Assembly: GCA_903904005.1 (NCBI GenBank)
Contig: CAIVAR010000116.1
Coordinates: 1-64,000, forward strand
Origin: an uncultured Anaeromyxobacter sp.
Lineage (GTDB): Bacteria > Myxococcota > Myxococcia > Myxococcales > Anaeromyxobacteraceae
Direction: 5' to 3'
Length of the DNA: 64,000 nucleotides
Each line of letters starts with the position of its first letter. The first letter of the stretch is position 1. Shown here one piece after another: positions 1-64,000 of the stretch. Below the pieces are notes generated by a model, which searched no databases, was not told where the DNA came from, and saw only the letters and a program-made list of their open reading frames with translations. The position numbers were made by a program, and so were the translations under genes.

Positions 1-863
1 GCCATCGACTCGTCGAAGGGCATGCGCCGGAACGGGCGCGGGATCTCGATCCCCAGCACCTCCTTCCAGAGCCGGACCACGAGCCCCTCGATGACGTCGA
101 AGATGTCGTTCTGCTCGACGAAGCTCATCTCCACGTCGATCTGGGTGAACTCGGGCTGCCGGTCGACGCGCAGGTCCTCGTCGCGGAAGCAGCGGACGAT
201 CTGGAAGTACCGATCGAAGCCGGCGATCATGTAGAGCTGCTTGAAGAGCTGCGGGCTCTCGGCCAGCGCGTAGAACTTGCCCGGGTTGAGCCGGCTGGGA
301 ACGAGGAAGTTGCGCGCCCCGCCCGGCGTGTACTTCACCATGAAGGGGGTCTCGAGCTCGAGGAACCCGGTATCGGTGAAGTAGTTGCGGGTGAGGTGGT
401 TCACCCGGGCCCGGGTCATGAGGGTCTTCTGCAGCGGGGCCCGGCGCAGGTCGAGGTAGCGGTACTGCAGCCGCTTCTCCTCGGCCGTGTCGATCTGCTC
501 CTCGATGGGGAACGGCGTCGGCTCGGAGCGGTTGAAGATCTCGACGTCGGTCCCGTGGACCTCGATGGCCCCGGTCTTGAGGCGGGGGTTCAGGTTCGAA
601 CCGCGAGAGACCACCTTGCCCCGGATGCCCACGCAGTACTCCAGGCGCAGCTTCTCGGCGACCTCGTGGACCTCGGGGCGGACGTCCTCCTCGAACACCA
701 CCTGGGTCACGCCCTCCCGGTCGCGCATGTCGATGAAGACCGCGCCGCCGTGGTCGCGGCGGTTGTTGACCCAGCCGAAGAGGACGACCTCCTTGCCGAT
801 GTCGTCCTGGGTCAGCTGGCCGCAACTGTGGGTGCGCTTGAGCTCGGTGATGAAACGGGGCAC
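1..863 (-). CDS. aspS: Aspartyl-tRNA synthetase, N-terminal part (runs off window)
   Basis: Class II aminoacyl-tRNA synthetase that charges tRNA-Asp (possibly also tRNA-Asn) in the cytoplasm. The N-terminal OB-fold anticodon-binding domain is seen first (THSCGQL, then GWVNNRRDHGG and FIDMRDREG), followed by class II motif 1 (ETPFMVKYTPGGARNFLVPS) and motif 2 (FRDEDLRVDRQPEF). The window edge cuts the gene after about 287 codons, so the rest of the catalytic core is missing from view. The start is a GTG preceded by a GGGAGG ribosome site. The gene lies 61 bp downstream of recJ on the same strand, and a -35-like TTGACG overlaps the recJ stop codon. An asnS gene is also present in this window. 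Identification is secure; tRNA specificity is not decided. Confidence 0.95.
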   Translation of the reverse strand, partial: MPRFITELKRTHSCGQLTQDDIGKEVVLFGWVNNRRDHGGAVFIDMRDREGVTQVVFEEDVRPEVHEVAEKLRLEYCVGIRGKVVSRGSNLNPRLKTGAIEVHGTDVEIFNRSEPTPFPIEEQIDTAEEKRLQYRYLDLRRAPLQKTLMTRARVNHLTRNYFTDTGFLELETPFMVKYTPGGARNFLVPSRLNPGKFYALAESPQLFKQLYMIAGFDRYFQIVRCFRDEDLRVDRQPEFTQIDVEMSFVEQNDIFDVIEGLVVRLWKEVLGIEIPRPFRRMPFDESM

Positions 864-899
864 GCGTGCCTCCCGGCAAAATCCCTGAGGAACCTTGCT

Positions 900-928
900 G
901 GGTAACACCGCTGAACGCGGCGCGTCAA
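900..928 (-). promoter_or_regulatory. Candidate aspS promoter
   Basis: On the minus strand, TTGACG (928-923), a 17-bp spacer and TTACCC (905-900) precede aspS by about 37 bp. The -35 is good and the -10 is poor. The 12-mer TTGACGCGCCGC is identical to the one in the much better rpsT promoter at 50610, which is the main reason to list it. The -35 overlaps the recJ stop codon. Confidence 0.4.
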
Positions 929-2646
929 GGCGCGAATCGCCCAGCCCGAAGGTCGCGGACGCGGAGCTGGAGGCGCCGCATCCCGTCCCAGTCGTCGAAG
1001 CCGATCGACACGGCCGCTTCCACCGGCCCCTGGCAGAGCGCGAGCCGGTCCCCCATCTGGAAGGCGATGGCGTCCCGGTCGGCGAGGACCAGCTTGAGGT
1101 GAACGCCGGCGGCGCCCACCTGGCGGGCACGTGACGGGCGGGCCCGGACGCCGAAGACCGGCTCCGGATTGCCCGGCCCGAACGGGGCGAGCTTCTCCAG
1201 ATCGGTGGCGGCCCGGTCGTCGAGCAGGGCGGCGTCGACCCAGCCGTCGATCCGGGTGCGGGGCACGAGGTCGTCGTCGCAGAGGACCGAGGCGGCGTGC
1301 CGCTCGAAGGCCTCCCGGAAGGCCGGGATGGCGTCCGGGTCGATGGTGACGCCGGCGGCGTGCCGGTGGCCACCGAACTTGAGCAGGTGGCCGGCGCAGG
1401 CGGAGAGCGCATCGTGCAGGTGGAAGGCGGCGATGCTCCGGCCGCTCCCCTTCCCCACCCCCCCGGCGACCCCCACGAGCACCGCCGGCCGGTGGAAGCG
1501 CTCGACGATCCGGGCCGCCACGATGCCCACCACGCCGGGGTGCCAGCCCGGGCGCGAGAGGACGAGCCCCTTCGACCCCGTCGCCACGCAGGCGGCGGCG
1601 TCGGCGATGGCCTCCTCGAGCATCTGCCGCTCGATCTCCTGGCGGGAGCGGTTCTCCCGGTCGAGCTCCTCGGCGAGGGCGTCCGCCGCGGCGGGGTCGG
1701 CGGTGGAGAGGAGCCGCACCCCGCGACCGGCGTCGTCGAGCCGTCCCGCGGCGTTGACCCGCGGTGCGAGCCGGAAGCCGACCTGGGAGGCGGTGACCTC
1801 GCCGGTGGCCACGCCGGCGACGCGCATCAGCGCCCGCACACCGGGGCGGCGGGCCCGGCCCAGCTCGGCGAGGCCGAAGCGGACGAGCACCCGGTTCACC
1901 TCGACGAGCGGCACCACGTCGGCCACCGTGCCGAGCGCGACCAGGTCGAGCGCTTCCTTGAGGTTGGGCTCGGGGCGCGTGGGGCCGAAGCGGCCCCGTT
2001 CCCGGAGCCGCTTCCGGAGGGCCAGCGCGAGGTTGAAGGTGACCCCCACGGCGGCGAGGTGCTTCGAGGGGTATCCGCAGCCCTCCTGGTGGGGGTTCAG
2101 GATGGCGCTCGCCGCGGGGAGCTCGACCGGCACGGTGTGGTGGTCCACCACCACGACGTCGACACCGCGCCGGGCCGCCTCGGCCACCTCGGCCACGCTG
2201 GTGATGCCACAGTCGAGCGTGACGATGAGGTTCACGCCGGAGTCGGCCAGCCTCTCCACCGCCGCGCCGTTCAGGCCGTAGCCCTCCACCAGCCGGTGCG
2301 GGATGTAGGTGACCACGTCGGCGCCGGCGGCGCGCAGGAGGCCGGAGAGGAGGACGGTGGAGGTGACGCCATCGACGTCGTAGTCGCCGTAGCAGGCGAT
2401 CTTCTGGCCGGCCTCCACGGCGGTCACGATGCGGGCGACCGCCCCGTCCATCCCCTTCATGGTGAACGGGTCGGGGAGGTCCTCGAGGCGGGGGGAGAGG
2501 AAGCGGGAGGCCTGGTCGGGGTCGGCGAGGCCGCGGCGGGCGAGGATGCCGGCCGCGAGCGGATGGAGCTTCAGTGCAGCGGCCAGCCGGGCCGTTGCCT
2601 CGATCGGTCCCGCCTCCACCTCGATCCATCGACGCTGCTCGGCCAC
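925..2646 (-). CDS. recJ: Single-stranded-DNA-specific exonuclease RecJ
   Basis: 5'-3' single-strand DNA exonuclease of recombination and mismatch repair, a DHH-superfamily enzyme using Mn/Mg. The product is 573 residues, the usual RecJ size. The DHH phosphoesterase domain shows CYGDYDVDG near residue 80, LDCGI and VVVVDHHTV. The DHHA1 domain follows, with GKGSGRSI and KFGGHRHAAG, and then a C-terminal OB-like domain. The start is uncertain. GTG at 2646 gives VAEQRRWIE, and another in-frame GTG lies five codons upstream at 2661. Neither has a good ribosome site. A strong AAAAGGAGG further upstream leads into a GTG in a different frame. It is transcribed divergently from the copper-efflux genes. 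Confidence 0.93.
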   Translation of the reverse strand: MAEQRRWIEVEAGPIEATARLAAALKLHPLAAGILARRGLADPDQASRFLSPRLEDLPDPFTMKGMDGAVARIVTAVEAGQKIACYGDYDVDGVTSTVLLSGLLRAAGADVVTYIPHRLVEGYGLNGAAVERLADSGVNLIVTLDCGITSVAEVAEAARRGVDVVVVDHHTVPVELPAASAILNPHQEGCGYPSKHLAAVGVTFNLALALRKRLRERGRFGPTRPEPNLKEALDLVALGTVADVVPLVEVNRVLVRFGLAELGRARRPGVRALMRVAGVATGEVTASQVGFRLAPRVNAAGRLDDAGRGVRLLSTADPAAADALAEELDRENRSRQEIERQMLEEAIADAAACVATGSKGLVLSRPGWHPGVVGIVAARIVERFHRPAVLVGVAGGVGKGSGRSIAAFHLHDALSACAGHLLKFGGHRHAAGVTIDPDAIPAFREAFERHAASVLCDDDLVPRTRIDGWVDAALLDDRAATDLEKLAPFGPGNPEPVFGVRARPSRARQVGAAGVHLKLVLADRDAIAFQMGDRLALCQGPVEAAVSIGFDDWDGMRRLQLRVRDLRAGRFAP

Positions 2647-2839
2647 GGTTCCGGGTACCACGGGGCGCTGACAGGTGTGGCGCCACGGCTCGCCTCCTTT
2701 TCGTCGATATCGGCTCCCACACCCGCACCGCGAAAGTGCCCGGAAGAGAGTGTCGGCAAAGGATGTTTTTTCCCCATCCGGGGATATGCTGACCGCCTCC
2801 CGGAAGGCCCGACGGCCCGGATGGAGGGGGCAACAAGAG

Positions 2840-4318
2840 ATGAGTTCCACAGACCCGAAGGACCCGGTCGCCGAGGGCGGCGTCGAGCAGCTTCCGGAGG
2901 GCGTCGAGGCGGCGCCGCCAGGCGTCCGGACCATGGCGATCGTCCGATGGGGGCTCATCGGGCTCATGGCCCTCGTGGCCGTGGCAGCCTGGGTCCACTT
3001 CGCCCGGACCGGCAACGAGGTGACCGAGCGCAGCGAGGCGAAGTTCGTCTGCCCGATGCACCCGTCGGTCCTCTCGGAGCGCGCCGGAAGCTGCCCCATC
3101 TGCGGGATGGACCTGGTCTCCATCGCCAGCCTCGGCGAGGGTGCCAAGGGGGCTTCCGGAGGCAAGGCGCACGCCCACGGCGACGGCGCGGCCGCACCGG
3201 CCGCCGGCAAGTACTGGTGCCCGATGCACCCCGAGGTGGCGAGCGACGACCCGAACGCCATCTGCGAGAAGTGCGGGGGGATGAAGCTCATCCCGCGCGA
3301 GCAGGTGGCCGGGCTCACGCCGATCGAGATCGGCTCCGACCGGCTCCAGCTCATCGGCGTTCGCACCGCGCCGGCCGTCATGGAGCGGCTCTCCCCCACC
3401 CTGCGCACGGTGGGGATGGTGGCTCCCGACGAGGGCGCGGTCGCGGTGGTGACGAGCCGCATCACCGGGTGGGTGGAGAAGCTCTTCGTCACCCAGAGCG
3501 GCGAGCGGGTGAAGAAGGGGCAGCCGCTCGCCCGGCTCTACAGCCCCGACCTGCAGGGGCCGCAGTTCAACTACCTGAACGCCATCCGCTGGACCCGCGA
3601 CAAGTCCGCCAACGTCCAGGCGCAGGTGACCTCGCCCGCGCTCGAGAGCGACGCCCGCCAGCGGCTCATCCTCCTCGGGTTCAGCCCGGCCGACATCGCC
3701 GAGCTGGAGGAGAAGCGGCAGCCCCTCGAGTTCGTCACCATCCGCTCCCCCATGGATGGCTACGTCGGCCGGCGCGAGGCCCAGGTCGGCTCCTACGTCG
3801 CCCCGGGGCAGGAGCTCTTCGAGATCGCCGACATCGCCCGGGTCTGGGTGCTCGCCGACGTCTACGAGGTGGACATCGGCCGCGTCCGCGCCGGCCAGGC
3901 CGCCTCGCTCACCCTGCAGGCCCTGCCCGGGGAGAAGTTCTCCGGCAAGGTGGCCTACCTGTATCCGGCGGTGAATCCCCAGAGCCGCACCATGCAGGCC
4001 CGCATCGTCGTGCCCAACAACAAGGGGCGGCTGCGCCCCGGCATGTACGCCGACGTGGTCATCGACCTGGGCGCCACCGAGGGGATCTCCATCCCCGCCG
4101 ACGCGCTCGTCGACACCGGCGAGGCCCAGTACGTCTTCGTGGCGCTGCCCGGAGGGCGCTTCGAGCCCCGGCCGGTCACGGTGGGCGCCCGGTCCGCCGA
4201 CAAGGTCCAGATCCTCCGGGGTGTCCACCCCGGCGAGAACGTGGTCACCACGGCCAACTTCCTCATCGACTCGGAGAGCCGGCTGCGCGCGGCCATCCAG
4301 GGCTTCGGCGGGAAGTAG
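2840..4318 (+). CDS. CusB-type RND efflux adaptor with two heavy-metal-binding domains
   Basis: Periplasmic membrane-fusion protein of a heavy-metal (copper/silver type) efflux pump; it links the inner-membrane RND transporter to an outer-membrane channel and may hand over metal. The product is 492 residues. One membrane anchor spans about residues 33-55. Two tandem metal-binding motifs follow: CPMHP (C71) with CPICGM (C85, C88), then CPMHP (C127) with CEKCGGM (C142, C145). HlyD barrel-sandwich and beta-barrel domains come next (GWVEKLFVTQSGERVKKGQ, then SPMDGYVGRREAQVGSYV). ATG at 2840 is chosen because GGAGGGGG lies 9 bases upstream. The next gene starts 8 bp after the stop, so the two form an operon. 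No outer-membrane channel gene is adjacent. Confidence 0.88.
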   Translation: MSSTDPKDPVAEGGVEQLPEGVEAAPPGVRTMAIVRWGLIGLMALVAVAAWVHFARTGNEVTERSEAKFVCPMHPSVLSERAGSCPICGMDLVSIASLGEGAKGASGGKAHAHGDGAAAPAAGKYWCPMHPEVASDDPNAICEKCGGMKLIPREQVAGLTPIEIGSDRLQLIGVRTAPAVMERLSPTLRTVGMVAPDEGAVAVVTSRITGWVEKLFVTQSGERVKKGQPLARLYSPDLQGPQFNYLNAIRWTRDKSANVQAQVTSPALESDARQRLILLGFSPADIAELEEKRQPLEFVTIRSPMDGYVGRREAQVGSYVAPGQELFEIADIARVWVLADVYEVDIGRVRAGQAASLTLQALPGEKFSGKVAYLYPAVNPQSRTMQARIVVPNNKGRLRPGMYADVVIDLGATEGISIPADALVDTGEAQYVFVALPGGRFEPRPVTVGARSADKVQILRGVHPGENVVTTANFLIDSESRLRAAIQGFGGK

Positions 4319-4326
4319 GGGCGACC

Positions 4327-7300
4327 ATGGTCTCGAAGATCATCGAGTTCTGCGCCCGGAACCGGCTCGTCGTCCTCTTCGGCGTGGCCATCGCCTCGCT
4401 GGCGGCGGCCTGGTCCATCTCGCGCACCAAGATCGACGCCATCCCCGACCTCACCGATCCCCAGGTCATCGTCTTCACCGAGTGGATGGGGCGCAGCCCC
4501 ACGCTCATCGAGGATCAGGTCACCTACCCGGTGGTGTCGGCGCTCATCTCGGCGCCCAAGGTGGTCGACGTCCGCGGCTACTCCATGTTCGGCATGTCCT
4601 TCGTCTACGTGATCTTCGACGAGGGCACCGACATGTACTGGGCCCGCAGCCGGGTGAACGAGATGCTCGGCACGATCCGGGCCCGCCTGCCCGACGACGT
4701 CGTCCCCACGCTCGGCCCGGACGCCACCGGCATCGGCTGGGCGTTCCAGTACGCGCTCGTCGACAAGACCGGGAAGACCTCGATCGACGAGCTCCGCACC
4801 TTCCAGGACTTCTCGCTGCGGTACGCCCTCGGCAGCGTGCCCGGGGTCGCCGAGGTGGCGAGCGTGGGCGGCTACCAGAAGCAGTACCAGGTCACCGTCG
4901 ACCCCAACCGCATGCGCGCCTACGGGGTCAGCCTCGAGGAGGTGGTGCGGGCCATCCGCGACTCCAACCGGGACGTGGGCGGACGCGTCATCGAGATGTC
5001 CGGTCGGGAGTACTACGTGCGCGGCCGCGGCTACGTGCAGGACATCGGCGCGCTCGCCTCCACGTCGGTGAAGGCCAGCGGCCCCTCCGGCGTGCCGGTC
5101 CTGCTGCGCGACCTGGGAACGGTCCGCTTCGGGCCGGACATCCGCCGCGGGGCCCTCGACTGGAACGGCGAGGGCGAGGCGGTGGGCGGCATCGTGGTGG
5201 TCCGCTACGGGGAGAACACGCTCGAGGTCGTCGACCGCGTGAAGAAGCGGCTCGCCGAGCTGAAGAGCGGCTTCCCGCCCGGCGTCACCGCCGAGGTCTC
5301 CTACGACCGCAGCGACCTGATCCACCGTTCCATCGGGACCCTGAAGCGCGCCCTGCTCGAGGAGATGATCACCGTGGCCGCGGTGATCCTGATCTTCCTG
5401 CTCCACGTGCGGTCGGCGCTGTTGCCCATGCTGTCGCTCCCCATCGCGGTGGCGCTGGCCTTCATCCCGATGTACCTGCTCGACATCCCGGCCACCATCA
5501 TGAGCCTGGGCGGGATCGCCATCGCCATCGGGGCCACGGTGGACGCCGAGATCGTGATGATCGAGGCGTCGCACAAGCGGCTCGAGTCGGCGCCACCCGG
5601 CGCCGACCGGCACAAGTTGCTCGCCGAGGCAGCCCGGGAGGTCACCCCGGCCATCTTCTTCTCGCTGCTCATCATCGCGGTGAGCTTCCTCCCCGTCTTC
5701 ACGCTGACCGGTCAGGCCGGCCGCCTCTTCCGGCCGCTCGCCTTCACCAAGACCTTCGTCATGCTGGCGGCGGCGCTCCTCTCCATCACCTTCGCCCCGG
5801 CGCTGCGGGACCTGCTCCTGCGCGGGAAGATCCGCCCCGAGTCGAAGCACCCCATCTCCAGGGCCATCATCCGGGTCTACAAGCCGTTCGTCTTCGTGGC
5901 GCTGCGCTGGCCCAAGACCACCGTGGCCCTCGGCCTCCTCGCCATCCTCTCGGCCGTGCCGCTCGCCATCCGGCTGGGCAGCGAGTTCATGCCGCCGCTC
6001 AACGAGGGCGACGTGCTCTTCATGCCCACCACCTTCCCGGGCATCTCCATCGAGGAGGCCAAGGGGGCCCTGCAGCGACAGAACCGCGTGCTGCGCGCCT
6101 TCCCGGAGGTGGACGCCGTGTTCGGGAAGGTCGGGCGCGCCGAGACGGCCACCGACCCGGCCCCCATCACCATGGTGGAGACCACCGTCCGCCTGCGGCC
6201 GGTCTCGACCTGGCGGATCGTCGAGCAGCGGCGCTGGTACTCCTCCTGGGCGCCGGGCTGGCTCCGGTCGGCCCTCGCCACCATCTGGCCGGACCGCCGC
6301 CGCATCACCTGGGAGGAGCTCACCGCGGAGATGAACCGGGCCACCCAGTTCCCGGGCTGGACGAACGCCTACACCATGCCCATCCGGGCCCGCATCGACA
6401 TGCTGACCACCGGGGTACGGACGCCGGTGGGCGTGAAGGTGATGGGCAGCGACCTGGGCGAGATCGAGAAGCTGGGCGTGAAGCTGGAGCGGATCCTCGC
6501 CCCGATCCCGGGCACGCGGAGCGTCTACTACGAGCGGAACACGGGCGGCCTCTACCTCGACATCTACCCGAACCGCGAGGCGCTGGCCCGGCGTGGCCTC
6601 ACCGTCGGTGACGTACAGCGCACCATCGAGGCCGCCATCGGCGGCGCCTCGGTGACGACCACGGTGGAGGGGCGCGCCCGCTTCTCCATCAGCGTCCGCT
6701 ATCCCCAGGACCTGCGCAGCGACGTGGAGCGGCTGAAGCAGGTGCTCGTCCCCGTCCCCGGCGCCGGCGGCCGTTCCGGCGGCGGCGGCATGGGGGGGGC
6801 CTCGGGAGCCGTTGCCCCTCCCCGCCTCCCCGAGCTCCGGCTCGCCCAGATGGGCGGCGGTGGCGGTGGCGGCGGCCGTCCCCCTCCCCCGAGCCCACGC
6901 GGGACGGCGACCGACGCCCCCTCCCTCGACTGGTCGCAGCCCCCGCAGCAGCTCCAGCAGCTGCCCATGGGCGGACGCCCCCTGCAGTCGGCCAGCCCGG
7001 GCAGCGGCGGGTTCGTCCCGCTCGGCCAGGTGGCCGACATCCGCATCGTGGGCGGCCCGCCCATGCTGCGCGACGAGGGCGGGATGCTCGTCGGGTACGT
7101 CTACGTCGACGTCGACCCCTCGGTGGACATCGGCGGGTACGTCGCGCACGCCAAGGAGGAGGTCGCCGAGGCCACCGCCGCCGGCGACTTCGCCGTCCCG
7201 CCCGGCCACTTCCTCAAGTGGACGGGGCAGTACGAGCTGCTCGAGAAGATGAACGAGCGGCTGCGGGTGGTCATCCCGCTCACCCTCATCATCATCATCG

Positions 7301-8031
7301 TCCTCCTGCTCTTCCACTTCCGGAACGTCACCGAGGTGCTCATCGTCCTGCTCTCCATCCCGTTCGCGCTGGTGGGGAGCATCTGGCTGCTGTGGATCCT
7401 GGACTACCGCCTCTCCACGGCGGTGTGGGTGGGGATCATCGCGCTGGTGGGGCTCGCGGCCCAGACCGGCATCGTGATGATCGTCTACATCGACACCGCC
7501 TACGAGCGGCGCCGGAAGGCCGGCCTCATCCGGAACCTCGACGACATCATCTGGGCCCACATGGAGGGCACCGTGATGCGGGTGCGCCCCAAGCTCATGA
7601 CGGTGGGGACCATGCTGGTCGGCCTCCTGCCCCTCCTCTGGGCCACCGGGTCGGGCGCCGACGTCATGAAGCGCATCGCCGCACCCATGGTGGGCGGGCT
7701 CCTCACCTCGGCCTTCCTCACCCTGGAGATCATCCCGGTGGTCTACACCTACTGGCGATTCGAGCAGGTGCTCTGGGAGCGGCTCGAGCCCATCGACGGG
7801 ACCCGCCTGCGGCGGCTGCGCCTCCTGACCACCGTCCAGCAGGTGGGCTGGGGGCTGCTCGTCGCCATCGGCGGTGCCGTGATCTACACGGAGTGGCCGA
7901 GGACGCTGCTGGCCGCCACGCTGGCGGTGCCCCTGCTCGCCATCGTGGGGGGGATCGTCCTCTACCTCCGGGAGCGGCCGGCGGCGCTCCGGCTGGTCTG
8001 GCCCGAGGGGGCGGGAAAGGCGTCCACCTGA
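4327..8031 (+). CDS. CusA-type heavy-metal RND efflux transporter
   Basis: Inner-membrane proton-driven RND pump of the CusA/SilA class, expected to export Cu(I)/Ag(I) through a tripartite complex. The product is 1234 residues, well above the usual 1040 or so. It has twelve predicted membrane segments in two halves. Periplasmic metal-site methionines are seen at M692 (RIDMLTTG) and M913 (PPMLRDEG). The membrane relay residues D406 (GATVDAEIV) and K1089 (VRPKLM) are present, but the usual Glu is Q1046 (GLAAQTGIV). An added stretch at about residues 808-895 is Gly-, Pro- and Gln-rich and looks disordered. It follows the adaptor gene directly and ends just before the tRNA-Glu promoter. The class is clear; the metal is inferred from the family. 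Confidence 0.9.
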   Translation: MVSKIIEFCARNRLVVLFGVAIASLAAAWSISRTKIDAIPDLTDPQVIVFTEWMGRSPTLIEDQVTYPVVSALISAPKVVDVRGYSMFGMSFVYVIFDEGTDMYWARSRVNEMLGTIRARLPDDVVPTLGPDATGIGWAFQYALVDKTGKTSIDELRTFQDFSLRYALGSVPGVAEVASVGGYQKQYQVTVDPNRMRAYGVSLEEVVRAIRDSNRDVGGRVIEMSGREYYVRGRGYVQDIGALASTSVKASGPSGVPVLLRDLGTVRFGPDIRRGALDWNGEGEAVGGIVVVRYGENTLEVVDRVKKRLAELKSGFPPGVTAEVSYDRSDLIHRSIGTLKRALLEEMITVAAVILIFLLHVRSALLPMLSLPIAVALAFIPMYLLDIPATIMSLGGIAIAIGATVDAEIVMIEASHKRLESAPPGADRHKLLAEAAREVTPAIFFSLLIIAVSFLPVFTLTGQAGRLFRPLAFTKTFVMLAAALLSITFAPALRDLLLRGKIRPESKHPISRAIIRVYKPFVFVALRWPKTTVALGLLAILSAVPLAIRLGSEFMPPLNEGDVLFMPTTFPGISIEEAKGALQRQNRVLRAFPEVDAVFGKVGRAETATDPAPITMVETTVRLRPVSTWRIVEQRRWYSSWAPGWLRSALATIWPDRRRITWEELTAEMNRATQFPGWTNAYTMPIRARIDMLTTGVRTPVGVKVMGSDLGEIEKLGVKLERILAPIPGTRSVYYERNTGGLYLDIYPNREALARRGLTVGDVQRTIEAAIGGASVTTTVEGRARFSISVRYPQDLRSDVERLKQVLVPVPGAGGRSGGGGMGGASGAVAPPRLPELRLAQMGGGGGGGGRPPPPSPRGTATDAPSLDWSQPPQQLQQLPMGGRPLQSASPGSGGFVPLGQVADIRIVGGPPMLRDEGGMLVGYVYVDVDPSVDIGGYVAHAKEEVAEATAAGDFAVPPGHFLKWTGQYELLEKMNERLRVVIPLTLIIIIVLLLFHFRNVTEVLIVLLSIPFALVGSIWLLWILDYRLSTAVWVGIIALVGLAAQTGIVMIVYIDTAYERRRKAGLIRNLDDIIWAHMEGTVMRVRPKLMTVGTMLVGLLPLLWATGSGADVMKRIAAPMVGGLLTSAFLTLEIIPVVYTYWRFEQVLWERLEPIDGTRLRRLRLLTTVQQVGWGLLVAIGGAVIYTEWPRTLLAATLAVPLLAIVGGIVLYLRERPAALRLVWPEGAGKAST

Positions 8032-8046
8032 CGACGACGGTCCGCC

Positions 8047-8075
8047 TTGCCCCGGAGGTCCCCTTCGGCTATTTT
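8047..8075 (+). promoter_or_regulatory. tRNA-Glu promoter
   Basis: TTGCCC (8047-8052), a 17-bp spacer and TATTTT (8070-8075) sit just upstream of the tRNA, followed by a GC-only discriminator (CCGCGCCCC). The expected start is about 3 bases before the mature tRNA 5' end. A GC-rich discriminator is typical of stringently controlled stable-RNA promoters. The element lies wholly between the cusA stop and the tRNA. Confidence 0.6.
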
Positions 8076-8084
8076 CCGCGCCCC

Positions 8085-8160
8085 GACCCCATCGTCTAGA
8101 GGCCCAGGACTCGGCCCTTTCAAGGCTGCAACCGCGGTTCGAATCCGCGTGGGGTCACCA
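8085..8160 (+). tRNA. tRNA-Glu (anticodon UUC)
   Basis: A 76-nt cloverleaf. The acceptor stem pairs GACCCCA with TGGGGTC. The D arm contains GTCTAGAGGCCCAGGAC. The anticodon stem CGGCC/GGCTG encloses the loop CTTTCAA, giving anticodon TTC. The T arm is CGCGG-TTCGAAT-CCGCG. CCA is encoded at the 3' end. It reads GAA and GAG. The overall sequence closely follows bacterial tRNA-Glu. No T-rich terminator is visible before the convergent gene that ends 6 bp downstream. Confidence 0.96.
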
Positions 8161-8165
8161 ATCTT

Positions 8166-9509
8166 TCAGGCCCCGGCCTGTCGCCGCAGGGCGAGAAGTT
8201 CCTCGACCTCCGCGGCGAAGCCGTCGAGCACGCCGGCCGGGTCGGGGATCAGCCCCGCATCGCACTGGAGCCCCATCCAGACCTTGTCCGCGTAGCTCAG
8301 GAGCGAGACCCCGAGCGCCAGGCGCCCCGCGCTCGGGACCCAGAACATCGCCTCGCGCAGCGGCGCGCCGGCGATGGCGATCGGCTGCCGGGGACCGACC
8401 ACGTTGGTCACCACGGCCGAGCCCTTGGCGGCGAAGATCCGCAGGGCCAGGTCGAACAGCGGACGGGGAGCGACCCCCATCGCCCAGAGCACCTCGTAGA
8501 CCGCCAGTGCCTGCGACGAGCCCTTGAGGGCCCGCATCCGGCGGCGCACCTCGAAGAGGCGGTCGAGCGGGTCCTCGATGCCGACGGGGAGCGAGAGGAA
8601 GACCAGGCCGAAACGGTTTCCGAGCCGTCCCGCCGCCTCCGGGCGGCGCAGGTTGACGGGGACGACCCCTCGGACGTCGATGTCCCGCGGCGTCTCGCCC
8701 CGGCCCACCAGGAAGCTGCGCAGCGCCCCGGCCAGCGCGGCCATGAGCACGTCGTTCACCGTGGAACCGGTGGCCCGGCCGATGGCCTTGAAGTCGGCGA
8801 GGTCGAAGGGGCGCGACCACGCCGCGATCTTGGGCCGGCCGAGCGGCCCCTTGAGCGCCGTGGCCGGGTCGTCCGGGAGGGCGAGCAGCCCGAGGAGCGC
8901 GCCGGCGCTCCCCGAGGCGAGCCGCGCCAGATCCCCGATCCGGCCGGGGTTGCCGAGCATGGCGCGCGCCCCCTTGAGCACCTGTTCACCCAGGGTGATC
9001 CCCCAGGCGACACGGGAGCGGGAGCCGGAGCGGCGCCGCTCCGGCGCGGGGCTCCCATCGGCCATGGAGAGCAGCACGTGGACGAGCGCCAGCCCGTCAC
9101 CGATGCAGTGGTGGATCCGGGCCACGATGGCGGTGCCCCCGTGGAAGCGCTCGACCACGTGGATGGTCCAGAGCGGCCGGTCGGCCGGGAGCGGCTCGGA
9201 GAGGAGCCGGCTCACGAAGGCCTGCAGCGCCGGCTCCCCGGCACCCGGGCCGAGCGCGACGGGCAGCAGGTGCCGGTCCAGGTCGAAGTCGGGGTCGGTC
9301 TCCCAGGAGGGAGGGCCGACGCCCGCGAACGGGGGAACGACCCGGCTCGTGAACCGGCGGAAGTGCAGCAGCCGCTCCTCCACGAGCTCGCGGATCCGGG
9401 CCAGCGGGACCGGGGAATCGAGCACGAGGACGCCGGTGACCACCATGAGGTTCGTGGGGTCGTCCATGCGCAGCCAGGACGCGTCGACGTTTCTGAAGGG
9501 AACGCGCAT
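8166..9509 (-). CDS. WS/DGAT-family acyltransferase
   Basis: Wax ester synthase/acyl-CoA:diacylglycerol acyltransferase family member, joining fatty acyl-CoA to a long-chain alcohol or diacylglycerol to make storage lipid. The product is 447 residues, normal for the family. The catalytic HHxxxDG motif is intact as HHCIGDG (H133, H134, D138). The start MRVPFRNVDASWLRMDD matches the family N-terminus, and the C-terminal domain shows GVVPVNLR, VTNVVGP and GVSLLSYADKVWMGL. It is the last gene of a leftward trio with an SCP2-like protein (5-bp gap) and a membrane protein. Which lipid it makes cannot be told from sequence. Confidence 0.88.
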   Translation of the reverse strand: MRVPFRNVDASWLRMDDPTNLMVVTGVLVLDSPVPLARIRELVEERLLHFRRFTSRVVPPFAGVGPPSWETDPDFDLDRHLLPVALGPGAGEPALQAFVSRLLSEPLPADRPLWTIHVVERFHGGTAIVARIHHCIGDGLALVHVLLSMADGSPAPERRRSGSRSRVAWGITLGEQVLKGARAMLGNPGRIGDLARLASGSAGALLGLLALPDDPATALKGPLGRPKIAAWSRPFDLADFKAIGRATGSTVNDVLMAALAGALRSFLVGRGETPRDIDVRGVVPVNLRRPEAAGRLGNRFGLVFLSLPVGIEDPLDRLFEVRRRMRALKGSSQALAVYEVLWAMGVAPRPLFDLALRIFAAKGSAVVTNVVGPRQPIAIAGAPLREAMFWVPSAGRLALGVSLLSYADKVWMGLQCDAGLIPDPAGVLDGFAAEVEELLALRRQAGA

Positions 9510-9514
9510 CGCGG

Positions 9515-9946
9515 TCAGGCCAGGAGGTGGTCGAGCCCGCTCTTCTTCAGCCAGGCCCGGTAGACCGGGTGGATGGGGTTGGTCACCGGCGCGAGTTGCA
9601 GGAGCGTGAGCGGTGGCCCGGACAGCTTCACCCGTCCGAGCGCCAGGGCGAGCGGGACGCTCTCCTTGCCCTGGAAGAACCGGTTGGCCACGTCGCTCGA
9701 CATCCGCATGGTCACCACCGGCTCCCAGTCCGCCTTGCCCCAGACCCAGCGCAGGTACCTCCCCTTCGCTGCCTCCGCGTCGCTGGCTCCGTCGACGTTG
9801 AACTCGAGACCCAGGTCGGTGATGACGAAGCGGTGCGGCGCATGCGCGTCGCGCAGCTTCCGCCCCACCGCGGGCGTCTGGTTCACGAGCGTGAAGATCT
9901 GCTCGAAGACCCTGCGGAACTCGGCCTCGTCACGGAAACCCTTCAT
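9515..9946 (-). CDS. SCP2-like lipid-binding protein
   Basis: A 143-residue soluble protein with the look of an SCP2/sterol-carrier-type fold. It has an amphipathic N-terminal helix, then alternating strands (RFVITDLGLEFNV), a WEPVVTMRMSSDVANRFFQGK segment typical of SCP2-like proteins, and GRVKLSGPP. Family members bind acyl-CoA or other lipids without catalysis. The start ATG has AGGGAGC upstream and overlaps the stop of the preceding membrane-protein gene by 4 bp, so translation is probably coupled. The WS/DGAT gene follows after 5 bp, which suggests a role in delivering lipid substrate. The fold is assigned from pattern only. Confidence 0.65.
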   Translation of the reverse strand: MKGFRDEAEFRRVFEQIFTLVNQTPAVGRKLRDAHAPHRFVITDLGLEFNVDGASDAEAAKGRYLRWVWGKADWEPVVTMRMSSDVANRFFQGKESVPLALALGRVKLSGPPLTLLQLAPVTNPIHPVYRAWLKKSGLDHLLA

Positions 9947-10956
9947 GGCGTGCTCCCTGTCGGACTCGGTTGTGCCGGGCGCGGGAGCCCGGAGACCGCC
10001 TGCTCCACCACCTCGCAGGCGGCACGGTCGTCGGAGGGCTCCCGCCCCCCCTTCTCGCAGAGCGCGGCGTAGGCCCGGAGGATGGCCGGGCACTCGCTCG
10101 CACCGGAGTAGGCCATCTCCTCCTCGCACTTCTGTCGCAGGATGGCGGCCATGAGCAGGTTGGCCTCGGCCTCGGTGGGGGAGTTGAGGCCGAGCAGTTC
10201 CGGATTCTTGAGCATGGTGTCGCGGATGGGCTGGCGCACGGCGCGGAAGTCCTTGAGGGTCCCGCAGACCAGCGCGGCGCGCCCGACCAGGCGCCGGACG
10301 TAGACGTCGACGACCTCGCGGGTCTCCCCCTCGTCCCTGGTGCGGGCGTGGTAGCGCGCCACCCGGTCCACGCTGCGCGCGGCCCGCTGGAGCGCCCGGC
10401 AGTCGTCGGTGCCGGCCAGCGACGTCAGGATGGCCCGCACCGAGGCCCGCCGGGGGTCGTCGAGCCTGTCGCCCGGGGCGCCCCGGAGCTCCTGGGAGAG
10501 CGACTCCTCGAGCATGATCATGGCCTTCTCGTCGTAGATCGGGTCGCGGACGAACTCCTGGAGGAGCGCGTAGCCGACGAGCCGCTTGTCGGAGTTCCCG
10601 GTGTCGGTGGCCAGCATGCTGGTCTCGAAGAAGGCGCGGTACTTGTCGGCCTGGCTGGCGCGCGCAAACTCCTTGTTCCACTTCTCCATCTCCGTCCGGT
10701 CCCTGTGCTCCTGCTGCTGCTTGTTGGACCAGGACTGGTAGCCGTTCACGAGGAGTCCTGCGAGCGCCACGTAGCCCACCAGCACCTGGCCGGCGATGGA
10801 AAGGCGCGACCGGCGCGTGGTTCGCTCCGAGCGGAGCCGGTGGAGTTCCTCGGCGGCCTTCATCCGCTGGAGCTCGTCCAGGGTGGCGCTGCGCGCCAGT
10901 TCGACCGGGTCGCCGGCCGGATCGGGAGGCGTGGACGGAGGATGCGGATCGGCCAT
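9943..10956 (-). CDS. Unknown single-pass membrane protein
   Basis: A 337-residue protein that I do not recognise. A short Pro/Asp-rich N-terminus leads into a charged helix (DELQRMKAAEELHRLRSERTTRRS). A single membrane segment follows (LSIAGQVLVGYVALAGLLVNGY, about residues 50-72), and then a long helical, charged region with four scattered cysteines and a low-complexity proline tail. The layout (positive residues before the segment) suggests the C-terminal part is outside the cytoplasm, but this is not certain. It heads the leftward trio with the SCP2-like and WS/DGAT genes and overlaps the former by 4 bp. A TAGGCT lies 7 bp before the ATG and could be a -10 element. Confidence 0.8.
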   Translation of the reverse strand: MADPHPPSTPPDPAGDPVELARSATLDELQRMKAAEELHRLRSERTTRRSRLSIAGQVLVGYVALAGLLVNGYQSWSNKQQQEHRDRTEMEKWNKEFARASQADKYRAFFETSMLATDTGNSDKRLVGYALLQEFVRDPIYDEKAMIMLEESLSQELRGAPGDRLDDPRRASVRAILTSLAGTDDCRALQRAARSVDRVARYHARTRDEGETREVVDVYVRRLVGRAALVCGTLKDFRAVRQPIRDTMLKNPELLGLNSPTEAEANLLMAAILRQKCEEEMAYSGASECPAILRAYAALCEKGGREPSDDRAACEVVEQAVSGLPRPAQPSPTGSTP

Positions 10957-11014
10957 GGATCCGAGCCTACCTCGCCGTTGCCCGAATGGCGCGAGCCATG
11001 GGGGGACGGTGCCC

Positions 11015-11575
11015 CTACGGAGACGGATCCCGCACCCGCCGCGCCAGCCCGGAGACGTAGGGCGCGAAGGGCTTGCCGGGCTGGGCGATCGAGAAGGAGA
11101 TCTCGACCTGGTCCGCGCCCCGGCGGGCGTACGCCAGCCGGAAGCGGGGACCCGGCGCGCCCGACTCGCTCTCGAAGATCACGATCCCCGCCTCGCTGCG
11201 AACGGCGTACCGGATGGCGTGCCCCTCGTTGTCCCAGGTCCAGGCCTGGAGACCCTTCCCCTTCGGCGCGATCACCGTCAGGTCCTCGTGGACCGTTCCC
11301 CGGGCCTCCCCGGTTCGCGGCGCGATCTCGGACCGGCTGCGGCGGACGGCCACCTTTCCGTCGAGCTCGATGGCGAAGGTGAAGCCTCCCCCGACGACGT
11401 CGCCCGGCTTCCCCCCGCCGCCCTCGGACTTCCAGGTCCCGACCAGGAAGCGCAGCGGGACCCAGGGATCGGGCTGCGGGGCGGCGGCCACCGGGGGCGG
11501 CGCGGTCGCGGTCGCCGGCGAGGGGGACGGCGCGGCGGCGAGCCAGAGGGCGACGGCCAGGGCGTGGATCGGCAT
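11015..11575 (-). CDS. Exported beta-barrel-like protein, function unknown
   Basis: A 186-residue protein with a signal peptide (MPIHALAVALWLAAAP, then a Pro/Ala-rich linker to about residue 36). The mature part begins WVPLRFLVGTWKSEG. Together with many short strands this resembles small lipocalin/FABP-like barrels of the DUF1579 or DUF1794 type, in which a GTW motif near the N-terminus is typical. Later strands include LQAWTWDNEG and RFRLAYARRG. The ligand is unknown. It lies 39 bp downstream of the calpain-like gene on the same strand and may share its transcript. Confidence 0.7.
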   Translation of the reverse strand: MPIHALAVALWLAAAPSPSPATATAPPPVAAAPQPDPWVPLRFLVGTWKSEGGGGKPGDVVGGGFTFAIELDGKVAVRRSRSEIAPRTGEARGTVHEDLTVIAPKGKGLQAWTWDNEGHAIRYAVRSEAGIVIFESESGAPGPRFRLAYARRGADQVEISFSIAQPGKPFAPYVSGLARRVRDPSP

Positions 11576-11614
11576 CTCGTCCTCCTGCGGACCGGGGGGC
11601 CCGCCGGGGTGGGT

Positions 11615-12709
11615 TCACCCCTCCTCGATGGCGAGGAAGGTGAAGAATGTCACGAACTGGTCGAACGGGATCCGGAAGACCCCGTGGACCCGCTCGTACC
11701 CGTTCTCGGGGCCGGAGGGGCCCTGCGGATGGAAGTCGGTCCCCCAGGGGTTCCACAGGACCACCACGTCCGCGCCCGGGTCGAAGTCGAGCACCGCGTA
11801 GACGTGGTCCCACGGGATCGAGCGGGCCGCGGGCTTGTGGAGGATGAGCACCTCGGCCATGAGCCTGCGATCGTGCATCCGGACGAGCGCCTGGCGGACC
11901 TTCCCCCGGTGGGCGCGCGAGCCCAGGTGGTGGGTGGTTGCGGGACGGCCGGTGAAGCGTTCCACCACCGGCTTCGGACCGCTCGGCACGTCGATGGCGA
12001 CGGTGGGATCGGCGATCCCCGCCGACCGCCCTCCCCGGCGCGCCATGATCACCCCGGTGGCCTTCTCGAGCACCGGCATCCAGAGGCCGTCCTGGAGCGT
12101 CGATGCCGAGTCGTTCACGGCGAGTTCGGCATCGGTGGGCGGCGAGACGATCGCGCCGTCGCCGTCCGGGAAGGTCACCTGGAAGCGACCGTCCGGAAGC
12201 TTCGCGATGGCCTTCACGATGACCTCCGGGCGGTACCGGGCGATCCAGCCGGCGCCCGAGAAGAAGTAGCAGTCGCCGGCGGGCCCCTGCTGCAGCCGGG
12301 AGAAGCTGGGGGCGCCCGGGGCGAAGAGCTCCCGCCGTACGCCCCGCAGCGTAGCCACGCCGGTCCGGTAGCGCTTCAGGGTCTTCGGGTCGTCGAGCGC
12401 CACGGCGGCGTCGCGAGAGATCGGGCCGCCCTTCACCGTGTACCGCTCGAGGGCGGCGAGGGCCGCGGCGTCCTCGCCCCGGAACTCGGGACGGGCGATG
12501 AGCGCGACGAGGTCGGCCTTGGCGAGCTCGCCCTTCCCTCCGGACCAGGCGCCCCAGTTGCGCGCCACCACCGCGCCGAAGGGCGTGGCGTCGGCGGCCT
12601 CGGCCTCCGTCGTGTCGACCCGCTCCTCCGGGGGGTCGGGACGGGCGGCGGTCGGGGCCAACGCAGCGGCGAGCGCCGAGGCGAGGAACAGGGCGAAGGT
12701 GGAGCGCAT
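11615..12709 (-). CDS. Secreted calpain-like (family C2) cysteine protease
   Basis: A predicted exported cysteine endopeptidase of 364 residues. A signal peptide covers about residues 1-22 (MRSTFALFLASALAAALAPTAA). The calpain catalytic signature is seen as LQQGPAGDCYFFSGAGW with nucleophile C147. The His/Asn half appears as IPWDHVYAVLDFD (H302) and VVVLWNPWGTDF (N320). Order and spacing match calpain PC1 and PC2 subdomains. No EF hands or C2 domain are present, so classical calpain calcium regulation is not evident. ATG at 12709 is the only start that gives a signal peptide, but its ribosome site is weak. It is divergent from a Cys-rich protein and a zinc-protease-like lipoprotein. The target is unknown. 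Confidence 0.78.
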   Translation of the reverse strand: MRSTFALFLASALAAALAPTAARPDPPEERVDTTEAEAADATPFGAVVARNWGAWSGGKGELAKADLVALIARPEFRGEDAAALAALERYTVKGGPISRDAAVALDDPKTLKRYRTGVATLRGVRRELFAPGAPSFSRLQQGPAGDCYFFSGAGWIARYRPEVIVKAIAKLPDGRFQVTFPDGDGAIVSPPTDAELAVNDSASTLQDGLWMPVLEKATGVIMARRGGRSAGIADPTVAIDVPSGPKPVVERFTGRPATTHHLGSRAHRGKVRQALVRMHDRRLMAEVLILHKPAARSIPWDHVYAVLDFDPGADVVVLWNPWGTDFHPQGPSGPENGYERVHGVFRIPFDQFVTFFTFLAIEEG

Positions 12710-12832
12710 GCGGCAGCATGCCCACGCGGGAAGGGCGTCCGCACCCGCCCTTCGGGGGCCAGGGACCCCCCAAGCGGGCGGAACCCTTGAGAACCCTTGG
12801 CGGCCCGCCGCCTGCACGGCACTGTGGAACCC

Positions 12833-13333
12833 ATGCGGACTCAACCTAGGTCGATGCTCGCCGCCCTGCTCCTCGCCGCCCTGGCGATACCCGTCGCCGC
12901 CTCCGCCGAGGACGCCTGCCTCGCCGACGCAAAGCGGCTCTGCTCCGGGTCGCCCGGCGGCCCGGGCGGGGTGTACTACTGCCTCCGGTCGAACTGGAAC
13001 CAGCTCTCGGACGGCTGCCAGCAACTCCTCGACTGGTCCCAGAAGCGGGCCAACGAGGTGGCGCTCGACTGCCAGGCCGACGCCTTCGCCTGGTGCCAGG
13101 CGGTACCGCCCGGGAAGGGGCGCCTCTACGCCTGCCTCGCCGGACACCGCGACCAGATCTCCTCGGAGTGCAAGAAGGCGCTCGCCGCCGTGGCCTGGTT
13201 CAACTCGGCCTGCGGCGCCGACCGGGACCGGCTCTGCGCCGGTGTCCCCGTCGCCGACGGCGGGGTCATCGCCTGCCTGGTCACCGCACGGGAAAGGCTT
13301 TCCGCGTCCTGCCAGGCCGTCTTCTGGCCGTGA
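12833..13333 (+). CDS. Secreted Cys-rich repeat protein (three repeats)
   Basis: A 166-residue exported protein. After a signal peptide ending near AASAEDAC it consists of three tandem units of about 40 residues, each with four cysteines in the pattern C-x7-C-x12-C-x10-C (units starting CLADAKRLC, CQADAFAWC and CGADRDRLC). This matches the cysteine-rich repeat family known from the eukaryotic Golgi protein GLG1 and from scattered bacteria. Twelve cysteines imply disulfide bonding outside the cytoplasm. ATG at 12833 is chosen for the signal peptide; an in-frame ATG 36 bp upstream is less likely. The stop overlaps the start of the next gene (GTGA), so the two are probably made together. Confidence 0.75.
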   Translation: MRTQPRSMLAALLLAALAIPVAASAEDACLADAKRLCSGSPGGPGGVYYCLRSNWNQLSDGCQQLLDWSQKRANEVALDCQADAFAWCQAVPPGKGRLYACLAGHRDQISSECKKALAAVAWFNSACGADRDRLCAGVPVADGGVIACLVTARERLSASCQAVFWP

Positions 13334-14067
13334 TCGGGCGACGACCCGCCTTCCCCGCAGTTCTCCTCCTGGCCGCGGCGTGTGCGCACACGCCGCCCGT
13401 CTCCACGCCGGCCGGATTCGAGATCCTGCAATCCGGCGGAGACGACGAGGCCGCCCGGCAGGTGGCCCGGGTGCTCCCCGGCGCCCTGGAGCGGGTCGGA
13501 CGATGGGGGACCGTGGCTCCGCCGATGGTCGTCCGCATCCAGCCCTCGGGCGAGGCCCTCGCGGCCGCCGTCGGACGCCCCGGCGAGACCGGCCTCCTCG
13601 GGTGGGCCCGGCGCGGTTCCGTCGACATCCAGTCCCCCCGCGCCTGGAGCCGCGGACGGCCGACCGACGAGGAGTTCGGCGCGCTCCTCGCCCACGAGCT
13701 CACCCACTGCCTGCTCTTCCAGCGCATCGGCCGCGCCTGGGCGCAGCGCGACGTGCCGGGCTGGTTCGAGGAGGGGATGGCCTGCTTCACCGCCGGCGAA
13801 CGCCACCCCAGCGCCGACGCGTCGGCGCTCCTCCCCGGCCCGGGGACCCATCCCTTCGACACCGAACTCGCCTACGGGACCGCCGACAGGGCCTTCCGCT
13901 ACCTGCTCGCCCGGCACGGCGACGCGGCCATCCGGTCCCTGCTCGACGGGCTGGCCGCCGGCCGGGGCTTCCCGGCCGCCTTCCTGGAGGTCACGGGCAC
14001 ACGGGTGGAGGACTTCGAGGAATCGCTCCGCGCCCACCTGGGGACGGAGACCGCGGGCACCTTCTAG
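13330..14067 (+). CDS. Zinc-metallopeptidase-like lipoprotein
   Basis: A 245-residue predicted lipoprotein (lipobox LAAAC, C18) with a gluzincin-type active site: HELTH at residues 122-126 supplies two zinc ligands and the general base, and WFEEGMA at 146-152 supplies the probable third ligand (E148). The spacing of about 20 residues between the motifs fits small peptidase-MA-like domains. GTG at 13330 overlaps the previous stop by 4 bp. It is co-transcribed with the Cys-rich repeat protein. It also overlaps the convergent metF stop by 4 bp. The substrate is unknown; peptidase activity is inferred from the motif. Confidence 0.75.
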   Translation: MIGRRPAFPAVLLLAAACAHTPPVSTPAGFEILQSGGDDEAARQVARVLPGALERVGRWGTVAPPMVVRIQPSGEALAAAVGRPGETGLLGWARRGSVDIQSPRAWSRGRPTDEEFGALLAHELTHCLLFQRIGRAWAQRDVPGWFEEGMACFTAGERHPSADASALLPGPGTHPFDTELAYGTADRAFRYLLARHGDAAIRSLLDGLAAGRGFPAAFLEVTGTRVEDFEESLRAHLGTETAGTF

Positions 14068-14972
14068 GCGCCGTCTCGCCAGGGGGTGCTGGCCCGGAGC
14101 GCCGCCAGGATGGCCCGGGAGCTGGGCGATCGGTTCAGCGTGTAGAAGTGGATGCCCGGGGCACCGCGCCGCAGCAGGTCGGCCGCCTGGAGGCTCGCGT
14201 AGGCCACCCCGAACTGGAGCGAGGCGTCGGGATCGGCGCGCCGCACCTCGAGCGCCGCCTGCAGCGGCGGCGGGATGGAGGCACCGCACATGGCGGTGAA
14301 TCGCTCGATCTGGTCGACGCTGGTGAGCGGCATCACCCCGGGCATCACCGGCTGGGAGATGCCGGCGGCGCGGGCCCGCTCCACGAATCTGAAGTAGTGG
14401 GCGTTCTCGAAGAAGAGCTGGGTGACGAGGAAGTCGACGCCGGCGTCCACCTTCACCTTGAGGTGGGCCAGGTCCCGGGCGAGGTCTCGCGTCTCGGGGT
14501 GCCCCTCGGGGTAGGCCGCTGCGCCCACGCAGAAGCGCCAGCGCGCGGGCTGGGAACGGACGAAGGCCACGAGGTCGCTGGCGTGGGCGAAGCCGTCCGG
14601 GTGCGGCGTGAACCCCTGCGCTCCCTTCGGCGGGTCGCCGCGGAGCAGGAGGACGTTCTGGATGCCGGCGGCGGCGACGTCGTCGAGGACCCGGGCCACC
14701 TCGTCGCGGGGGGAGCCGACGCAGGTGACGTGGGCCACCGGCTCCACCTCGACGTCCCGCTTGAGCCGCTTCACGAGGTCGACGGTCCGGGCCCGGTCGG
14801 AACCACCCGCGCCGTAGGTCACCGACACGAAGCCCGGCCCGAGTGGCCGGAGCGCCTCGACGGTCTGGAAGAGCTGCCGCTCTCCCTCGTCGGTGCGGGG
14901 AGGAAAGAACTCGAAGGAGAAGACCGGCTCGCCGCGCTCGCGTGCGAAACGGAGGATGTCCGTGACCTTCAC
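14064..14972 (-). CDS. metF: Methylenetetrahydrofolate reductase
   Basis: FAD enzyme that reduces 5,10-methylene-THF to 5-methyl-THF for methionine synthesis. The product is 302 residues, typical of bacterial MetF. Landmarks are FSFEFFPPRTDEGERQL at residues 17-33, SVTYGAGGS, VAHVTCVG, NVLLLRGDPP and FLVTQLFFEN. The GTG start at 14972 lies close behind a TATACT (14987-14982). The gene is divergent from greB and converges on the lipoprotein gene with a 4-bp overlap of stops. Functionally it connects with glyA and trmFO in this window, which make and use methylene-THF. Confidence 0.95.
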   Translation of the reverse strand: MKVTDILRFARERGEPVFSFEFFPPRTDEGERQLFQTVEALRPLGPGFVSVTYGAGGSDRARTVDLVKRLKRDVEVEPVAHVTCVGSPRDEVARVLDDVAAAGIQNVLLLRGDPPKGAQGFTPHPDGFAHASDLVAFVRSQPARWRFCVGAAAYPEGHPETRDLARDLAHLKVKVDAGVDFLVTQLFFENAHYFRFVERARAAGISQPVMPGVMPLTSVDQIERFTAMCGASIPPPLQAALEVRRADPDASLQFGVAYASLQAADLLRRGAPGIHFYTLNRSPSSRAILAALRASTPWRDGA

Positions 14973-14981
14973 AGGGGCGCG

Positions 14982-14989
14982 AGTATATT
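14982..14989. promoter_or_regulatory. AT core shared by the divergent metF and greB promoters
   Basis: AGTATATT in an otherwise GC-rich gap can be read as a -10 on both strands: TATACT leftward, 9 bp before the metF GTG, and TATATT rightward, 24 bp before the greB ATG. No convincing -35 is seen on either side. The two promoters, if real, cannot be occupied at the same time. Confidence 0.4.
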
Positions 14990-15013
14990 CCGGCGGAGAG
15001 GGCGCAAGCGAGA

Positions 15014-15514
15014 ATGAGCACCGAGAAGCCCGTCCGGGCCGCGCGATACATCACCCCGGAGGGCTTCCACCGCATCTCCGAGGAGCACCAGCGCATCTGG
15101 ACGGTGAGCCGGCCCCGGGTCGTGGCCGAGGTCGAGGCCGCCGCGGCACTGGGCGACCGCAGCGAGAACGCCGAGTACGTCTACGGGAAGAAGAAGCTGC
15201 GCGAGCTCGACCGCAGGCTGCGCGAGCTCTCGGAGCGGATGGACACGCTCACCGTGATCGACCCGAAGCCCCACCCCTCCGGCCGGGCCTACTTCGGCGC
15301 CTGGGTGAAGGTGGAGAACGAGGACGGGTCGGAGCGGCGATATCGCCTGGTCGGGCCCGACGAGTTCGACGTCGAGTCGGGGCTGATCAGCGTCGACGCC
15401 CCCCTGGGGCGCTCGCTCCTCGGCAAGAAGAAGGGGGACGTGGTGGTGGTGCGCCGTCCCGCCGGCACGGTCGAGGTCACCGTGCTCGGCGTCTCCTGGA
15501 AGGCGGCGCGGTGA
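15014..15514 (+). CDS. greB: Transcription elongation factor GreB
   Basis: Rescues backtracked RNA polymerase by stimulating transcript cleavage through the secondary channel. The product is 166 residues. The N-terminal coiled coil is seen with the acidic tip region (LGDRSENAEYVYGKKKLREL). The C-terminal FKBP-like domain includes YRLVGPDEFD and SLLGKKKGD. The YxYGKK stretch and the length favour GreB over GreA. It is divergent from metF. Its stop overlaps the GTG start of the next gene by 4 bp, which indicates translational coupling. Confidence 0.9.
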   Translation: MSTEKPVRAARYITPEGFHRISEEHQRIWTVSRPRVVAEVEAAAALGDRSENAEYVYGKKKLRELDRRLRELSERMDTLTVIDPKPHPSGRAYFGAWVKVENEDGSERRYRLVGPDEFDVESGLISVDAPLGRSLLGKKKGDVVVVRRPAGTVEVTVLGVSWKAAR

Positions 15515-16038
15515 GCGGGGCGCCGGAGATCGTCCGGGACCGGGCCGCCCAGCGCGCGCTGCTCGAGCGGTTCGCGCGGGAGCGGCCGGCGGCGATCCTC
15601 CTCGACCCCGCCGGACCGACGCTCCTCGACGTCTTCTCCGGGAAGACCCTCCCGATCGACTGGAGCCACCTGGAGGGGGTGGGCGAGGCGCGGAACCGCG
15701 ACACCGGCGCCCCCTACCTCGCCCTGCTCCGGGACGACGGCCGGCAGGTGATCCTGGCCGACGTCGGCATCGCCTTCGAGCCGGTGGTGGCCGGGACCGG
15801 ACCCCTGCCCGGGCTGCCGACGGTGGTCTGCTTCCGGGACTTCGCGGCCACGGCGGGGCGCATCGAGCACCTGCTCGTCGACCACCCCGGCGAACCGGTC
15901 ACCCGCGACCACCTCGACCTGTTCCTCTTCCTCGTGGCGCTCGTCGACGGCGCCCGGGCGGTGGGCTTCGACGTGTCGGTCGAGGAGCGGCGGCTCGAGC
16001 GGATCCTGGGCGAGATCGAGGCGAGATCGAGCGACTAG
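15511..16038 (+). CDS. Conserved-looking hypothetical protein coupled to greB
   Basis: A 175-residue soluble protein with no recognised domain. It starts at GTG 15511 inside the greB stop (GTGA). The middle shows alternating strands (AAILLDPAGPTLLDVF, YLALLRDDGRQVILADVG) around a PLPGLPTVVCF turn. The C-terminus is helical (DLFLFLVALVDGARAVGFDV) with an acidic tail. There is no signal peptide or membrane segment. The stop TAG lies inside the CTAG that forms the left end of the palindromic element at 16035-16151. Confidence 0.75.
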   Translation: MSGAPEIVRDRAAQRALLERFARERPAAILLDPAGPTLLDVFSGKTLPIDWSHLEGVGEARNRDTGAPYLALLRDDGRQVILADVGIAFEPVVAGTGPLPGLPTVVCFRDFAATAGRIEHLLVDHPGEPVTRDHLDLFLFLVALVDGARAVGFDVSVEERRLERILGEIEARSSD

Positions 16039-16151
16039 TGCCTCGCCCCAGGCATGTTGATGTGGCGAGAGCGCCGAGACCGACGAGGCCGTCCGCCGCA
16101 GCGAGAGGATCGGCGCTCGCAGTAGTCAAGATGCCTGGGTCGAGGCACTAG
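16035..16151. mobile_element. MITE-like palindromic element with CTAG ends
   Basis: A 109-bp segment (16039-16147) has near-perfect 22-bp terminal inverted repeats, TGCCTCG..CATGTTGA on the left and TCAAGATG..CGAGGCA on the right (20 of 22 complementary). CTAG flanks it on both sides (16035-16038 and 16148-16151), as expected of a 4-bp target duplication. The 65-bp centre folds further (GAGCGCCGA against TCGGCGCTC). It has no coding capacity. The left CTAG supplies the stop of the rightward gene and the right CTAG the stop of ysxC. It could instead be a structured bidirectional terminator; the CTAG repeats favour an inserted element. Confidence 0.6.
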
Positions 16152-16777
16152 CCTGGCGCGACGTCGGCGTGCTGGACGAGCCACGCCCAGAGGGCGTCGG
16201 TCCCCGTGCCCTCCACCGCCGAGAACGGGATGGCCTCACCCCGCGGCAGCCCCAGCTCCGCCTCGGCGAGCTTGAGCGCGGGCAGCCGCTGGTTGCGGGT
16301 CATCTTGTCCATCTTGGTGACCGCCACCACGATGGGGCGCCCGGTGGAGCGGAGGAAGGAGAGGGCCTCGTGATCGCTCGGCTGGGGCTCGTGGCGCCCG
16401 TCGACGATGAGGACCACGGCGCGCAGCGGCTCCCGCTCGCGCAGGTAGGTCTCGATCATCGCCACCCAGCTCTGGCGCTCGTCCTTGGAGACCTTGGCGT
16501 ACCCGTATCCCGGGAGGTCGGCGAAGCGGATCCGCGTCACCTTTCGTGAACCGGAGGGCTGGACCTCGAGCTCGAAGAACTGCAGGGCGCGGGTCCGCCC
16601 CGGCGTGTTGGAGACGCGGGCCAGCCCCGACTTGCGGGAGAGGGCGTTCAGCATGGACGACTTGCCGACGTTGCTCCGCCCGACGAAGGCGAACTCCGGC
16701 GCGTCGGGGGGCGGGGGCCAGTCCGTGCGCTTCACGGCGGTGCGGAGGAAATCGGCGCGAAGGACGCGGAAGGGCAT
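16148..16777 (-). CDS. ysxC: Ribosome-biogenesis GTPase YsxC/EngB
   Basis: TrmE-Era-EngA-like small GTPase needed for large-subunit ribosome assembly. The product is 209 residues. The GTPase motifs are all present: GRSNVGKSS (G1), NTPGRT (G2 region), DLPGYGYAKV (G3), TKMDK (G4) and FSAVEGTG (G5). ATG at 16777 matches the family N-terminus. It is preceded on its strand by TATAGT only 6 bp away, which suggests a leaderless transcript. The stop TAG comes from the right CTAG of the palindromic element. Confidence 0.93.
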   Translation of the reverse strand: MPFRVLRADFLRTAVKRTDWPPPPDAPEFAFVGRSNVGKSSMLNALSRKSGLARVSNTPGRTRALQFFELEVQPSGSRKVTRIRFADLPGYGYAKVSKDERQSWVAMIETYLREREPLRAVVLIVDGRHEPQPSDHEALSFLRSTGRPIVVAVTKMDKMTRNQRLPALKLAEAELGLPRGEAIPFSAVEGTGTDALWAWLVQHADVAPG

Positions 16778-16783
16778 GGCGCG

Positions 16784-16791
16784 ACTATAAT
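16784..16791. promoter_or_regulatory. Overlapping divergent -10 elements, ysxC and 16797 gene
   Basis: ACTATAAT carries a -10 on each strand: TATAGT leftward (16789-16784), 6 bp before the ysxC ATG, and TATAAT rightward (16786-16791), 5 bp before the ATG at 16797. The whole gap is 19 bp. Transcripts would begin at or next to the start codons. No -35 hexamer is convincing, and any would lie inside the opposite gene. Confidence 0.5.
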
Positions 16792-16796
16792 GCCTC

Positions 16797-17330
16797 ATGC
16801 TCCCCCGCCACCTCCCGCTGACCGTCCTTTCGCTCCTCCTCCTCCTCCCCGGGACGGCCCTGGCCCGTTCCTGGCAGGGGATCACCCCCGGCCAGAGCAC
16901 CCTGGCCGACGTGGTGACCCGCTTCGGCGAGCCCTCCACGCGGGGAAAGCTCGAGGGGCGGACCGCGCTGGTCTACAAGGCGGAGCAGGCCATCGGCGGC
17001 ACGCGCCAGGCCCAGTTCCTGGTGGGGGACGACGGCAAGGTGGCCGAGATCAACGTGTTCCCTGGCGCCCCGCTGGAGAAGGACGCGGTCCTCGGCACCT
17101 TCGGCGGCGATCCGCAGAAGACCTTCACCGACGACTTCCGAACGGTCTGGCGCTACAAGGCCATCGGCGTGGTCGTCTTCTTCGGCAAGGACGGCCTGGT
17201 CGAGGCCATCCGCTTCCAGGCCGCCGCGGCGACGCCCGCGACGGGCCCGTCCCCCGCCACGACCGCCCCGGCCGGGGCGCCAGTTGCCGCACCCGCCGGG
17301 GCAGCGCCTTCCCCGGCCCCGGCGCGCTGA
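16797..17330 (+). CDS. Exported hypothetical protein
   Basis: A 177-residue protein with a clear signal peptide (LTVLSLLLLLPGTALARS, cleavage near residue 24). A compact domain of about 120 residues follows, starting WQGITPGQSTLADVVTRFGEPS. That opening resembles the small outer-membrane-assembly lipoprotein fold (SmpA/BamE-like: GxTPGxSTxxDVxxxFG). The last 40 residues are a low-complexity Ala/Pro/Thr tail. There is no lipobox. The ATG follows a TATAAT by 5 bp without room for a ribosome site. coaE starts 8 bp after its stop. The BamE-like reading is tentative. Confidence 0.8.
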   Translation: MLPRHLPLTVLSLLLLLPGTALARSWQGITPGQSTLADVVTRFGEPSTRGKLEGRTALVYKAEQAIGGTRQAQFLVGDDGKVAEINVFPGAPLEKDAVLGTFGGDPQKTFTDDFRTVWRYKAIGVVVFFGKDGLVEAIRFQAAAATPATGPSPATTAPAGAPVAAPAGAAPSPAPAR

Positions 17331-17337
17331 CCGTCCC

Positions 17338-17973
17338 GTGCGGCTCGTCGGTCTCACCGGGGGCATCGCCAGCGGCAAGAGCACGCTGGCGGCCGCGCTC
17401 CGCGATCTGGGCGCCCCGGTCATCGACGCCGACGCCATCTCGCGGGGCGTGGTCCGGAAGGGCAGCCCCGCCCTCGAGGAGATCGCACGCGGGTTCGGGC
17501 GGGTGCTCCTGGGACCCGACGGGGAGCTCGACCGGAAGGCCATGGCGGCGCTCGTGTTCGCCGACCCGGCGGAACGGGCGCGCCTCGAGGCCATCGTCCA
17601 CCCCGCCGTCCGGGCCGGGGTCGCGGCCGAGACCGCCCGCCTCGCCGCAGCCGGTCACGACCTGGCCTTCTACGACGTGCCCCTGCTCTTCGAGCGGGGG
17701 CTCGAGGCGGAGGTGGACTGCGTCGTCGTGGTGCACGCCCCGCGCGGCGTCCAGCTCGCCCGGCTGCAGGCGCGCGACGGGATGACCCGCGCCGAGGCCG
17801 AGGCCCGGCTCGACGCCCAGCTCCCCATCGACGAGAAGGCCCGCCGGGCAGACGTGGTGGTCTCGAACGAGGGGGACGCGGCCTCGCTCTGCGCCCGGGC
17901 GGCCCCCCTCCTCGCCGCGCTCCGGTCCGGGCTGGGGCGCCGCCTTCCCAACGCGCCCCCGGCGCGCTATTGA
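17338..17973 (+). CDS. coaE: Dephospho-CoA kinase
   Basis: Last step of coenzyme A synthesis: phosphorylates the ribose 3'-OH of dephospho-CoA. The product is 211 residues. The P-loop GGIASGKST lies at the N-terminus. DADAISRGVV, the LVFADPAERARLEAIVHP segment, FYDVPLLFERGLE and the lid region (RLQARDGMTRAEAEAR) are all typical of CoaE. GTG at 17338 is the only reasonable start. It sits 8 bp after the exported-protein gene and 8 bp before the SDR gene, probably in one transcript. Confidence 0.94.
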   Translation: MRLVGLTGGIASGKSTLAAALRDLGAPVIDADAISRGVVRKGSPALEEIARGFGRVLLGPDGELDRKAMAALVFADPAERARLEAIVHPAVRAGVAAETARLAAAGHDLAFYDVPLLFERGLEAEVDCVVVVHAPRGVQLARLQARDGMTRAEAEARLDAQLPIDEKARRADVVVSNEGDAASLCARAAPLLAALRSGLGRRLPNAPPARY

Positions 17974-17981
17974 CGGGGTCG

Positions 17982-19115
17982 ATGCCCGACACGACCGGCA
18001 CCACCCTCTTCACCGGCTATCCCGGATTCATCGGGCGCCGCCTGGTCCACCGCATGCTGGAGGCGGGGCTCCCGGGGCGGCTCGTCCTGCTCGTCGAGCC
18101 CACCCAGGCCTCCTTCGCGCGGGCCGAGGTGGCGCGCCACGCCCCGGCCCGGGTCGAGGTCTGGGAGGGGGACGTGTCGGCGATGCACCTCGGCCTCTCC
18201 GGCGGGGAATGGAAGTCGCTCGTCCGCGACGTGACGTCCATCTGGCACCTGGCCGCGGCCGCCCGGCTCGACTCGGCGAGCGACGTGGCCCGGCGGGTCA
18301 ACGTCGAAGGAACGCGCAACGTGCTCGAGCTGGCCCGGGCGGCAGTCCGCCCGCCCCGGCTCCACCACTTCTCCTCGGTCTTCGTGGCCGGCGACCGGCG
18401 CGGCGTCATCATGGAGGACGAGCTCATGGTGGGGCAGCGGTTCCGCACCCCCTACGAGCAGAGCAAGGCGCGCGCCGAGGAGCTGGTCCGGCGGGCCATG
18501 GTGGACGTCCCCACCACCATCTACCGCCCCGCCATCGTCGTGGGCGACTCCCGCACCGGCGAGATCGATCGCTTCGAGGGGCCCTACTACCTGGCCATCC
18601 TGCTCGTCACCTCCCCCCTGGCCGTGCCGCTGCCGCTCCCGGGTGACGGCGGGGCCCCGCTCAACGTGGTGCCGGTGGACTTCCTGGTCGACGCGACCCT
18701 CGCGATTGCGCGAAACCCCGCGTCGGTGGGGAAGACGGTCCACGTGGTCGACCCCGCCCCGCTCTCCGCGCGCCGGGTCTACGAGATGATCGCCAAGCGC
18801 GCCCACCGGCGCATGCCCCGCGTCCCCCTCCCGCACAAGGTGGTGGACGCCGTGCTCTCCCTGCCCATCCTGGAGCGGTTCTCGCGCCAGCAGCGGGCCG
18901 CCATCGAGTCGGTGAACCAGCTCGCCTTCTACAACCCCCACAACCTGCTCGAGCTGCTCGACGGCACCGGGGTCCGCTGCCCGCCGGTGACCGGCTACCT
19001 CGACCGGCTCATCGACTTCGTCCGCGATCACTTCGAGCGGAAGCAGGCGGTGGCCCGGGAGGCCGACGACGACCCGCTGGCCCCGCCCGAGCCCGCCCAG
19101 GAGGACTCTCCGTGA
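17982..19115 (+). CDS. Extended SDR NAD(P)-dependent reductase/epimerase
   Basis: A 377-residue extended short-chain dehydrogenase. The Rossmann cofactor motif is FTGYPGFIGRRLV at about residues 9-21. Ser and YxxxK catalytic residues are visible (HHFSSVFVAG, then PYEQSKARAEEL). The layout resembles the NAD_binding_4 group that includes fatty acyl-CoA reductases and thioester reductases (LDSASDVARRVNVEGTRN, TIYRPAIVVGDS). The C-terminal third is less conserved, with an acidic Pro-rich tail. The GTG of the first MaoC gene overlaps its stop by 4 bp. Linkage to two hot-dog hydratase-like proteins points to acyl-chain chemistry; the substrate is unknown. Confidence 0.8.
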   Translation: MPDTTGTTLFTGYPGFIGRRLVHRMLEAGLPGRLVLLVEPTQASFARAEVARHAPARVEVWEGDVSAMHLGLSGGEWKSLVRDVTSIWHLAAAARLDSASDVARRVNVEGTRNVLELARAAVRPPRLHHFSSVFVAGDRRGVIMEDELMVGQRFRTPYEQSKARAEELVRRAMVDVPTTIYRPAIVVGDSRTGEIDRFEGPYYLAILLVTSPLAVPLPLPGDGGAPLNVVPVDFLVDATLAIARNPASVGKTVHVVDPAPLSARRVYEMIAKRAHRRMPRVPLPHKVVDAVLSLPILERFSRQQRAAIESVNQLAFYNPHNLLELLDGTGVRCPPVTGYLDRLIDFVRDHFERKQAVAREADDDPLAPPEPAQEDSP

Positions 19116-19519
19116 AGCAAGCATCCGACTTCCACGTCGGGGACTCGTTCGAGCTGGTGCGCGACGCCGACCGCTACCGGCCCATCTACTACGCCGCCGT
19201 CTCCGGCGACTTCAACCCCATCCACATCGACCGGGACGTGGGGCGCGCCGCCGGGTTCCCCGACGCCATCCTGCAGGGCATGTGCACCATGGCCTGGCTC
19301 GCCGACGCCTGCACCGCCTACCTGGGCGACCCGGCCCGGGTGAAGCGGCTCCGGGTGCGCTTCTCGAAGCCGGTCGTGGTGGGGGACGTCGTCACCTTCC
19401 GCGGCCGCTGCGTGGCCGTCGAGGGGCCCGTGGTCCGCCTCGAGGTGGAGGCTCGCAACCAGCGCGGCGAGGAGGTCCTGAAGGGGGCCACCGCCGAGGG
19501 CTGGGTGGAGGCAGGCTGA
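19112..19519 (+). CDS. MaoC-like (R)-specific hydratase
   Basis: A 135-residue single hot-dog-fold protein. The hydratase-2 signature is intact: YAAVSGDFNPIHID supplies the Asp and His used to add water to trans-2-enoyl thioesters, and the following GFPDAILQGMCTMAWL forms the hot-dog helix. GTG at 19112 overlaps the SDR stop and has GGAGGACTC just upstream. Its stop and the next ATG share bases (TGATG). Together with the next protein it probably forms a two-subunit dehydratase of the type seen in actinobacterial and myxobacterial lipid pathways. Confidence 0.85.
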   Translation: MKQASDFHVGDSFELVRDADRYRPIYYAAVSGDFNPIHIDRDVGRAAGFPDAILQGMCTMAWLADACTAYLGDPARVKRLRVRFSKPVVVGDVVTFRGRCVAVEGPVVRLEVEARNQRGEEVLKGATAEGWVEAG

Positions 19520-19992
19520 TGCCCATCGACCCCCGACACGTGGGGCGCCGCTACGGCCCCTTCCGGACCACGGTCTGCGCCGAGCAGATCCGCGCCTTCG
19601 CCATCGCCGTCGCCGGCGGCTCCCCGGGCTACTTCGGGACGGCCGTGGGCGATCCCCACCCCTGGAGCGTGGACGACGAGGCGGCCGCCCGCTCGCCCCA
19701 CGGGGCGCTGGTGGCCCCGCCCACCTTCGGCGTCACCTTCGCGATGAAGCCCTTCGCGCTGGCCTGCTCGGATCCGGAACTGGGGATCGACCTGGTGCGC
19801 CTCCTCCACGCCGAGCAGGAGTTCGAGCTCGGCAAGCCGGTCCGGCCGGGCGACGAGCTCACCACCGAGGGGGAGATCGTCGAGATCCGCAGCCGCGGCC
19901 CGCTCGAGTTCCTCGCCGTCCGCACCGAGACGGTGAACGGCGACGGCGAAAGGGTGCTGGTGGGGCGCTGGACCGCCGTCGTCCGGCGGTGA
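19519..19992 (+). CDS. MaoC-fold dehydratase partner (FAS1-like N-terminal type)
   Basis: A 157-residue hot-dog protein resembling the non-catalytic partner subunit of heteromeric (R)-hydratases. Segments such as HVGRRYGPFRTTVCAEQIRAFAIAVAG, APPTFGVTFA and LLHAEQEFELGKPVRPGDEL are typical of that family. It lacks the DxxxxH catalytic signature seen in its neighbour. ATG at 19519 lies within the previous stop (TGATG), so translation is coupled. It is the last gene of a rightward run that began at 16797. A GC-rich inverted sequence follows the stop but has no T-tract. Confidence 0.8.
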   Translation: MPIDPRHVGRRYGPFRTTVCAEQIRAFAIAVAGGSPGYFGTAVGDPHPWSVDDEAAARSPHGALVAPPTFGVTFAMKPFALACSDPELGIDLVRLLHAEQEFELGKPVRPGDELTTEGEIVEIRSRGPLEFLAVRTETVNGDGERVLVGRWTAVVRR

Positions 19993-20028
19993 CGTCTCCG
20001 GCCGGCCCGCCCGGGCCCGGCACGGGGC

Positions 20029-20766
20029 TCAGCGGATCACGCCCTCGGCGACCAGCGACGCCAGGATCCGCGCGGTGTCGAGCCGCGGCAGCCCGGAGAG
20101 CGCGAAGAGGTCGTCGTAGCTGACCGTCCCGTCGATCTGGGCGAGCAGGAAGCCGGCCCGGTGATCGAGGTTCAGCCACATGACCTCCTCCGCGTGGATG
20201 GCGAGCCGCGGCCTGGCCGAGAGCGGACCCAGCTTCGACTCGTACATCGCGACCAGCGTGGACTCGTTCTGGCGGAGGTAGGCCCTGGCCTCGGCGTGGG
20301 TGGGATCGACGCGGAGGATCCGCTCGATCATCTCCAGCGAGCCGCTGAAGTCGCCGAGCGCGAAGAGTTCGCGCGCCCCCTCCATCCAGATGGCCACGTC
20401 GCCGGGGGGCGGTGGACGGGCCGGGGGGCGCTGGTCGGCCACGAGCGGCCGGATGTCCGACTTCTCGTCGACCACGCCCAGATCGAGCCCGGTCCCCTCG
20501 TCGATCACCACGACCGTGGCCGAGGCGGCCGGGCCGGCGTCCCAGGGCGACGGCGCGAAAGCCGGCTCGGGCTGGGCCGGCGGGGCCGGCGCCGCGCCCG
20601 CAGGGCTCCCCGGGCGCTCCCCCCGGACCTGGCGGAGGTAGGCCCGGACCCGCTCGTTCTGGGGATCGATCTCGATGGCCTGGAGCCAGATCCGCTCGGC
20701 CTCGGCGGAGTCGCCGCGGGTGTAGGCCTTGACGCCCTGGTCGAGAAGCTCGGCCACCGTCGCCAT
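20029..20766 (-). CDS. TPR-containing protein of the chaperone operon
   Basis: A 245-residue soluble protein. An N-terminal tetratricopeptide unit (KAYTRGDSAEAERIWLQAIEIDP) is followed by a Pro/Ala linker and an acidic stretch. A second TPR comes at about residues 125-160 (LFALGDFSGSLEMIERILRVDP). The C-terminal 50 residues form a helical module (AGFLLAQIDGTV..LARSL-like..VAEGVIR) resembling a small winged helix. A similar module ends the helical part of the DUF4388 protein at 46215. It begins just after the Hsp70 stop and shares that operon. A role as co-chaperone or client adaptor is inferred from position only. Confidence 0.7.
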   Translation of the reverse strand: MATVAELLDQGVKAYTRGDSAEAERIWLQAIEIDPQNERVRAYLRQVRGERPGSPAGAAPAPPAQPEPAFAPSPWDAGPAASATVVVIDEGTGLDLGVVDEKSDIRPLVADQRPPARPPPPGDVAIWMEGARELFALGDFSGSLEMIERILRVDPTHAEARAYLRQNESTLVAMYESKLGPLSARPRLAIHAEEVMWLNLDHRAGFLLAQIDGTVSYDDLFALSGLPRLDTARILASLVAEGVIR

Positions 20767-22632
20767 CTAGGCCCCCTTCCCGCCCGGCGGGGCGCCGCCG
20801 GCGAGCCCCTTGAAGAGCTGCAGGGCCCGATCGAGCTGCTCCTCGACCCCGATCATCTGCTGGAGGTCACCGGACTCCATCGCGGCCCTGGCCCGGGCCA
20901 CCACCTCCTCGGCACGGAGGACGGCGTCCTTGCCGAAGCGGCTCCGGGCCAGCGCCTCCTTCACCGCGGGGGCGAGCGCCTCGATCTCGACGATGACCGT
21001 CCGGGTGCGGTCGCGCAGCCGCTCGAAGTCGCCGACCTGCCGGCGCGTCAGTTGCTCGTCCAGGTTCTCCTCGAGGATCCGGCGCATCTCGCTCTCGGTG
21101 AGGCCGGAGGTGGCGGTCACGGTGATGGACTGCCGGGTCCCGGTCGCGGAGTCGCGCGCCGAGACGCCCACGATCCCGTCGGCGCTGATGTCGAAGGTGA
21201 CCTCGATCTCGATCTCGCCGCGGCGGGCCGGGCGGATCCCCTCGAGCACGAACTCGCCGAGGAGCTCGTTCTCCATGGCCTTGTCGCTCGCACCCTGGAG
21301 CACGGCGATGCGCACCGTGGTCTGGTTGTCCTGCACGGTCGTGAAGAGGTGGGACTGGCTGGTCGGGACGGTGGTGTTGCGCGGGATGATGGTCGCGAAG
21401 TAGCCGCCCACCACCATGATGCCGAGGTTCTGCGGCGTGACGTCGAGGAGGAGGACCTCCTTGCCCTTCTGGGGATGGAGCAGCGCGTGGGCCTGGATGG
21501 CCGCACCGAGCGCCACCACCTCCTCGGGGTGCACCCCCCGCGAGGGCTCCCGCCCGAAGAAGGTCTTCACCGCCTGCTGCACCCGCGGCATGCGGGTCAT
21601 GCCGCCCACCAGCAGCACCTCGCCGATCTGGCTCACGCGCACGCCGGCGTCGCGCAGGGTTCGGTCGGCCACGGCGATGGCCCGGTCGACGAGGTCCCGG
21701 GTGAGGTCCTCGAGCTTCTCCCGGGTGAGCTGGCGGTCGAGGTGGAGCGCCGCCTTCCCGTCCGACCCGCTGGCCAGGAACGGGAGGTGGATGGCCGCCT
21801 GCTGCCCCTCGGAGAGCTCGATCTTGGCCCGCTCGGCCGCGTCGCGGAGCCGCTGAAGCGCCATCTTGTCCTGGCGGAGGTCGAGGGCCTCGTGCTCCTG
21901 CGCGAAGGAGAAGACCAGCCAGTCGATGATGCGCCGGTCGAAGTCCTCACCGCCGAGATAGGTGTCGCCACCCACCGCGATGACGTCGTAGACGCTCTTG
22001 CCCACGTCGAGGACGGAGACGTCGAAGGTGCCGCCGCCCAGGTCGAAGACGACGACCTTCTTCTCCATCTGCTTGCCGAAACCGTAGGCGAGGGCCGCGG
22101 AGGTGGGCTCGTTGATGACGCGCACCACCTCGAGGCCGGCGATTCGCCCGGCGTCCCTGGTGGCCTTGCGCTGCCCGTCGTTGAAGTAGGCCGGGACGGT
22201 GATGACCGCCTTGGTGACGCGACGGCCGAAGAAGGACTCGGCATCGGCCTTCAGCTCGGCGAGGACGAGCGCGCTCACCTCGGGGATGGCGAAGGCGCGG
22301 CCGCCCAGCATGGCGCGGATGTCGGCCCCCTCCGGTCCGGGCACCAGCTCGTAGGGCAGGACCTTGCGCGCGTCCTCGACCTCGAGGGAGCCCCAGCGCC
22401 GGCCGATGAGCCGCTTGACGGCGTAGGCCGTGTTCTCGGCGTTGGTGATGGCCTGCCGCTTGGCCATGTGGCCGACCAGCCGCTTGCCGTTGCGGGCCAC
22501 GGCCACGATGGAGGGGGTGAGCGTCTGGCCGGTCCGGCTGGCGATCACGCGTGGCACCCCGTCGATGACGGTGGCGACCACCGAGTTGGTGGTCCCCAGG
22601 TCGATGCCGATGAAGGGCTCGTTCTCGCTCAT
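20767..22632 (-). CDS. Hsp70 (DnaK-family) chaperone paralogue
   Basis: A 621-residue ATP-driven Hsp70. The ATPase domain has [47 protein letters not shown] and [13 protein letters not shown]. The substrate-binding domain begins [17 protein letters not shown], differing from DnaK's usual LGIET stretch. The lid is short and the protein ends in Gly/Pro-rich [14 protein letters not shown], not the acidic tail of DnaK. GrpE and HrcA are absent nearby. The ATG overlaps the stop of the J-domain gene by 4 bp. It is probably a specialised Hsp70 working with that J-protein, not the general DnaK. Confidence 0.9.
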
Positions 22633-23612
22633 CTCAGGAAGCTCCAGCGTAGCTTGCGGAGCCGCTCCCGCGCTCCGGCCAGGCCCGCGTCCAGTTCCAG
22701 CGCGCGTTCCAGGGACTTCCGGGCGGCGGCCACCTCGCCCTGGACCGCCAGCACCTCGCCCAGGGCCTCGTGGGCGGTGGCCAGCGTCGGGGCTGACCGA
22801 ACCGTGGCCTCGGCCCGGGACCGGGCGGTCTCGAGCGCGCCGCGCCCGAGGGCGAGCCGGGCCACGTAGACCCCGTAGCGCGGCTCGGCGGGATCGGCGT
22901 CTGCGGCCGCCTCGGCGAACATCTGGGCGCGATCGAGATCGTTCTGAAGCTCGGCGGCGCGGGCCTTCTCCCACAGCTCGCGCGCACGGCCCGACGAGGC
23001 CTTGCGCCGCGCCTGCTCGGCGAGCGTGCGGGCCTCGGTGGCGGTGGGGTCCATGGCGCTCGCGGTCATGAAGTCGCGGGCCGCGTCGGCGAAGCGCTCC
23101 TCCGCCATGGCCTGCCGTCCGCGGTCCAGGAGCTCCCGGACTCGGGCTACCCGGGACACCAGGGGATTGGTGCGCGCCATCCGGGCGCGCCGCTCCCTGG
23201 CACGGGCGTCGTTCTCGATCTGGCGCGCCGTCGACCGGGCGACCTCCTCCGGCGGCGCGGTCCGGCGCGCGTAGTCGGCCCGGGCGGACTCCTCGGCGAG
23301 CGCGTCGCGGGCCTCGGTCAGGCGGCGGAAGATCCGCTCCAGCCGGTTCCGGTAGGAGCCGAGTTGGAGCCCCGGAAACCGGTCCGGGTGGAAGACCTTG
23401 GCGCGTTCGCGGTAGGCGTCCCGGACCTGCGCGACGGAGGCGTTCCAGGCGACGTCGAGGGCCTGCCAGTGCGTCCAGCGATCCATCGACGCGACGAAAT
23501 AGAGGATCTCTCGTCGACGATCGAGGTCGATATCGACCTCCTCGGACAAGTCGGCGGGATTGAAGAGGAATCCGTGGTACCGGTCGGCTTGCACGCCGCT
23601 CTCCCCGGGCAT
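22629..23612 (-). CDS. J-domain protein with TPR region
   Basis: A 327-residue co-chaperone. The J-domain covers about residues 46-115 and contains the essential HPD at 75-77 ([11 protein letters not shown]), which should stimulate the Hsp70 ATPase. A distinctive N-terminal segment precedes it ([16 protein letters not shown]). A basic helical linker and TPR-like repeats follow from about residue 170 ([42 protein letters not shown]). There is no zinc-finger or DnaJ C-terminal domain, so it is a class III J-protein. It is first in a three-gene operon with its own promoter at 23639-23668, and it overlaps the Hsp70 gene by 4 bp. Confidence 0.85.
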
Positions 23613-23638
23613 CTTCCCGGTGGTCGCCCAGCTTCCGG

Positions 23639-23668
23639 AATGTAGCCCCCGGGCATCTCCAGGGTCAA
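23639..23668 (-). promoter_or_regulatory. Promoter of the J-domain/Hsp70/TPR operon
   Basis: On the minus strand, TTGACC (23668-23663), an 18-bp spacer and TACATT (23644-23639) lie 26 bp before the ATG at 23612. Both hexamers are good matches to the housekeeping sigma consensus and lie in the gap after argF. No heat-shock-type (CIRCE) inverted repeat is seen next to it. Confidence 0.6.
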
Positions 23669-23680
23669 CGGCGCGGAGGG

Positions 23681-24610
23681 TCACCGGGGCGCGAGGAGGA
23701 ACTCGAGGAGGGCCTTCTGGGCGTGGAGCCGGTTCTCTGCCTCGTCGAAAACGGCCGACTGGGGCCCCTCCAGCACCTCCTCCTCGATCTCCTCCCCCCG
23801 GTGGGCCGGGAGGCAGTGGAGGACGATGGCGGCCGGGTCGGCGAGGGCCATGCCCTTGCGGTCGACGATGTAGTCCTTGAAGGCGCGCCGCCGCTCCTCG
23901 ACCTCGGCCTCCTGTCCCATGCTGGCCCAGACGTCGGTATTCACCACGTGCGCGCCGCGCATCGCATCGGCCGGCGTGGCGGCGATGCGCACCTTGCCGC
24001 CGGCCCGGCGGACCAGTTCCGGGTCGGGTCCGTAGCCGGGCGGGCAGGCCAGCCGCAGCTCGAACCCGAGGAGGATCGCGGCCTCGAGCCAGCTGTTCGC
24101 CATGTTGTTTCCGTCCCCCACCCACGCGATCGCGAGGTCTCCCCGCGCCACCCGGTCCTGCCCCATCCGCTCCGCGACGGTCATCAGATCCGCGAGGACC
24201 TGGCAGGGGTGGGAGGCGTCGGTGAGGGCGTTCACCACCGGAACCGTCGCCCAGCGGGCCATGTCATCGAGCTTGGCGTGGGCGAAGGTCCGGACCACGA
24301 GCGCATCGAGGTAGCGGGAGAGGACGCGGGCGGTGTCGCGAATGGGCTCGCCCCGGCCGAGCTGCATGTCGCGGGGCGAGAGCATCATCTCGGCCGCCCC
24401 GAGCTGGGCGCAGGCCACCGCGAAGGAGACGCGGGTGCGGGTGGAGGCCTTCTCGAAGACCAGCCCCACCGCGTACCCCGAAAGCGGGCGGGGGCCCCGC
24501 TTGCCGAGGAGCTTCCACTCCGCCGCGCGCTCGAGGAGGTCGAGCAGCTCGGCCCGGGAGAGGTCGGTGAGGCGGAGGAAGTCGCGCTTGGCCGGCCCGG
24601 CCGGGATCAT
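23681..24610 (-). CDS. argF: Ornithine carbamoyltransferase
   Basis: Transfers the carbamoyl group from carbamoyl phosphate to ornithine to give citrulline in arginine synthesis. The product is 309 residues. The carbamoyl-phosphate motif FEKASTRTRVSF, VVRTFAH, HPCQVLADL, the ornithine-loop region (VNTDVWASMGQE) and HCLPAHRGEEI are all intact. ATG at 24610 overlaps the argD stop (ATGA), so the two are co-translated. The downstream chaperone operon has a separate promoter. Confidence 0.96.
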   Translation of the reverse strand: MIPAGPAKRDFLRLTDLSRAELLDLLERAAEWKLLGKRGPRPLSGYAVGLVFEKASTRTRVSFAVACAQLGAAEMMLSPRDMQLGRGEPIRDTARVLSRYLDALVVRTFAHAKLDDMARWATVPVVNALTDASHPCQVLADLMTVAERMGQDRVARGDLAIAWVGDGNNMANSWLEAAILLGFELRLACPPGYGPDPELVRRAGGKVRIAATPADAMRGAHVVNTDVWASMGQEAEVEERRRAFKDYIVDRKGMALADPAAIVLHCLPAHRGEEIEEEVLEGPQSAVFDEAENRLHAQKALLEFLLAPR

Positions 24611-25815
24611 GGCGCCGCCGGGGCCGCGGCGATGGCCGCGGCGAGCAGCGAGACGCCCTCGTCGGCCTCGGCCTCGGTGAGCACGAGCGCCGGCGCGAGC
24701 CGGACCACGTCGTCGCCGATGGCGTTCACGAGCAGTCCGCGTTCCCTCGCCGCCACGACGACGTCGCCGGCCTTCACCCCGCGGACCATGACCCCGAGGA
24801 GCATCCCGCGGCCGCGCACGCCGGCCACCCGGCCACCGGGGATCGCCTCGAGCCCGCGGCGGAGCCGCTCGGCGACCTTGCCAGCCGCCGGGAGCACGGC
24901 CCGGATCTCGCGCAGCGTGGCGAGCGCCACCGCCGAGGCCAGCGCCGTGCCGCCGAAGGTGCTGGCGTGGCTCCCCGGCGTGAGGTGGCTCCCCACCTCC
25001 TCGGTGGCGAGCATCGCGCCCATGGGGAAGCCGTTGGCGAGCGCCTTGGCGGAGCTCATCACGTCGGGCGTCACGCCCTCCCACTCGTGGGCCCAGAGCT
25101 TCCCGGTACGCCCCATGCCCGTCTGGACCTCGTCGAGGCAGAAGAGGGCCCCTGCGGCGTGGGCGAGCTTCCGGGCGGCGACCAGGTATCCCGGCGGCGA
25201 CGGCAGCACGCCCGCCTCGGCCTGGATGGGCTCGACGACGAAGGCGGCGGTGCGGGGACCGAGGGCCTGCTCGAGCGCGGGGAGGTCGCCGAACGGGACG
25301 TGTCGGACCGCCGGGACGAGCGGCTCGAAGCCGTGGTGGTACTTCTCCTGGCCGGTCACCGTCAGGGCGAAGAGGGTCCGCCCGTGGAAGGAGTTCACGC
25401 AGGCGACGATCTCGTTGCGCTCGGGATGGCCCGCGTCGGCGTGGAACTTGCGGACGAGCTTGAGCATCGCCTCGTTCGCCTCGGCGCCCGAGTTGCAGAA
25501 GAACACCCGGCGGGCGAACGATCCCTGGACGAGCGCCTCGGCGAGCTCCACGGCGCGGGGCGTGTAGAAGAGGTTGGAGACGTGCCAGAGCTCGCGCCCC
25601 TGCTGCTCGAGCGCGCGCACCACGGCCGGGTGGCAGTGCCCGAGCGCGTTCACGGCGATGCCGCAGATGAGGTCGAGGTAGGCCTTGCCGTCGGCGTCCC
25701 AGACGCGGCTCCCCTGCCCCTTCACCAGCGCGACCGGCGCCTGCCGGTAGTTGGGGGTGAAGACCGCCTGCGCGCGGGCGGCGATCGATTCGTTTCCGTT
25801 CATCCGGGAATCCAT
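24607..25815 (-). CDS. argD: Acetylornithine aminotransferase
   Basis: PLP enzyme of arginine synthesis converting N-acetylglutamate semialdehyde to N-acetylornithine; it often also serves lysine synthesis. The product is 402 residues. Class III aminotransferase landmarks are NSGAEANEAMLKLVRK, NSFHGRT, FCLDEVQTGMGRTGK and the PLP lysine in SSAKALANGFPMGAML. It starts at 25815 (MDSRMNGNES); a second ATG four codons later is also possible, and neither has a strong ribosome site. It is followed by argF with a 4-bp overlap and preceded by xerC at 31 bp. Confidence 0.93.
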   Translation of the reverse strand: MDSRMNGNESIAARAQAVFTPNYRQAPVALVKGQGSRVWDADGKAYLDLICGIAVNALGHCHPAVVRALEQQGRELWHVSNLFYTPRAVELAEALVQGSFARRVFFCNSGAEANEAMLKLVRKFHADAGHPERNEIVACVNSFHGRTLFALTVTGQEKYHHGFEPLVPAVRHVPFGDLPALEQALGPRTAAFVVEPIQAEAGVLPSPPGYLVAARKLAHAAGALFCLDEVQTGMGRTGKLWAHEWEGVTPDVMSSAKALANGFPMGAMLATEEVGSHLTPGSHASTFGGTALASAVALATLREIRAVLPAAGKVAERLRRGLEAIPGGRVAGVRGRGMLLGVMVRGVKAGDVVVAARERGLLVNAIGDDVVRLAPALVLTEAEADEGVSLLAAAIAAAPAAP

Positions 25816-25846
25816 AGCACAAGTCTCGGGAGGCGCCGCGCGGGGG

Positions 25847-26773
25847 CTAGGGCCCGGAGCGGGCGCGCGGATGGGCCCGGTCGTAGACGTCGGCGAGCCG
25901 CTTCCAGTCGAGGTGGGTGTAGCGCTGCGTCGTCGACAGGGATGCGTGCCCGAGCAGCTCCTGGATGCCGCGCAGGTCGGCCCCGTTGCCGAGCAGGTGG
26001 GTGGCGAAACAGTGGCGCAGGACGTGCGGGTGGACGTGGCGCGGCAGCCCGGCCGCCGTCACCCAGCGATCGAGCCGGCGGGCCACCGAGCGGGGGCTGA
26101 GCCGCCCGCCCCGGTAGTTCACGAAAAGTGCACCATGGGCCCCGGCCCCGTCGACCCCGGCGAGGAGCGCCGCCCTCCCCTCGGCGATCCAGCGGCGGAC
26201 GGCGTCGCGGGCCGGTCCACCCACCGGGACCACCCGCTCCTTCCCTCCCTTGCCGAGAACCCGGACCATCCCCTCCTGGAGGTCGAGGTCGTCGAGGTCG
26301 AGCCCGGTGAGCTCGGAGACGCGCAGCCCCGACGAGTAGAGCAACTCCAGGAAGGCGCGGTCGCGCAGGCCGAGCGGCGAGGCATCGCCCGGCGCCTCCA
26401 CCAGCGCCGCCACGTCGGCCTCGGGCAGGACCTCGGGCAGGCGCGTCGGCCGACGGGGGGCCTGGACCGCCCGGGCCGGGTTCGAGGTGGCGAGCCGCTC
26501 CTTCACGAGGAAACGGTAGAAGGTGCGAACCGTGGAGAGCTTGCGGGCGAGCGAGGTGGGGCCGCTCGTGGCGGCCTCCCGTCCCAGCCAGCCCCGCACC
26601 GCCCCAGGCGACGACGGCACGATCGCCACCCCGGAGGCGCCGAGGAACGCGGCGTAGGCGGCCAGGTCGGACAGGTAGGCGCGGCTGGTCTGCGGGGACG
26701 CACGCCGCTCGCCCTCCAGCCAGCGCGCGAAGCGCTGGACCTCGTCGGGGAGATCGGCGACGTCCTGGGCCAC
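25847..26773 (-). CDS. xerC: Tyrosine recombinase XerC
   Basis: Site-specific recombinase that resolves chromosome dimers at dif with a XerD partner. The product is 308 residues. A SAM-like N-terminal core-binding domain (RFARWLEGERRASPQTSRAY) precedes the catalytic domain with all active residues in view: R in SSGLRVSEL, K in GKGGKER, HVLRHCFATHLL, H in LLGHASLSTTQ and the nucleophile Y in RYTHLD. The GTG start at 26773 has GGGAGGG immediately upstream. XerC is preferred to an integrase call because of length, sequence and housekeeping neighbours. Confidence 0.9.
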   Translation of the reverse strand: MAQDVADLPDEVQRFARWLEGERRASPQTSRAYLSDLAAYAAFLGASGVAIVPSSPGAVRGWLGREAATSGPTSLARKLSTVRTFYRFLVKERLATSNPARAVQAPRRPTRLPEVLPEADVAALVEAPGDASPLGLRDRAFLELLYSSGLRVSELTGLDLDDLDLQEGMVRVLGKGGKERVVPVGGPARDAVRRWIAEGRAALLAGVDGAGAHGALFVNYRGGRLSPRSVARRLDRWVTAAGLPRHVHPHVLRHCFATHLLGNGADLRGIQELLGHASLSTTQRYTHLDWKRLADVYDRAHPRARSGP

Positions 26774-26836
26774 CCCTCCCTGCTACCACGCGCCCGGGAG
26801 GGCGGCCATTCCGCGTCGGCCGCGTCGGCCGCGTCG

Positions 26837-28249
26837 TCAGGGCACGGCGGCGACCAAGACGCCCGGCCGCCCCGGGGCGGCGCCGATCCAGGCGGCGCGC
26901 TTCCCGTCGGGCGGCAGCAGGATCGCGCTCCCGGGCAGCACCCCGCCGTCGAGCGGGACGAGCCTTCCCCCGGTCCAGGCGGCGACGTCGACCCCGGCGG
27001 CATCCTTCCGGGCGACGGTGACGAGCACCCGGTCCCCGGGACCGGGAGGGAGCGCGAAGGAGGTCACGCCGTCGGCCAGCCGCTCGGGGGGCGCCGACGG
27101 CCCGGACCCGGCGGCGGGTGCACGGAAGAGGGCGCAACCGTCACCCGACGGGGCGCACCCGGCCCGCCAGTAGACGAAGCGGCCATCGGGGGAGAAGGCG
27201 AAGCCCGCGGCGTCGCGCGCGAGCAGCGCCGGCGCTCCGGAGGCGGAGGCGGCGGCGACCTCCAGGTTGGCCGCGTATCCACCCTCGGTCACATGGCGAA
27301 CGAAGGCGACCTGCCCGCCTCCGGGCGCGAGCTCGAACGAGGTGACCCGGTCGCCGAACGCGACGGGCGCCTTCCCGGGCTCCGCCGAGGCGAGCCGCCC
27401 GGCGTGGACGCGCGCGTCGAAGCCCTCGAGCCAGGCCAGGCGCGAAGCGCCGGGGGCCCAGAGGAACGGTCCCACGCCACGGGCCACGGCGAGCGGCTCC
27501 GGCGAACCCCTTGCTCCCCGGCCGACCGGGATGGCGACGAGGGCCCCCTCGGTCCCCGGCACCACGCCGGCCACCGCCGCGAGCCAGGCGCCGTCGGGGG
27601 AGAAGGCGAAGGAGCCGACGTCGCGCGCGACCGCGTCGGGATCGACCGAGGCATCTCGCCAGAGCAGGAGGACCGGGGAGCCGCCCGTTCCCCGGGCCCG
27701 GGCGGCGATCGCCCGCCCTGGAGCGGGCGCGAGCGCGATCTCGAAGGTTCCGGCCCCGCCGGGAAGGCGCACGGGCTCACCCCCTGCCGGCGCGACGAAG
27801 GCCTCGCCCGACGCGGCGAAGGCCACCGCGCCTCCCGGGCCGGCCGCGAATGCGGTGGTTCCCGGGGCGATCAGGCGAGGCTCCGTACCCGGCCGCCAGA
27901 CGATCAGGTCGCCCGCACCCGTCGCGGCATCGCGCCGCGCCAGCAGGAGAAGCGACCCGTCCCGCCCCCAGGCGAAGGAGCCGGGCGCCGGGGCCACCCC
28001 GTCGGCGACGCGCACCGGTTCCCCGCCCCCGGCCGGGGCGACGAGGAGGCTGCACCCGGGCCCGGCCTTCCCGGATGCACCCACGGTGCACCCGGTGAGC
28101 CAGGCCAGCCGGGCGCCGTCCGGCGACGCCGAGAGGAGCGTCGCCGGCCCGTCGAAGATCCGCTTGCCGGTCGAGACCGGAGGTGCGGCGCGGGGGGTAC
28201 AGGCGGCGAGGAGGAGGGCCGTGGTGGCGAGGAACGTCCGGGTTCTCAT
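26837..28249 (-). CDS. WD40/TolB-like beta-propeller lipoprotein
   Basis: A 470-residue predicted lipoprotein (LLLAAC, C17). The rest is a chain of propeller-like repeats bearing a recurrent AFSPDG or ASPDG signature with a following hydrophobic strand ([41 protein letters not shown]), as in the TolB/WD40-like PD40 family. Extra Cys pairs occur in two blades. It overlaps the trmFO stop by 4 bp (ATGA), so it is co-translated with a tRNA-modifying enzyme without an obvious functional reason. The binding partner is unknown. Confidence 0.8.
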
Positions 28250-29580
28250 GCGATCCACTCCGTGAGGTCGCGGCGGGCGCGCTCGGCGTAGGCCTCCTTG
28301 CGCGCCCCCTTTCCGCGATGCCGCCCCGAGAGCGGCGGGAACAGGGCGAAGACGACGTTGGATGGCTGGAACGGGTGCCCCTCGGGGTGGGCGACGCCGG
28401 TGACGTGCCGGTGCAGCGCGCCGAGCGCGGTGGTCTCCGGCGGCGGGCGGAACGATCGGCCGGCCAGCCGGTCGAGGACCGCCCGCGCGGCGAGGAGTCC
28501 GGAGCCGGTCGACTCGACGTACCCCTCCACGCCCGTGATCTGGCCGGCCAGGAAGAGGTCGGGGCGGACCCGCAGCGACTGGTCGGGGGCGAGGACCCGG
28601 GGCGCGTCGACGAAGGTGTTGCGGTGCACCTGCCCGAGCCGCTGGAACTCGGCGCCGACGAGCCCGGGGATGAACGCGCGGAAGATGCGCTGCTGCTCCG
28701 GCCAGGTGAGCCGGGTCTGGAAGCCCACCAGGTTCCAGGCGGTCCCGGCGACGTCCTCCCGGCGGAGCTGGACGACGGCGTACGGCCAGCGCCCGGTGCG
28801 CGGGTCGTCGAGCCCCACCGGCTTCATTGGACCGTGGCGCAGCACGTCCTCCCCGCGCTCGGCCATGACCTCGATGGGCAGGCACCCCTCGAAGTAGCGC
28901 GTCTCCTCGAACCCGTGGGGCTGCACCTTCTCGCCGGCGAGCAGCGCCGCGACGAAGGCCCGGTAGGTGGCCTGGTCCATGGGGAGGTTCAGGTAGTCGT
29001 CCCCCTCCCCCTTGCCCCACCGCGATGCCGCGAAGGCAACCGTCCGGTCCACGCTCTCGTCGGACACCACCGGGGCAATGGCGTCGTAGAAGGCGAGCCC
29101 GGGGCCAACGAGCGCCGCGAGGGACGCGGCCAGCGGGTCGGAGGTGAGCGGACCCGTCGCCAGGATGGTGGGGCCGGGTGGTGGCGGGAGCGCCTCGACC
29201 TCGACCCGCTCCACCCGTACGAGCGGGTGGCCGGAGAGCCGCTCGGTGACCCGCGCGCTGAAGGCGGCGCGGTCGACCGCCAGGGCGCCGCCGGCGGCCA
29301 CGCGGGTCTCGTCGGCACAGGCGAGGACCAGGCTCCCGGCGCGGCGGAGCTCCTCGTGGAGGAGGCCGACCGCGTTCAGCGGGTCGTCGGAGCGCATCGA
29401 GTTGGAGCAGACCAGCTCGGCGAACCCGTCCAGCCGCTGGACGGGGGAGCGGCGCCCGGGCTTCATCTCGAGCAGGTCCACGGCGACGCCGGCGCGCGCC
29501 AGCGTCCATGCCGCCTCGCTCCCGGCCAGCCCGGCGCCGACCACGGTCACCCGCTCCGACCTGTCGCCCCGAGCCTCCAT
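28246..29580 (-). CDS. trmFO: Folate-dependent tRNA (uracil-54-C5) methyltransferase TrmFO
   Basis: Flavoprotein that makes ribothymidine at tRNA position 54 using methylene-THF as carbon source. The product is 444 residues. The FAD-binding [11 protein letters not shown] lies at residues 15-25, followed by [55 protein letters not shown] and [12 protein letters not shown], all TrmFO landmarks. ATG at 29580 matches the family. It heads a leftward pair with the propeller lipoprotein and is divergent from the DksA-like gene across 139 bp. Confidence 0.95.
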
Positions 29581-29719
29581 CGCGGGCGGGTACTTATCAC
29601 GCCCCCGGCGGCCGCGCCCCGCCCGGCCGGGACGCCCCCGGGGACGGCTTGCGCCCCGCGCCCCCCGGGCGCACGCTGCGGGGAGGGCGGGGGATCACCT
29701 GGGGAGCACGGAGGAGCCG

Positions 29720-30070
29720 ATGCGCCGGAAAGAGTTCGACGAGGCCCGGAAGCGCCTGATGGCGCGCCGGCAGGAGCTCGTGACCGTCATCCAGGGAGGG
29801 GACGCCGGGATCGCCGAGATCCGCGCCGAGCGGGAGATCGAGTTCGGCGACGAGGCCCAGAGCGAGGAGGAGCAGGAGCGGATCGCCCGCATCGGCGAGG
29901 CCGAGTCGGCCGAGCTGGCCCGGGTGGACACGGCGCTGGCCCGGCTCGACGCCGGCAGCTACGGGACCTGCGCCGCCTGCGGGGACCCGATCGAGCCGCG
30001 CCGCCTCGAGGCGAGCCCCTACGCCGTCCAGTGCGCCGCCTGCGCCGGGGCCACCCCGAAGAGGCCGTAG
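29720..30070 (+). CDS. DksA/TraR-family zinc-finger protein
   Basis: A 116-residue protein with a helical hairpin (residues 1-75, EEEQERIARIGEAESAELARVDTAL) and a C-terminal four-cysteine zinc finger (CAACGDPIEP..CAAC). Family members insert a coiled coil into the RNA polymerase secondary channel and act with ppGpp. The coiled-coil tip reads FGDEAQSEEE and lacks the DxxDxA-type acidic pair of classical DksA, so equal activity is not assured. ATG at 29720 is set by GGAGGAG 4 bases upstream. It stands alone between trmFO (divergent) and topA (convergent). Confidence 0.85.
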   Translation: MRRKEFDEARKRLMARRQELVTVIQGGDAGIAEIRAEREIEFGDEAQSEEEQERIARIGEAESAELARVDTALARLDAGSYGTCAACGDPIEPRRLEASPYAVQCAACAGATPKRP

Positions 30071-30091
30071 CGCGGCCCGGGTCGCCGACGG

Positions 30092-32575
30092 CTACGCCGG
30101 CGCCACCGGAGCGCTCTCGGCGCCCGCTCGCCGGTACCCGCATTCCTTGTTCGGGCAGGCCACCACCGCGCCGTCCCGCTTCGAGTACTTCTCGACGAGC
30201 CAGGGGTTCTCGCAGAGCGGGCACTTCTCCAGGCGCGGCTTGTCCCAGGAGACGAAGTCGCACTTCGGGTAGGCCGTGCAGCCGTAGAAGGTCTTGCCCC
30301 GCTTGGAGCGGCGCTCGGACAGGTCGCTCGCACACTTCGGACAGGGCACGCCGAGCGGGACCGACTTCGTCCCCTTGCACTCCGGGTAACGGGTGCAGGC
30401 GAAGAACTTCCCGAAGCGCCCGCGCTTCATCACCATGGGCGCCGCGCACTCGGGGCACTTCTCGTCGGTGGGGACGTCCTCCTCCTTCACGGGGACGACC
30501 GTGTCCCCCTCCCGGCGGAAGTTCATGGTGTTGCGGCACTCGGGGTAGCCCGGGCAGGCCAGGAACTCGCCGTTGCGCCCCCACTTGATCACGAGGAGCT
30601 TGCCGCACTTGTCGCAGGGGACGTCGGTGGGCTTCTGCTCGGTCTTCACGTCGCGCATCATCTCGCCGGCCTTGGCGAGGTCGACCTTGAACCGGTCGTA
30701 GAACTCGGTGAGGACCGCCTGCCAGCCGGTGGTGCCCTCCTCGACCTCGTCGAGCTTCTCCTCCATGCCGGCGGTGAAGGCCACGTCGAGCTCGCTCGGG
30801 AAAGCCTTCACGAGCTCGTCGGTGACCACCAGCCCGAGGTGCGAGGGCTTGAAGGTCCGCTCGATCTTCTCGACGTAGCCCTTGTCCTGGATGGTGGAGA
30901 GGATGCTCGCGTAGGTGGACGGGCGGCCGATGCCCTTCTCCTCGAGCTCCTTGATGAGCGACGACTCGTTGAAGCGGGGCGGCGGCTGGGTGAAGTGCTG
31001 CTCGGGGAGGAGCTTCACGAGCCGCAGCTCCATGCCCGCCTCGAGGGGCGGCAGGGACCGATCCTCGGCCTTCTCGCGGCCGGGCTCCTCGCCCTCCTTC
31101 TCGGCCTCGGCGCCGGCCTCGTCCTCGGGGCGCTGCGCCCCGTAGACCGACAGGTAGCCGGGGAACTTGAGGATGGACCCGGTGGCGCGGAAGGTGGCCC
31201 GCCCCGCCTGGACGTCGACGGTGGTCTGGTCGTAGACCGCCGGGACCATCTGGCAGGCCACGAAGCGGTTCCAGATGAGCTCGTAGAGGCGGGTCATGTC
31301 CCGCTCGCCCTGCGCGTCGAGGTGGGGTGCCACCTTCTCCGGAGGGAAGGAGGTCGAGACCGGCCGCACCGCCTCGTGCGCCTCCTGGGCCTGCTTCTGC
31401 TTGGTCTTGAAGAAGTTGGGCGTCTCGGGGAGGTGATCGGTTCCGTAGGTCTGCCCGATGTAGGCGCGGACCGACTCGACCGCCTCCGGCGCCAGCCGCA
31501 CCGAGTCGGTGCGCATGTAGGTGATGAGGCCGGTGGTGCCGTCCTCGCCGAGGTCGACGCCCTCGTAGAGCCGCTGGGCCAGCGTCATGGTCTTCTTGGC
31601 GCTGAAGCCGAGCCGGTTGGCCGCCTCCTGCTGGAGCTTGGCGGTGGTGAAGGGCGGGGGCGGGTTGCGCCGCCGCTCCTTGCGATCGACCGAGGCCACG
31701 GTGAAGCGGGCCTTCTCGACCTCGGCGGCGAGCCCGCGCGCCGTCTCGCCCTCGGTGAGCTCGGCCCTCTGGCCGTCCACCTTGAACAGCCGGGCGCGGA
31801 ACTCGGGGGGGAGCGCGGCGGCCAGGTCGGCGTCGAGCGTCCAGTACTCCACCTTGACGAAGGCCTCGATCTCCCGCTCCCGGTCCACCACCAGCCGGAC
31901 GGCGACCGACTGCACGCGCCCGGCCGAGAGGCCGCGGCGCACCTTCTTCCAGAGAATGGGGCTGATCTGGTAGCCGACGAGCCGGTCGAGGATCCGGCGG
32001 GCCTGCTGGCTGTCGTACTTCTTGCGGTCGAGCTGGCCGGGCTTCTGGATGGCGGCCAGGATGGCGCCCTTGGTGATCTCGTTGAAGAGCACCCGCTGCA
32101 CCTTGTCGTCGCCGCCGGGGGCCCCGAGCTCCATGGAGAGGTGCCAGGCGATGGCCTCCCCCTCGCGGTCGGGGTCGGTGGCGATCAGGATCCGGTCGGC
32201 CTTGCGCGCCGCCTTCTTGATGTCGGCCACCACCTTGGTCTTGTCGCGGATGACGACGTACTGCGGCTCGAAGCCGTGTTCGACGTCGACGCCGAGCTTG
32301 GACTTGGGCAGGTCCATGATGTGCCCGACCGAGGCGAGCACGTCGTAGGAGCGCCCCAGGTACTTCTTGATGGTCTTCGCCTTGGCCGGCGACTCCACCA
32401 CCACGAGCGTGCCGCCGCGAACCGCGCCCCGGACCGGCTTCGCGACCTTCACGGCTTTCTCGGCCTTCTCGACTTTCTCGGCCGTGGCCGGCTTCGCGGC
32501 CTTCTCGACCTTCGCCGACTTCGTGCTCGCAGGCGTCTTCTTCGCGCCGGTCTTCCTGGCTGCCGTGGCCATCAT
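30092..32575 (-). CDS. topA: DNA topoisomerase I
   Basis: Type IA topoisomerase that relaxes negative supercoils. The product is 827 residues. A Lys/Ala-rich N-terminal extension of about 52 residues is followed by the TOPRIM domain (VVVESPAKAKTI, ATDPDREGE at 132-140). The catalytic tyrosine is Y353 in LITYMRTDS. The C-terminus has four CxxC zinc-ribbon repeats (CDKCGK, CPECAA, CPKCAS, CPLCEN). The basic extension is common in myxobacterial nucleic-acid enzymes. The ATG overlaps the dprA stop by 4 bp, so the two are coupled. Confidence 0.96.
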   Translation of the reverse strand: MMATAARKTGAKKTPASTKSAKVEKAAKPATAEKVEKAEKAVKVAKPVRGAVRGGTLVVVESPAKAKTIKKYLGRSYDVLASVGHIMDLPKSKLGVDVEHGFEPQYVVIRDKTKVVADIKKAARKADRILIATDPDREGEAIAWHLSMELGAPGGDDKVQRVLFNEITKGAILAAIQKPGQLDRKKYDSQQARRILDRLVGYQISPILWKKVRRGLSAGRVQSVAVRLVVDREREIEAFVKVEYWTLDADLAAALPPEFRARLFKVDGQRAELTEGETARGLAAEVEKARFTVASVDRKERRRNPPPPFTTAKLQQEAANRLGFSAKKTMTLAQRLYEGVDLGEDGTTGLITYMRTDSVRLAPEAVESVRAYIGQTYGTDHLPETPNFFKTKQKQAQEAHEAVRPVSTSFPPEKVAPHLDAQGERDMTRLYELIWNRFVACQMVPAVYDQTTVDVQAGRATFRATGSILKFPGYLSVYGAQRPEDEAGAEAEKEGEEPGREKAEDRSLPPLEAGMELRLVKLLPEQHFTQPPPRFNESSLIKELEEKGIGRPSTYASILSTIQDKGYVEKIERTFKPSHLGLVVTDELVKAFPSELDVAFTAGMEEKLDEVEEGTTGWQAVLTEFYDRFKVDLAKAGEMMRDVKTEQKPTDVPCDKCGKLLVIKWGRNGEFLACPGYPECRNTMNFRREGDTVVPVKEEDVPTDEKCPECAAPMVMKRGRFGKFFACTRYPECKGTKSVPLGVPCPKCASDLSERRSKRGKTFYGCTAYPKCDFVSWDKPRLEKCPLCENPWLVEKYSKRDGAVVACPNKECGYRRAGAESAPVAPA

Positions 32576-33462
32576 TCTCCTCTGGACCCGAATTCACGCC
32601 GGGCGAACCCGCGCCCCGGCCTCCGCTCCACGAGCCCGAGCAGCTCGAGCTCCATCAATCCCGCCAGCACCGCCGCCGGGCCGACCCCGGCGCGGCGCGC
32701 CACCTCGTCGGCTCCCCGCGGCTCCCGGTCGAGCGCCCCGAGGAGCGTCGCCGCCTCGCCGCCGAGATTCCGGGGGTCGATCGCCTCGATGGCGATCCCG
32801 TCCCCCTCGTCGTCGAGCCCGAGTCCGCTCGCGAGCTCCTCCACGGTCCGGAACACCGAGGCCCCGCCCGCCACGAGCGCCCGGAGCCCCTCGCCCTCGT
32901 CCCCGGCGACCCCGCCGGCAACCCAGACCGCCTGTCCCAGCCGCGCCGCCTGCCCGGCCGTGAGGAGCGCGCCGCTGCCGGCGCCCGCCCTCACCACCAC
33001 CGTCGCCTCTCCCAGGGCCGCAACGATCCGGTTGCGCTTCGGGAAGCTCCAGGTCGCCGCGCGCCGGCCGTCGTCCATCTCGGACACGAGGCCGCCGCCC
33101 GACTCGACGATCCGGGCGAACAGCTCCCGGTTCTCAGCCGGGTAGAGGTGATCGAGCCCCCCGCCCAGCACCACCACGGTTCGACCACCGGCCTCGAGGC
33201 AGCCGGCGTGGGCTGCCGCGTCGACCCCGACCGCTCCTCCGGAGACCACCCAGGCACCCGCCCGGGCCACTGCGGCTCCGACCCGCTGGGCCTCGTCGAG
33301 CCCCGCCGGACCTGCCGTCCGGGACCCCACCACGGCCACCACCCGGTCACCCGGACGCGGCAACTCCCCGCGTACCCGGAGGAATTCCGGGGGATCGGAC
33401 AGGAGGCCGAGGGCCTTTGGCCATCCCTCTTCGCCTCGACCGATGGTGCGAGCACCCCTCAT
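32572..33462 (-). CDS. dprA: DNA-processing protein DprA
   Basis: Binds incoming single-stranded DNA and loads RecA during natural transformation. The product is 296 residues. The Rossmann-like core shows [43 protein letters not shown] and FPKRNRIVAALGEATVV. A winged-helix domain follows (residues 230-285). The N-terminal SAM domain found in some DprAs is absent. ATG at 33462 lies about 10 bp after a strong -10, so the mRNA leader would be only a few bases. topA follows with a 4-bp overlap. No other competence gene is in the window. Confidence 0.92.
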   Translation of the reverse strand: MRGARTIGRGEEGWPKALGLLSDPPEFLRVRGELPRPGDRVVAVVGSRTAGPAGLDEAQRVGAAVARAGAWVVSGGAVGVDAAAHAGCLEAGGRTVVVLGGGLDHLYPAENRELFARIVESGGGLVSEMDDGRRAATWSFPKRNRIVAALGEATVVVRAGAGSGALLTAGQAARLGQAVWVAGGVAGDEGEGLRALVAGGASVFRTVEELASGLGLDDEGDGIAIEAIDPRNLGGEAATLLGALDREPRGADEVARRAGVGPAAVLAGLMELELLGLVERRPGRGFARREFGSRGE

Positions 33463-33472
33463 TCGGCGGGGT

Positions 33473-33501
33473 CATATACGCACCGCGGCGGGGCAGGTCA
33501 A
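33473..33501 (-). promoter_or_regulatory. dprA-topA promoter
   Basis: TTGACC (33501-33496), a 17-bp spacer and TATATG (33478-33473) on the minus strand form one of the best sigma-70-like promoters in the window. The predicted transcription start is around 33466, only about 3-5 bases before the ATG at 33462, so dprA would be nearly leaderless. Confidence 0.65.
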
Positions 33502-33536
33502 GCGACGCCCTGCCCGGGCCGTCCCGGCCGATGGGC

Positions 33537-34847
33537 CTAACCCCCCTTTTTTGCTGGGGTCGTGTCGGCCGAAGGGCGCATCTCCACGTGGTCGCCCACG
33601 AGCAGCTCGGAGATGGACCGGCGGACGTAGGCGGTCGAGGCGCGGTCCTGCGCGTCGAAGACCACCACGTGCCCGATGACCTCGCGGGGGAGGCCGGCGG
33701 TGTTGAGCGGCCGGTCGATCGGCTCGTAGAGCGGGTCTCCCGCCCGGACCACCTCGAAGGTGTTCCCCACGTCGACGCCGTCGGCCGTGCCCTTGTCGAG
33801 GTAGACCACGTTGAACTCGGCGGCGCCGGTGACGATGGCGGGCTGGACGCCGATGACGTAGGCGTCGACGGAGGAGCGGTTGGGCCGCACGAAGAGGGGG
33901 CGCTGGGCCTGCTCGACCGCCGGGCCGATGAGATCACCCCGCTCGATGCCGTCGTTCACGTAGGTGATGACGAGGGACGCGGCCTTGCCGGGCTCGACGG
34001 CCGTCACCCGGGCCGTGCCCAGGATGACGGTCTTCCACCCGACCGAGCGGCCGGTCACCGGGTGGAAGATCTTCCCGTCGGTCCGGTAGACGGAGAACTT
34101 CTGCCCCACCTGGACCGAGCCGGGGTCCTGGAACTTGCCGTAGATCCGGTCGCCGGTGGTGAGGATCATCTTCTCCTCGAACGCGGCCACGACCGTTCCC
34201 GAGGCGGTGAGCTGGTTCGCGGTGACGAAGCTGTTGCGCAGGACCGCGGGACCCTTGGGGCGCGCGCCGCCGATCTTGTACGGGCCGCCCACGGTCACCG
34301 TGTCCTCGTCGTCGAGCATCTGCGCCCGGTCGATGCTGCCGCGCGTGAGGTCGTCGAGCTCCTTGGGGGGCGCCACGTCGTCGGCAGCCCCCGCGATGCG
34401 CACCGGGGCCTGGGAAGGGGCGGAGCCGGCCGGGGCGAGCCGGAGCGGGTTGCCGGGGTAGATCCAGTGCGGGTTCTCGATCTGCGGGTTGTACGACCAG
34501 AGCTTGGGCCAGTACCACGGCGACTCCAGGTACTTCCCGGAGAGATCCCAGAGCGTGTCGCCGCGCTGGATCACGTGGTTGTCCGGGGCGGGGTCTCGCG
34601 AGGCCGTGCCGGGTGTCGGCTCGACGGCCACGCCCTCGAGCCGGTCGGCTGCGGTGTTCAGGTCCACCGTGCCTCTCGCGTTCGCCGGCAGGGACGGCCC
34701 CTGGGCGCCGTCGATGATGGTGGTCGTCCGCTGCGTCCCGGCGTCCTGGACCGCCTGGACCCCGCGCGCCTGGTCGAGCGCGCCCGCCTGGGCGAGGGAG
34801 AGCGAGGGGAGGACGGCGAGGAGGACGGCGAGCTTCACGTGGGTCAT
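33537..34847 (-). CDS. Exported LysM-domain protein
   Basis: A 436-residue protein with a signal peptide (VKLAVLLAVLPSLSLAQ). A LysM peptidoglycan-binding domain lies at about residues 90-138 (HVIQRGDTLWDLSGKYLESPWYWPKLWSYNP.. IYPGNPL). A long C-terminal region of about 290 residues is strand-rich (GDRIYGKF, GQKFSVYRTDG, GTARVTAVEPGKAASLVI), repetitive and of unknown function. The last codons run through A6G6 (AAAAAAGGGGGG). It overlaps the stop of the TPR lipoprotein gene by 4 bp and ends the leftward run MoxR-pgeF-lipoprotein-LysM. It is probably an envelope-structure protein. Confidence 0.82.
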   Translation of the reverse strand: MTHVKLAVLLAVLPSLSLAQAGALDQARGVQAVQDAGTQRTTTIIDGAQGPSLPANARGTVDLNTAADRLEGVAVEPTPGTASRDPAPDNHVIQRGDTLWDLSGKYLESPWYWPKLWSYNPQIENPHWIYPGNPLRLAPAGSAPSQAPVRIAGAADDVAPPKELDDLTRGSIDRAQMLDDEDTVTVGGPYKIGGARPKGPAVLRNSFVTANQLTASGTVVAAFEEKMILTTGDRIYGKFQDPGSVQVGQKFSVYRTDGKIFHPVTGRSVGWKTVILGTARVTAVEPGKAASLVITYVNDGIERGDLIGPAVEQAQRPLFVRPNRSSVDAYVIGVQPAIVTGAAEFNVVYLDKGTADGVDVGNTFEVVRAGDPLYEPIDRPLNTAGLPREVIGHVVVFDAQDRASTAYVRRSISELLVGDHVEMRPSADTTPAKKGG

Positions 34848-35701
34848 GGCGCGGCTCCTTGCACCGCCGGTGCGCGCTCGCTGGCGCGCTTCCCTGCGGG
34901 TGAATCGGGGAAATCCTTGACGAGGCGGGCCTGGAGGCGGCTCGCCTCGGAGGCACGGCCCCTGCGAAGCTCGCAGACGGCCAGCCCCTCGAGGGCGTCA
35001 GGCGCTGCCCGGGATGCCGGGAACTCGGCGACCGCGCGGGAAAAGTCCTCGCAGGAGCCGTCGGGGTCGCCGGCGTCCCTGCGGGTACGCGCGGCGTCGA
35101 CGAGCGCCTCGCCGGAGCGGGCGCTCGCCGGGTAGGCGTCGGCGAACTGCTCGAGCGCGCGGGCCCGGGGCAGGCCGGCCTGGGCGCGGGCCCGGTCGAG
35201 GGCCGCCTGAACGTTGGAAGGCGAGCTCTTCCCTCCCGTTCCGAGGGCGGTGACCGCCGCCGGGGACGGGTCCTGAATGGGCGTGGAGGTCGGGACGGGA
35301 GGGGCGGAGGAGCCACCCTTCCCGCTCTTCTGCGCCTTCGACGGGCCGGAGGGCTCGAGCTTCACCACCTTGAGGTTGGCGGGAACCGCGATCCCCTCCG
35401 GGACCGATGCGGTGCCGGTGACCGTGGCCGGTGGGGCGGCGGGGGCCTGCGGAACCGCCGCGGGCACCGACCGGGCGACGACGAGGTCGATCTGGGTGGC
35501 CATGGCATCGAGCCGCTTCAGGAGTTCGTCGTTCTCCCGGCGAAGCGTGCGGACCTCCGCCTTCAGGGAGGAGACGTCCTGCGCGAGCTGCCCTCCGCCG
35601 GTCGCACAGCCGGACAGAAGAAGGAGAGCCGCGGCGGCGGCGCTGGCGGAGTTCGTGAGCAAATCCTCAAGGATTCTCGGGCGTGTACGTGTCACAGTCA
35701 A
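34844..35701 (-). CDS. Lipoprotein with coiled coil and TPR repeats (YbgF/CpoB-like layout)
   Basis: A predicted lipoprotein (LLLLSGC) of up to 285 residues. A heptad coiled coil follows the lipobox (LAQDVSSLKAEVRTLRRENDELLKRLDAM). A long Pro/Ser/Ala linker leads to a C-terminal TPR region from about residue 185 (FADAYPASARSGEAL, FSRAVAEFPAS). Coiled coil plus TPR recalls CpoB/YbgF of the Tol-Pal system, but no tol genes are nearby. The start is uncertain. TTG at 35701 overlaps the pgeF stop (TTGA), GTG at 35695 is next, and a TTG near 35660 is possible if an internal promoter (TTGACT-17 bp-GAGAAT) is used. Confidence 0.75.
   Translation of the reverse strand: MTVTRTRPRILEDLLTNSASAAAAALLLLSGCATGGGQLAQDVSSLKAEVRTLRRENDELLKRLDAMATQIDLVVARSVPAAVPQAPAAPPATVTGTASVPEGIAVPANLKVVKLEPSGPSKAQKSGKGGSSAPPVPTSTPIQDPSPAAVTALGTGGKSSPSNVQAALDRARAQAGLPRARALEQFADAYPASARSGEALVDAARTRRDAGDPDGSCEDFSRAVAEFPASRAAPDALEGLAVCELRRGRASEASRLQARLVKDFPDSPAGKRASERAPAVQGAAP
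35673..35701 (-). promoter_or_regulatory. Possible internal promoter before the TPR lipoprotein
   Basis: TTGACT (35701-35696), 17 bp, GAGAAT (35678-35673) on the minus strand overlaps the pgeF stop and the first codons of the long lipoprotein reading frame. If used, translation would have to begin further downstream. Listed with low confidence. Confidence 0.28.
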
Positions 35702-36441
35702 GAAACGGCGGAAATGAAGGCCACGTGCCTCCCGGTGCGGCCGCTGTCCCGGCGATGGGAGAAGAAGGTGCGTTCCTCACACGAGGTGCAGCGGGACAGG
35801 GTCTCGATGTGTCGCCGGGGGAGCCCGGCCGCCCGGAGCAGCAGCTCGTTGGCCCGCCAGAGATCGACACGAGCGCCGTGATCCCGGGGGGTTGCGGTGG
35901 TCGGTCCAACCTCGTCCCGGAACCGCTCGGCGAGCTCCCGGGAGACCTCGAAGCAGCACGGACCGATGCCGGGGCCGATCGCGGCGAGCAGGTCGCCGGG
36001 GCGGGCGCCGTGCCGCTCGACGAGGGTCCTCACCCCCGCCGCCGCCGCCCCACCGATGGTCCCTCGCCAGCCGGCGTGGACGGCGGCCACCGCTCCGCTC
36101 CGGGGATCGGCGAGGAGCACCGGGACGCAGTCGGCCACCGAGACGCAGGCCGCGACACCGGGCACCGCCGTGGACACGGCATCGGCCTCCTCCACCGGGT
36201 CGGTCCCCGCCGCGGCCTCGAACACCCGGCAACCGTGGACCTGCCGGACCCGCGCGAAGGAGAGGCCGGTGGCGGCGCGCAGCCGCTCCCAGTTCTCCCG
36301 GACGCGGTCGTCGTCGTCGCCCACCGTCGAGGAGAGGTTGAGGCTCTTCCAGGGGCCACGGGAGACGCCTCCTTCACGAGTGGTGAACCCGTGCGGCCGC
36401 CCGGCCAGAAGCCGGGCGAGGAGGATGCCGGGGTCGGCCAT
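35698..36441 (-). CDS. pgeF: YfiH/PgeF-family peptidoglycan editing factor
   Basis: A 247-residue member of the former 'multicopper polyphenol oxidase' family, now linked to removal of wrong amino acids (L-Ser in place of L-Ala) from peptidoglycan precursors. The metal/catalytic residues stand in VRQVHGCRV, VADCVPVLLADP and VHAGWRGT, with IGPGIGPCCFEV and a C-terminal SHRRDSGRTGR, all family hallmarks. ATG at 36441 is 5 bp downstream of the MoxR stop. The lipoprotein gene follows with a TTGA overlap. Neighbouring LysM and lipoprotein genes agree with an envelope role. Confidence 0.88.
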   Translation of the reverse strand: MADPGILLARLLAGRPHGFTTREGGVSRGPWKSLNLSSTVGDDDDRVRENWERLRAATGLSFARVRQVHGCRVFEAAAGTDPVEEADAVSTAVPGVAACVSVADCVPVLLADPRSGAVAAVHAGWRGTIGGAAAAGVRTLVERHGARPGDLLAAIGPGIGPCCFEVSRELAERFRDEVGPTTATPRDHGARVDLWRANELLLRAAGLPRRHIETLSRCTSCEERTFFSHRRDSGRTGRHVAFISAVS

Positions 36442-36446
36442 TCCCC

Positions 36447-37373
36447 CTACCGCCTCCCGGGGGCGATGCCTCGGGCGACCTCGTCGACGTGGGGGCGCGC
36501 GGCGACCAGGTCGGCCTCGTGCTTGAGCAGGACGTTCAGGGTCTCGGAGACCACCCGCCCGTCCAGCGCGTGGGCCTGCAGGAGGACGAGCGACCGGATC
36601 CAGTCGAGCGTCTCGGAGATCGAGGGCGCCTTCTTGAGGTCCATCGAGCGCAGCGCCGCCACCGCGGCGACGGTCTGGCGCGCCAGCTCCTCCGGCACGC
36701 CCGGCACGCGGGCCCGGACGATGGCGAGCTCCCGCTCCTGCGACGGGAAGTCGATGAAGAGGTGGAGGCACCGGCGCCGGAGCGCGTCGGAGAGCTCCCG
36801 GGTGGCGTTGGAGGTGAGGACGAGGCGCGGGGGGTGGACGGCCCGCATCGTCCCGAGCTCCGGAACGGTCACGGCGTTGTCGGCCAGCAGCTCGAGCAGG
36901 AAGGCTTCGAACTCCGGGTCGGCCTTGTCGATCTCGTCGACGAGGAGAAGCGCCGGCACGTCGGAGAGGACGGCCTGGAGCACCGGGCGGGGGAGCAGGA
37001 AGCGCTCGCTGAAGAAGACGTTCCCCTCGGCGTCGAGCCGGTCGGCGGCCTCCGAGAGCGTCCGCGCGCCCGCCAGCGTGTCGCCGATGCGCTCCTTCAG
37101 CATCTGGGTGTAGAGGAGCTGCTTGCCGTACTCCCACTCGTAGACCGCCTTGGCCTCGTCGAGCCCCTCGTAGCACTGGAGCCGGAGCAGCTTCCGGCCG
37201 GTCGCTGCGGCCAGCGCCACGGCCAGCTCCGTCTTCCCGACCCCGGCGGGCCCCTCGACGAGCAGGGGCTTCTCCAGCCGTTCGGCCAGGAACACCGACG
37301 TGGCGATCTCGCGCGACGGGAGGTAGCCCTTCCCCTCCAGCAGCCGCGCGCCCTCCTCTACCGACGCGAGCAT
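36447..37373 (-). CDS. MoxR-family AAA+ ATPase
   Basis: A 308-residue AAA+ ATPase. Walker A is GPAGVGKTE at about residue 42, Walker B is LLLVDEIDKAD, sensor 1 is LVLTSNATRELSDALRRRC, and a C-terminal helical lid follows. MoxR ATPases typically act as chaperones with VWA-domain partners to mature enzyme complexes, but no VWA gene is next to it here. Two ATGs (37373 and 37382) are possible. pgeF follows after 5 bp. It is divergent from pilT across 60 bp. Confidence 0.88.
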   Translation of the reverse strand: MLASVEEGARLLEGKGYLPSREIATSVFLAERLEKPLLVEGPAGVGKTELAVALAAATGRKLLRLQCYEGLDEAKAVYEWEYGKQLLYTQMLKERIGDTLAGARTLSEAADRLDAEGNVFFSERFLLPRPVLQAVLSDVPALLLVDEIDKADPEFEAFLLELLADNAVTVPELGTMRAVHPPRLVLTSNATRELSDALRRRCLHLFIDFPSQERELAIVRARVPGVPEELARQTVAAVAALRSMDLKKAPSISETLDWIRSLVLLQAHALDGRVVSETLNVLLKHEADLVAARPHVDEVARGIAPGRR

Positions 37374-37421
37374 AGGGCACATGCAACCACACGCGCGATT
37401 CCCCCGCCACCCTTCGCGGGC

Positions 37422-37427
37422 TAGGAT
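37422..37427 (+). promoter_or_regulatory. Possible -10 element of pilT
   Basis: TAGGAT lies 6 bp before the pilT ATG. It could be a -10 for a leaderless transcript, or its AGGA could serve as a short ribosome site; the sequence does not decide between them. No clear -35 is present. Confidence 0.3.
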
Positions 37428-37433
37428 GTCGGC

Positions 37434-38549
37434 ATGGAACCTTCCCAGGGCCCTCTCAGCGAGGAGATGTTCCACTCCTTCCTGCAGCTGGCCGTGAAGC
37501 GCCAGGCCAGCGACGTCCATTTCGAGGTGGGGTACCCACCCACCTACCGGGTGTTCGGCGAGCTGCTCGCCGCCAAGGTGCCGCCGCTCACGCACGCGGA
37601 CACCGAGGCCATCGCCAACTTCGTGCTGCAGGCCCCCGGCTCCGGGTTCGGCCCGCTCGACTTCCGGGAGGTCGATCGCAGCTACTCCTTGCCCGGTGTC
37701 TCCCGCTTCCGCGCCAGCATCTTCAAGCAGCGGGGGAGCTGGGGGGCGGTGATGCGCACCATCCCGTTCGCCATCCCCGACTTCGCGACGCTCAACCTGC
37801 CGCCGGTGGTGGCCACCGTCGCCGATGCACGCCGCGGCCTCGTCGTGGTGAGCGGCGCCACCGGCAACGGCAAGTCCACCACCATCGCCGCCATCATCCA
37901 CCACATCATCCAGCAGGAGCGGCTGCACGTGGTCACGGTGGAGGACCCCATCGAGTTCATCTTCTCGTCGGGACGGGGGCTCGTCATCCAGCGCGAGGTC
38001 GGGTCGGACACGGCCAGCTACTCGGACGCCTTGCGCGCCGCGCTCCGGCAGGACCCCGACGTGATCATGGTGGGCGAGCTGCGCGACCGGGAGTCGGCCG
38101 ACATCTGCCTCAAGGCGGCCGAGACCGGCCACCTCGTCATCACCTCCCTCCACACGCCGGACGTCCCCCGCTCCATCGGGCGACTGGTGGGGCTCTTCCC
38201 CTCCGACGAGCAGGAGACGGTGCGGGCGCGGATTGCCGACAACCTCCAGGCGGTGATCGCGCTGCGCCTGCTCATGCGCGCCGACGCGGCCGGGCTCATC
38301 CCGGCGGTGGAGGCGCTCCTCGCCACCTCCACGGTGCGCGAGATGGTCCGCGACGCGGCCCGGATCAAGGAGCTGAAGCCCTACATGGAGACGGCCGGGG
38401 CCGATCTGGGCATGCACTCCTTCGACCAGTACCTCTACAAGCTGCACGAGGCCCGGCGGATCTCGCTCGACACGGCGCTCGGCAACGCCACCAACCGTGC
38501 CGACCTGGAACGGCGGATCCTCATCGAGTCCGGAGGCCGCCCGGCGTGA
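37434..38549 (+). CDS. PilT/PilU-type pilus retraction ATPase
   Basis: Hexameric ATPase that drives retraction of type IV pili for twitching (S-motility in myxobacteria). The product is 371 residues. The N-terminal PAS-like part contains QASDVHFEVG. Walker A is GATGNGKSTT, the Asp box is TVEDPIEF, Walker B is DVIMVGELRDRESA and the His box is GHLVITSLHT. GATGNGKST in place of the usual GPTGSGKST and the GMHSFDQYL tail suggest a PilU-like or additional PilT paralogue. Its stop overlaps the GTG of the PilZ gene (GTGA). Confidence 0.9.
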   Translation: MEPSQGPLSEEMFHSFLQLAVKRQASDVHFEVGYPPTYRVFGELLAAKVPPLTHADTEAIANFVLQAPGSGFGPLDFREVDRSYSLPGVSRFRASIFKQRGSWGAVMRTIPFAIPDFATLNLPPVVATVADARRGLVVVSGATGNGKSTTIAAIIHHIIQQERLHVVTVEDPIEFIFSSGRGLVIQREVGSDTASYSDALRAALRQDPDVIMVGELRDRESADICLKAAETGHLVITSLHTPDVPRSIGRLVGLFPSDEQETVRARIADNLQAVIALRLLMRADAAGLIPAVEALLATSTVREMVRDAARIKELKPYMETAGADLGMHSFDQYLYKLHEARRISLDTALGNATNRADLERRILIESGGRPA

Positions 38550-39505
38550 CCCCGGCCGCGGCCACCCCCGCGCGAATCCTCGTCGTGGGCTCGAACGCCG
38601 AGCTCGCGGCTGCACTCCACGTCCACGCCGAGGACGCGGGCTGGATGCTCTACACCGCGCCTGGCCCGGCCGACCTCGAGGCGATGGTGCGCGCGGTGTC
38701 GCCGATGCTGGTGGCGCTCGTGCTCCCCGCCGCGCCCGATGCCACCTGGGGTGCGGCGCTCACCGCCGCCCAGGCGGCCTCCCGCGCCGGCGTCCGCGTC
38801 GTCATGGTGGCACCGTCGCGCGAGATCGTGGAACCGCTCGCCGCGGTGGCCGGGGCGGAACGGGCGCTGTCGGTCGCGGAGCTCCTGGCGCACCCCGGTG
38901 CGCTCGCCGACGCGGCCACGCCCCGCCCACCCGGTGCCCGCGTCCCCGAGCCCGTGCGCCCCCGGCCGGTGGCCGCACCGCTGATCTCGCCAACGACGCC
39001 GACACCGGCGCCAGGCCCGGCTGCGGTTGCGCCCGTGGCGCCGCGCGCCCCGTCCATCGTCCCGCCCTCCCTGGCGGGGCCCGACGAGGCGCCGACCCGG
39101 CCGCCGCCCCGGCCGGCCCCGGACCTCATGTCGCTCATCGACGAGGAACTGGTCGAGGACCGGAGACGGCCGCTTCCCAACGCCCGCGTCGAGGTCTCGG
39201 TCAGCCTGGTGTCGGAGCACAACTTCTACGTGGGCACGACCCGGCGCATCGACTCCGGCGGCGTCTTCATCGCCACGGCCATGCCGCCGCCGGTGGGAAC
39301 GCGGGTGCAGGTGCGGCTTGGCCTCGCCGACGGTCGGAAGATCGACCTGGACGGCGAGGTGGCCTTCCTGCGGGCCAAGTCGGCCACCACCGGGCGGCAA
39401 CCGGCCGGCTGCGGTGTGCGGCTCGCCGGGGTCCCGGGCTGGGCGCTCGACGCCATCGAGCGCTTCTTCCAGGCGCGCCTGCCCATCGTCTACGCACCGA
39501 CGTAG
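38546..39505 (+). CDS. PilZ-domain protein with receiver-like N-domain
   Basis: A 319-residue protein. Residues 10-115 resemble a degenerate response-regulator receiver (RILVVGSNAELAAALHVHAED; no obvious phospho-acceptor Asp). A Pro/Ala-rich linker of about 80 residues follows. A C-terminal PilZ-type domain lies at about residues 215-310 (RVEVSVSLVSEHNFYVGTTRRIDSGGVFIAT, then PPVGTRVQVRLGLADGR). The c-di-GMP motif is imperfect (IDSGGVF for D/NxSxxG), so binding is uncertain. It starts at a GTG inside the pilT stop, so it is very likely a regulator of the retraction ATPase. Confidence 0.8.
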   Translation: MTPAAATPARILVVGSNAELAAALHVHAEDAGWMLYTAPGPADLEAMVRAVSPMLVALVLPAAPDATWGAALTAAQAASRAGVRVVMVAPSREIVEPLAAVAGAERALSVAELLAHPGALADAATPRPPGARVPEPVRPRPVAAPLISPTTPTPAPGPAAVAPVAPRAPSIVPPSLAGPDEAPTRPPPRPAPDLMSLIDEELVEDRRRPLPNARVEVSVSLVSEHNFYVGTTRRIDSGGVFIATAMPPPVGTRVQVRLGLADGRKIDLDGEVAFLRAKSATTGRQPAGCGVRLAGVPGWALDAIERFFQARLPIVYAPT

Positions 39506-39532
39506 GGGCGGGGGCGGGGCGCGGGATGCGCC

Positions 39533-40652
39533 CTACTCGTCCACCACCCGGTCGGTCCGCCGCACCCCGAGCAGGTACGGCTCGATGAACCCCTCGATCT
39601 CGCCGTCGAGCACGTCGTCCACCTTGCCGCTCTCCACGCCGGTGCGCAGGTCCTTCACGAGCCGGTAGGGCTGGAGCACGTAGCTGCGGATCTGCGATCC
39701 GAAGTCGATGTCCTTCTTCTGGGCCTCCGCGGCGTCGCGCACCACCTGCCGCTTGCGCTCCTCGTGCTCGTAGAGGCGCGAGCGGAGGATCTTCCAGGCC
39801 ACGCCGCGGTTCTTCTGCTGGCTGCGCTCGTTCTGCACCGCCACCACGATGCCGGTGGGGATGTGGGTCATGCGCACCGCCGAGTCGGTCTTGTTCACCT
39901 TCTGGCCGCCCGCCCCGGAGGAGCGGTAGGTGTCGATGCGGACGTCGGCCTCCTTGATGTCGATGACGATGTCGTCGTCGATCTCGGGGGTGACGTCGAC
40001 GGCGGCGAAGCTGGTCTGGCGCCTGGCGTTGGCGTCGAAGGGGCTGATGCGGACGAGCCGGTGCACCCCCCGCTCGGCCTTCAGGAACCCGTAGGCCCAC
40101 TCGCCGCGGGCGATGAAGGAGGCGGACGAGATGCCGGCCTCCTCGCCGGCCACCATGTCGGCGGGCTCGACCACCCACCCCTTCCGCTCGCAGAAGCGGC
40201 CGTACATCCGGTAGAGCATGGCGGCCCAGTCCATGGCCTCGACCCCGCCGGCGCCGCTCTTCACCTCGACGATGGCGTTGGCGCGGTCGTGCTCCCCGGA
40301 GAGCATGCGGCGGAACTCGAGCCCGGCCACCTGCCGGTCCACTGCGTCCGCGTGGGCGACGGCCTCGGCGCGCGTCGCCTCGTCGCCGGCCTCCTCGGCC
40401 AGCTCGTCGAGGGCGCGGACGTCCTGGACCGCCGCGAAGGTCCGGTCGAACTCGGAGACCGTCCCCTCGAGCTGCGCCTTCTCCTTCAGCAGCCCCTGGG
40501 CCTTCTGGTTCTCGCCCCAGAAGTCCGGGGCCTCCGACATGCGCGAGATCTCCGCGGCGCGGGAGCGCTTCCGCTCGACGTCAAAGAGACCCCCGGAGCG
40601 CCTCCAGGCGGACCGAGATGTCGTCGAGGCGTGCGGCGGTCGGGGACGGCAT
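39533..40652 (-). CDS. prfB: Peptide chain release factor 2 (programmed +1 frameshift)
   Basis: Reads UAA and UGA stop codons. The SPF recognition tripeptide ([11 protein letters not shown]) marks RF2, and the hydrolysis motif GGQ is in [12 protein letters not shown]. The gene is in two frames: 23 codons from ATG 40652 end in CTT TGA C (TGA at 40583-40581), and the main frame resumes at GAC (40582). A GGGGG run three bases before the CTT is the expected Shine-Dalgarno stimulator. The full product is about 372 residues. Low RF2 favours the frameshift, so the gene autoregulates. It starts 5 bp after the lnt stop and ends a seven-gene operon. Confidence 0.95.
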
Positions 40653-40657
40653 GGGGG

Positions 40658-42325
40658 TCAGTTCTCCTGGCTGGAGCGGCGGGACGAGGGGCGGAAGAAC
40701 GCCGTGCCGAGCATGAACGCCGACGCGATCGCGCAACCCCACGCGAAGATATCACCGAACCGGGTGTACGGCGTGCGCCCCTTCAGGATGGGGATCTCCC
40801 CCACGAGCAGGCGCGGCGGCTCGTCGGGGTCGGGCGCCAGCTCCCGGTCGACCGGCCCCACCTCGAGGGCGCCCGGGGCGACCTCGCCGGTCGGGTAGAC
40901 GAGCGCGCTCACGCCCGAGTAGGCCGGCCGGGCCAGCGACCGGCCGGTCTCGATGGCCCGCATCCGCACGATGGCGAGGAACTGGTAGGGGCCGGAGGAG
41001 TAGCCGTACCAGGCGTCGTTGGTGGGGTTCACGAGGAAGTCGACGTCCTGGAGCGCGAAGGTCCGTGCCACCTCGGGAAAGATGGCGTCGAAGCAGATCA
41101 TGGGGGCGAAGGTGAGCCGCCGCCCGCCGCTCTCGAACGACATGGGGGCGAGCCGGCCGCCGGCGGCGATGGGCGCCATGGTGGGCACCACCGAGCGGAG
41201 GAAGGGCAGCCAGTCCCGGAGCGGCACGTACTCGCCGAAGGGGACGAGGTGATGCTTCACGTAGCGGTCGGCGACGCGGAGGTCGGGGTCGAGCAGGAAG
41301 GCCGAGTTCTCCACCTGCGCCACCCGCCCCTGGGGCCCCTTGGTCCACTCCACGGTGGTCGCGCCGAGCAAGAGGTGGGCCTGCCTGAGCGGCTCGAGGT
41401 CCGGGGCCGCCGCGCCGAGGGACTGCAGCCGGGGTGGCAGCGCGAAGGGCCAGGAGGCCTCCGGCCAGGCCACCAGCGCCGCTCCCTGCCGATCGGCCTC
41501 CAGCGTGAGTGGCCACATCCGCCCGATGATCCGCTCGGCGTGGCGCGGCCCCTGGTTCTTCACCTCCTGGCTCACGTTGGCCTGGACCACCCCGATCTTC
41601 ACCCAAGGTGATTGGGCCATCTCGCGGCGGACGCCGGCGAGGTGCCAGGCGCCGTAGGCGACCGTGCCGGCGAGCGCCGCCGCGACGACCGCCGTGCCCC
41701 GCCAGGGCCGGGGCGCTCCGCCGCCGGCCGGCGTGCTCCGCCACCAGTCGGCGACGACGCCGTTCACGAGCACCACGAGCCCCGCCACCGCGTAGACGCC
41801 CCCCAGCGACGCGAGCTGCGCCACCGGTCCGTTCCGCACCTGCGTGTAGCCCAGGTTTCCCCACGGGTAGCCGGTGAAGAGGTAGTTCCGGGAGAACTCG
41901 GTGGCGACCCAGACCACGGGCAGGATCGCCCACAGCGGCCAGCCGGTCCGGCGGACGACGACCGACGAGGCCCAGAAGGCCGCCGCCCAGTGGGCCGCCA
42001 TGTAGAACACCAGCGCAGAGAGCCCGACGAAGGCCACCCCCTGCGAGAGCCCGCCGAACGCCGTCATGGCGTGGCTCACCCAGTAGATGGTGGCGTAGAA
42101 CATCGCCATGCCGGCGGTCAGGCCGAGCAGCGCCGCCTCGAACGCGCCGGTGGCGCCGCGCAGGGCCACGATGGCGGGGACGAGCCCGACCCAGGCGATC
42201 GCCTCCAGGAATCCCGCCGGGTCCACCTGTCTCAGCGAGAACCCCGGCACCACGAGGGGCAGGGAGATCGCCTCGAGCAGGCCGCCCAGGGCGGCGAGCG
42301 CAAATCTCCCGGCGCGGCGCTTCAT
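40658..42325 (-). CDS. lnt: Apolipoprotein N-acyltransferase
   Basis: Inner-membrane enzyme adding the third acyl chain to lipoproteins, the last step of their maturation. The product is 555 residues. Several N-terminal membrane segments precede a periplasmic nitrilase (C-N hydrolase) domain with the Glu-Lys-Cys triad in WPEASWPF, YVKHHLVPFGEY and MICFDAIFPE. A C-terminal membrane segment closes it. The ATG overlaps the ybeY stop by 4 bp. Many lipoproteins are encoded in this window, which fits the requirement for this enzyme. Confidence 0.95.
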   Translation of the reverse strand: MKRRAGRFALAALGGLLEAISLPLVVPGFSLRQVDPAGFLEAIAWVGLVPAIVALRGATGAFEAALLGLTAGMAMFYATIYWVSHAMTAFGGLSQGVAFVGLSALVFYMAAHWAAAFWASSVVVRRTGWPLWAILPVVWVATEFSRNYLFTGYPWGNLGYTQVRNGPVAQLASLGGVYAVAGLVVLVNGVVADWWRSTPAGGGAPRPWRGTAVVAAALAGTVAYGAWHLAGVRREMAQSPWVKIGVVQANVSQEVKNQGPRHAERIIGRMWPLTLEADRQGAALVAWPEASWPFALPPRLQSLGAAAPDLEPLRQAHLLLGATTVEWTKGPQGRVAQVENSAFLLDPDLRVADRYVKHHLVPFGEYVPLRDWLPFLRSVVPTMAPIAAGGRLAPMSFESGGRRLTFAPMICFDAIFPEVARTFALQDVDFLVNPTNDAWYGYSSGPYQFLAIVRMRAIETGRSLARPAYSGVSALVYPTGEVAPGALEVGPVDRELAPDPDEPPRLLVGEIPILKGRTPYTRFGDIFAWGCAIASAFMLGTAFFRPSSRRSSQEN

Positions 42326-42780
42326 CGGCTGCCTCGCCCGTCCATGGACTCGGCCACCATCCCCACCCGCCCGAGCAACTCGTCCTCGCGCCGCGCCATC
42401 TCGCGCGCCTGCGCGGGACGCAGGTGGTCGTGGCCGAGGAGGTGGAGCAGGCCGTGCACCAGGTAGCGGTCGACCTCCTCGCCGATCGTCCGCCCGGCTC
42501 GCCGGGCCCGGCGCCCGGCGATGTCGAGGGACACGGCCAGATCGCCGAGGTGCGGCCCGCTCCCCGGGGGATCGTCGGCCGGGAAGGAGAGCACGTCGGT
42601 GGCGTGGTCCACCTCGCGCCAGCGCCGGTTCAGGGTCCGGATCCGCCCGTCGGTGGTGAGGAGTATCGACAGCCCGGCCTCCGGACGCCCGAGCGCGGCG
42701 AGCAGGGCCCGGGCCCGGGCGCGCACGCGGCGCGCCACGGCGGCTCCGGACGGGTGGTCGCAGCGCAGCTCGATGGTCAC
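42322..42780 (-). CDS. ybeY: Endoribonuclease YbeY
   Basis: Metal-dependent RNase acting in 16S rRNA 3'-end maturation and ribosome quality control. The product is 152 residues. The zinc signature HGLLHLLGHDH lies near residue 110, preceded by RTLNRRWREVDHATDVLSFP. It overlaps pgpH upstream and lnt downstream by 4 bp each, in the widely conserved order phoH-pgpH-ybeY-lnt. Confidence 0.95.
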   Translation of the reverse strand: MTIELRCDHPSGAAVARRVRARARALLAALGRPEAGLSILLTTDGRIRTLNRRWREVDHATDVLSFPADDPPGSGPHLGDLAVSLDIAGRRARRAGRTIGEEVDRYLVHGLLHLLGHDHLRPAQAREMARREDELLGRVGMVAESMDGRGSR

Positions 42781-45182
42781 GGCCGGACGAGCTGGAGGGA
42801 GGCGGCGCGGTCCTGCGGCGCCGGGGGCTGGGACGTGCCCGCGGACCGGGCCCGGTAGACGGAGTCGAGCGCGGACGCCATGGCCCGTGCGATGGCGTCG
42901 AGGTCGCCGATGGTGAGCTCGCTCTCGTCGAGCTGCCCCTCGTCGACGACCTCGGAGATGCGCCGGCGCACCAGGTGGAGCAGCCGGTCCGGGGAGTTCT
43001 CGACCAGTTCGCGCGAGGAGGCCTCGCAGGTGTCGGCGATCATGACGATCCCGGCCTCACGGGTCTGCGGCCGCGGGCCGCCGTAGCGGAAGGAGGGCGC
43101 GAGCTGCCCCTCGGCGTCCGAGGCGTGGCGGTCCTTCGACCAGAAGAAGGAGACGAGCCGGGTCCCGTGGTGCTGCTGGACGATGTCGACCACCGCCCGG
43201 GGCAGCTTCCATCGGCGGGCCGCGGTGACCCCCTCGTCGACGTGGCGCCGGACCCGCTCCGCCCCCTGCTCCGGTTCGAGCTCCGCGAGCCGGTTCTCCC
43301 CGCGGGTGTTCTCGATGAAGGAGGCCGGGTCCTTCCCCTTCCCCAGGTCGTGGTAGTAGGCGCCCACCCGGGCCAGGAGCGCGTCGGCGCCGATGGCCTC
43401 CGCCCCGGCCTCGGCGAGCGCCCCCGCCACCACCGAGTGGTGCCAGGTGCCCGGCGCCTGGACGATGAGCTCCTTCAGCGCCGGGTGGTTCAAGCTCGCC
43501 AGGTCGCGCAGGCGAAGATCGCTGCCGAGCCCGAGGATGCGCTCCAGGAGGGGGACCAGGATCACCACCGTCAGCGGCAGGAGCAGCGCCCCGGAGAGGA
43601 AGGCGGCGACGAGCGAGGCGGCCAGGTCGATCGGCGGAACCTCGAAGCGGGCCCTCCCGGAGAAGAGCCAGCCGGCCGCCACCAGCACCGCCTGGAGCGC
43701 GCCCACCGCCAGGCCGGCGCGCCACACGTGGCGGCGCCGCTGCACGCGGGCGAGGAGGAGAGCGGCGGCCACCGACGCGAGGGTGACCTCGACGCCGTAC
43801 ACCACCGAGGGCTCGCCGAGCAGCCCCACGGCCGAGCCGACCGCGATGGCGAGGAGCACGCCCGCCGCCGGCGAGAGGAGCATGGCGGCGATCGCGGCTC
43901 CGGCTGCCACGGGGACGAGGAGCGAGAAGGCCTCCGTGCCGAGGGGGCCGATCTGGTCGTGGAAGTGGTCGGCGACCGCGACCGCGCCGGCGGCGGCGCC
44001 GAGCATGGCCAGGAAGAGCACCGAGAGGAGCAGCGCGCCTCGCCTCCGCGGGCGGATGGTCCCGCCCAGGCGGGCCGCGGCGGCCCACAGGACGATGAGC
44101 GTGGCCGCCACCAGCACGCCGGCGCCGACCCGCATGGCGGCGCGGTCGAAGAGCCGGGTCTGCTCCTTCATGCCGCGCAGCACCGCGAGGTGGCGCCGCT
44201 CGATCCGCTCGCCGGCGGGGATGACCACCTCGCCGCGCCGGTAGGGGATCACCACGGGGGCGACCGCCGCCGCCGCGAGCGCCCGGCGACGCTCGGTCTC
44301 GGCCTGCGAGAGCACGAGCGATGGGCGAACCAGGTCGGAGGCGACGCCGGCCAGCGCGGCCCGGAGGCGCGGGGAGACGTCCGCGAGCCCCGCGGCGGCC
44401 CGCTCGACGCCGGCCTGCGCCGCCGCCAGGTCGGTCACGCCGTCGAGGTCCCGGACGGTCCGCTCTCCGCGGACCGATCCGCCACGGACGTCCCGGACCC
44501 GGATCCCGCGCTCCCGGTCGGCGGCGAGGAGCGCCCGGTCCTCCACCACGGGGGCCGTGAGCCCCACGCGGGTGAGCGCCACGAGCTTCCCCTCGGTCCC
44601 CTCGTCGAAGCGGACGTCGGAGAGCGCGGCGAAGCTGGGGTCGTCCACCCCGAGCTGGAGCCGGGAGGCGAAGGCGTCGCGCTGCCCGGCGTACTCCCGG
44701 GCCCGCTCGGCCTGATCCCCGCGCGTCTCCTTGCGCCCCGGGGCGCGCCGCTCCCGGAACCTTGCCTCGGTGGAGCGCATGAGCTGGAAGGCCTCGTGGA
44801 CGCGTGCCGCCACCTCCTGCTCGGCTCCGAGGTCGCGGTCGAAGACCCGGGGCTCCTCGGCGGCCGCCTCCTCCCGCCTCCGCCGCGTGCCGTCCTCGTC
44901 GGGGATGGCCAGGTCGCGGGAGGCCCGCACCGTGGCGGGTGCCGGGAGCCCCAGCGCCTCCTCCCCCGGGATCTCGGGATCCGAACCCGGGATGGCCAGG
45001 AAGGCGGTCGCGACCGCCGCGATCACCAGCAGCAGGCCGGCGGCCACCCGTTCCGGATGGCGCAAGTTCGGTCGCGCACCGGGGCGCGGCTCGAGGGGTT
45101 CCTCCACGAGGGCGGAGGGTGGCACCGGGGCGTCCGGATGGCAAGGGAGGCGGGGGTACCGTCCCCGCCCCAGCAAGATCAA
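42777..45182 (-). CDS. pgpH: 7TM-HD phosphodiesterase, PgpH/YqfF family
   Basis: Membrane protein of up to 801 residues whose family hydrolyses cyclic di-AMP. A first membrane segment (residues 48-66) is followed by a large extracytoplasmic 7TMR-HDED domain (to about residue 345). Seven membrane helices and a cytoplasmic HD domain come next: TWHHSVVAGAL, GAYYHDLGKGKDP (metal HD), IVQQHHGT and IMIADTCEASSRE. TTG at 45182 gives the longest frame, but has no clear ribosome site; GTG near 45125 is an alternative. It sits 13 bp after phoH. Whether this organism makes c-di-AMP cannot be told from the window. Confidence 0.88.
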   Translation of the reverse strand: MILLGRGRYPRLPCHPDAPVPPSALVEEPLEPRPGARPNLRHPERVAAGLLLVIAAVATAFLAIPGSDPEIPGEEALGLPAPATVRASRDLAIPDEDGTRRRREEAAAEEPRVFDRDLGAEQEVAARVHEAFQLMRSTEARFRERRAPGRKETRGDQAERAREYAGQRDAFASRLQLGVDDPSFAALSDVRFDEGTEGKLVALTRVGLTAPVVEDRALLAADRERGIRVRDVRGGSVRGERTVRDLDGVTDLAAAQAGVERAAAGLADVSPRLRAALAGVASDLVRPSLVLSQAETERRRALAAAAVAPVVIPYRRGEVVIPAGERIERRHLAVLRGMKEQTRLFDRAAMRVGAGVLVAATLIVLWAAAARLGGTIRPRRRGALLLSVLFLAMLGAAAGAVAVADHFHDQIGPLGTEAFSLLVPVAAGAAIAAMLLSPAAGVLLAIAVGSAVGLLGEPSVVYGVEVTLASVAAALLLARVQRRRHVWRAGLAVGALQAVLVAAGWLFSGRARFEVPPIDLAASLVAAFLSGALLLPLTVVILVPLLERILGLGSDLRLRDLASLNHPALKELIVQAPGTWHHSVVAGALAEAGAEAIGADALLARVGAYYHDLGKGKDPASFIENTRGENRLAELEPEQGAERVRRHVDEGVTAARRWKLPRAVVDIVQQHHGTRLVSFFWSKDRHASDAEGQLAPSFRYGGPRPQTREAGIVMIADTCEASSRELVENSPDRLLHLVRRRISEVVDEGQLDESELTIGDLDAIARAMASALDSVYRARSAGTSQPPAPQDRAASLQLVRP

Positions 45183-45195
45183 CGACTTCGGCAGT

Positions 45196-46214
<1,019 letters not shown>

Positions 46215-46215
<1 letters not shown>

Positions 46216-47357
46216 CACTCCACGGGCGGCGCGAGGAGGTAGTGGTCCCCCTGGCGCCGGTAGGCATAGGCCTGGCTCCAGGGATAGCGGAGGTCTCTCG
46301 GCCGCGCCAGGCCGGTCTCGACGAGGGCGTCCAGGCTCGGCGGGTAGGCCCCGTTCTCGACCCGGTAGACCTCGAGCGCCGCCCGCAGCCGCTCCAGCTG
46401 GTAGCGGGAGACGAAGCGTTCGACCCGGTTGTCGTCGACGAGCCGCGATCCCGATCCGCCCACCATCCCGCCGCCGAGGACGAGGAGCGCGAGCGCCGCC
46501 AGGGCGACGGCGATTGCCACCGTGGCCAGCACGCCAGCGGCACCCCGCCGGAACCGCTCCTGCCAGCTCCGGGCGTAGGCCCCCACCTCGGACGCGGCCG
46601 AGCGGTGCTCGGGAGGGATGGCGCGAAGGATGCCCAGGTTCACCAGGTTGAAGAGTGCCTTCGAGGCCTCGAACTCCCCGAGCCGGGACCGGTCGGCGAT
46701 CCGCTCCACCGTGGCGCCAGGGACGGCCAGCTCGTAGACCCGCCACTCGTTCTTCCCCAGCGCCGCCGACTCCCCGTCGCGGGAGCCGCGCCCCTCGGCG
46801 CGCGCCGTGGCCGGGTCGAGCTCCTTCTCCCGCTCGAAGGTCATGGACGACGACGTGATCTTCCGGCGGACCATCGGCCACTCGTCGATGATCCGGTAGC
46901 CCTCCATCAGCACCGACTCGCAGCGCAGCGGCGACACCGTCTCGCGGTCGAAGGTGACGTCGCGCGGCTCGAAGGCGTAGGTCCCGATCTTCCAGTGGAA
47001 GAGCTTGTAGAGGGTCTGGGTGGTCTGGAGCGCGGTCATCTCCCGCAGCTGCTCCTTCGTCACCATCCCGAGCTCGACGAGGATGTCGCCGAGCCGGCGC
47101 AGGGTCCGCTTCTGGACCGAGAGCGCCTCCTCGAGCTGGGCGGCGGTGATGAGGTCGGCGCGGACGAGCAGGCTCCCCAGCTTGTCCCGCGCCTTGCGGC
47201 CGGCGTACTCGGCGCTCACCACCGAGCCGTTCCACATGACGATGTGGATCTCGTCGGCCCTCGCCTGGAGGTGCAGGACGCCGCTCTTGGACTGCTGCCC
47301 GATGAGCTGGAGGATCTCCGCGATCCCGAAGTCCTTGAGCGTTCCGGTCAACGCCAT
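46215..47357 (-). CDS. DUF4388/PATAN-domain protein with membrane anchor
   Basis: A 380-residue protein. The N-terminal DUF4388 (PATAN-like) domain begins MALTGTLKDFGIAEILQLIGQQSKSGVLHL. A helical region like the T2SS-E N-terminal domain follows (DKLGSLLVRADLITAAQLEEAL, RRLGDILVELGMV). A small winged-helix-like module lies at about residues 228-262 (VERIADRSRLGEFEASKALFNLVNLGILR). One membrane segment spans about 285-305, and the remaining 75 residues resemble a pseudopilin-type C-terminus (LERLRAALEVYRVENGAYPPSLDALV). DUF4388 is frequent in myxobacterial signalling and motility proteins. It leads into phoH through a TGATG junction. Confidence 0.82.
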
Positions 47358-47361
47358 CGGA

Positions 47362-49473
47362 TCACTCCTCCCTCGCGTGGCGGAAGGCGTCGCGCACCGC
47401 GATGACGTAGAGGAGGACGAGCAGCGGGACGGCCACGGCGAGGCGCAGCGTCACCGCGTACGGGGAGTGCTGCGGGGGCGGGACCACGCCGTTCCAGAAC
47501 CAGACCAGGAACCCGAGGAAGAGGAGCGCGAAGAGGACGAGGAAGCCGGTCAGCGGGCGACCGCCCACCACGTGACCGGCGCCGCCCCCGACGACGGCGA
47601 GGGCCCGCTCGGTCCATCGGCGCGTCCGGGCGTGGCGCCGGACCTGAGCCTCCTTGCGGCTGCGGTCGCGCGGCTCCACCGCGTTCTGGCGGAGGAAGAC
47701 GTTCACGCACTGGCCGCAGCTGGTGGTCGCCCACGGGTCGCAGCGACGGCAGGCGGGGCGACCGCACCGTTCGCACGGGGCCGCCGGTGCGAGGCGCGGG
47801 ACGAGCAGCGCGAGCCCCCACAGCGAGGCGACGAGCGCGAGCGGCAGGAGGGGCCAGCCCCAGCGCGCCAGCGGGCCGGCCACCCGCCGCATCGCCGCCT
47901 CGCCGACGGCGCGGGGAACGGCGTCGCGGGAGGCCATCTCCGCCAGCCGCTCCACCGACGGCATCGCGTCCAGGAGCCAGGCGTTGGCCCGGAAGTCGTC
48001 GTCGGAGCCGTGGCGTGAAACGTAGGGCGCGTCGGCCTGGGCGGCCTTGCGCCGCGCCTCCGAGCTCTGTCCGACGGCGGCGATGCGGAGGTAGAGCTTG
48101 CCGAGGTCGTACTGCGCGGCGGCGACCGTCGAGAGCTCCGTGCCCCGCTCCACCGCCGCCAGGTAGGCGGCCTTGGCCCCCTCGAGGTCGTCTTGCAGGA
48201 AGAGCACGTTGCCCAGGTTCACTTGCGCCTCGGCCGAACGGGGATCGGCGGCGAGCGCCGCCTCGTACCAGCGCCGTGCCTCGACCAGATCCCCCTGCCG
48301 CTTGTGCCAGCGCCCCACGGCGAGCAGGGCGACGGCCGGGAGCTGCTCCCGCTCCGACCGCGCCTTCATCTCGGCCACGAAGTCCGGGGTGGGCCAACCG
48401 GTCTCGATCTCGTGCACGTCGTCGGCGAGCGTCCCCTGCCAGGCCGTGATGCGGGACGCCTGGACGGCGAGCCAGGGGATGGCGACGAGCGCGAGCAGCG
48501 AGCAGGTCACGGCGATCCGCTCCGCCCGGCCGAGGTAGGACCAGGCCGCCAGCGACACAGCGAAGAGCACCGCGAAGGGGCCGAGCCGGAAGACGAAGGG
48601 AAGCGCGAGCAGGGCGAGGGCGAGCGCGGTCGCCTGCCCCTGGGTCCCGGAGCGAACCACCGGGAGGTGCCGGAAGTCGTGCAGGAAGATGCGCAGCCGG
48701 GAGAGGAAGAGGATGGAGACGGTGGCCGCGGCCGCGCCGAAGAGCGCCGCGATCGCGGCGCTGGCCAGGTCGCCGAGGAGCGCGCGCGCCACGTGGGGAT
48801 CCCGGGCGGCAGCGACGAGGCCGCCCCAGGCGGCGCGGATCGCGGGAAGGGGGCGCATGGGCTCGGCGGCGAAGCGCGCCCGGGCCAGCGCGAAGTGGGG
48901 CTCGGGCAGGTCGGGGGCGAGCGCCACCGCGGTGGTGGCGTGCTCGACTGCGTCGTCGACCGCTCGGGCGCGGAGCGAGCGCTCGGCCTCCCGGACCTCG
49001 GCCACGGCGTGCCAGGGAAGGCTCCCGATCCCGAGCTCCCGCATGGCGTCGCTGAGCGCCTCGGCGGCCGCCCGGCTGGTCGGCCCATCCTGCTCCCGGG
49101 CCGCCTTCCGGCGCGCCTGCCAGAGCTCCTCGATCCGGGCCGGGGGGATCCCGACCGGCTCGATGGGGCGCTGCAGCCTCCGCAACTCCTCGGACCCGAT
49201 GGTGACGCCGGGGGCGAGACCCGGCGGGGCGACCGTGACGTCGCTCCGGGGCGTGGGCGCGGGGGGGAGCGGCTCGGGCGGGGCCGGCGGCTCGGGAACC
49301 TGTTCGCCCGAACGGGCCGCCGGCTTCGCCCTGGGTTCCTCCGCGGGAAGGTCCCCCTCCACCAGCGACGGGGCCTGGACCTGCGCCCCGGTCGGGGAGG
49401 GTCCCAGGAGGAAGAGCCATGCGGCGGCGGCGGCTATCGCAGGGATTCTCACGCGAGATTGGGATGCTAGCAC
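47362..49473 (-). CDS. Large TPR membrane protein with zinc-ribbon-like segment
   Basis: A protein of about 703 residues, not identified. A signal peptide or anchor (IPAIAAAAAWLFLLGPSPTGA) precedes a Pro-rich region. A first TPR-like helical part is followed by four or so membrane segments near residues 250-360. Two or three TPRs come next (KRQGDLVEARRWYEAALAADPRSAEAQVNLGNVLFLQDDLEGAKAAY, read in parts). Then another membrane segment, a Cys-rich stretch (CERCGRPACRRC..CGQC) that could bind zinc, and two final membrane segments. GTG at 49473 is preferred; GTG at 49452 is possible. It is the first gene of the leftward seven-gene run and is divergent from mazG. Confidence 0.72.
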   Translation of the reverse strand: MLASQSRVRIPAIAAAAAWLFLLGPSPTGAQVQAPSLVEGDLPAEEPRAKPAARSGEQVPEPPAPPEPLPPAPTPRSDVTVAPPGLAPGVTIGSEELRRLQRPIEPVGIPPARIEELWQARRKAAREQDGPTSRAAAEALSDAMRELGIGSLPWHAVAEVREAERSLRARAVDDAVEHATTAVALAPDLPEPHFALARARFAAEPMRPLPAIRAAWGGLVAAARDPHVARALLGDLASAAIAALFGAAAATVSILFLSRLRIFLHDFRHLPVVRSGTQGQATALALALLALPFVFRLGPFAVLFAVSLAAWSYLGRAERIAVTCSLLALVAIPWLAVQASRITAWQGTLADDVHEIETGWPTPDFVAEMKARSEREQLPAVALLAVGRWHKRQGDLVEARRWYEAALAADPRSAEAQVNLGNVLFLQDDLEGAKAAYLAAVERGTELSTVAAAQYDLGKLYLRIAAVGQSSEARRKAAQADAPYVSRHGSDDDFRANAWLLDAMPSVERLAEMASRDAVPRAVGEAAMRRVAGPLARWGWPLLPLALVASLWGLALLVPRLAPAAPCERCGRPACRRCDPWATTSCGQCVNVFLRQNAVEPRDRSRKEAQVRRHARTRRWTERALAVVGGGAGHVVGGRPLTGFLVLFALLFLGFLVWFWNGVVPPPQHSPYAVTLRLAVAVPLLVLLYVIAVRDAFRHAREE

Positions 49474-49499
49474 GTGGGATCCCCAGCTAGAACCCGGCG

Positions 49500-50354
49500 A
49501 TGAGCCGGATCTCCGCATCGGTCGATCGCCTCGTCGCCATCATGGCCCGCCTCCGGGGGCCCGACGGCTGCCCCTGGGACAGGGAGCAGACGCTCGCCAC
49601 CCTCCGCCCCTACGTCCTCGAGGAGACCTACGAGGTCCTCGAGGCCATCGACACGGGGGACCCGGACGCACATCGGGAGGAACTCGGCGACCTCCTCCTC
49701 CAGATCGTCTTCCAGGCCCGCCTCGCCGAGGAGGAGGGGCGCTTCGACTTCGGCGGGGTCGCCGACGCGATCTCCGACAAGCTCCTCTCCCGGCACCCCC
49801 ACGTCTTCGGTCCCGATGCGCGAAGCCCCGACGCCCGCCCCGATCCCTCGGCTCCCGGCGTCACCGACGCCGACGGCGTGCTGCGCCAGTGGGCAGCTAT
49901 CAAGAAGAAGGAGAACGAGGCCAAGGGGCGCGGCAAGAGCGTCCTCGAGGGGGTCCCACGGGAGCTCCCCGGGCTGGCCCGGGCCGAGCGGCTGACCGAG
50001 AAGGCGAGCCGGATCGGGTTCGACTGGCCGGACGCCGCAGGCGCCCGGGCCAAGGTCGCGGAGGAACTGGGAGAGCTCGACGAGGCCATCGGCTCCGGCG
50101 ACCGGGCGCGGATCGAGGACGAACTGGGAGACCTGCTCTTCGCCACGGCGAACCTCTCGAGGAAGCTGGGGGTTCCCCCGGAGGAGGCCCTGCGGGGAAC
50201 GCTCGCCCGCTTCATCTGGCGCTTCGAGTTCATCGAGGACTCCCTCGCCCGTAGGGGGGTCGGCCACGGCGAGGCGACGCTCGAGGAGATGGACCGGCTC
50301 TGGGACGAGGCCAAGGCGCTTTCCCGACAAACTCCAAAGAGTTCCCGCCCCTAA
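49500..50354 (+). CDS. mazG: Nucleoside triphosphate pyrophosphohydrolase MazG
   Basis: Hydrolyses (d)NTPs to monophosphates, in housecleaning and stress adaptation. The product is 284 residues with two MazG domains. The first has LRGPDGCPWDREQT and the metal motifs EETYEVLEAI and EELGDLLLQIVFQ. The second has EELGELDEAI and EDELGDLLFATANL. The linker WAAIKKKENEAKG is typical. ATG at 49500 matches the family. The gene ends before a 320-bp non-coding stretch. Confidence 0.94.
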   Translation: MSRISASVDRLVAIMARLRGPDGCPWDREQTLATLRPYVLEETYEVLEAIDTGDPDAHREELGDLLLQIVFQARLAEEEGRFDFGGVADAISDKLLSRHPHVFGPDARSPDARPDPSAPGVTDADGVLRQWAAIKKKENEAKGRGKSVLEGVPRELPGLARAERLTEKASRIGFDWPDAAGARAKVAEELGELDEAIGSGDRARIEDELGDLLFATANLSRKLGVPPEEALRGTLARFIWRFEFIEDSLARRGVGHGEATLEEMDRLWDEAKALSRQTPKSSRP

Positions 50355-50609
50355 GTCGCCTTCGACTCCCATGGTGGAAAGTGCGTGGACAAAAACGGAT
50401 GGTGACGGGGATGCCCCTTCCCGGACACCATGCCGTCACCGGCGCAGGAAGCCTTCGCTCGGAGTTGAATTCAGTGATTCCGGTAGCTTGAGCCGTCAGG
50501 CCCGGATGTGCCCCTGCGGGACATCACCCGACCGGGGGCATCCCGGTCTCAAAAACCCAGGAAGTGGATAACTCAGCGTGTCGACGGGGAATGTGCTCCT
50601 CCAAAACCC
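50355..50609. other. Non-coding stretch between mazG and rpsT with two hairpins
   Basis: No gene is seen. Two strong inverted repeats stand out. The first pairs GGTGACGG (50401-50408) with CCGTCACC (50433-50440) around an inner GGGG-ATG-CCCC. The second spans 50504-50543: TGCCCC pairs with GGGGCA, with an inner CGGG/CCCG stem and an ACATCA loop, and is followed by CAAAAA. Neither has a T-tract, so they are not ordinary intrinsic terminators on the + strand. They may end mazG transcription by another route or form a small structured RNA. Confidence 0.4.
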
Positions 50610-50638
50610 TTGACGCGCCGCAAGCCGAGCGGTAGAAA
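50610..50638 (+). promoter_or_regulatory. rpsT promoter
   Basis: TTGACG (50610-50615), a 17-bp spacer and TAGAAA (50633-50638) lie 37 bp before the rpsT start codon. Transcription should begin near 50645, leaving a leader of about 30 bases with an AGGGAGAAG ribosome site. The stretch TTGACGCGCCGC is shared with the candidate aspS promoter. Confidence 0.68.
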
Positions 50639-50674
50639 CCGCGACCTTCGAGAACCCCCAAGGGAGAAGCACAC

Positions 50675-50947
50675 TTGGCAAACACCCGCTCCGCCGAGAA
50701 GCGAAACCGTCAGACCCAGAAGCGCCGCGCCCGCAACCAGGGCGTGCGCACGCGCGTGAAGAGCGCCGTGAAGAAGGTCCGCGAGACGCTGGAGCGCGGC
50801 GAGACCGCCGCCGCCCAGACCGCCTTCCTGGCCGCCGCCAAGGTGATCGATCAGGCCTCGTCGAAGGGCGTGGTCCACCGCAACACCGCCTCGCGGAAGA
50901 TCTCGCGCCTCGCCAAGGCCGTCGCGAAGACCGCGCCGGCGAAGTAG
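50675..50947 (+). CDS. rpsT: 30S ribosomal protein S20
   Basis: Small-subunit protein binding 16S rRNA early in assembly. The product is 90 residues, highly basic and helical, opening MANTRSAEKRNRQTQKRRARNQ with the core VKSAVKKVRETLERG and ending VHRNTASRKISRLAKAV, as in other S20 proteins. The start codon is TTG, with AGGGAGAAG 5-6 bases upstream; no ATG or GTG fits. In E. coli rpsT also starts with UUG and is autoregulated, so the rare start may be functional. It converges on lptE. Confidence 0.95.
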   Translation: MANTRSAEKRNRQTQKRRARNQGVRTRVKSAVKKVRETLERGETAAAQTAFLAAAKVIDQASSKGVVHRNTASRKISRLAKAVAKTAPAK

Positions 50948-50955
50948 CAGCTTCC

Positions 50956-51446
50956 CTACGGTGCCTCGAGCCGCTCCGCGATCTCGCGGGCGGCCTCCTC
51001 CGCCGCGCGGCGGACGGCGAGCCTTCGCCGTCCCTCGGTCGCGATGGCGTCCACCTCGCCCAGGTAGTCGACCTCCTCGCGGACCTTCACGCTGGCGCCC
51101 TCCTGCCCGTTCACGACGAGGCGCGCCTGGACCTCGAAGGCGAGGCGCCAGGTGCCGCCCTGGGTGGTGAGCGGCGCCGAGGTGGAGCGGGTCACGACCC
51201 CCTCGAGCCGCGTCGAGGAGCCCTCCCCTCCCACCGCACCGCGCCGGGAGAACTCGGTGCGCAGCGCTGCGGCGACGAGCGCTCCGGCCTCGGCGTCGGT
51301 GGTCCGGTTCTCGAGGGGCGCGACGAAGATGGGCCCCGCCCCGGCGGGAAGCCGCGCCGCGCCGGCCCCGGCGCCGACCCCGTACCCGCAACCGCCGGTG
51401 GCGGCGGCGAGGAGCGCGACCAGCGCCGCAGCGAGAGCCCGGCGCG

Positions 51447-51450
<4 letters not shown>
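50956..51450 (-). CDS. lptE: LPS-assembly lipoprotein LptE
   Basis: Outer-membrane lipoprotein that plugs LptD and helps insert lipopolysaccharide. The product is 164 residues with a signal peptide and lipobox ending ATGGC, followed by the family's usual CGYG. The mature part has IFVAPLENRTTDAEAG and ALVAAALRTEFSRRG near the N-terminus and a helical C-terminus (RRLAVRRAAEEAAREIAERL), all typical of LptE. ATG at 51450 overlaps the leuS stop by 4 bp, the common leuS-lptE arrangement. Confidence 0.85.
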
Positions 51451-53936
<2,486 letters not shown>

Positions 53937-53950
53937 GGAGGACATGGAAG

Positions 53951-54015
53951 CCCGCGATATTACCGCGGGACGGCGATTTTGCACCTGCGCGTTCCCGGGG
54001 GCTCCGCGGTATATT
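53951..54015. promoter_or_regulatory. Divergent leuS/asnS promoter region
   Basis: Within the 110-bp gap, TAATAT on the minus strand (53962-53957) sits inside a small palindrome, CCCGCG-ATATTAC-CGCGGG (53951-53969), 11 bp before a possible leuS ATG. On the plus strand TATATT (54010-54015) lies 31 bp before asnS. No -35 is convincing. The palindrome over the leuS -10 could be an operator. Confidence 0.35.
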
Positions 54016-54046
54016 GCGCGCCTCCTTCGACCCCGGAGAACTTCAG

Positions 54047-55399
54047 ATGGCCGAGAACGTCTACGTCGCAGACATCGCGCAGCACGAGGGCAAGGAGGTC
54101 ACCCTCCACGGCTGGCTCCACAACCGCCGCTCCTCCGGAAAGCTCCACTTCCTGCAGGTCCGCGACGGCACCGGCACCATCCAGTGCGTGGTCTTCAAGG
54201 GGAACGTGACCCCCGAGAGCTTCACCGAGGCCGACCACCTGCCCCAGGAGACCTCCATCGCGGTCACCGGGCTCGTGAAGAAGGAGCCCCGCTCCCCCAT
54301 CGGCTTCGAGATCGACGTGCGCGACCTCGCGGTCCACGCCCGGCCGGCCCGCGAGTTCCCCATCGGCCACAAGGAGCACGGGGTCGCCTTCCTCATGGAG
54401 CAGCGCCACCTCTGGCTGCGCTCCCCCCGCCAGAACCTGATCCTGCGGGTGCGCCACACCGTCGAGAAGGCCATCCGGGACTTCTTCGACGGGCGGGGCT
54501 TCACCCTCGTCGACGGCCCCATCTTCACGCCCTCGGCCTGCGAGGGGACGAGCACCCTCTTCGAGGTCCCCTACTTCGACCTGGGCAAGGCCTACCTCAC
54601 CCAGTCCGGCCAGCTCTACATGGAGGCCGCGGCCATGGCGCTCGGGAAGGTCTACTCCTTCGGCCCCACCTTCCGCGCCGAGAAGTCCAAGACCCGCCGC
54701 CACCTCACCGAGTTCTGGATGGTCGAGCCCGAGGTGGCCTGGCTCGATCTGGACGGCGACATGGTGCTCATGGAGGAGTTCGTCTCCTTCGTGGTCCAGA
54801 CCGCGCTCGCCAAGCACCGCGAGGAGCTCGTCCGGGTGCTCGAGCGGGACGTCTCGAAGCTCGAGAGCGTGAAGCCCCCCTTCCCGCGCATCACCTACAC
54901 CGAGGCGGTCGAGGTCATCCGCAAGGAGCAGGAGGCCCAGCGCGCGGCGCTGCCGCCCGAGGAGGCTGCCAAGCTGCCGCCCATGATGGTCTGGGGCGAC
55001 GACATCGGCGGTGACGAGGAGACGCTGGTGGCGCGGAGCTACGACCGGCCGGTCATGGTCCACCGCTACCCGACGCTCATGAAGGCCTTCTACTTCAAGA
55101 AGGACCCCAAGCAGCCCGAGGTGGCGCTGGGGTGCGACGTGCTCGCCCCCGAGGGCTACGGCGAGATCATCGGCGGCGGGCAGCGCGAGGACGACCTCGA
55201 GACCCTCGAGAAGGCCATCGCGCACCACGAGCTGCCCCGCGACGCCTTCGAGTGGTACCTCGACCTGCGCCGCTACGGAACGGTTCCGCACTCCGGGTTC
55301 GGCATGGGCGTGGAGCGCTGCGTGGCCTGGATCTGCGGGCTCCACCACGTCCGGGAGACCATCCCCTTCGCCCGCATGACCGAGCGGATCACGCCGTAG
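54047..55399 (+). CDS. asnS: Asparaginyl-tRNA synthetase
   Basis: Class II synthetase charging tRNA-Asn directly. The product is 450 residues. An N-terminal OB-fold ([24 protein letters not shown], read in parts) is followed by [29 protein letters not shown], motif 2 ([20 protein letters not shown]) and motif 3 ([14 protein letters not shown]). LTQSGQLY distinguishes AsnRS from AspRS. ATG at 54047 has GGAGAAC upstream. The last 11 bp overlap the 3' end of the convergent M17-N-domain gene. Confidence 0.95.
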
Positions 55400-55946
55400 G
55401 CGCCGCCGCGGCGGGAGGCACGGGCAGCTCGACCCGCGCCGCAGCCCGGACCACCTCGGCGGCGATCCCGAGCTCCCGGGCTGCCACCTCGAGGGCCGGC
55501 CCGAGCGAGCGGGTCTCCCCCATCACCACCTGGCGCGCGAAGCCGGCCGAGGCCGCCGCCTCGACCCAGGCACGGGCCAATACCGGCAGGGGCGCGCCCG
55601 CCGGGAAGGCGATGCCCACGGCCTTCGCCCCGGCGCGCCGCAGGGCCTCGCAGGCGTGGCGCACCGCGAGCGCCGCCGTTCGGGGCGAGGGGTCCCCCAC
55701 GCCGAAGAGGAAGACCCGCCCGGCCCGCAGCCGGCCCGCGCCGGGCAGCAGGAGGGCCTCGCCGTGCTCGGGCGTGACCGTCCCCGCCAGGATGGCCCGG
55801 GAGACCGCGCCGGCGAGCCGCCAGTCGACGAGGGACGGCAGCCCCGTGAGGGGTCGCTCCGCCCCCACGAAGGCGGCCAGCGAGTCGACCTCCACGGCGT
55901 CGAGCGCCGCCAGCGAGAGGTCGCAGGTCTCGATGCGGAGCTTCAC
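55389..55946 (-). CDS. Orphan leucyl-aminopeptidase (M17) N-terminal-domain protein
   Basis: A 185-residue protein resembling only the N-terminal macro-like domain of M17 leucyl aminopeptidases: [31 protein letters not shown] (read in parts), a central [13 protein letters not shown] and a helix with [22 protein letters not shown]. The M17 catalytic domain and its metal ligands are absent. GTG at 55946 overlaps the nusB stop by 4 bp. It ends the leftward rib-nusB run and overlaps asnS tail to tail by 11 bp. It may bind a nucleotide-like ligand or protein partner; function unknown. Confidence 0.7.
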
Positions 55947-56386
55947 CGACCGTGACCGTCCCCGCGCCGCGCCTCGGGCAGGGCGGTCGCGATCCGGTCG
56001 AGGACCCCGTTCACGAAGGCCGCCGAGCTCTCGCTCCCGTACTTCTTGCCGAGCTCGATGGCCTCGTTGATGCAGACCTTGACCGGGACGTCGGAGCGCC
56101 AGCGCAGCTCGAAGACGGCCAGCCGCAGCACGTTGCGGTCGACCTTGGCCATTCGGTCCATGCGCCAGTTGGTGGAGACCTGCTCGATGGTCTCGTCGAT
56201 CTCGCGTCGGTGTGCGGCCACCCCCCGCACCAGCTCCTCGGCGCCCTCGCGAACCTCGCGCTCCACCGGCTCGAAGCTGGGCCAGAAGCGGGCCAGCGCC
56301 TCGTCGAGGTCGGTGGCGGCCACGTCGATCTGGTAGAGCGCCTGGAGGGCGCGCTCGCGGGACTTGGTGCGCCGGGTGTGGGACAT
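55943..56386 (-). CDS. nusB: Transcription antitermination protein NusB
   Basis: Forms a complex with NusE (S10) on boxA RNA to allow antitermination in rRNA operons. The product is 147 residues, all helical: [14 protein letters not shown] at the start, then [10 protein letters not shown] and the typical [32 protein letters not shown] (read in parts). It follows ribH by 9 bp, the widespread ribH-nusB arrangement. Confidence 0.95.
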
Positions 56387-56395
56387 GTGGCCCGT

Positions 56396-56869
56396 TTACT
56401 TCCCGCCCGAGAGGGCGCGGAAGAGGTTGGCCTGCTCCACGGCGGCCACGGCCGCCTCGGCGCCCTTGTTCCCGCCCTTCACACCGGCCCGCTCGAGCGC
56501 CTGTTCCATGGTGTCGCAGGTGAGCACGCCGAACCCCACCGCGCACTCGGCCTCCATCGACACCTGGGCCACACCCTTCGACACCTCGCTCGCCACGTAC
56601 TCGAAGTGGGGCGTCCCGCCGCGGATGACCGCGCCGAGCGCCACCGCCGCGTCGTACCGGCCGCTGCGCGCCACCCGGCGCAGCACCGCCGGGATCTCGA
56701 AGGTCCCCGGGCAGCGGAAGACGTCGACGGCGTCCTCGGCGACCCCGTGGCGCCGCAGCGCGTCCTTGGCCCCGGAGAGCAGTTGCTCGGTGACGAGCGA
56801 ATTGAAGCGCGAGACCACGATGGCGAACTTGAGCCCCTCGCCGACCAGGTTTCCCTCGAAGACCTTCAT
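56396..56869 (-). CDS. ribH: 6,7-dimethyl-8-ribityllumazine synthase
   Basis: Condenses the ribityl-aminopyrimidine with dihydroxybutanone phosphate, the next-to-last step of riboflavin synthesis; forms icosahedral or pentameric shells. The product is 157 residues. Landmarks are [14 protein letters not shown], the substrate loop [27 protein letters not shown] and [14 protein letters not shown]. The ATG overlaps the ribBA stop by 4 bp. Confidence 0.96.
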
Positions 56870-58149
56870 GACCGTCCTCCCTTGGCCGCGCCGGGCGCGG
56901 CCTTCCGCTTCTTGGTTCGCGCCGGAGCGAGCGTGAGCAGATGCCCCATCTTGTCCCGCTTGGTCGTCAGATACGCGCGGTTCCCGCGCGACGGCGGCGT
57001 CTCGATGGGGACCCGTTCCACCACCTCGAGCCCGTAGCCTTCCAGCCCGACGATCTTCTTCGGGTTGTTGGTGAGCAGCCGCATCTTCCCCACCCCGAGG
57101 TCGCGCAGGATCTGGGCGCCGATGCCGTAGTCGCGCAGGTCGGGCTTGAAGCCCAGCTTCACGTTGGCCTCGGCGGTGTCGAGCCCCTGGTCCTGGAGGT
57201 TGTAGGCCTTGAGCTTGTTCACGAGCCCGATGCCGCGCCCCTCCTGGTCGAGGTAGACGAGCACGCCCTTCCCGGCGTGGGCGATCTGGCGGAGGGCGGC
57301 GTGGAGCTGCGGGCCGCAGTCGCAGCGCGCGCTCCCGAACACGTCGCCGGTCAGGCACTTCGAGTGGACCCGCACGAGCACGGGCTGCCCGGGGCGCCAG
57401 GTGCCCATGACGAGGGCCACGTGCTGGTTCTTGTCGATGTCGTTCTCGTAGGCCACCGCGGTGAACTTCCCGTAACCGGTGGGGAGCGGCGCCTGGGAGG
57501 CGCGCCGGACCAGCGAGTCGCGGGTCATCCGGAAGAAGATGAGGTCGGCGACCGAGGCGATGGGGATGTCGTGCTCCCGGGCCAGCTTCTCCAGCTCGGG
57601 CATGCGGGACATGGTCCCGTCGTCGTTCATGATCTCGCAGATGACGGCCGACGGGGAGAGCCCGGCCAGGCGCGCCAGGTCGACCGAACCCTCGGTCTGC
57701 CCGGCCCGCACCAGCACCCCGCCCGGACGGGCCCGGAGCGGGAAGACGTGGCCCGGGCGGACCAGATCCTTGGGCTTCGCCCCCGGGGCCGCGGCGGTGA
57801 GGATGGTGTGGGCGCGGTCGCGGGCGCTGATCCCGGTGCTGACGCCGCGAGCGGCCTCGATGGAGACGGTGAAGGCGGTCCCGAAGCTGGAGGCGTTCTG
57901 CCCTTCCGGCACCATGAGCGGCAGGTCGAGCGCGCGGGCCTTCTCGTCGGTCATGGCCAGGCAGATGAGCCCCCGCCCGAACTTCGCCATGAAGTTCACC
58001 GCCGCCGGTGTGACCTTCTCGGCGGCGATGCAGAGGTCCCCCTCGTTCTCGCGGTCCTCGTCGTCGACGAGGATGATCATCTTGCCGCGCTGCAAGGCGT
58101 CGATGGCCGCCTCGATCCGCTCCACCGCGTGCTCCGAGTGGCGCGTCAT
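56866..58149 (-). CDS. ribBA: Bifunctional DHBP synthase / GTP cyclohydrolase II
   Basis: Makes both riboflavin precursors: dihydroxybutanone phosphate from ribulose 5-phosphate and the pyrimidine from GTP. The product is 427 residues. The N-terminal RibB domain shows [16 protein letters not shown]. The C-terminal RibA domain (from about residue 210) has the zinc cysteines in [17 protein letters not shown], and [20 protein letters not shown] and [11 protein letters not shown]. Both active sites look intact. The gene overlaps ribE upstream and ribH downstream by 4 bp each. Confidence 0.96.
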
Positions 58150-58799
58150 CGTCCCCCCTCCCCGTATCCCCAGTCCTTCAACGAACCCTCCGTGACACCG
58201 GCCACGCCGGCGAACTCGCGCAGCCGTGCGACGTGTCGCGCCACCACGTCGACCTCCAGGTTGACCGGCGTCCCGGGCGCGGCGTCTCCGAGCACGGTGC
58301 GGGACAGGGTCTCCGGGATGAGCGCCACCTCGAAGCGATCGCGCAGGGCGCGCGCCACGGTGAGGGAGACGCCGTCGATGGCGATGGAGCCCTTCTCGGC
58401 GACGAGCGGCGCGATGGCCGCGGGCAGCGACACGGTGAGCCGCGCCCCCTGCCCCTCGGCGACGCGCGCCAGCACCTTGCCGACGGCGTCCACGTGCCCC
58501 TGGACCATGTGGCCGCCCAGCCGGTCGGAGAGGCGCAGCGCTCTCTCTAGATTTACCCGGGTGCCGGACCGCCAGCTCCCCAGCGTGGTCCGTGCCAGCG
58601 TCTCGGGCACGGCGTCGAAGGACATGCGCCCCCCACCGCGCTCGACGACCGTGAGACAGGCCCCGTTGCAGGCCACGCTCTCGCCCAGGACGAGCTCGTC
58701 GACGGGGAGCGCGCCGGGGCGGATGGTGATGCGCGCGCCGCCGCCCCGCGGGTCGAGCCGCTCCACGACGCCGAGGTCGGTGATGAGTCCGGTGAACAT
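58146..58799 (-). CDS. ribE: Riboflavin synthase, alpha subunit
   Basis: Dismutates two lumazine molecules to riboflavin. The product is 217 residues built of two lumazine-binding repeats. The first starts [15 protein letters not shown] with [12 protein letters not shown]. The second has [13 protein letters not shown] with [13 protein letters not shown]. It lies 12 bp after ribD. In some nomenclatures the gene is called ribC. Confidence 0.95.
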
Positions 58800-58811
58800 C
58801 GGGTCAGGATC

Positions 58812-59930
58812 TTAGTCCACGCGGGGGGTTCGATCACCTTTCGCCCCCGGGCGGCAGGTGAGGAGCAGGTCCCGGCCCACCCGCCGGACCTCCAGGTCGC
58901 CGACGGCCAGCGCGTCGGCCATGCGTGCCGGCCCCTTGCCGGGGAGCCAGGAGAGGCCGCCCCCGAGGAGCCGGGGGGCCACGAAGAGCATGAGCCGGTC
59001 GACCAGGCCGGCCTCGAGCAGGCTGCTGGCGACCCCCGCTCCCCCCTCGACGAGCAGCGTGGTGACCCCGCGCCGCCCCAGCCGGGAGAGGAGGTCGCCG
59101 AGGTCGACCTGGCCGCGCCGCGCCTTGCATCGCAGGTACTCGACGCCGCGCGGGGGGCGGGCCGGTGGCTTCCCCGCCACGTGGGCCACGAGGGTCGGGG
59201 CCGCCGAACGCTGCCGGAAGAGTCGCAGGCCAGGGGGAAGCGAGAGGCGGGAGTCGAGCACCACCCGGATCGGGTCCCGGCCGCGCCGCCCGCCCGGCCG
59301 GGCGGTGAGGCGGGGGTCGTCGGCGCGGGCGGTTCCGGCGCCCACCAGGACGGCGTCGGAGGTATCGCGGAGCCGGTGCACCCGGTCCCGCGCCTCCGGG
59401 CCTGTCACCCAGCGTGAATCCCCGCCGGCGGTGGCGATGCGCCCGTCGAGGGTGGCCGCCACCTTGAGGGTGACGTGGGGACGGCCGGTGACGATGAAGC
59501 GGAACCAGGGCTCGTTGATCGCGTCGCAGGCCTCGCGCAGGAGCCCCGCCTCGACCTCCACGCCGGCGCGGCGCAGCCGGCGGATGCCCCGGCCGTTCAC
59601 CTGCGGATTGGGATCGCTCGACCCGGAGAAGACCCGGCGCACCCCCGCCTCGAGGATGGCCAGGCTGCAGGGGGGCGTGCGCCCGAAGTGGTCGCAGGGT
59701 TCGAGGGTCGTGTAGAGGTCTGCGCCCCGCGCCTTCCCCCCGGCCGCACGGATCGCCGCCACCTCGGCGTGGGGCGCGCCGGCCCGGGCGTGGTGCCCGC
59801 GACCCACGACGCGCCCCCCCTTCACGAGCACCGCACCCACGGCGGGGTTGGGGCTGGTGCGCCCCAGGCCGCGGCGCGCCTCCCGCAGCGCGAGGCGCAT
59901 GAACCGCTCGCGGTCGGCGCGGCTGCTCAA
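58812..59930 (-). CDS. ribD: Bifunctional riboflavin deaminase/reductase RibD
   Basis: Deaminates and then reduces the pyrimidine intermediate of riboflavin synthesis. The product is 372 residues. The N-terminal deaminase domain has the zinc ligands in PHAEVAAI and [13 protein letters not shown]. The C-terminal reductase domain has [42 protein letters not shown] and [14 protein letters not shown]. The start is TTG at 59930, overlapping the nrdR stop (TTGA), with AAGGAGAAG only 2 bases before it; the next ATG is ten codons in. Confidence 0.92.
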
Positions 59931-60382
59931 GGCTTCTCCTTCAGCCCCTCGACCGCCGCGGTGAACTCGCCGACGTCGCGGAAGTCGCGGTAGACCGAGG
60001 CGAAGCGGACGTAGGCCACCGGGTCCTCGGCGCGGAGCAGTTCCATCACGAGCTCTCCCACCCGGCTGGCCGGCACCTCCCGCTCCCCCGCCTCCTGCAG
60101 CCGGCGCTCGACCTGGGTCGCCATCTCCTCGATGCGCTCCTGCGGGACGGGTCGCTTCTGGCAGGCCCGCCGCATCCCCTCGACCACCTTGCGCCGGTCG
60201 AAGGTCTCGCGCCGGCCGTCCTTCTTCACCAGCGCCGGAAGGCTCTCCTCGACCCGCTCGTAGGTGGTGAATCGGCGCGCGCACCCCAGGCACTCGCGCC
60301 GGCGACGCGTCGCCTGGCCGTCCTGGGCCTCGCGCGAGTCGACGACCCGATCCTGGAGGAGGCCGCAGAAGGGACAGCGCAT
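59927..60382 (-). CDS. nrdR: Transcriptional repressor NrdR
   Basis: Zinc-ribbon/ATP-cone repressor of ribonucleotide reductase genes. The product is 151 residues, the standard size. The zinc ribbon is [22 protein letters not shown] and the ATP-cone begins [19 protein letters not shown]. The nrdR-ribD linkage with overlap is common. No NrdR box was recognised in the window, and no reductase gene is here. Confidence 0.95.
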
Positions 60383-60406
60383 CGATCGTCCGTTCCGGGC
60401 CGGCCG

Positions 60407-61660
60407 TCAGATCCGGTCGGGGTAGAGGGGGAACTGCCGGGTGAGCTCGTGGACCTCGCCCTTCACCCGGGCGAGCGACGCCTCGTCGGCGGGGGCGTCG
60501 AGGACCCGCCCGATGAGGGAGGCGACCTGGCGCATCTCGGCGACGGCCATGCCGCGGGTGGTGAGCGCGGGGGTCCCGACGCGGATGCCGGAGGTCACGA
60601 AGGGCTTCTCGGGGTCCCACGGGATCATGTTCTTGTTGACGGTGATGCCTGCCTTGCCGAGCGCCTCCTCGGCGATCTTCCCGTTGAGCTTCTTGGGGCG
60701 CAGGTCGACGAGCATGAGGTGGTTGTCGGTGCCGCCGGAGACGAGCCGCAGCCCGGCCACGACGAGCCCCTCGGCGAGCGCCTTCGCGTTGTCGAGCACC
60801 TGCTGCTGGTAGACCTTGAAGGAGGGCTGCAGCGCCTCGTGGAAGGCCACCGCCTTGGCCGCCACCACGTGCTCGAGCGGACCGCCCTGGATGCCGGGGA
60901 AGATCTGGCTGTTCACGTTCTTGGCGTGGGCCTCCCGGCAGAGGATGAGGCCGCTGCGGGGGCCGCGGAGCGTCTTGTGGGTGGTGGAGGTGACGATGTC
61001 GGCGTGGGGCACCGGGTTCGGGTGCAGCCCCGCCGCGACCAGTCCGGCGATGTGGGCCATGTCGACCATCATGGCCGCCCCGACCTCGCGGGCGATCTCG
61101 GCGAACCGGTCGAAGTGGAGCAGCCGCGGGTAGGCGCTCGCGCCCACGACGAGGACCCGGGGCTTGTGCTCCCGGGCGAGCCGCTGGACCTCGTCCATGT
61201 CCACCGTCTCGTCCGACTGGCGCAGCCCGTAGGGCACGATCCGGAAGAGCCGGCCGGAGAAGTTCACCGGGGAGCCATGGGTGAGGTGCCCGCCGAAGTT
61301 GAGGCTCATGGCGAGGACGGTGTCGCCGGGCTTCGCCAGCGCGAAGTAGGAGGCCATGTTGGCCTGCGACCCGGAGTGGGGCTGGACGTTGGCGTGGTCG
61401 GCGCCGAAGAGCCGCTTGGCCCGGTCGATGGCCAGCTGCTCGACCTGGTCGACCACCTCGCACCCGCCGTAGTACCGCTTCCCCGGGTACCCCTCGGCGT
61501 ACTTGTTGGTGAGGGCCGAGCCGGTGGCCTCCATCACCGCCGGCGAGACGAAGTTCTCGCTGGCGATGAGCTCGAGACCCTCGGCCTGGCGCCGGGTCTC
61601 CTCGCGGACGAGCCGGGCGATATCGGGATCGGCCTCGGAGAGGCGCTGGGTCGGCATCAT
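60407..61660 (-). CDS. glyA: Serine hydroxymethyltransferase
   Basis: PLP enzyme interconverting serine and glycine and making methylene-THF. The product is 417 residues. Landmarks are [56 protein letters not shown] and the PLP lysine in [14 protein letters not shown]. The ATG has GAGGAGCG upstream. It lies 24 bp before nrdR in the same leftward run. The enzyme supplies the methylene-THF used by MetF and TrmFO. Confidence 0.96.
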
Positions 61661-61685
61661 GGGAACGCTCCTCGGAAAGGGGGAC

Positions 61686-61714
61686 TGAATACCGCGGCCC
61701 GGCTCAGCGGTCGA
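61686..61714 (-). promoter_or_regulatory. Candidate glyA promoter
   Basis: TCGACC (61714-61709), 17 bp and TATTCA (61691-61686) on the minus strand lie 25 bp before the glyA ATG. The -35 overlaps the end of rpiB. Both hexamers are moderate matches. Confidence 0.38.
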
Positions 61715-62147
61715 GGGCCGCGATCTTGTCGAGCCGGCGCTGGTGCCGCCCCCCCTCGAAGGTCTGCGCCAGGAAGGCCGCCGTGACGGCGCCCCCCAGG
61801 CCGAGCCCGATCACCCGCTCCCCCATGCAGAGAACGTTGGCGTCGTTGTGGGCGCGGGCCATCCGGGCCTCGAACTCGGTGGTGCAGTGGGCGGCCCGGA
61901 CCCCCTTCACCTTGTTGGCTGCGATCGACATGCCGATCCCGGTCCCGCAGACGAGGATGCCGAGCCGCGCCCGCCCCTCGGCTACGGCCTGCCCGACCCG
62001 CGCCGCGAAGTCGGGGTAGTCGACGCTGTCGCCGGAGAAGGGGCCCAGGTCCTCGACCTCGAACCCGGCCGCCGTGGCCACCCGGACCGCCTCCGCCCGC
62101 AGGGAGAGCCCCGCGTGATCCGACCCGAACACAATGCGATCAGCCAT
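61704..62147 (-). CDS. rpiB: Ribose-5-phosphate isomerase B
   Basis: Interconverts ribose 5-phosphate and ribulose 5-phosphate. The product is 147 residues. It begins [14 protein letters not shown] and contains [10 protein letters not shown] and the active-site Cys in [22 protein letters not shown], followed by [13 protein letters not shown]. The ATG is preceded by CCAGGAGGATG. Ribulose 5-phosphate is the RibB substrate, so its position before glyA and the rib genes makes metabolic sense. Confidence 0.95.
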
Positions 62148-62276
62148 GTACCATCCTCCTGGGACATTAGTTAGAATTCACCAATGCTTATAGATGCTTG
62201 GATACGATGTGGGGCTTGCCTCGAACATCGCGATGAGCCATGAAATGGGGACACAACGTCCATCAGGAGGTCTCTC
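62148..62276. promoter_or_regulatory. Divergent rpiB/lipoprotein upstream region (AT-richer)
   Basis: A 129-bp gap that is clearly richer in A and T than its surroundings (e.g. TTAGTTAGAATTC and CTTATAGATGC). A rightward TTAGTT-16 bp-TATAGA (62167-62194) is the best candidate promoter but is weak. A strong CAGGAGG precedes the ATG at 62277, and CAGGAGG also precedes rpiB. Confidence 0.35.
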
Positions 62277-63050
62277 ATGCGCGTCGCAACTCCGTACATC
62301 GCCCTGGTCCTCGCCGCCACCCTCGTGGGTTGCGGCGGAGGAACCGGCACTTCCCTCCTCGTCAGCACCGCCGTGAAGAGCGGTTCCGCCAAGCTCTCGG
62401 CCGTGCCGACCGGGTCGGGCACCGCCAAGCTCGACAACCTCTACCTCGTCGTGAAGGAACTCGAGCTCACGAAGGCCCCGGCCGCCGTCGCTCCCACCGG
62501 CCCCACCGGTCCCTCGGGGCCGTCCGGCCCGTCCTCCGGCCACGACGTCGAGGAGATCGAGGCCGGCCCGTACGTCCTCGAGGTCAACATCGGTGACACC
62601 AACCTCCAGACGGCCATCCCGGCCAGCCTGGTCCCGGCCGGGTCCTACAAGGGGATCGAGTTCGAGATCCACCGTGTCCGCAACACCGAGAAGCTGAACG
62701 TCCAGGCCACCCGGGGAGGGGTCAAGCTCGACGGCCTGTCCATCGTCCTCGAGGGCACCTGCACCGCCCCGGCCACCGGCACGCCCGCCACGTCGCCCGC
62801 CCCGACGCCCTTCGCCGTCACGTCGACGATGGAGGTCGAGGTGGAGTACGAGAGCCCCGTCACCATCGCGGAGGGTTCGACGGCCAACCTGACCCTCGCC
62901 TTCGACGCCTCGACCTGGCTCGCGGGCCCGAACGGCACCACCCTCGACCCGTGCCTCGGCGACCCGAAGGTGAACGCGAAGATCATCGCCAACGTGAAGG
63001 CGTCGCTCAGGGCCTTCGGCGACGACGACCGGGACGGCGACGACGACTGA
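62277..63050 (+). CDS. DUF4382-like lipoprotein with collagen-like linker
   Basis: A 257-residue predicted lipoprotein (LAATLVGC, C19). The mature part resembles DUF4382-type domains: KLDNLYLVVKELELTK near residue 50, EIEAGPYVLEVN, and PAGSYKGIEFEIHRV. A short collagen-like insert (PTGPTGPSGPSGPSSG) interrupts it at about residues 75-90, and a Thr/Pro-rich stretch follows a single later Cys. It ends in an acidic tail (DDDRDGDDD). AGGAGG fixes the start. It is a lone gene ending at a strong terminator. Function unknown; probably cell-surface. Confidence 0.75.
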   Translation: MRVATPYIALVLAATLVGCGGGTGTSLLVSTAVKSGSAKLSAVPTGSGTAKLDNLYLVVKELELTKAPAAVAPTGPTGPSGPSGPSSGHDVEEIEAGPYVLEVNIGDTNLQTAIPASLVPAGSYKGIEFEIHRVRNTEKLNVQATRGGVKLDGLSIVLEGTCTAPATGTPATSPAPTPFAVTSTMEVEVEYESPVTIAEGSTANLTLAFDASTWLAGPNGTTLDPCLGDPKVNAKIIANVKASLRAFGDDDRDGDDD

Positions 63051-63080
63051 CACGGGCATCCCGGAACCTCGCGGCGAGAC

Positions 63081-63116
63081 ACGGCCGGCGTCGAGAGGCG
63101 CCGGCCGTTTCCTGTT
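63081..63116 (+). terminator. Intrinsic terminator after the DUF4382-like gene
   Basis: A perfect 10-bp stem, ACGGCCGGCG (63081-63090) with CGCCGGCCGT (63099-63108), an 8-base loop and then TTCCTGTT. It is the clearest intrinsic terminator in the window and also separates the convergent fabF gene. Confidence 0.8.
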
Positions 63117-63125
63117 CAGGACCGG

Positions 63126-64000
63126 CTACACCTTCCGGAAGGCGACGACCGCGTTCGTCCCGCCGAAGCCGAAGCTGTTGGAGAGAACCGCCTCGGTGCG
63201 CAGCTCGCGCGCCCGGTTGGGCACCACGTCGAGCTTGCACTCGGGGTCCTGCTCGTCGACGTTCATCGTGGGCGGCACGACCCCCCGGTGGAGCGCGAGG
63301 ACCGAGAACACGGCCTCGGCGCCGCCGGCGGCGCCGAGCATGTGGCCGGTCATGGACTTCGTGGAGGAGACCACGAGCCCCCGGTCGGCCCAGTCGCCGA
63401 AGACCTTCCGGATGGCCTGGCACTCGGCGATGTCGCCCTGCGGCGTGGAGGTGCCGTGGGTGTTCACGTAGCCGACCTGCTCGGGGCGGAGGCCGGCGTC
63501 GGCGAGCGCCATGCGCATGGCCCGCTGACCACCCTCCCCCTCCGGTGCCGGGGAGGTGACGTGGTTGGCATCGCAGCTCGCGCCGTAGCCGCACAGCTCC
63601 GCGTAGATGCGGGCACCGCGGCGGCGGGCGTGCTCGTACTCCTCGACGACGAGGATGCCCGCGCCCTCGGCGGCCACGAAACCGTCGCGCCCCTTGTCGA
63701 ACGGCCGGCTGGCCTTGTCGGGCGCGTCGTTGCGCTCCGACATGGCGCGCGCGGCGCAGAACCCGGCCAGGCCGAGCGGGGTCAGGGTGGCCTCGGTCCC
63801 ACCGGCGATCATCACGTCGGCCATGCCCCGCTCGATGTACATGAGGGCGTCGCCGATGGAGTGGTTGCCGGTGGCGCAGGCCGACACGGGGGAGTAGTTC
63901 GGCCCCTTCAGCCCCCAGCGCAGCGCGATCTGCCCCGGCGCCAGGTTGATGATGATGGCCGGGATGAAGAACGGGCTCACCTTGCGCACGCCGCGTTCCA
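63126..64000 (-). CDS. fabF: 3-oxoacyl-ACP synthase II (KAS II), C-terminal part
   Basis: Condensing enzyme of fatty-acid elongation. The window holds about the last 290 residues; the N-terminus lies beyond 64000. The catalytic triad is visible: Cys in [15 protein letters not shown], His in [13 protein letters not shown] and His in [23 protein letters not shown] near the end is typical. No partner acyl-carrier gene is visible in this window. FabF is favoured over FabB by sequence; a polyketide-type KS is not supported by the neighbours seen. Confidence 0.93.

Follow-up and report, generated by a model that had tools for sequence, protein, structure and literature searches.

The 64,000-nucleotide stretch of an uncultured Anaeromyxobacter sp. 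analysed here (the window) carries, between two convergent genes, a palindrome that is most probably a non-autonomous, MITE-like element inserted into a TA dinucleotide by IS630-style cut-and-paste. Its ends supply the stop codons of both neighbours, and this coincidence is a general property of the element family. The first-pass annotation of the sequence missed two features. The full-length unit measures 177 bp, of which the copy in the window is a shortened, deleted form; and across the order this unit keeps a conserved core but has unrelated ends.

Palindromic element between the greB-linked gene and ysxC

Two CTAG tetramers (16035-16038 and 16148-16151), read directly in the sequence, enclose 109 bp bounded by 22-bp inverted repeats that match at 20 of 22 positions, as the first-pass annotation had described. 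The element proper is best taken as the 111 bp from 16038 to 16148, with TA on either side. The following features were assigned (strand in brackets, a dot where none applies):

16038..16148 (.) probable MITE-like palindromic element, internally deleted form, 111 bp, GTGCCTCG...CGAGGCAC; from the sequence, the 96% identical copy and the 177-bp relatives
16036..16037 (.) probable TA target duplication, left copy, inside CTAG 16035-16038; the empty site of the congener G002 is one CTAG, and TA stands on both sides in 15 A-type copies
16149..16150 (.) probable TA target duplication, right copy, inside CTAG 16148-16151; basis as for the left copy (single CTAG in G002; 15 A-type copies)
16038..16059 (+) left terminal inverted repeat, 22 bp, 20/22 complementary to 16127-16148; the type-A repeat of relatives is GTGCYCCGNCCCAGGCA
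16127..16148 (-) right terminal inverted repeat, 22 bp, pairing with 16038-16059 at 20/22
16036..16038 (+) TAG stop of the greB-linked gene, presumably target TA plus element G; an open frame with GC3 0.97 ends there, and the congener gene ends at the corresponding CTAG
16148..16150 (-) TAG stop of ysxC/engB, presumably target TA plus element G on the opposite strand; frame GC3 0.97, with ysxC of the congener likewise ending in its one CTAG
15511..16038 (+) gene downstream of greB, about 175 aa, from the ORF list; the GTG start at 15511 is suggested by overlap with the greB stop
16148..16777 (-) ysxC/engB, GTP-binding protein, in ORF 16148-16939; probable start near 16777

The name ysxC/engB goes back to the first-pass annotation and to the motifs GRSNVGKSS and DLPGYGYAK in the sequence. 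Both frames run into the tetramers as had been proposed, the left CTAG holding the TAG of the greB-linked gene and the right one that of ysxC. The window strand folds as RNA at -74.8 kcal/mol, whereas shuffled sequences average -44.1 (z -7.7; none of 200 shuffles as strong); since three further copies also exist in the same genome, the palindrome is not a product of chance. As in a MITE, the sequence is short, has inverted ends and contains no called gene.

Copies, length forms and distribution

The genome of origin (G000; 4.56 Mb in 186 contigs) holds four copies including that in the window, all at unrelated loci, and copies are also present in at least seven relatives, with more in sister genomes; the other copies with the same ends support the proposal of a mobile palindrome. 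Matches were obtained in 27 of 60 relatives, the long ones being concentrated in the element's own family of bacteria. The copy at purH/purD (G000:C5:3413-3528) is 96% identical to the window copy over the whole element and has the same internal deletion. Of the two other copies, both 177 bp long, one separates a membrane-fusion-like gene from an ABC gene, and the other sits between a livH-like gene and the next gene upstream of it (gene names assigned by eye).

The full unit of 177 bp aligns without gaps in 17 copies from several genera and has the ends GTGCYCCGNCCCAGGCA... and its inverse. Shorter forms (111, 102, 93, 78, 75, 62, and 58 bp) are internal deletions; the window copy lacks 66 bp between ACCGAC direct repeats. 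Given the breakpoint common to the window and purH/purD copies, the short form probably moved after its deletion, although the two may possibly have suffered independent deletions at these repeats. In G013, three copies at unrelated loci are identical throughout their 177 bp (100%), and one more copy deviates from them at a single base; therefore, the element has moved recently.

Solo forms of 18 bp, (T)AGTGCC(G/C)CGACCCAGGCAC(TA), occur in G008 and G013 (L104-L107, L113, L115, L116, L120), some of them on gene stop codons; they are explainable by deletion between GGCA of the left end and GGCAC of the right end. Some G008 contigs stop within repeat copies (L084 and L087, on G008:C12 and C232), and the true copy number in this genome is probably higher than counted. 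In an exact-pattern scan of GTDB contigs, the ends were found only in records labelled Anaeromyxobacter, Anaeromyxobacteraceae or Myxococcales, apart from four single matches (Variovorax, Burkholderiales, a Bordetella-labelled MAG, and a gammaproteobacterium), which lacked a partner end and were put aside as chance matches. No papers on such repeats in Anaeromyxobacter or myxobacteria were found in the open-access literature.

Empty sites and target duplication

In G002 the window locus reads ...GCTCTTC CTAG CCTTCC... (also TCCTAGCC; ...CGCTCTTC CTAG CCTTCC...). A single CTAG there, read directly, terminates both convergent genes: its TAG is the stop of the greB-linked gene, and the complement is that of ysxC. 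Apart from a flanking codon, this is the empty site that the first-pass annotation had predicted, and its corollary, that the insertion left both reading frames intact, is supported as well. The element is missing from this locus in the outgroup genera G004 and G009, too. At purH/purD, the empty site of G002 is CAC TAG TGGTATACC (CAC TAG TGG) and the filled site is CAC TA|GTGC...GCAC|TA ATGGTATACC (TA ATGG). At the livH-like junction, where G001 and the genome of origin have an insertion in common, G002 and G003 read CCATCAGG, with no insertion and, on the opposite strand, overlapping stop and start codons in TGATG. The G008 gene next to the G013 copy L073 ends in the same RKK-TAG. For several copies of G013, G001 and G003, the junctions did not align through and empty sites were not obtained. 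In G003 (L126, G003:C19, about 14646 to 15545), the greB-linked gene and ysxC do not form a tight convergent junction but lie some 900 bp apart, with visibly AT-richer sequence between them. The copies occupy several unrelated loci and are polymorphic for presence and absence, as in MITEs.

A single TA or CTAG at the empty window and purH/purD sites indicates a target-site duplication, but at the window locus alone a 2-bp TA and a 4-bp CTAG duplication look alike. Of the 15 A-type copies that are flanked by TA left and right, seven have CTAG on both sides and eight have unequal tetramers (e.g., TTAG/CTAG, CTAG/CTAC, and TTAG/CTAC), while the terminal G and C on the element side are constant and their neighbours vary. 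Because of this, duplication of 2-bp TA by an element of the form G...C is more likely than that of CTAG; several copies lack TA on one side. IS630-family elements duplicate TA on insertion (PMC2170065), and the title of Tenzen and Ohtsubo (1991), as cited there, names a preference for TA in CTAG. The flanks here favour the same combination, and a TA duplication fits IS630 better than IS5.

The first-pass annotation had tentatively placed the element with IS5-type MITEs that duplicate 4-bp CTAG/YTAR, a reading for which MITEPsy1 of Pseudomonas syringae is the model. The 4-bp length and the IS5 affiliation are less likely: tetramers that differ in 8 of 15 copies beside a constant G and C are expected of bases owned by the element, and the terminal repeat is absent from all DDE_Tnp_1 loci. 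MITEPsy1 (100 nt), which is linked to IS5, makes duplications of CTAG or YTAA (PMC3189936), CTAG flanks the window copy and 7 of 15 A-type copies, and several DDE_Tnp_1 transposases are encoded in G000 and G013; on balance, we consider an IS5 origin unlikely.

Association with stop codons

A gene stop lies at, or at most 4 bp from, an end in 42 of 64 elements of all types, and in 33 of 64 the stop is completed by the element's own base, both counts being approximate as genes were judged by a GC3-based test. In 400 kb of G013, the share of non-coding sites that lie in stop codons is 13% for TA, 33% for YTAR and 41% for CTAG. Target preference together with selection against other sites covers most of the stop association, and a modest excess over the YTAR/CTAG background is left. 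With respect to the gene beside them, copies have no preferred orientation (16 vs 21), a result that speaks against a function in the mRNA of that gene.

In the tandem gene pairs at L003, L005/L098, L074, L076, L078, L102, and L122, the next start codon is 2-3 bp from the element, and GGRGCAC-TA stands at the expected Shine-Dalgarno place. A possible start codon 2-4 bp past the element is present in 13 copies, with mean anti-SD pairing of -6.2 vs -5.3 kcal/mol for background starts. As the pairing is only slightly better than background, supply of a Shine-Dalgarno sequence by the right end is at most compatible with the data.

Proposed mechanism and search for a transposase

Beyond TA-targeted insertion, we infer the following course of events. 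The element would insert by cut-and-paste into TA, preferably in YTAR and often in CTAG, and duplicate the TA; with G as its first and C as its last base, target and element would together give TAG on both strands. An insertion on a stop codon, or on a CTAG common to two convergent stops as in the window, would then always rebuild the stop. In these GC-rich genomes, non-coding YTAR/CTAG sites are concentrated at stop codons, and the target preference, together with purging of harmful insertions, would leave most copies at gene ends. Between tandem genes, the element could split a TAATG-type overlap, with TAG then to one side of it and GGRGCAC-TA-ATG to the other. A transposase of the DDE/IS630 type presumably acts in trans. 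In such an element, the choice of target and the terminal base would jointly keep stop codons intact, empty sites having been identified, and some of the TAG stops of these GC-rich genomes would be owed to it.

A full transposase copy with the same ends, for which a search had been proposed, was not found: none of the IS630 (PF13358), Y1 (PF01797) or DDE_Tnp_1 (PF01609) genes in eight genomes carries them, nor did the GTDB contig scan for the ends reveal an autonomous relative. DDE_3 is absent from the genome of origin and from G013, which has the youngest copies, and its matches in G002 and G012 are without the ends. Y1 domains, mostly weak matches, are present in seven of the eight genomes; like the DDE_Tnp_1 loci, they have no such ends. 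Candidate partners of the IS630, IS4/IS5 and Y1 types were rejected on these grounds. For MITEs, the autonomous partner is often missing. The lack of a transposase with these ends counts against the IS630-style reading, as do the copies without TA on one side and terminal repeats that vary freely around a conserved core, the reverse of the usual MITE pattern.

Conserved core and alternative explanations

In an order-wide search of 145 genomes, the inner 125 nt or so of the 177-bp consensus recurred in further families of the order, as well as in different repeats of the same genus (E-values to 1e-32), with the ends missing. At these loci the core lies in palindromes of 177-182 bp whose terminal repeats differ, e.g., CTAGAGCGCCGAACAGGTTACC, CTAGGAGGCTGGTGTGAAATGG, CTAGTACCTCGACCGCGGCGCG, and CTAGAGAGCCGAACCGCTTACC. 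They too are mostly flanked by TA, except some variants from the element's own family (e.g., in G023, G020, and G015). The core hairpin recurs in 177-182-bp repeats of several families of the order at L324-L358 (G102, G131, G055, G036, G039, G099, G002 and others), for which there is no Rfam entry.

An alignment of 26 sequences gives one hairpin, with an outer stem 93% paired at 60% column identity. The core is 96% paired, and 23 of its 35 pairs are changed on both sides against a shuffled mean of 15.1 (0/300 shuffles as high), while 15 pairs are so changed in the full-length stem (0/500 shuffles); such covariation can be inflated by related sequences, and template switching in hairpins can restore complementarity without selection. 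Neither process explains the nearly invariant mismatches: tandem G-A/G-A internal loops occur in 26/26 and 23/26 sequences. The strand with G-A folds better than its complement in 25/26 cases as RNA and in 23/26 as DNA, and one folded strand appears to be under constraint.

This covariation, the G-A loops and the location of copies at gene 3' ends would suit a conserved structured RNA or a bidirectional 3'-end element (terminator, mRNA stabiliser or processing site) that is kept at gene ends and mobile only secondarily. Such a function is improbable, since sister species and outgroups have empty sites, the orientation is indifferent although the conserved fold is strand-specific, and the apex holding most of the G-A loops is lost from the window copy. 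Nor does the window region have a hairpin with a U-tract, so that a terminator was rejected. No Rfam match exceeded the gathering score; the only hit, to a plant microRNA model, fell below threshold and is put down to chance. The same palindrome at the same place in distant relatives and nowhere else in the genome, a pattern that would favour such a role, is contradicted by the empty G002, G004 and G009 loci and the four copies in the genome of origin.

Mobilisation of a REP-type palindrome by RAYT, a Y1 tyrosine transposase, via single-stranded DNA is highly improbable. GTAG REPs do often supply flanking genes with their TAG stop and are located between genes that converge or run in one direction (PMC3733652), solo hairpins of 18 bp with the end sequence occur in G008 and G013, and Y1 domains, mostly weak matches, are present in seven of eight genomes. 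However, REPs measure 20-40 bp, whereas the elements here span 58-180 bp and have 22-bp inverted ends, the flank of these elements is YTA instead of a fixed GTAG, TA stands on both sides, and no Y1 gene is flanked by the repeat.

A superfamily with the same length, the same folded core and unrelated ends inverts the usual MITE pattern and raises the question of what fixes the core while the ends change. Quite unlikely, in our estimate, is an order-wide class of mobile palindromes for which the shape of one folded strand, and not the end sequence, would be the recognition signal; they would be hairpins of about 180 nt with conserved tandem sheared G-A pairs and terminal stems that drift yet remain complementary. 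A structure-specific enzyme would move them by acting on single-stranded DNA or RNA, and a G next to TA would rebuild TAG stops at any landing place. We favour the TA-inserting, MITE-like element.

Comparison with known systems

The ERIC element is about 127 bp long, folds strongly, duplicates TA and is not known to have a resident transposase. It is an intergenic imperfect palindrome classed as a MITE, and its copy number varies by taxon (PMC10969869). The likeness seen is in architecture; here most copies complete a gene stop codon, and relatives have a common core with unrelated ends. MITEPsy1, whose link to IS5 we query, is similar as a 100-nt MITE with 18-nt ends inserted at CTAG/YTAA (PMC3189936), but a 4-bp duplication is reported there, whereas TA is supported here, and the ends are unrelated by inspection. 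Both ERIC and MITEPsy1 are close parallels of the window element. GTAG REPs are likewise gene-end palindromes with termini often supplying TAG (PMC3733652); unlike the present element, they are 20-40 bp long, bear a GTAG tag at one end and have an adjacent RAYT partner. TA duplication and preference for TA in CTAG are common to IS630/Tc1-mariner elements and ours, but the genome of origin and G013 have no IS630-type transposase, and none in the other genomes searched carries these ends. TAG-supplying palindromes are thus already known, and the single element belongs to a known kind; the new part, and what differs from these systems, is the superfamily with a conserved core and changing ends.
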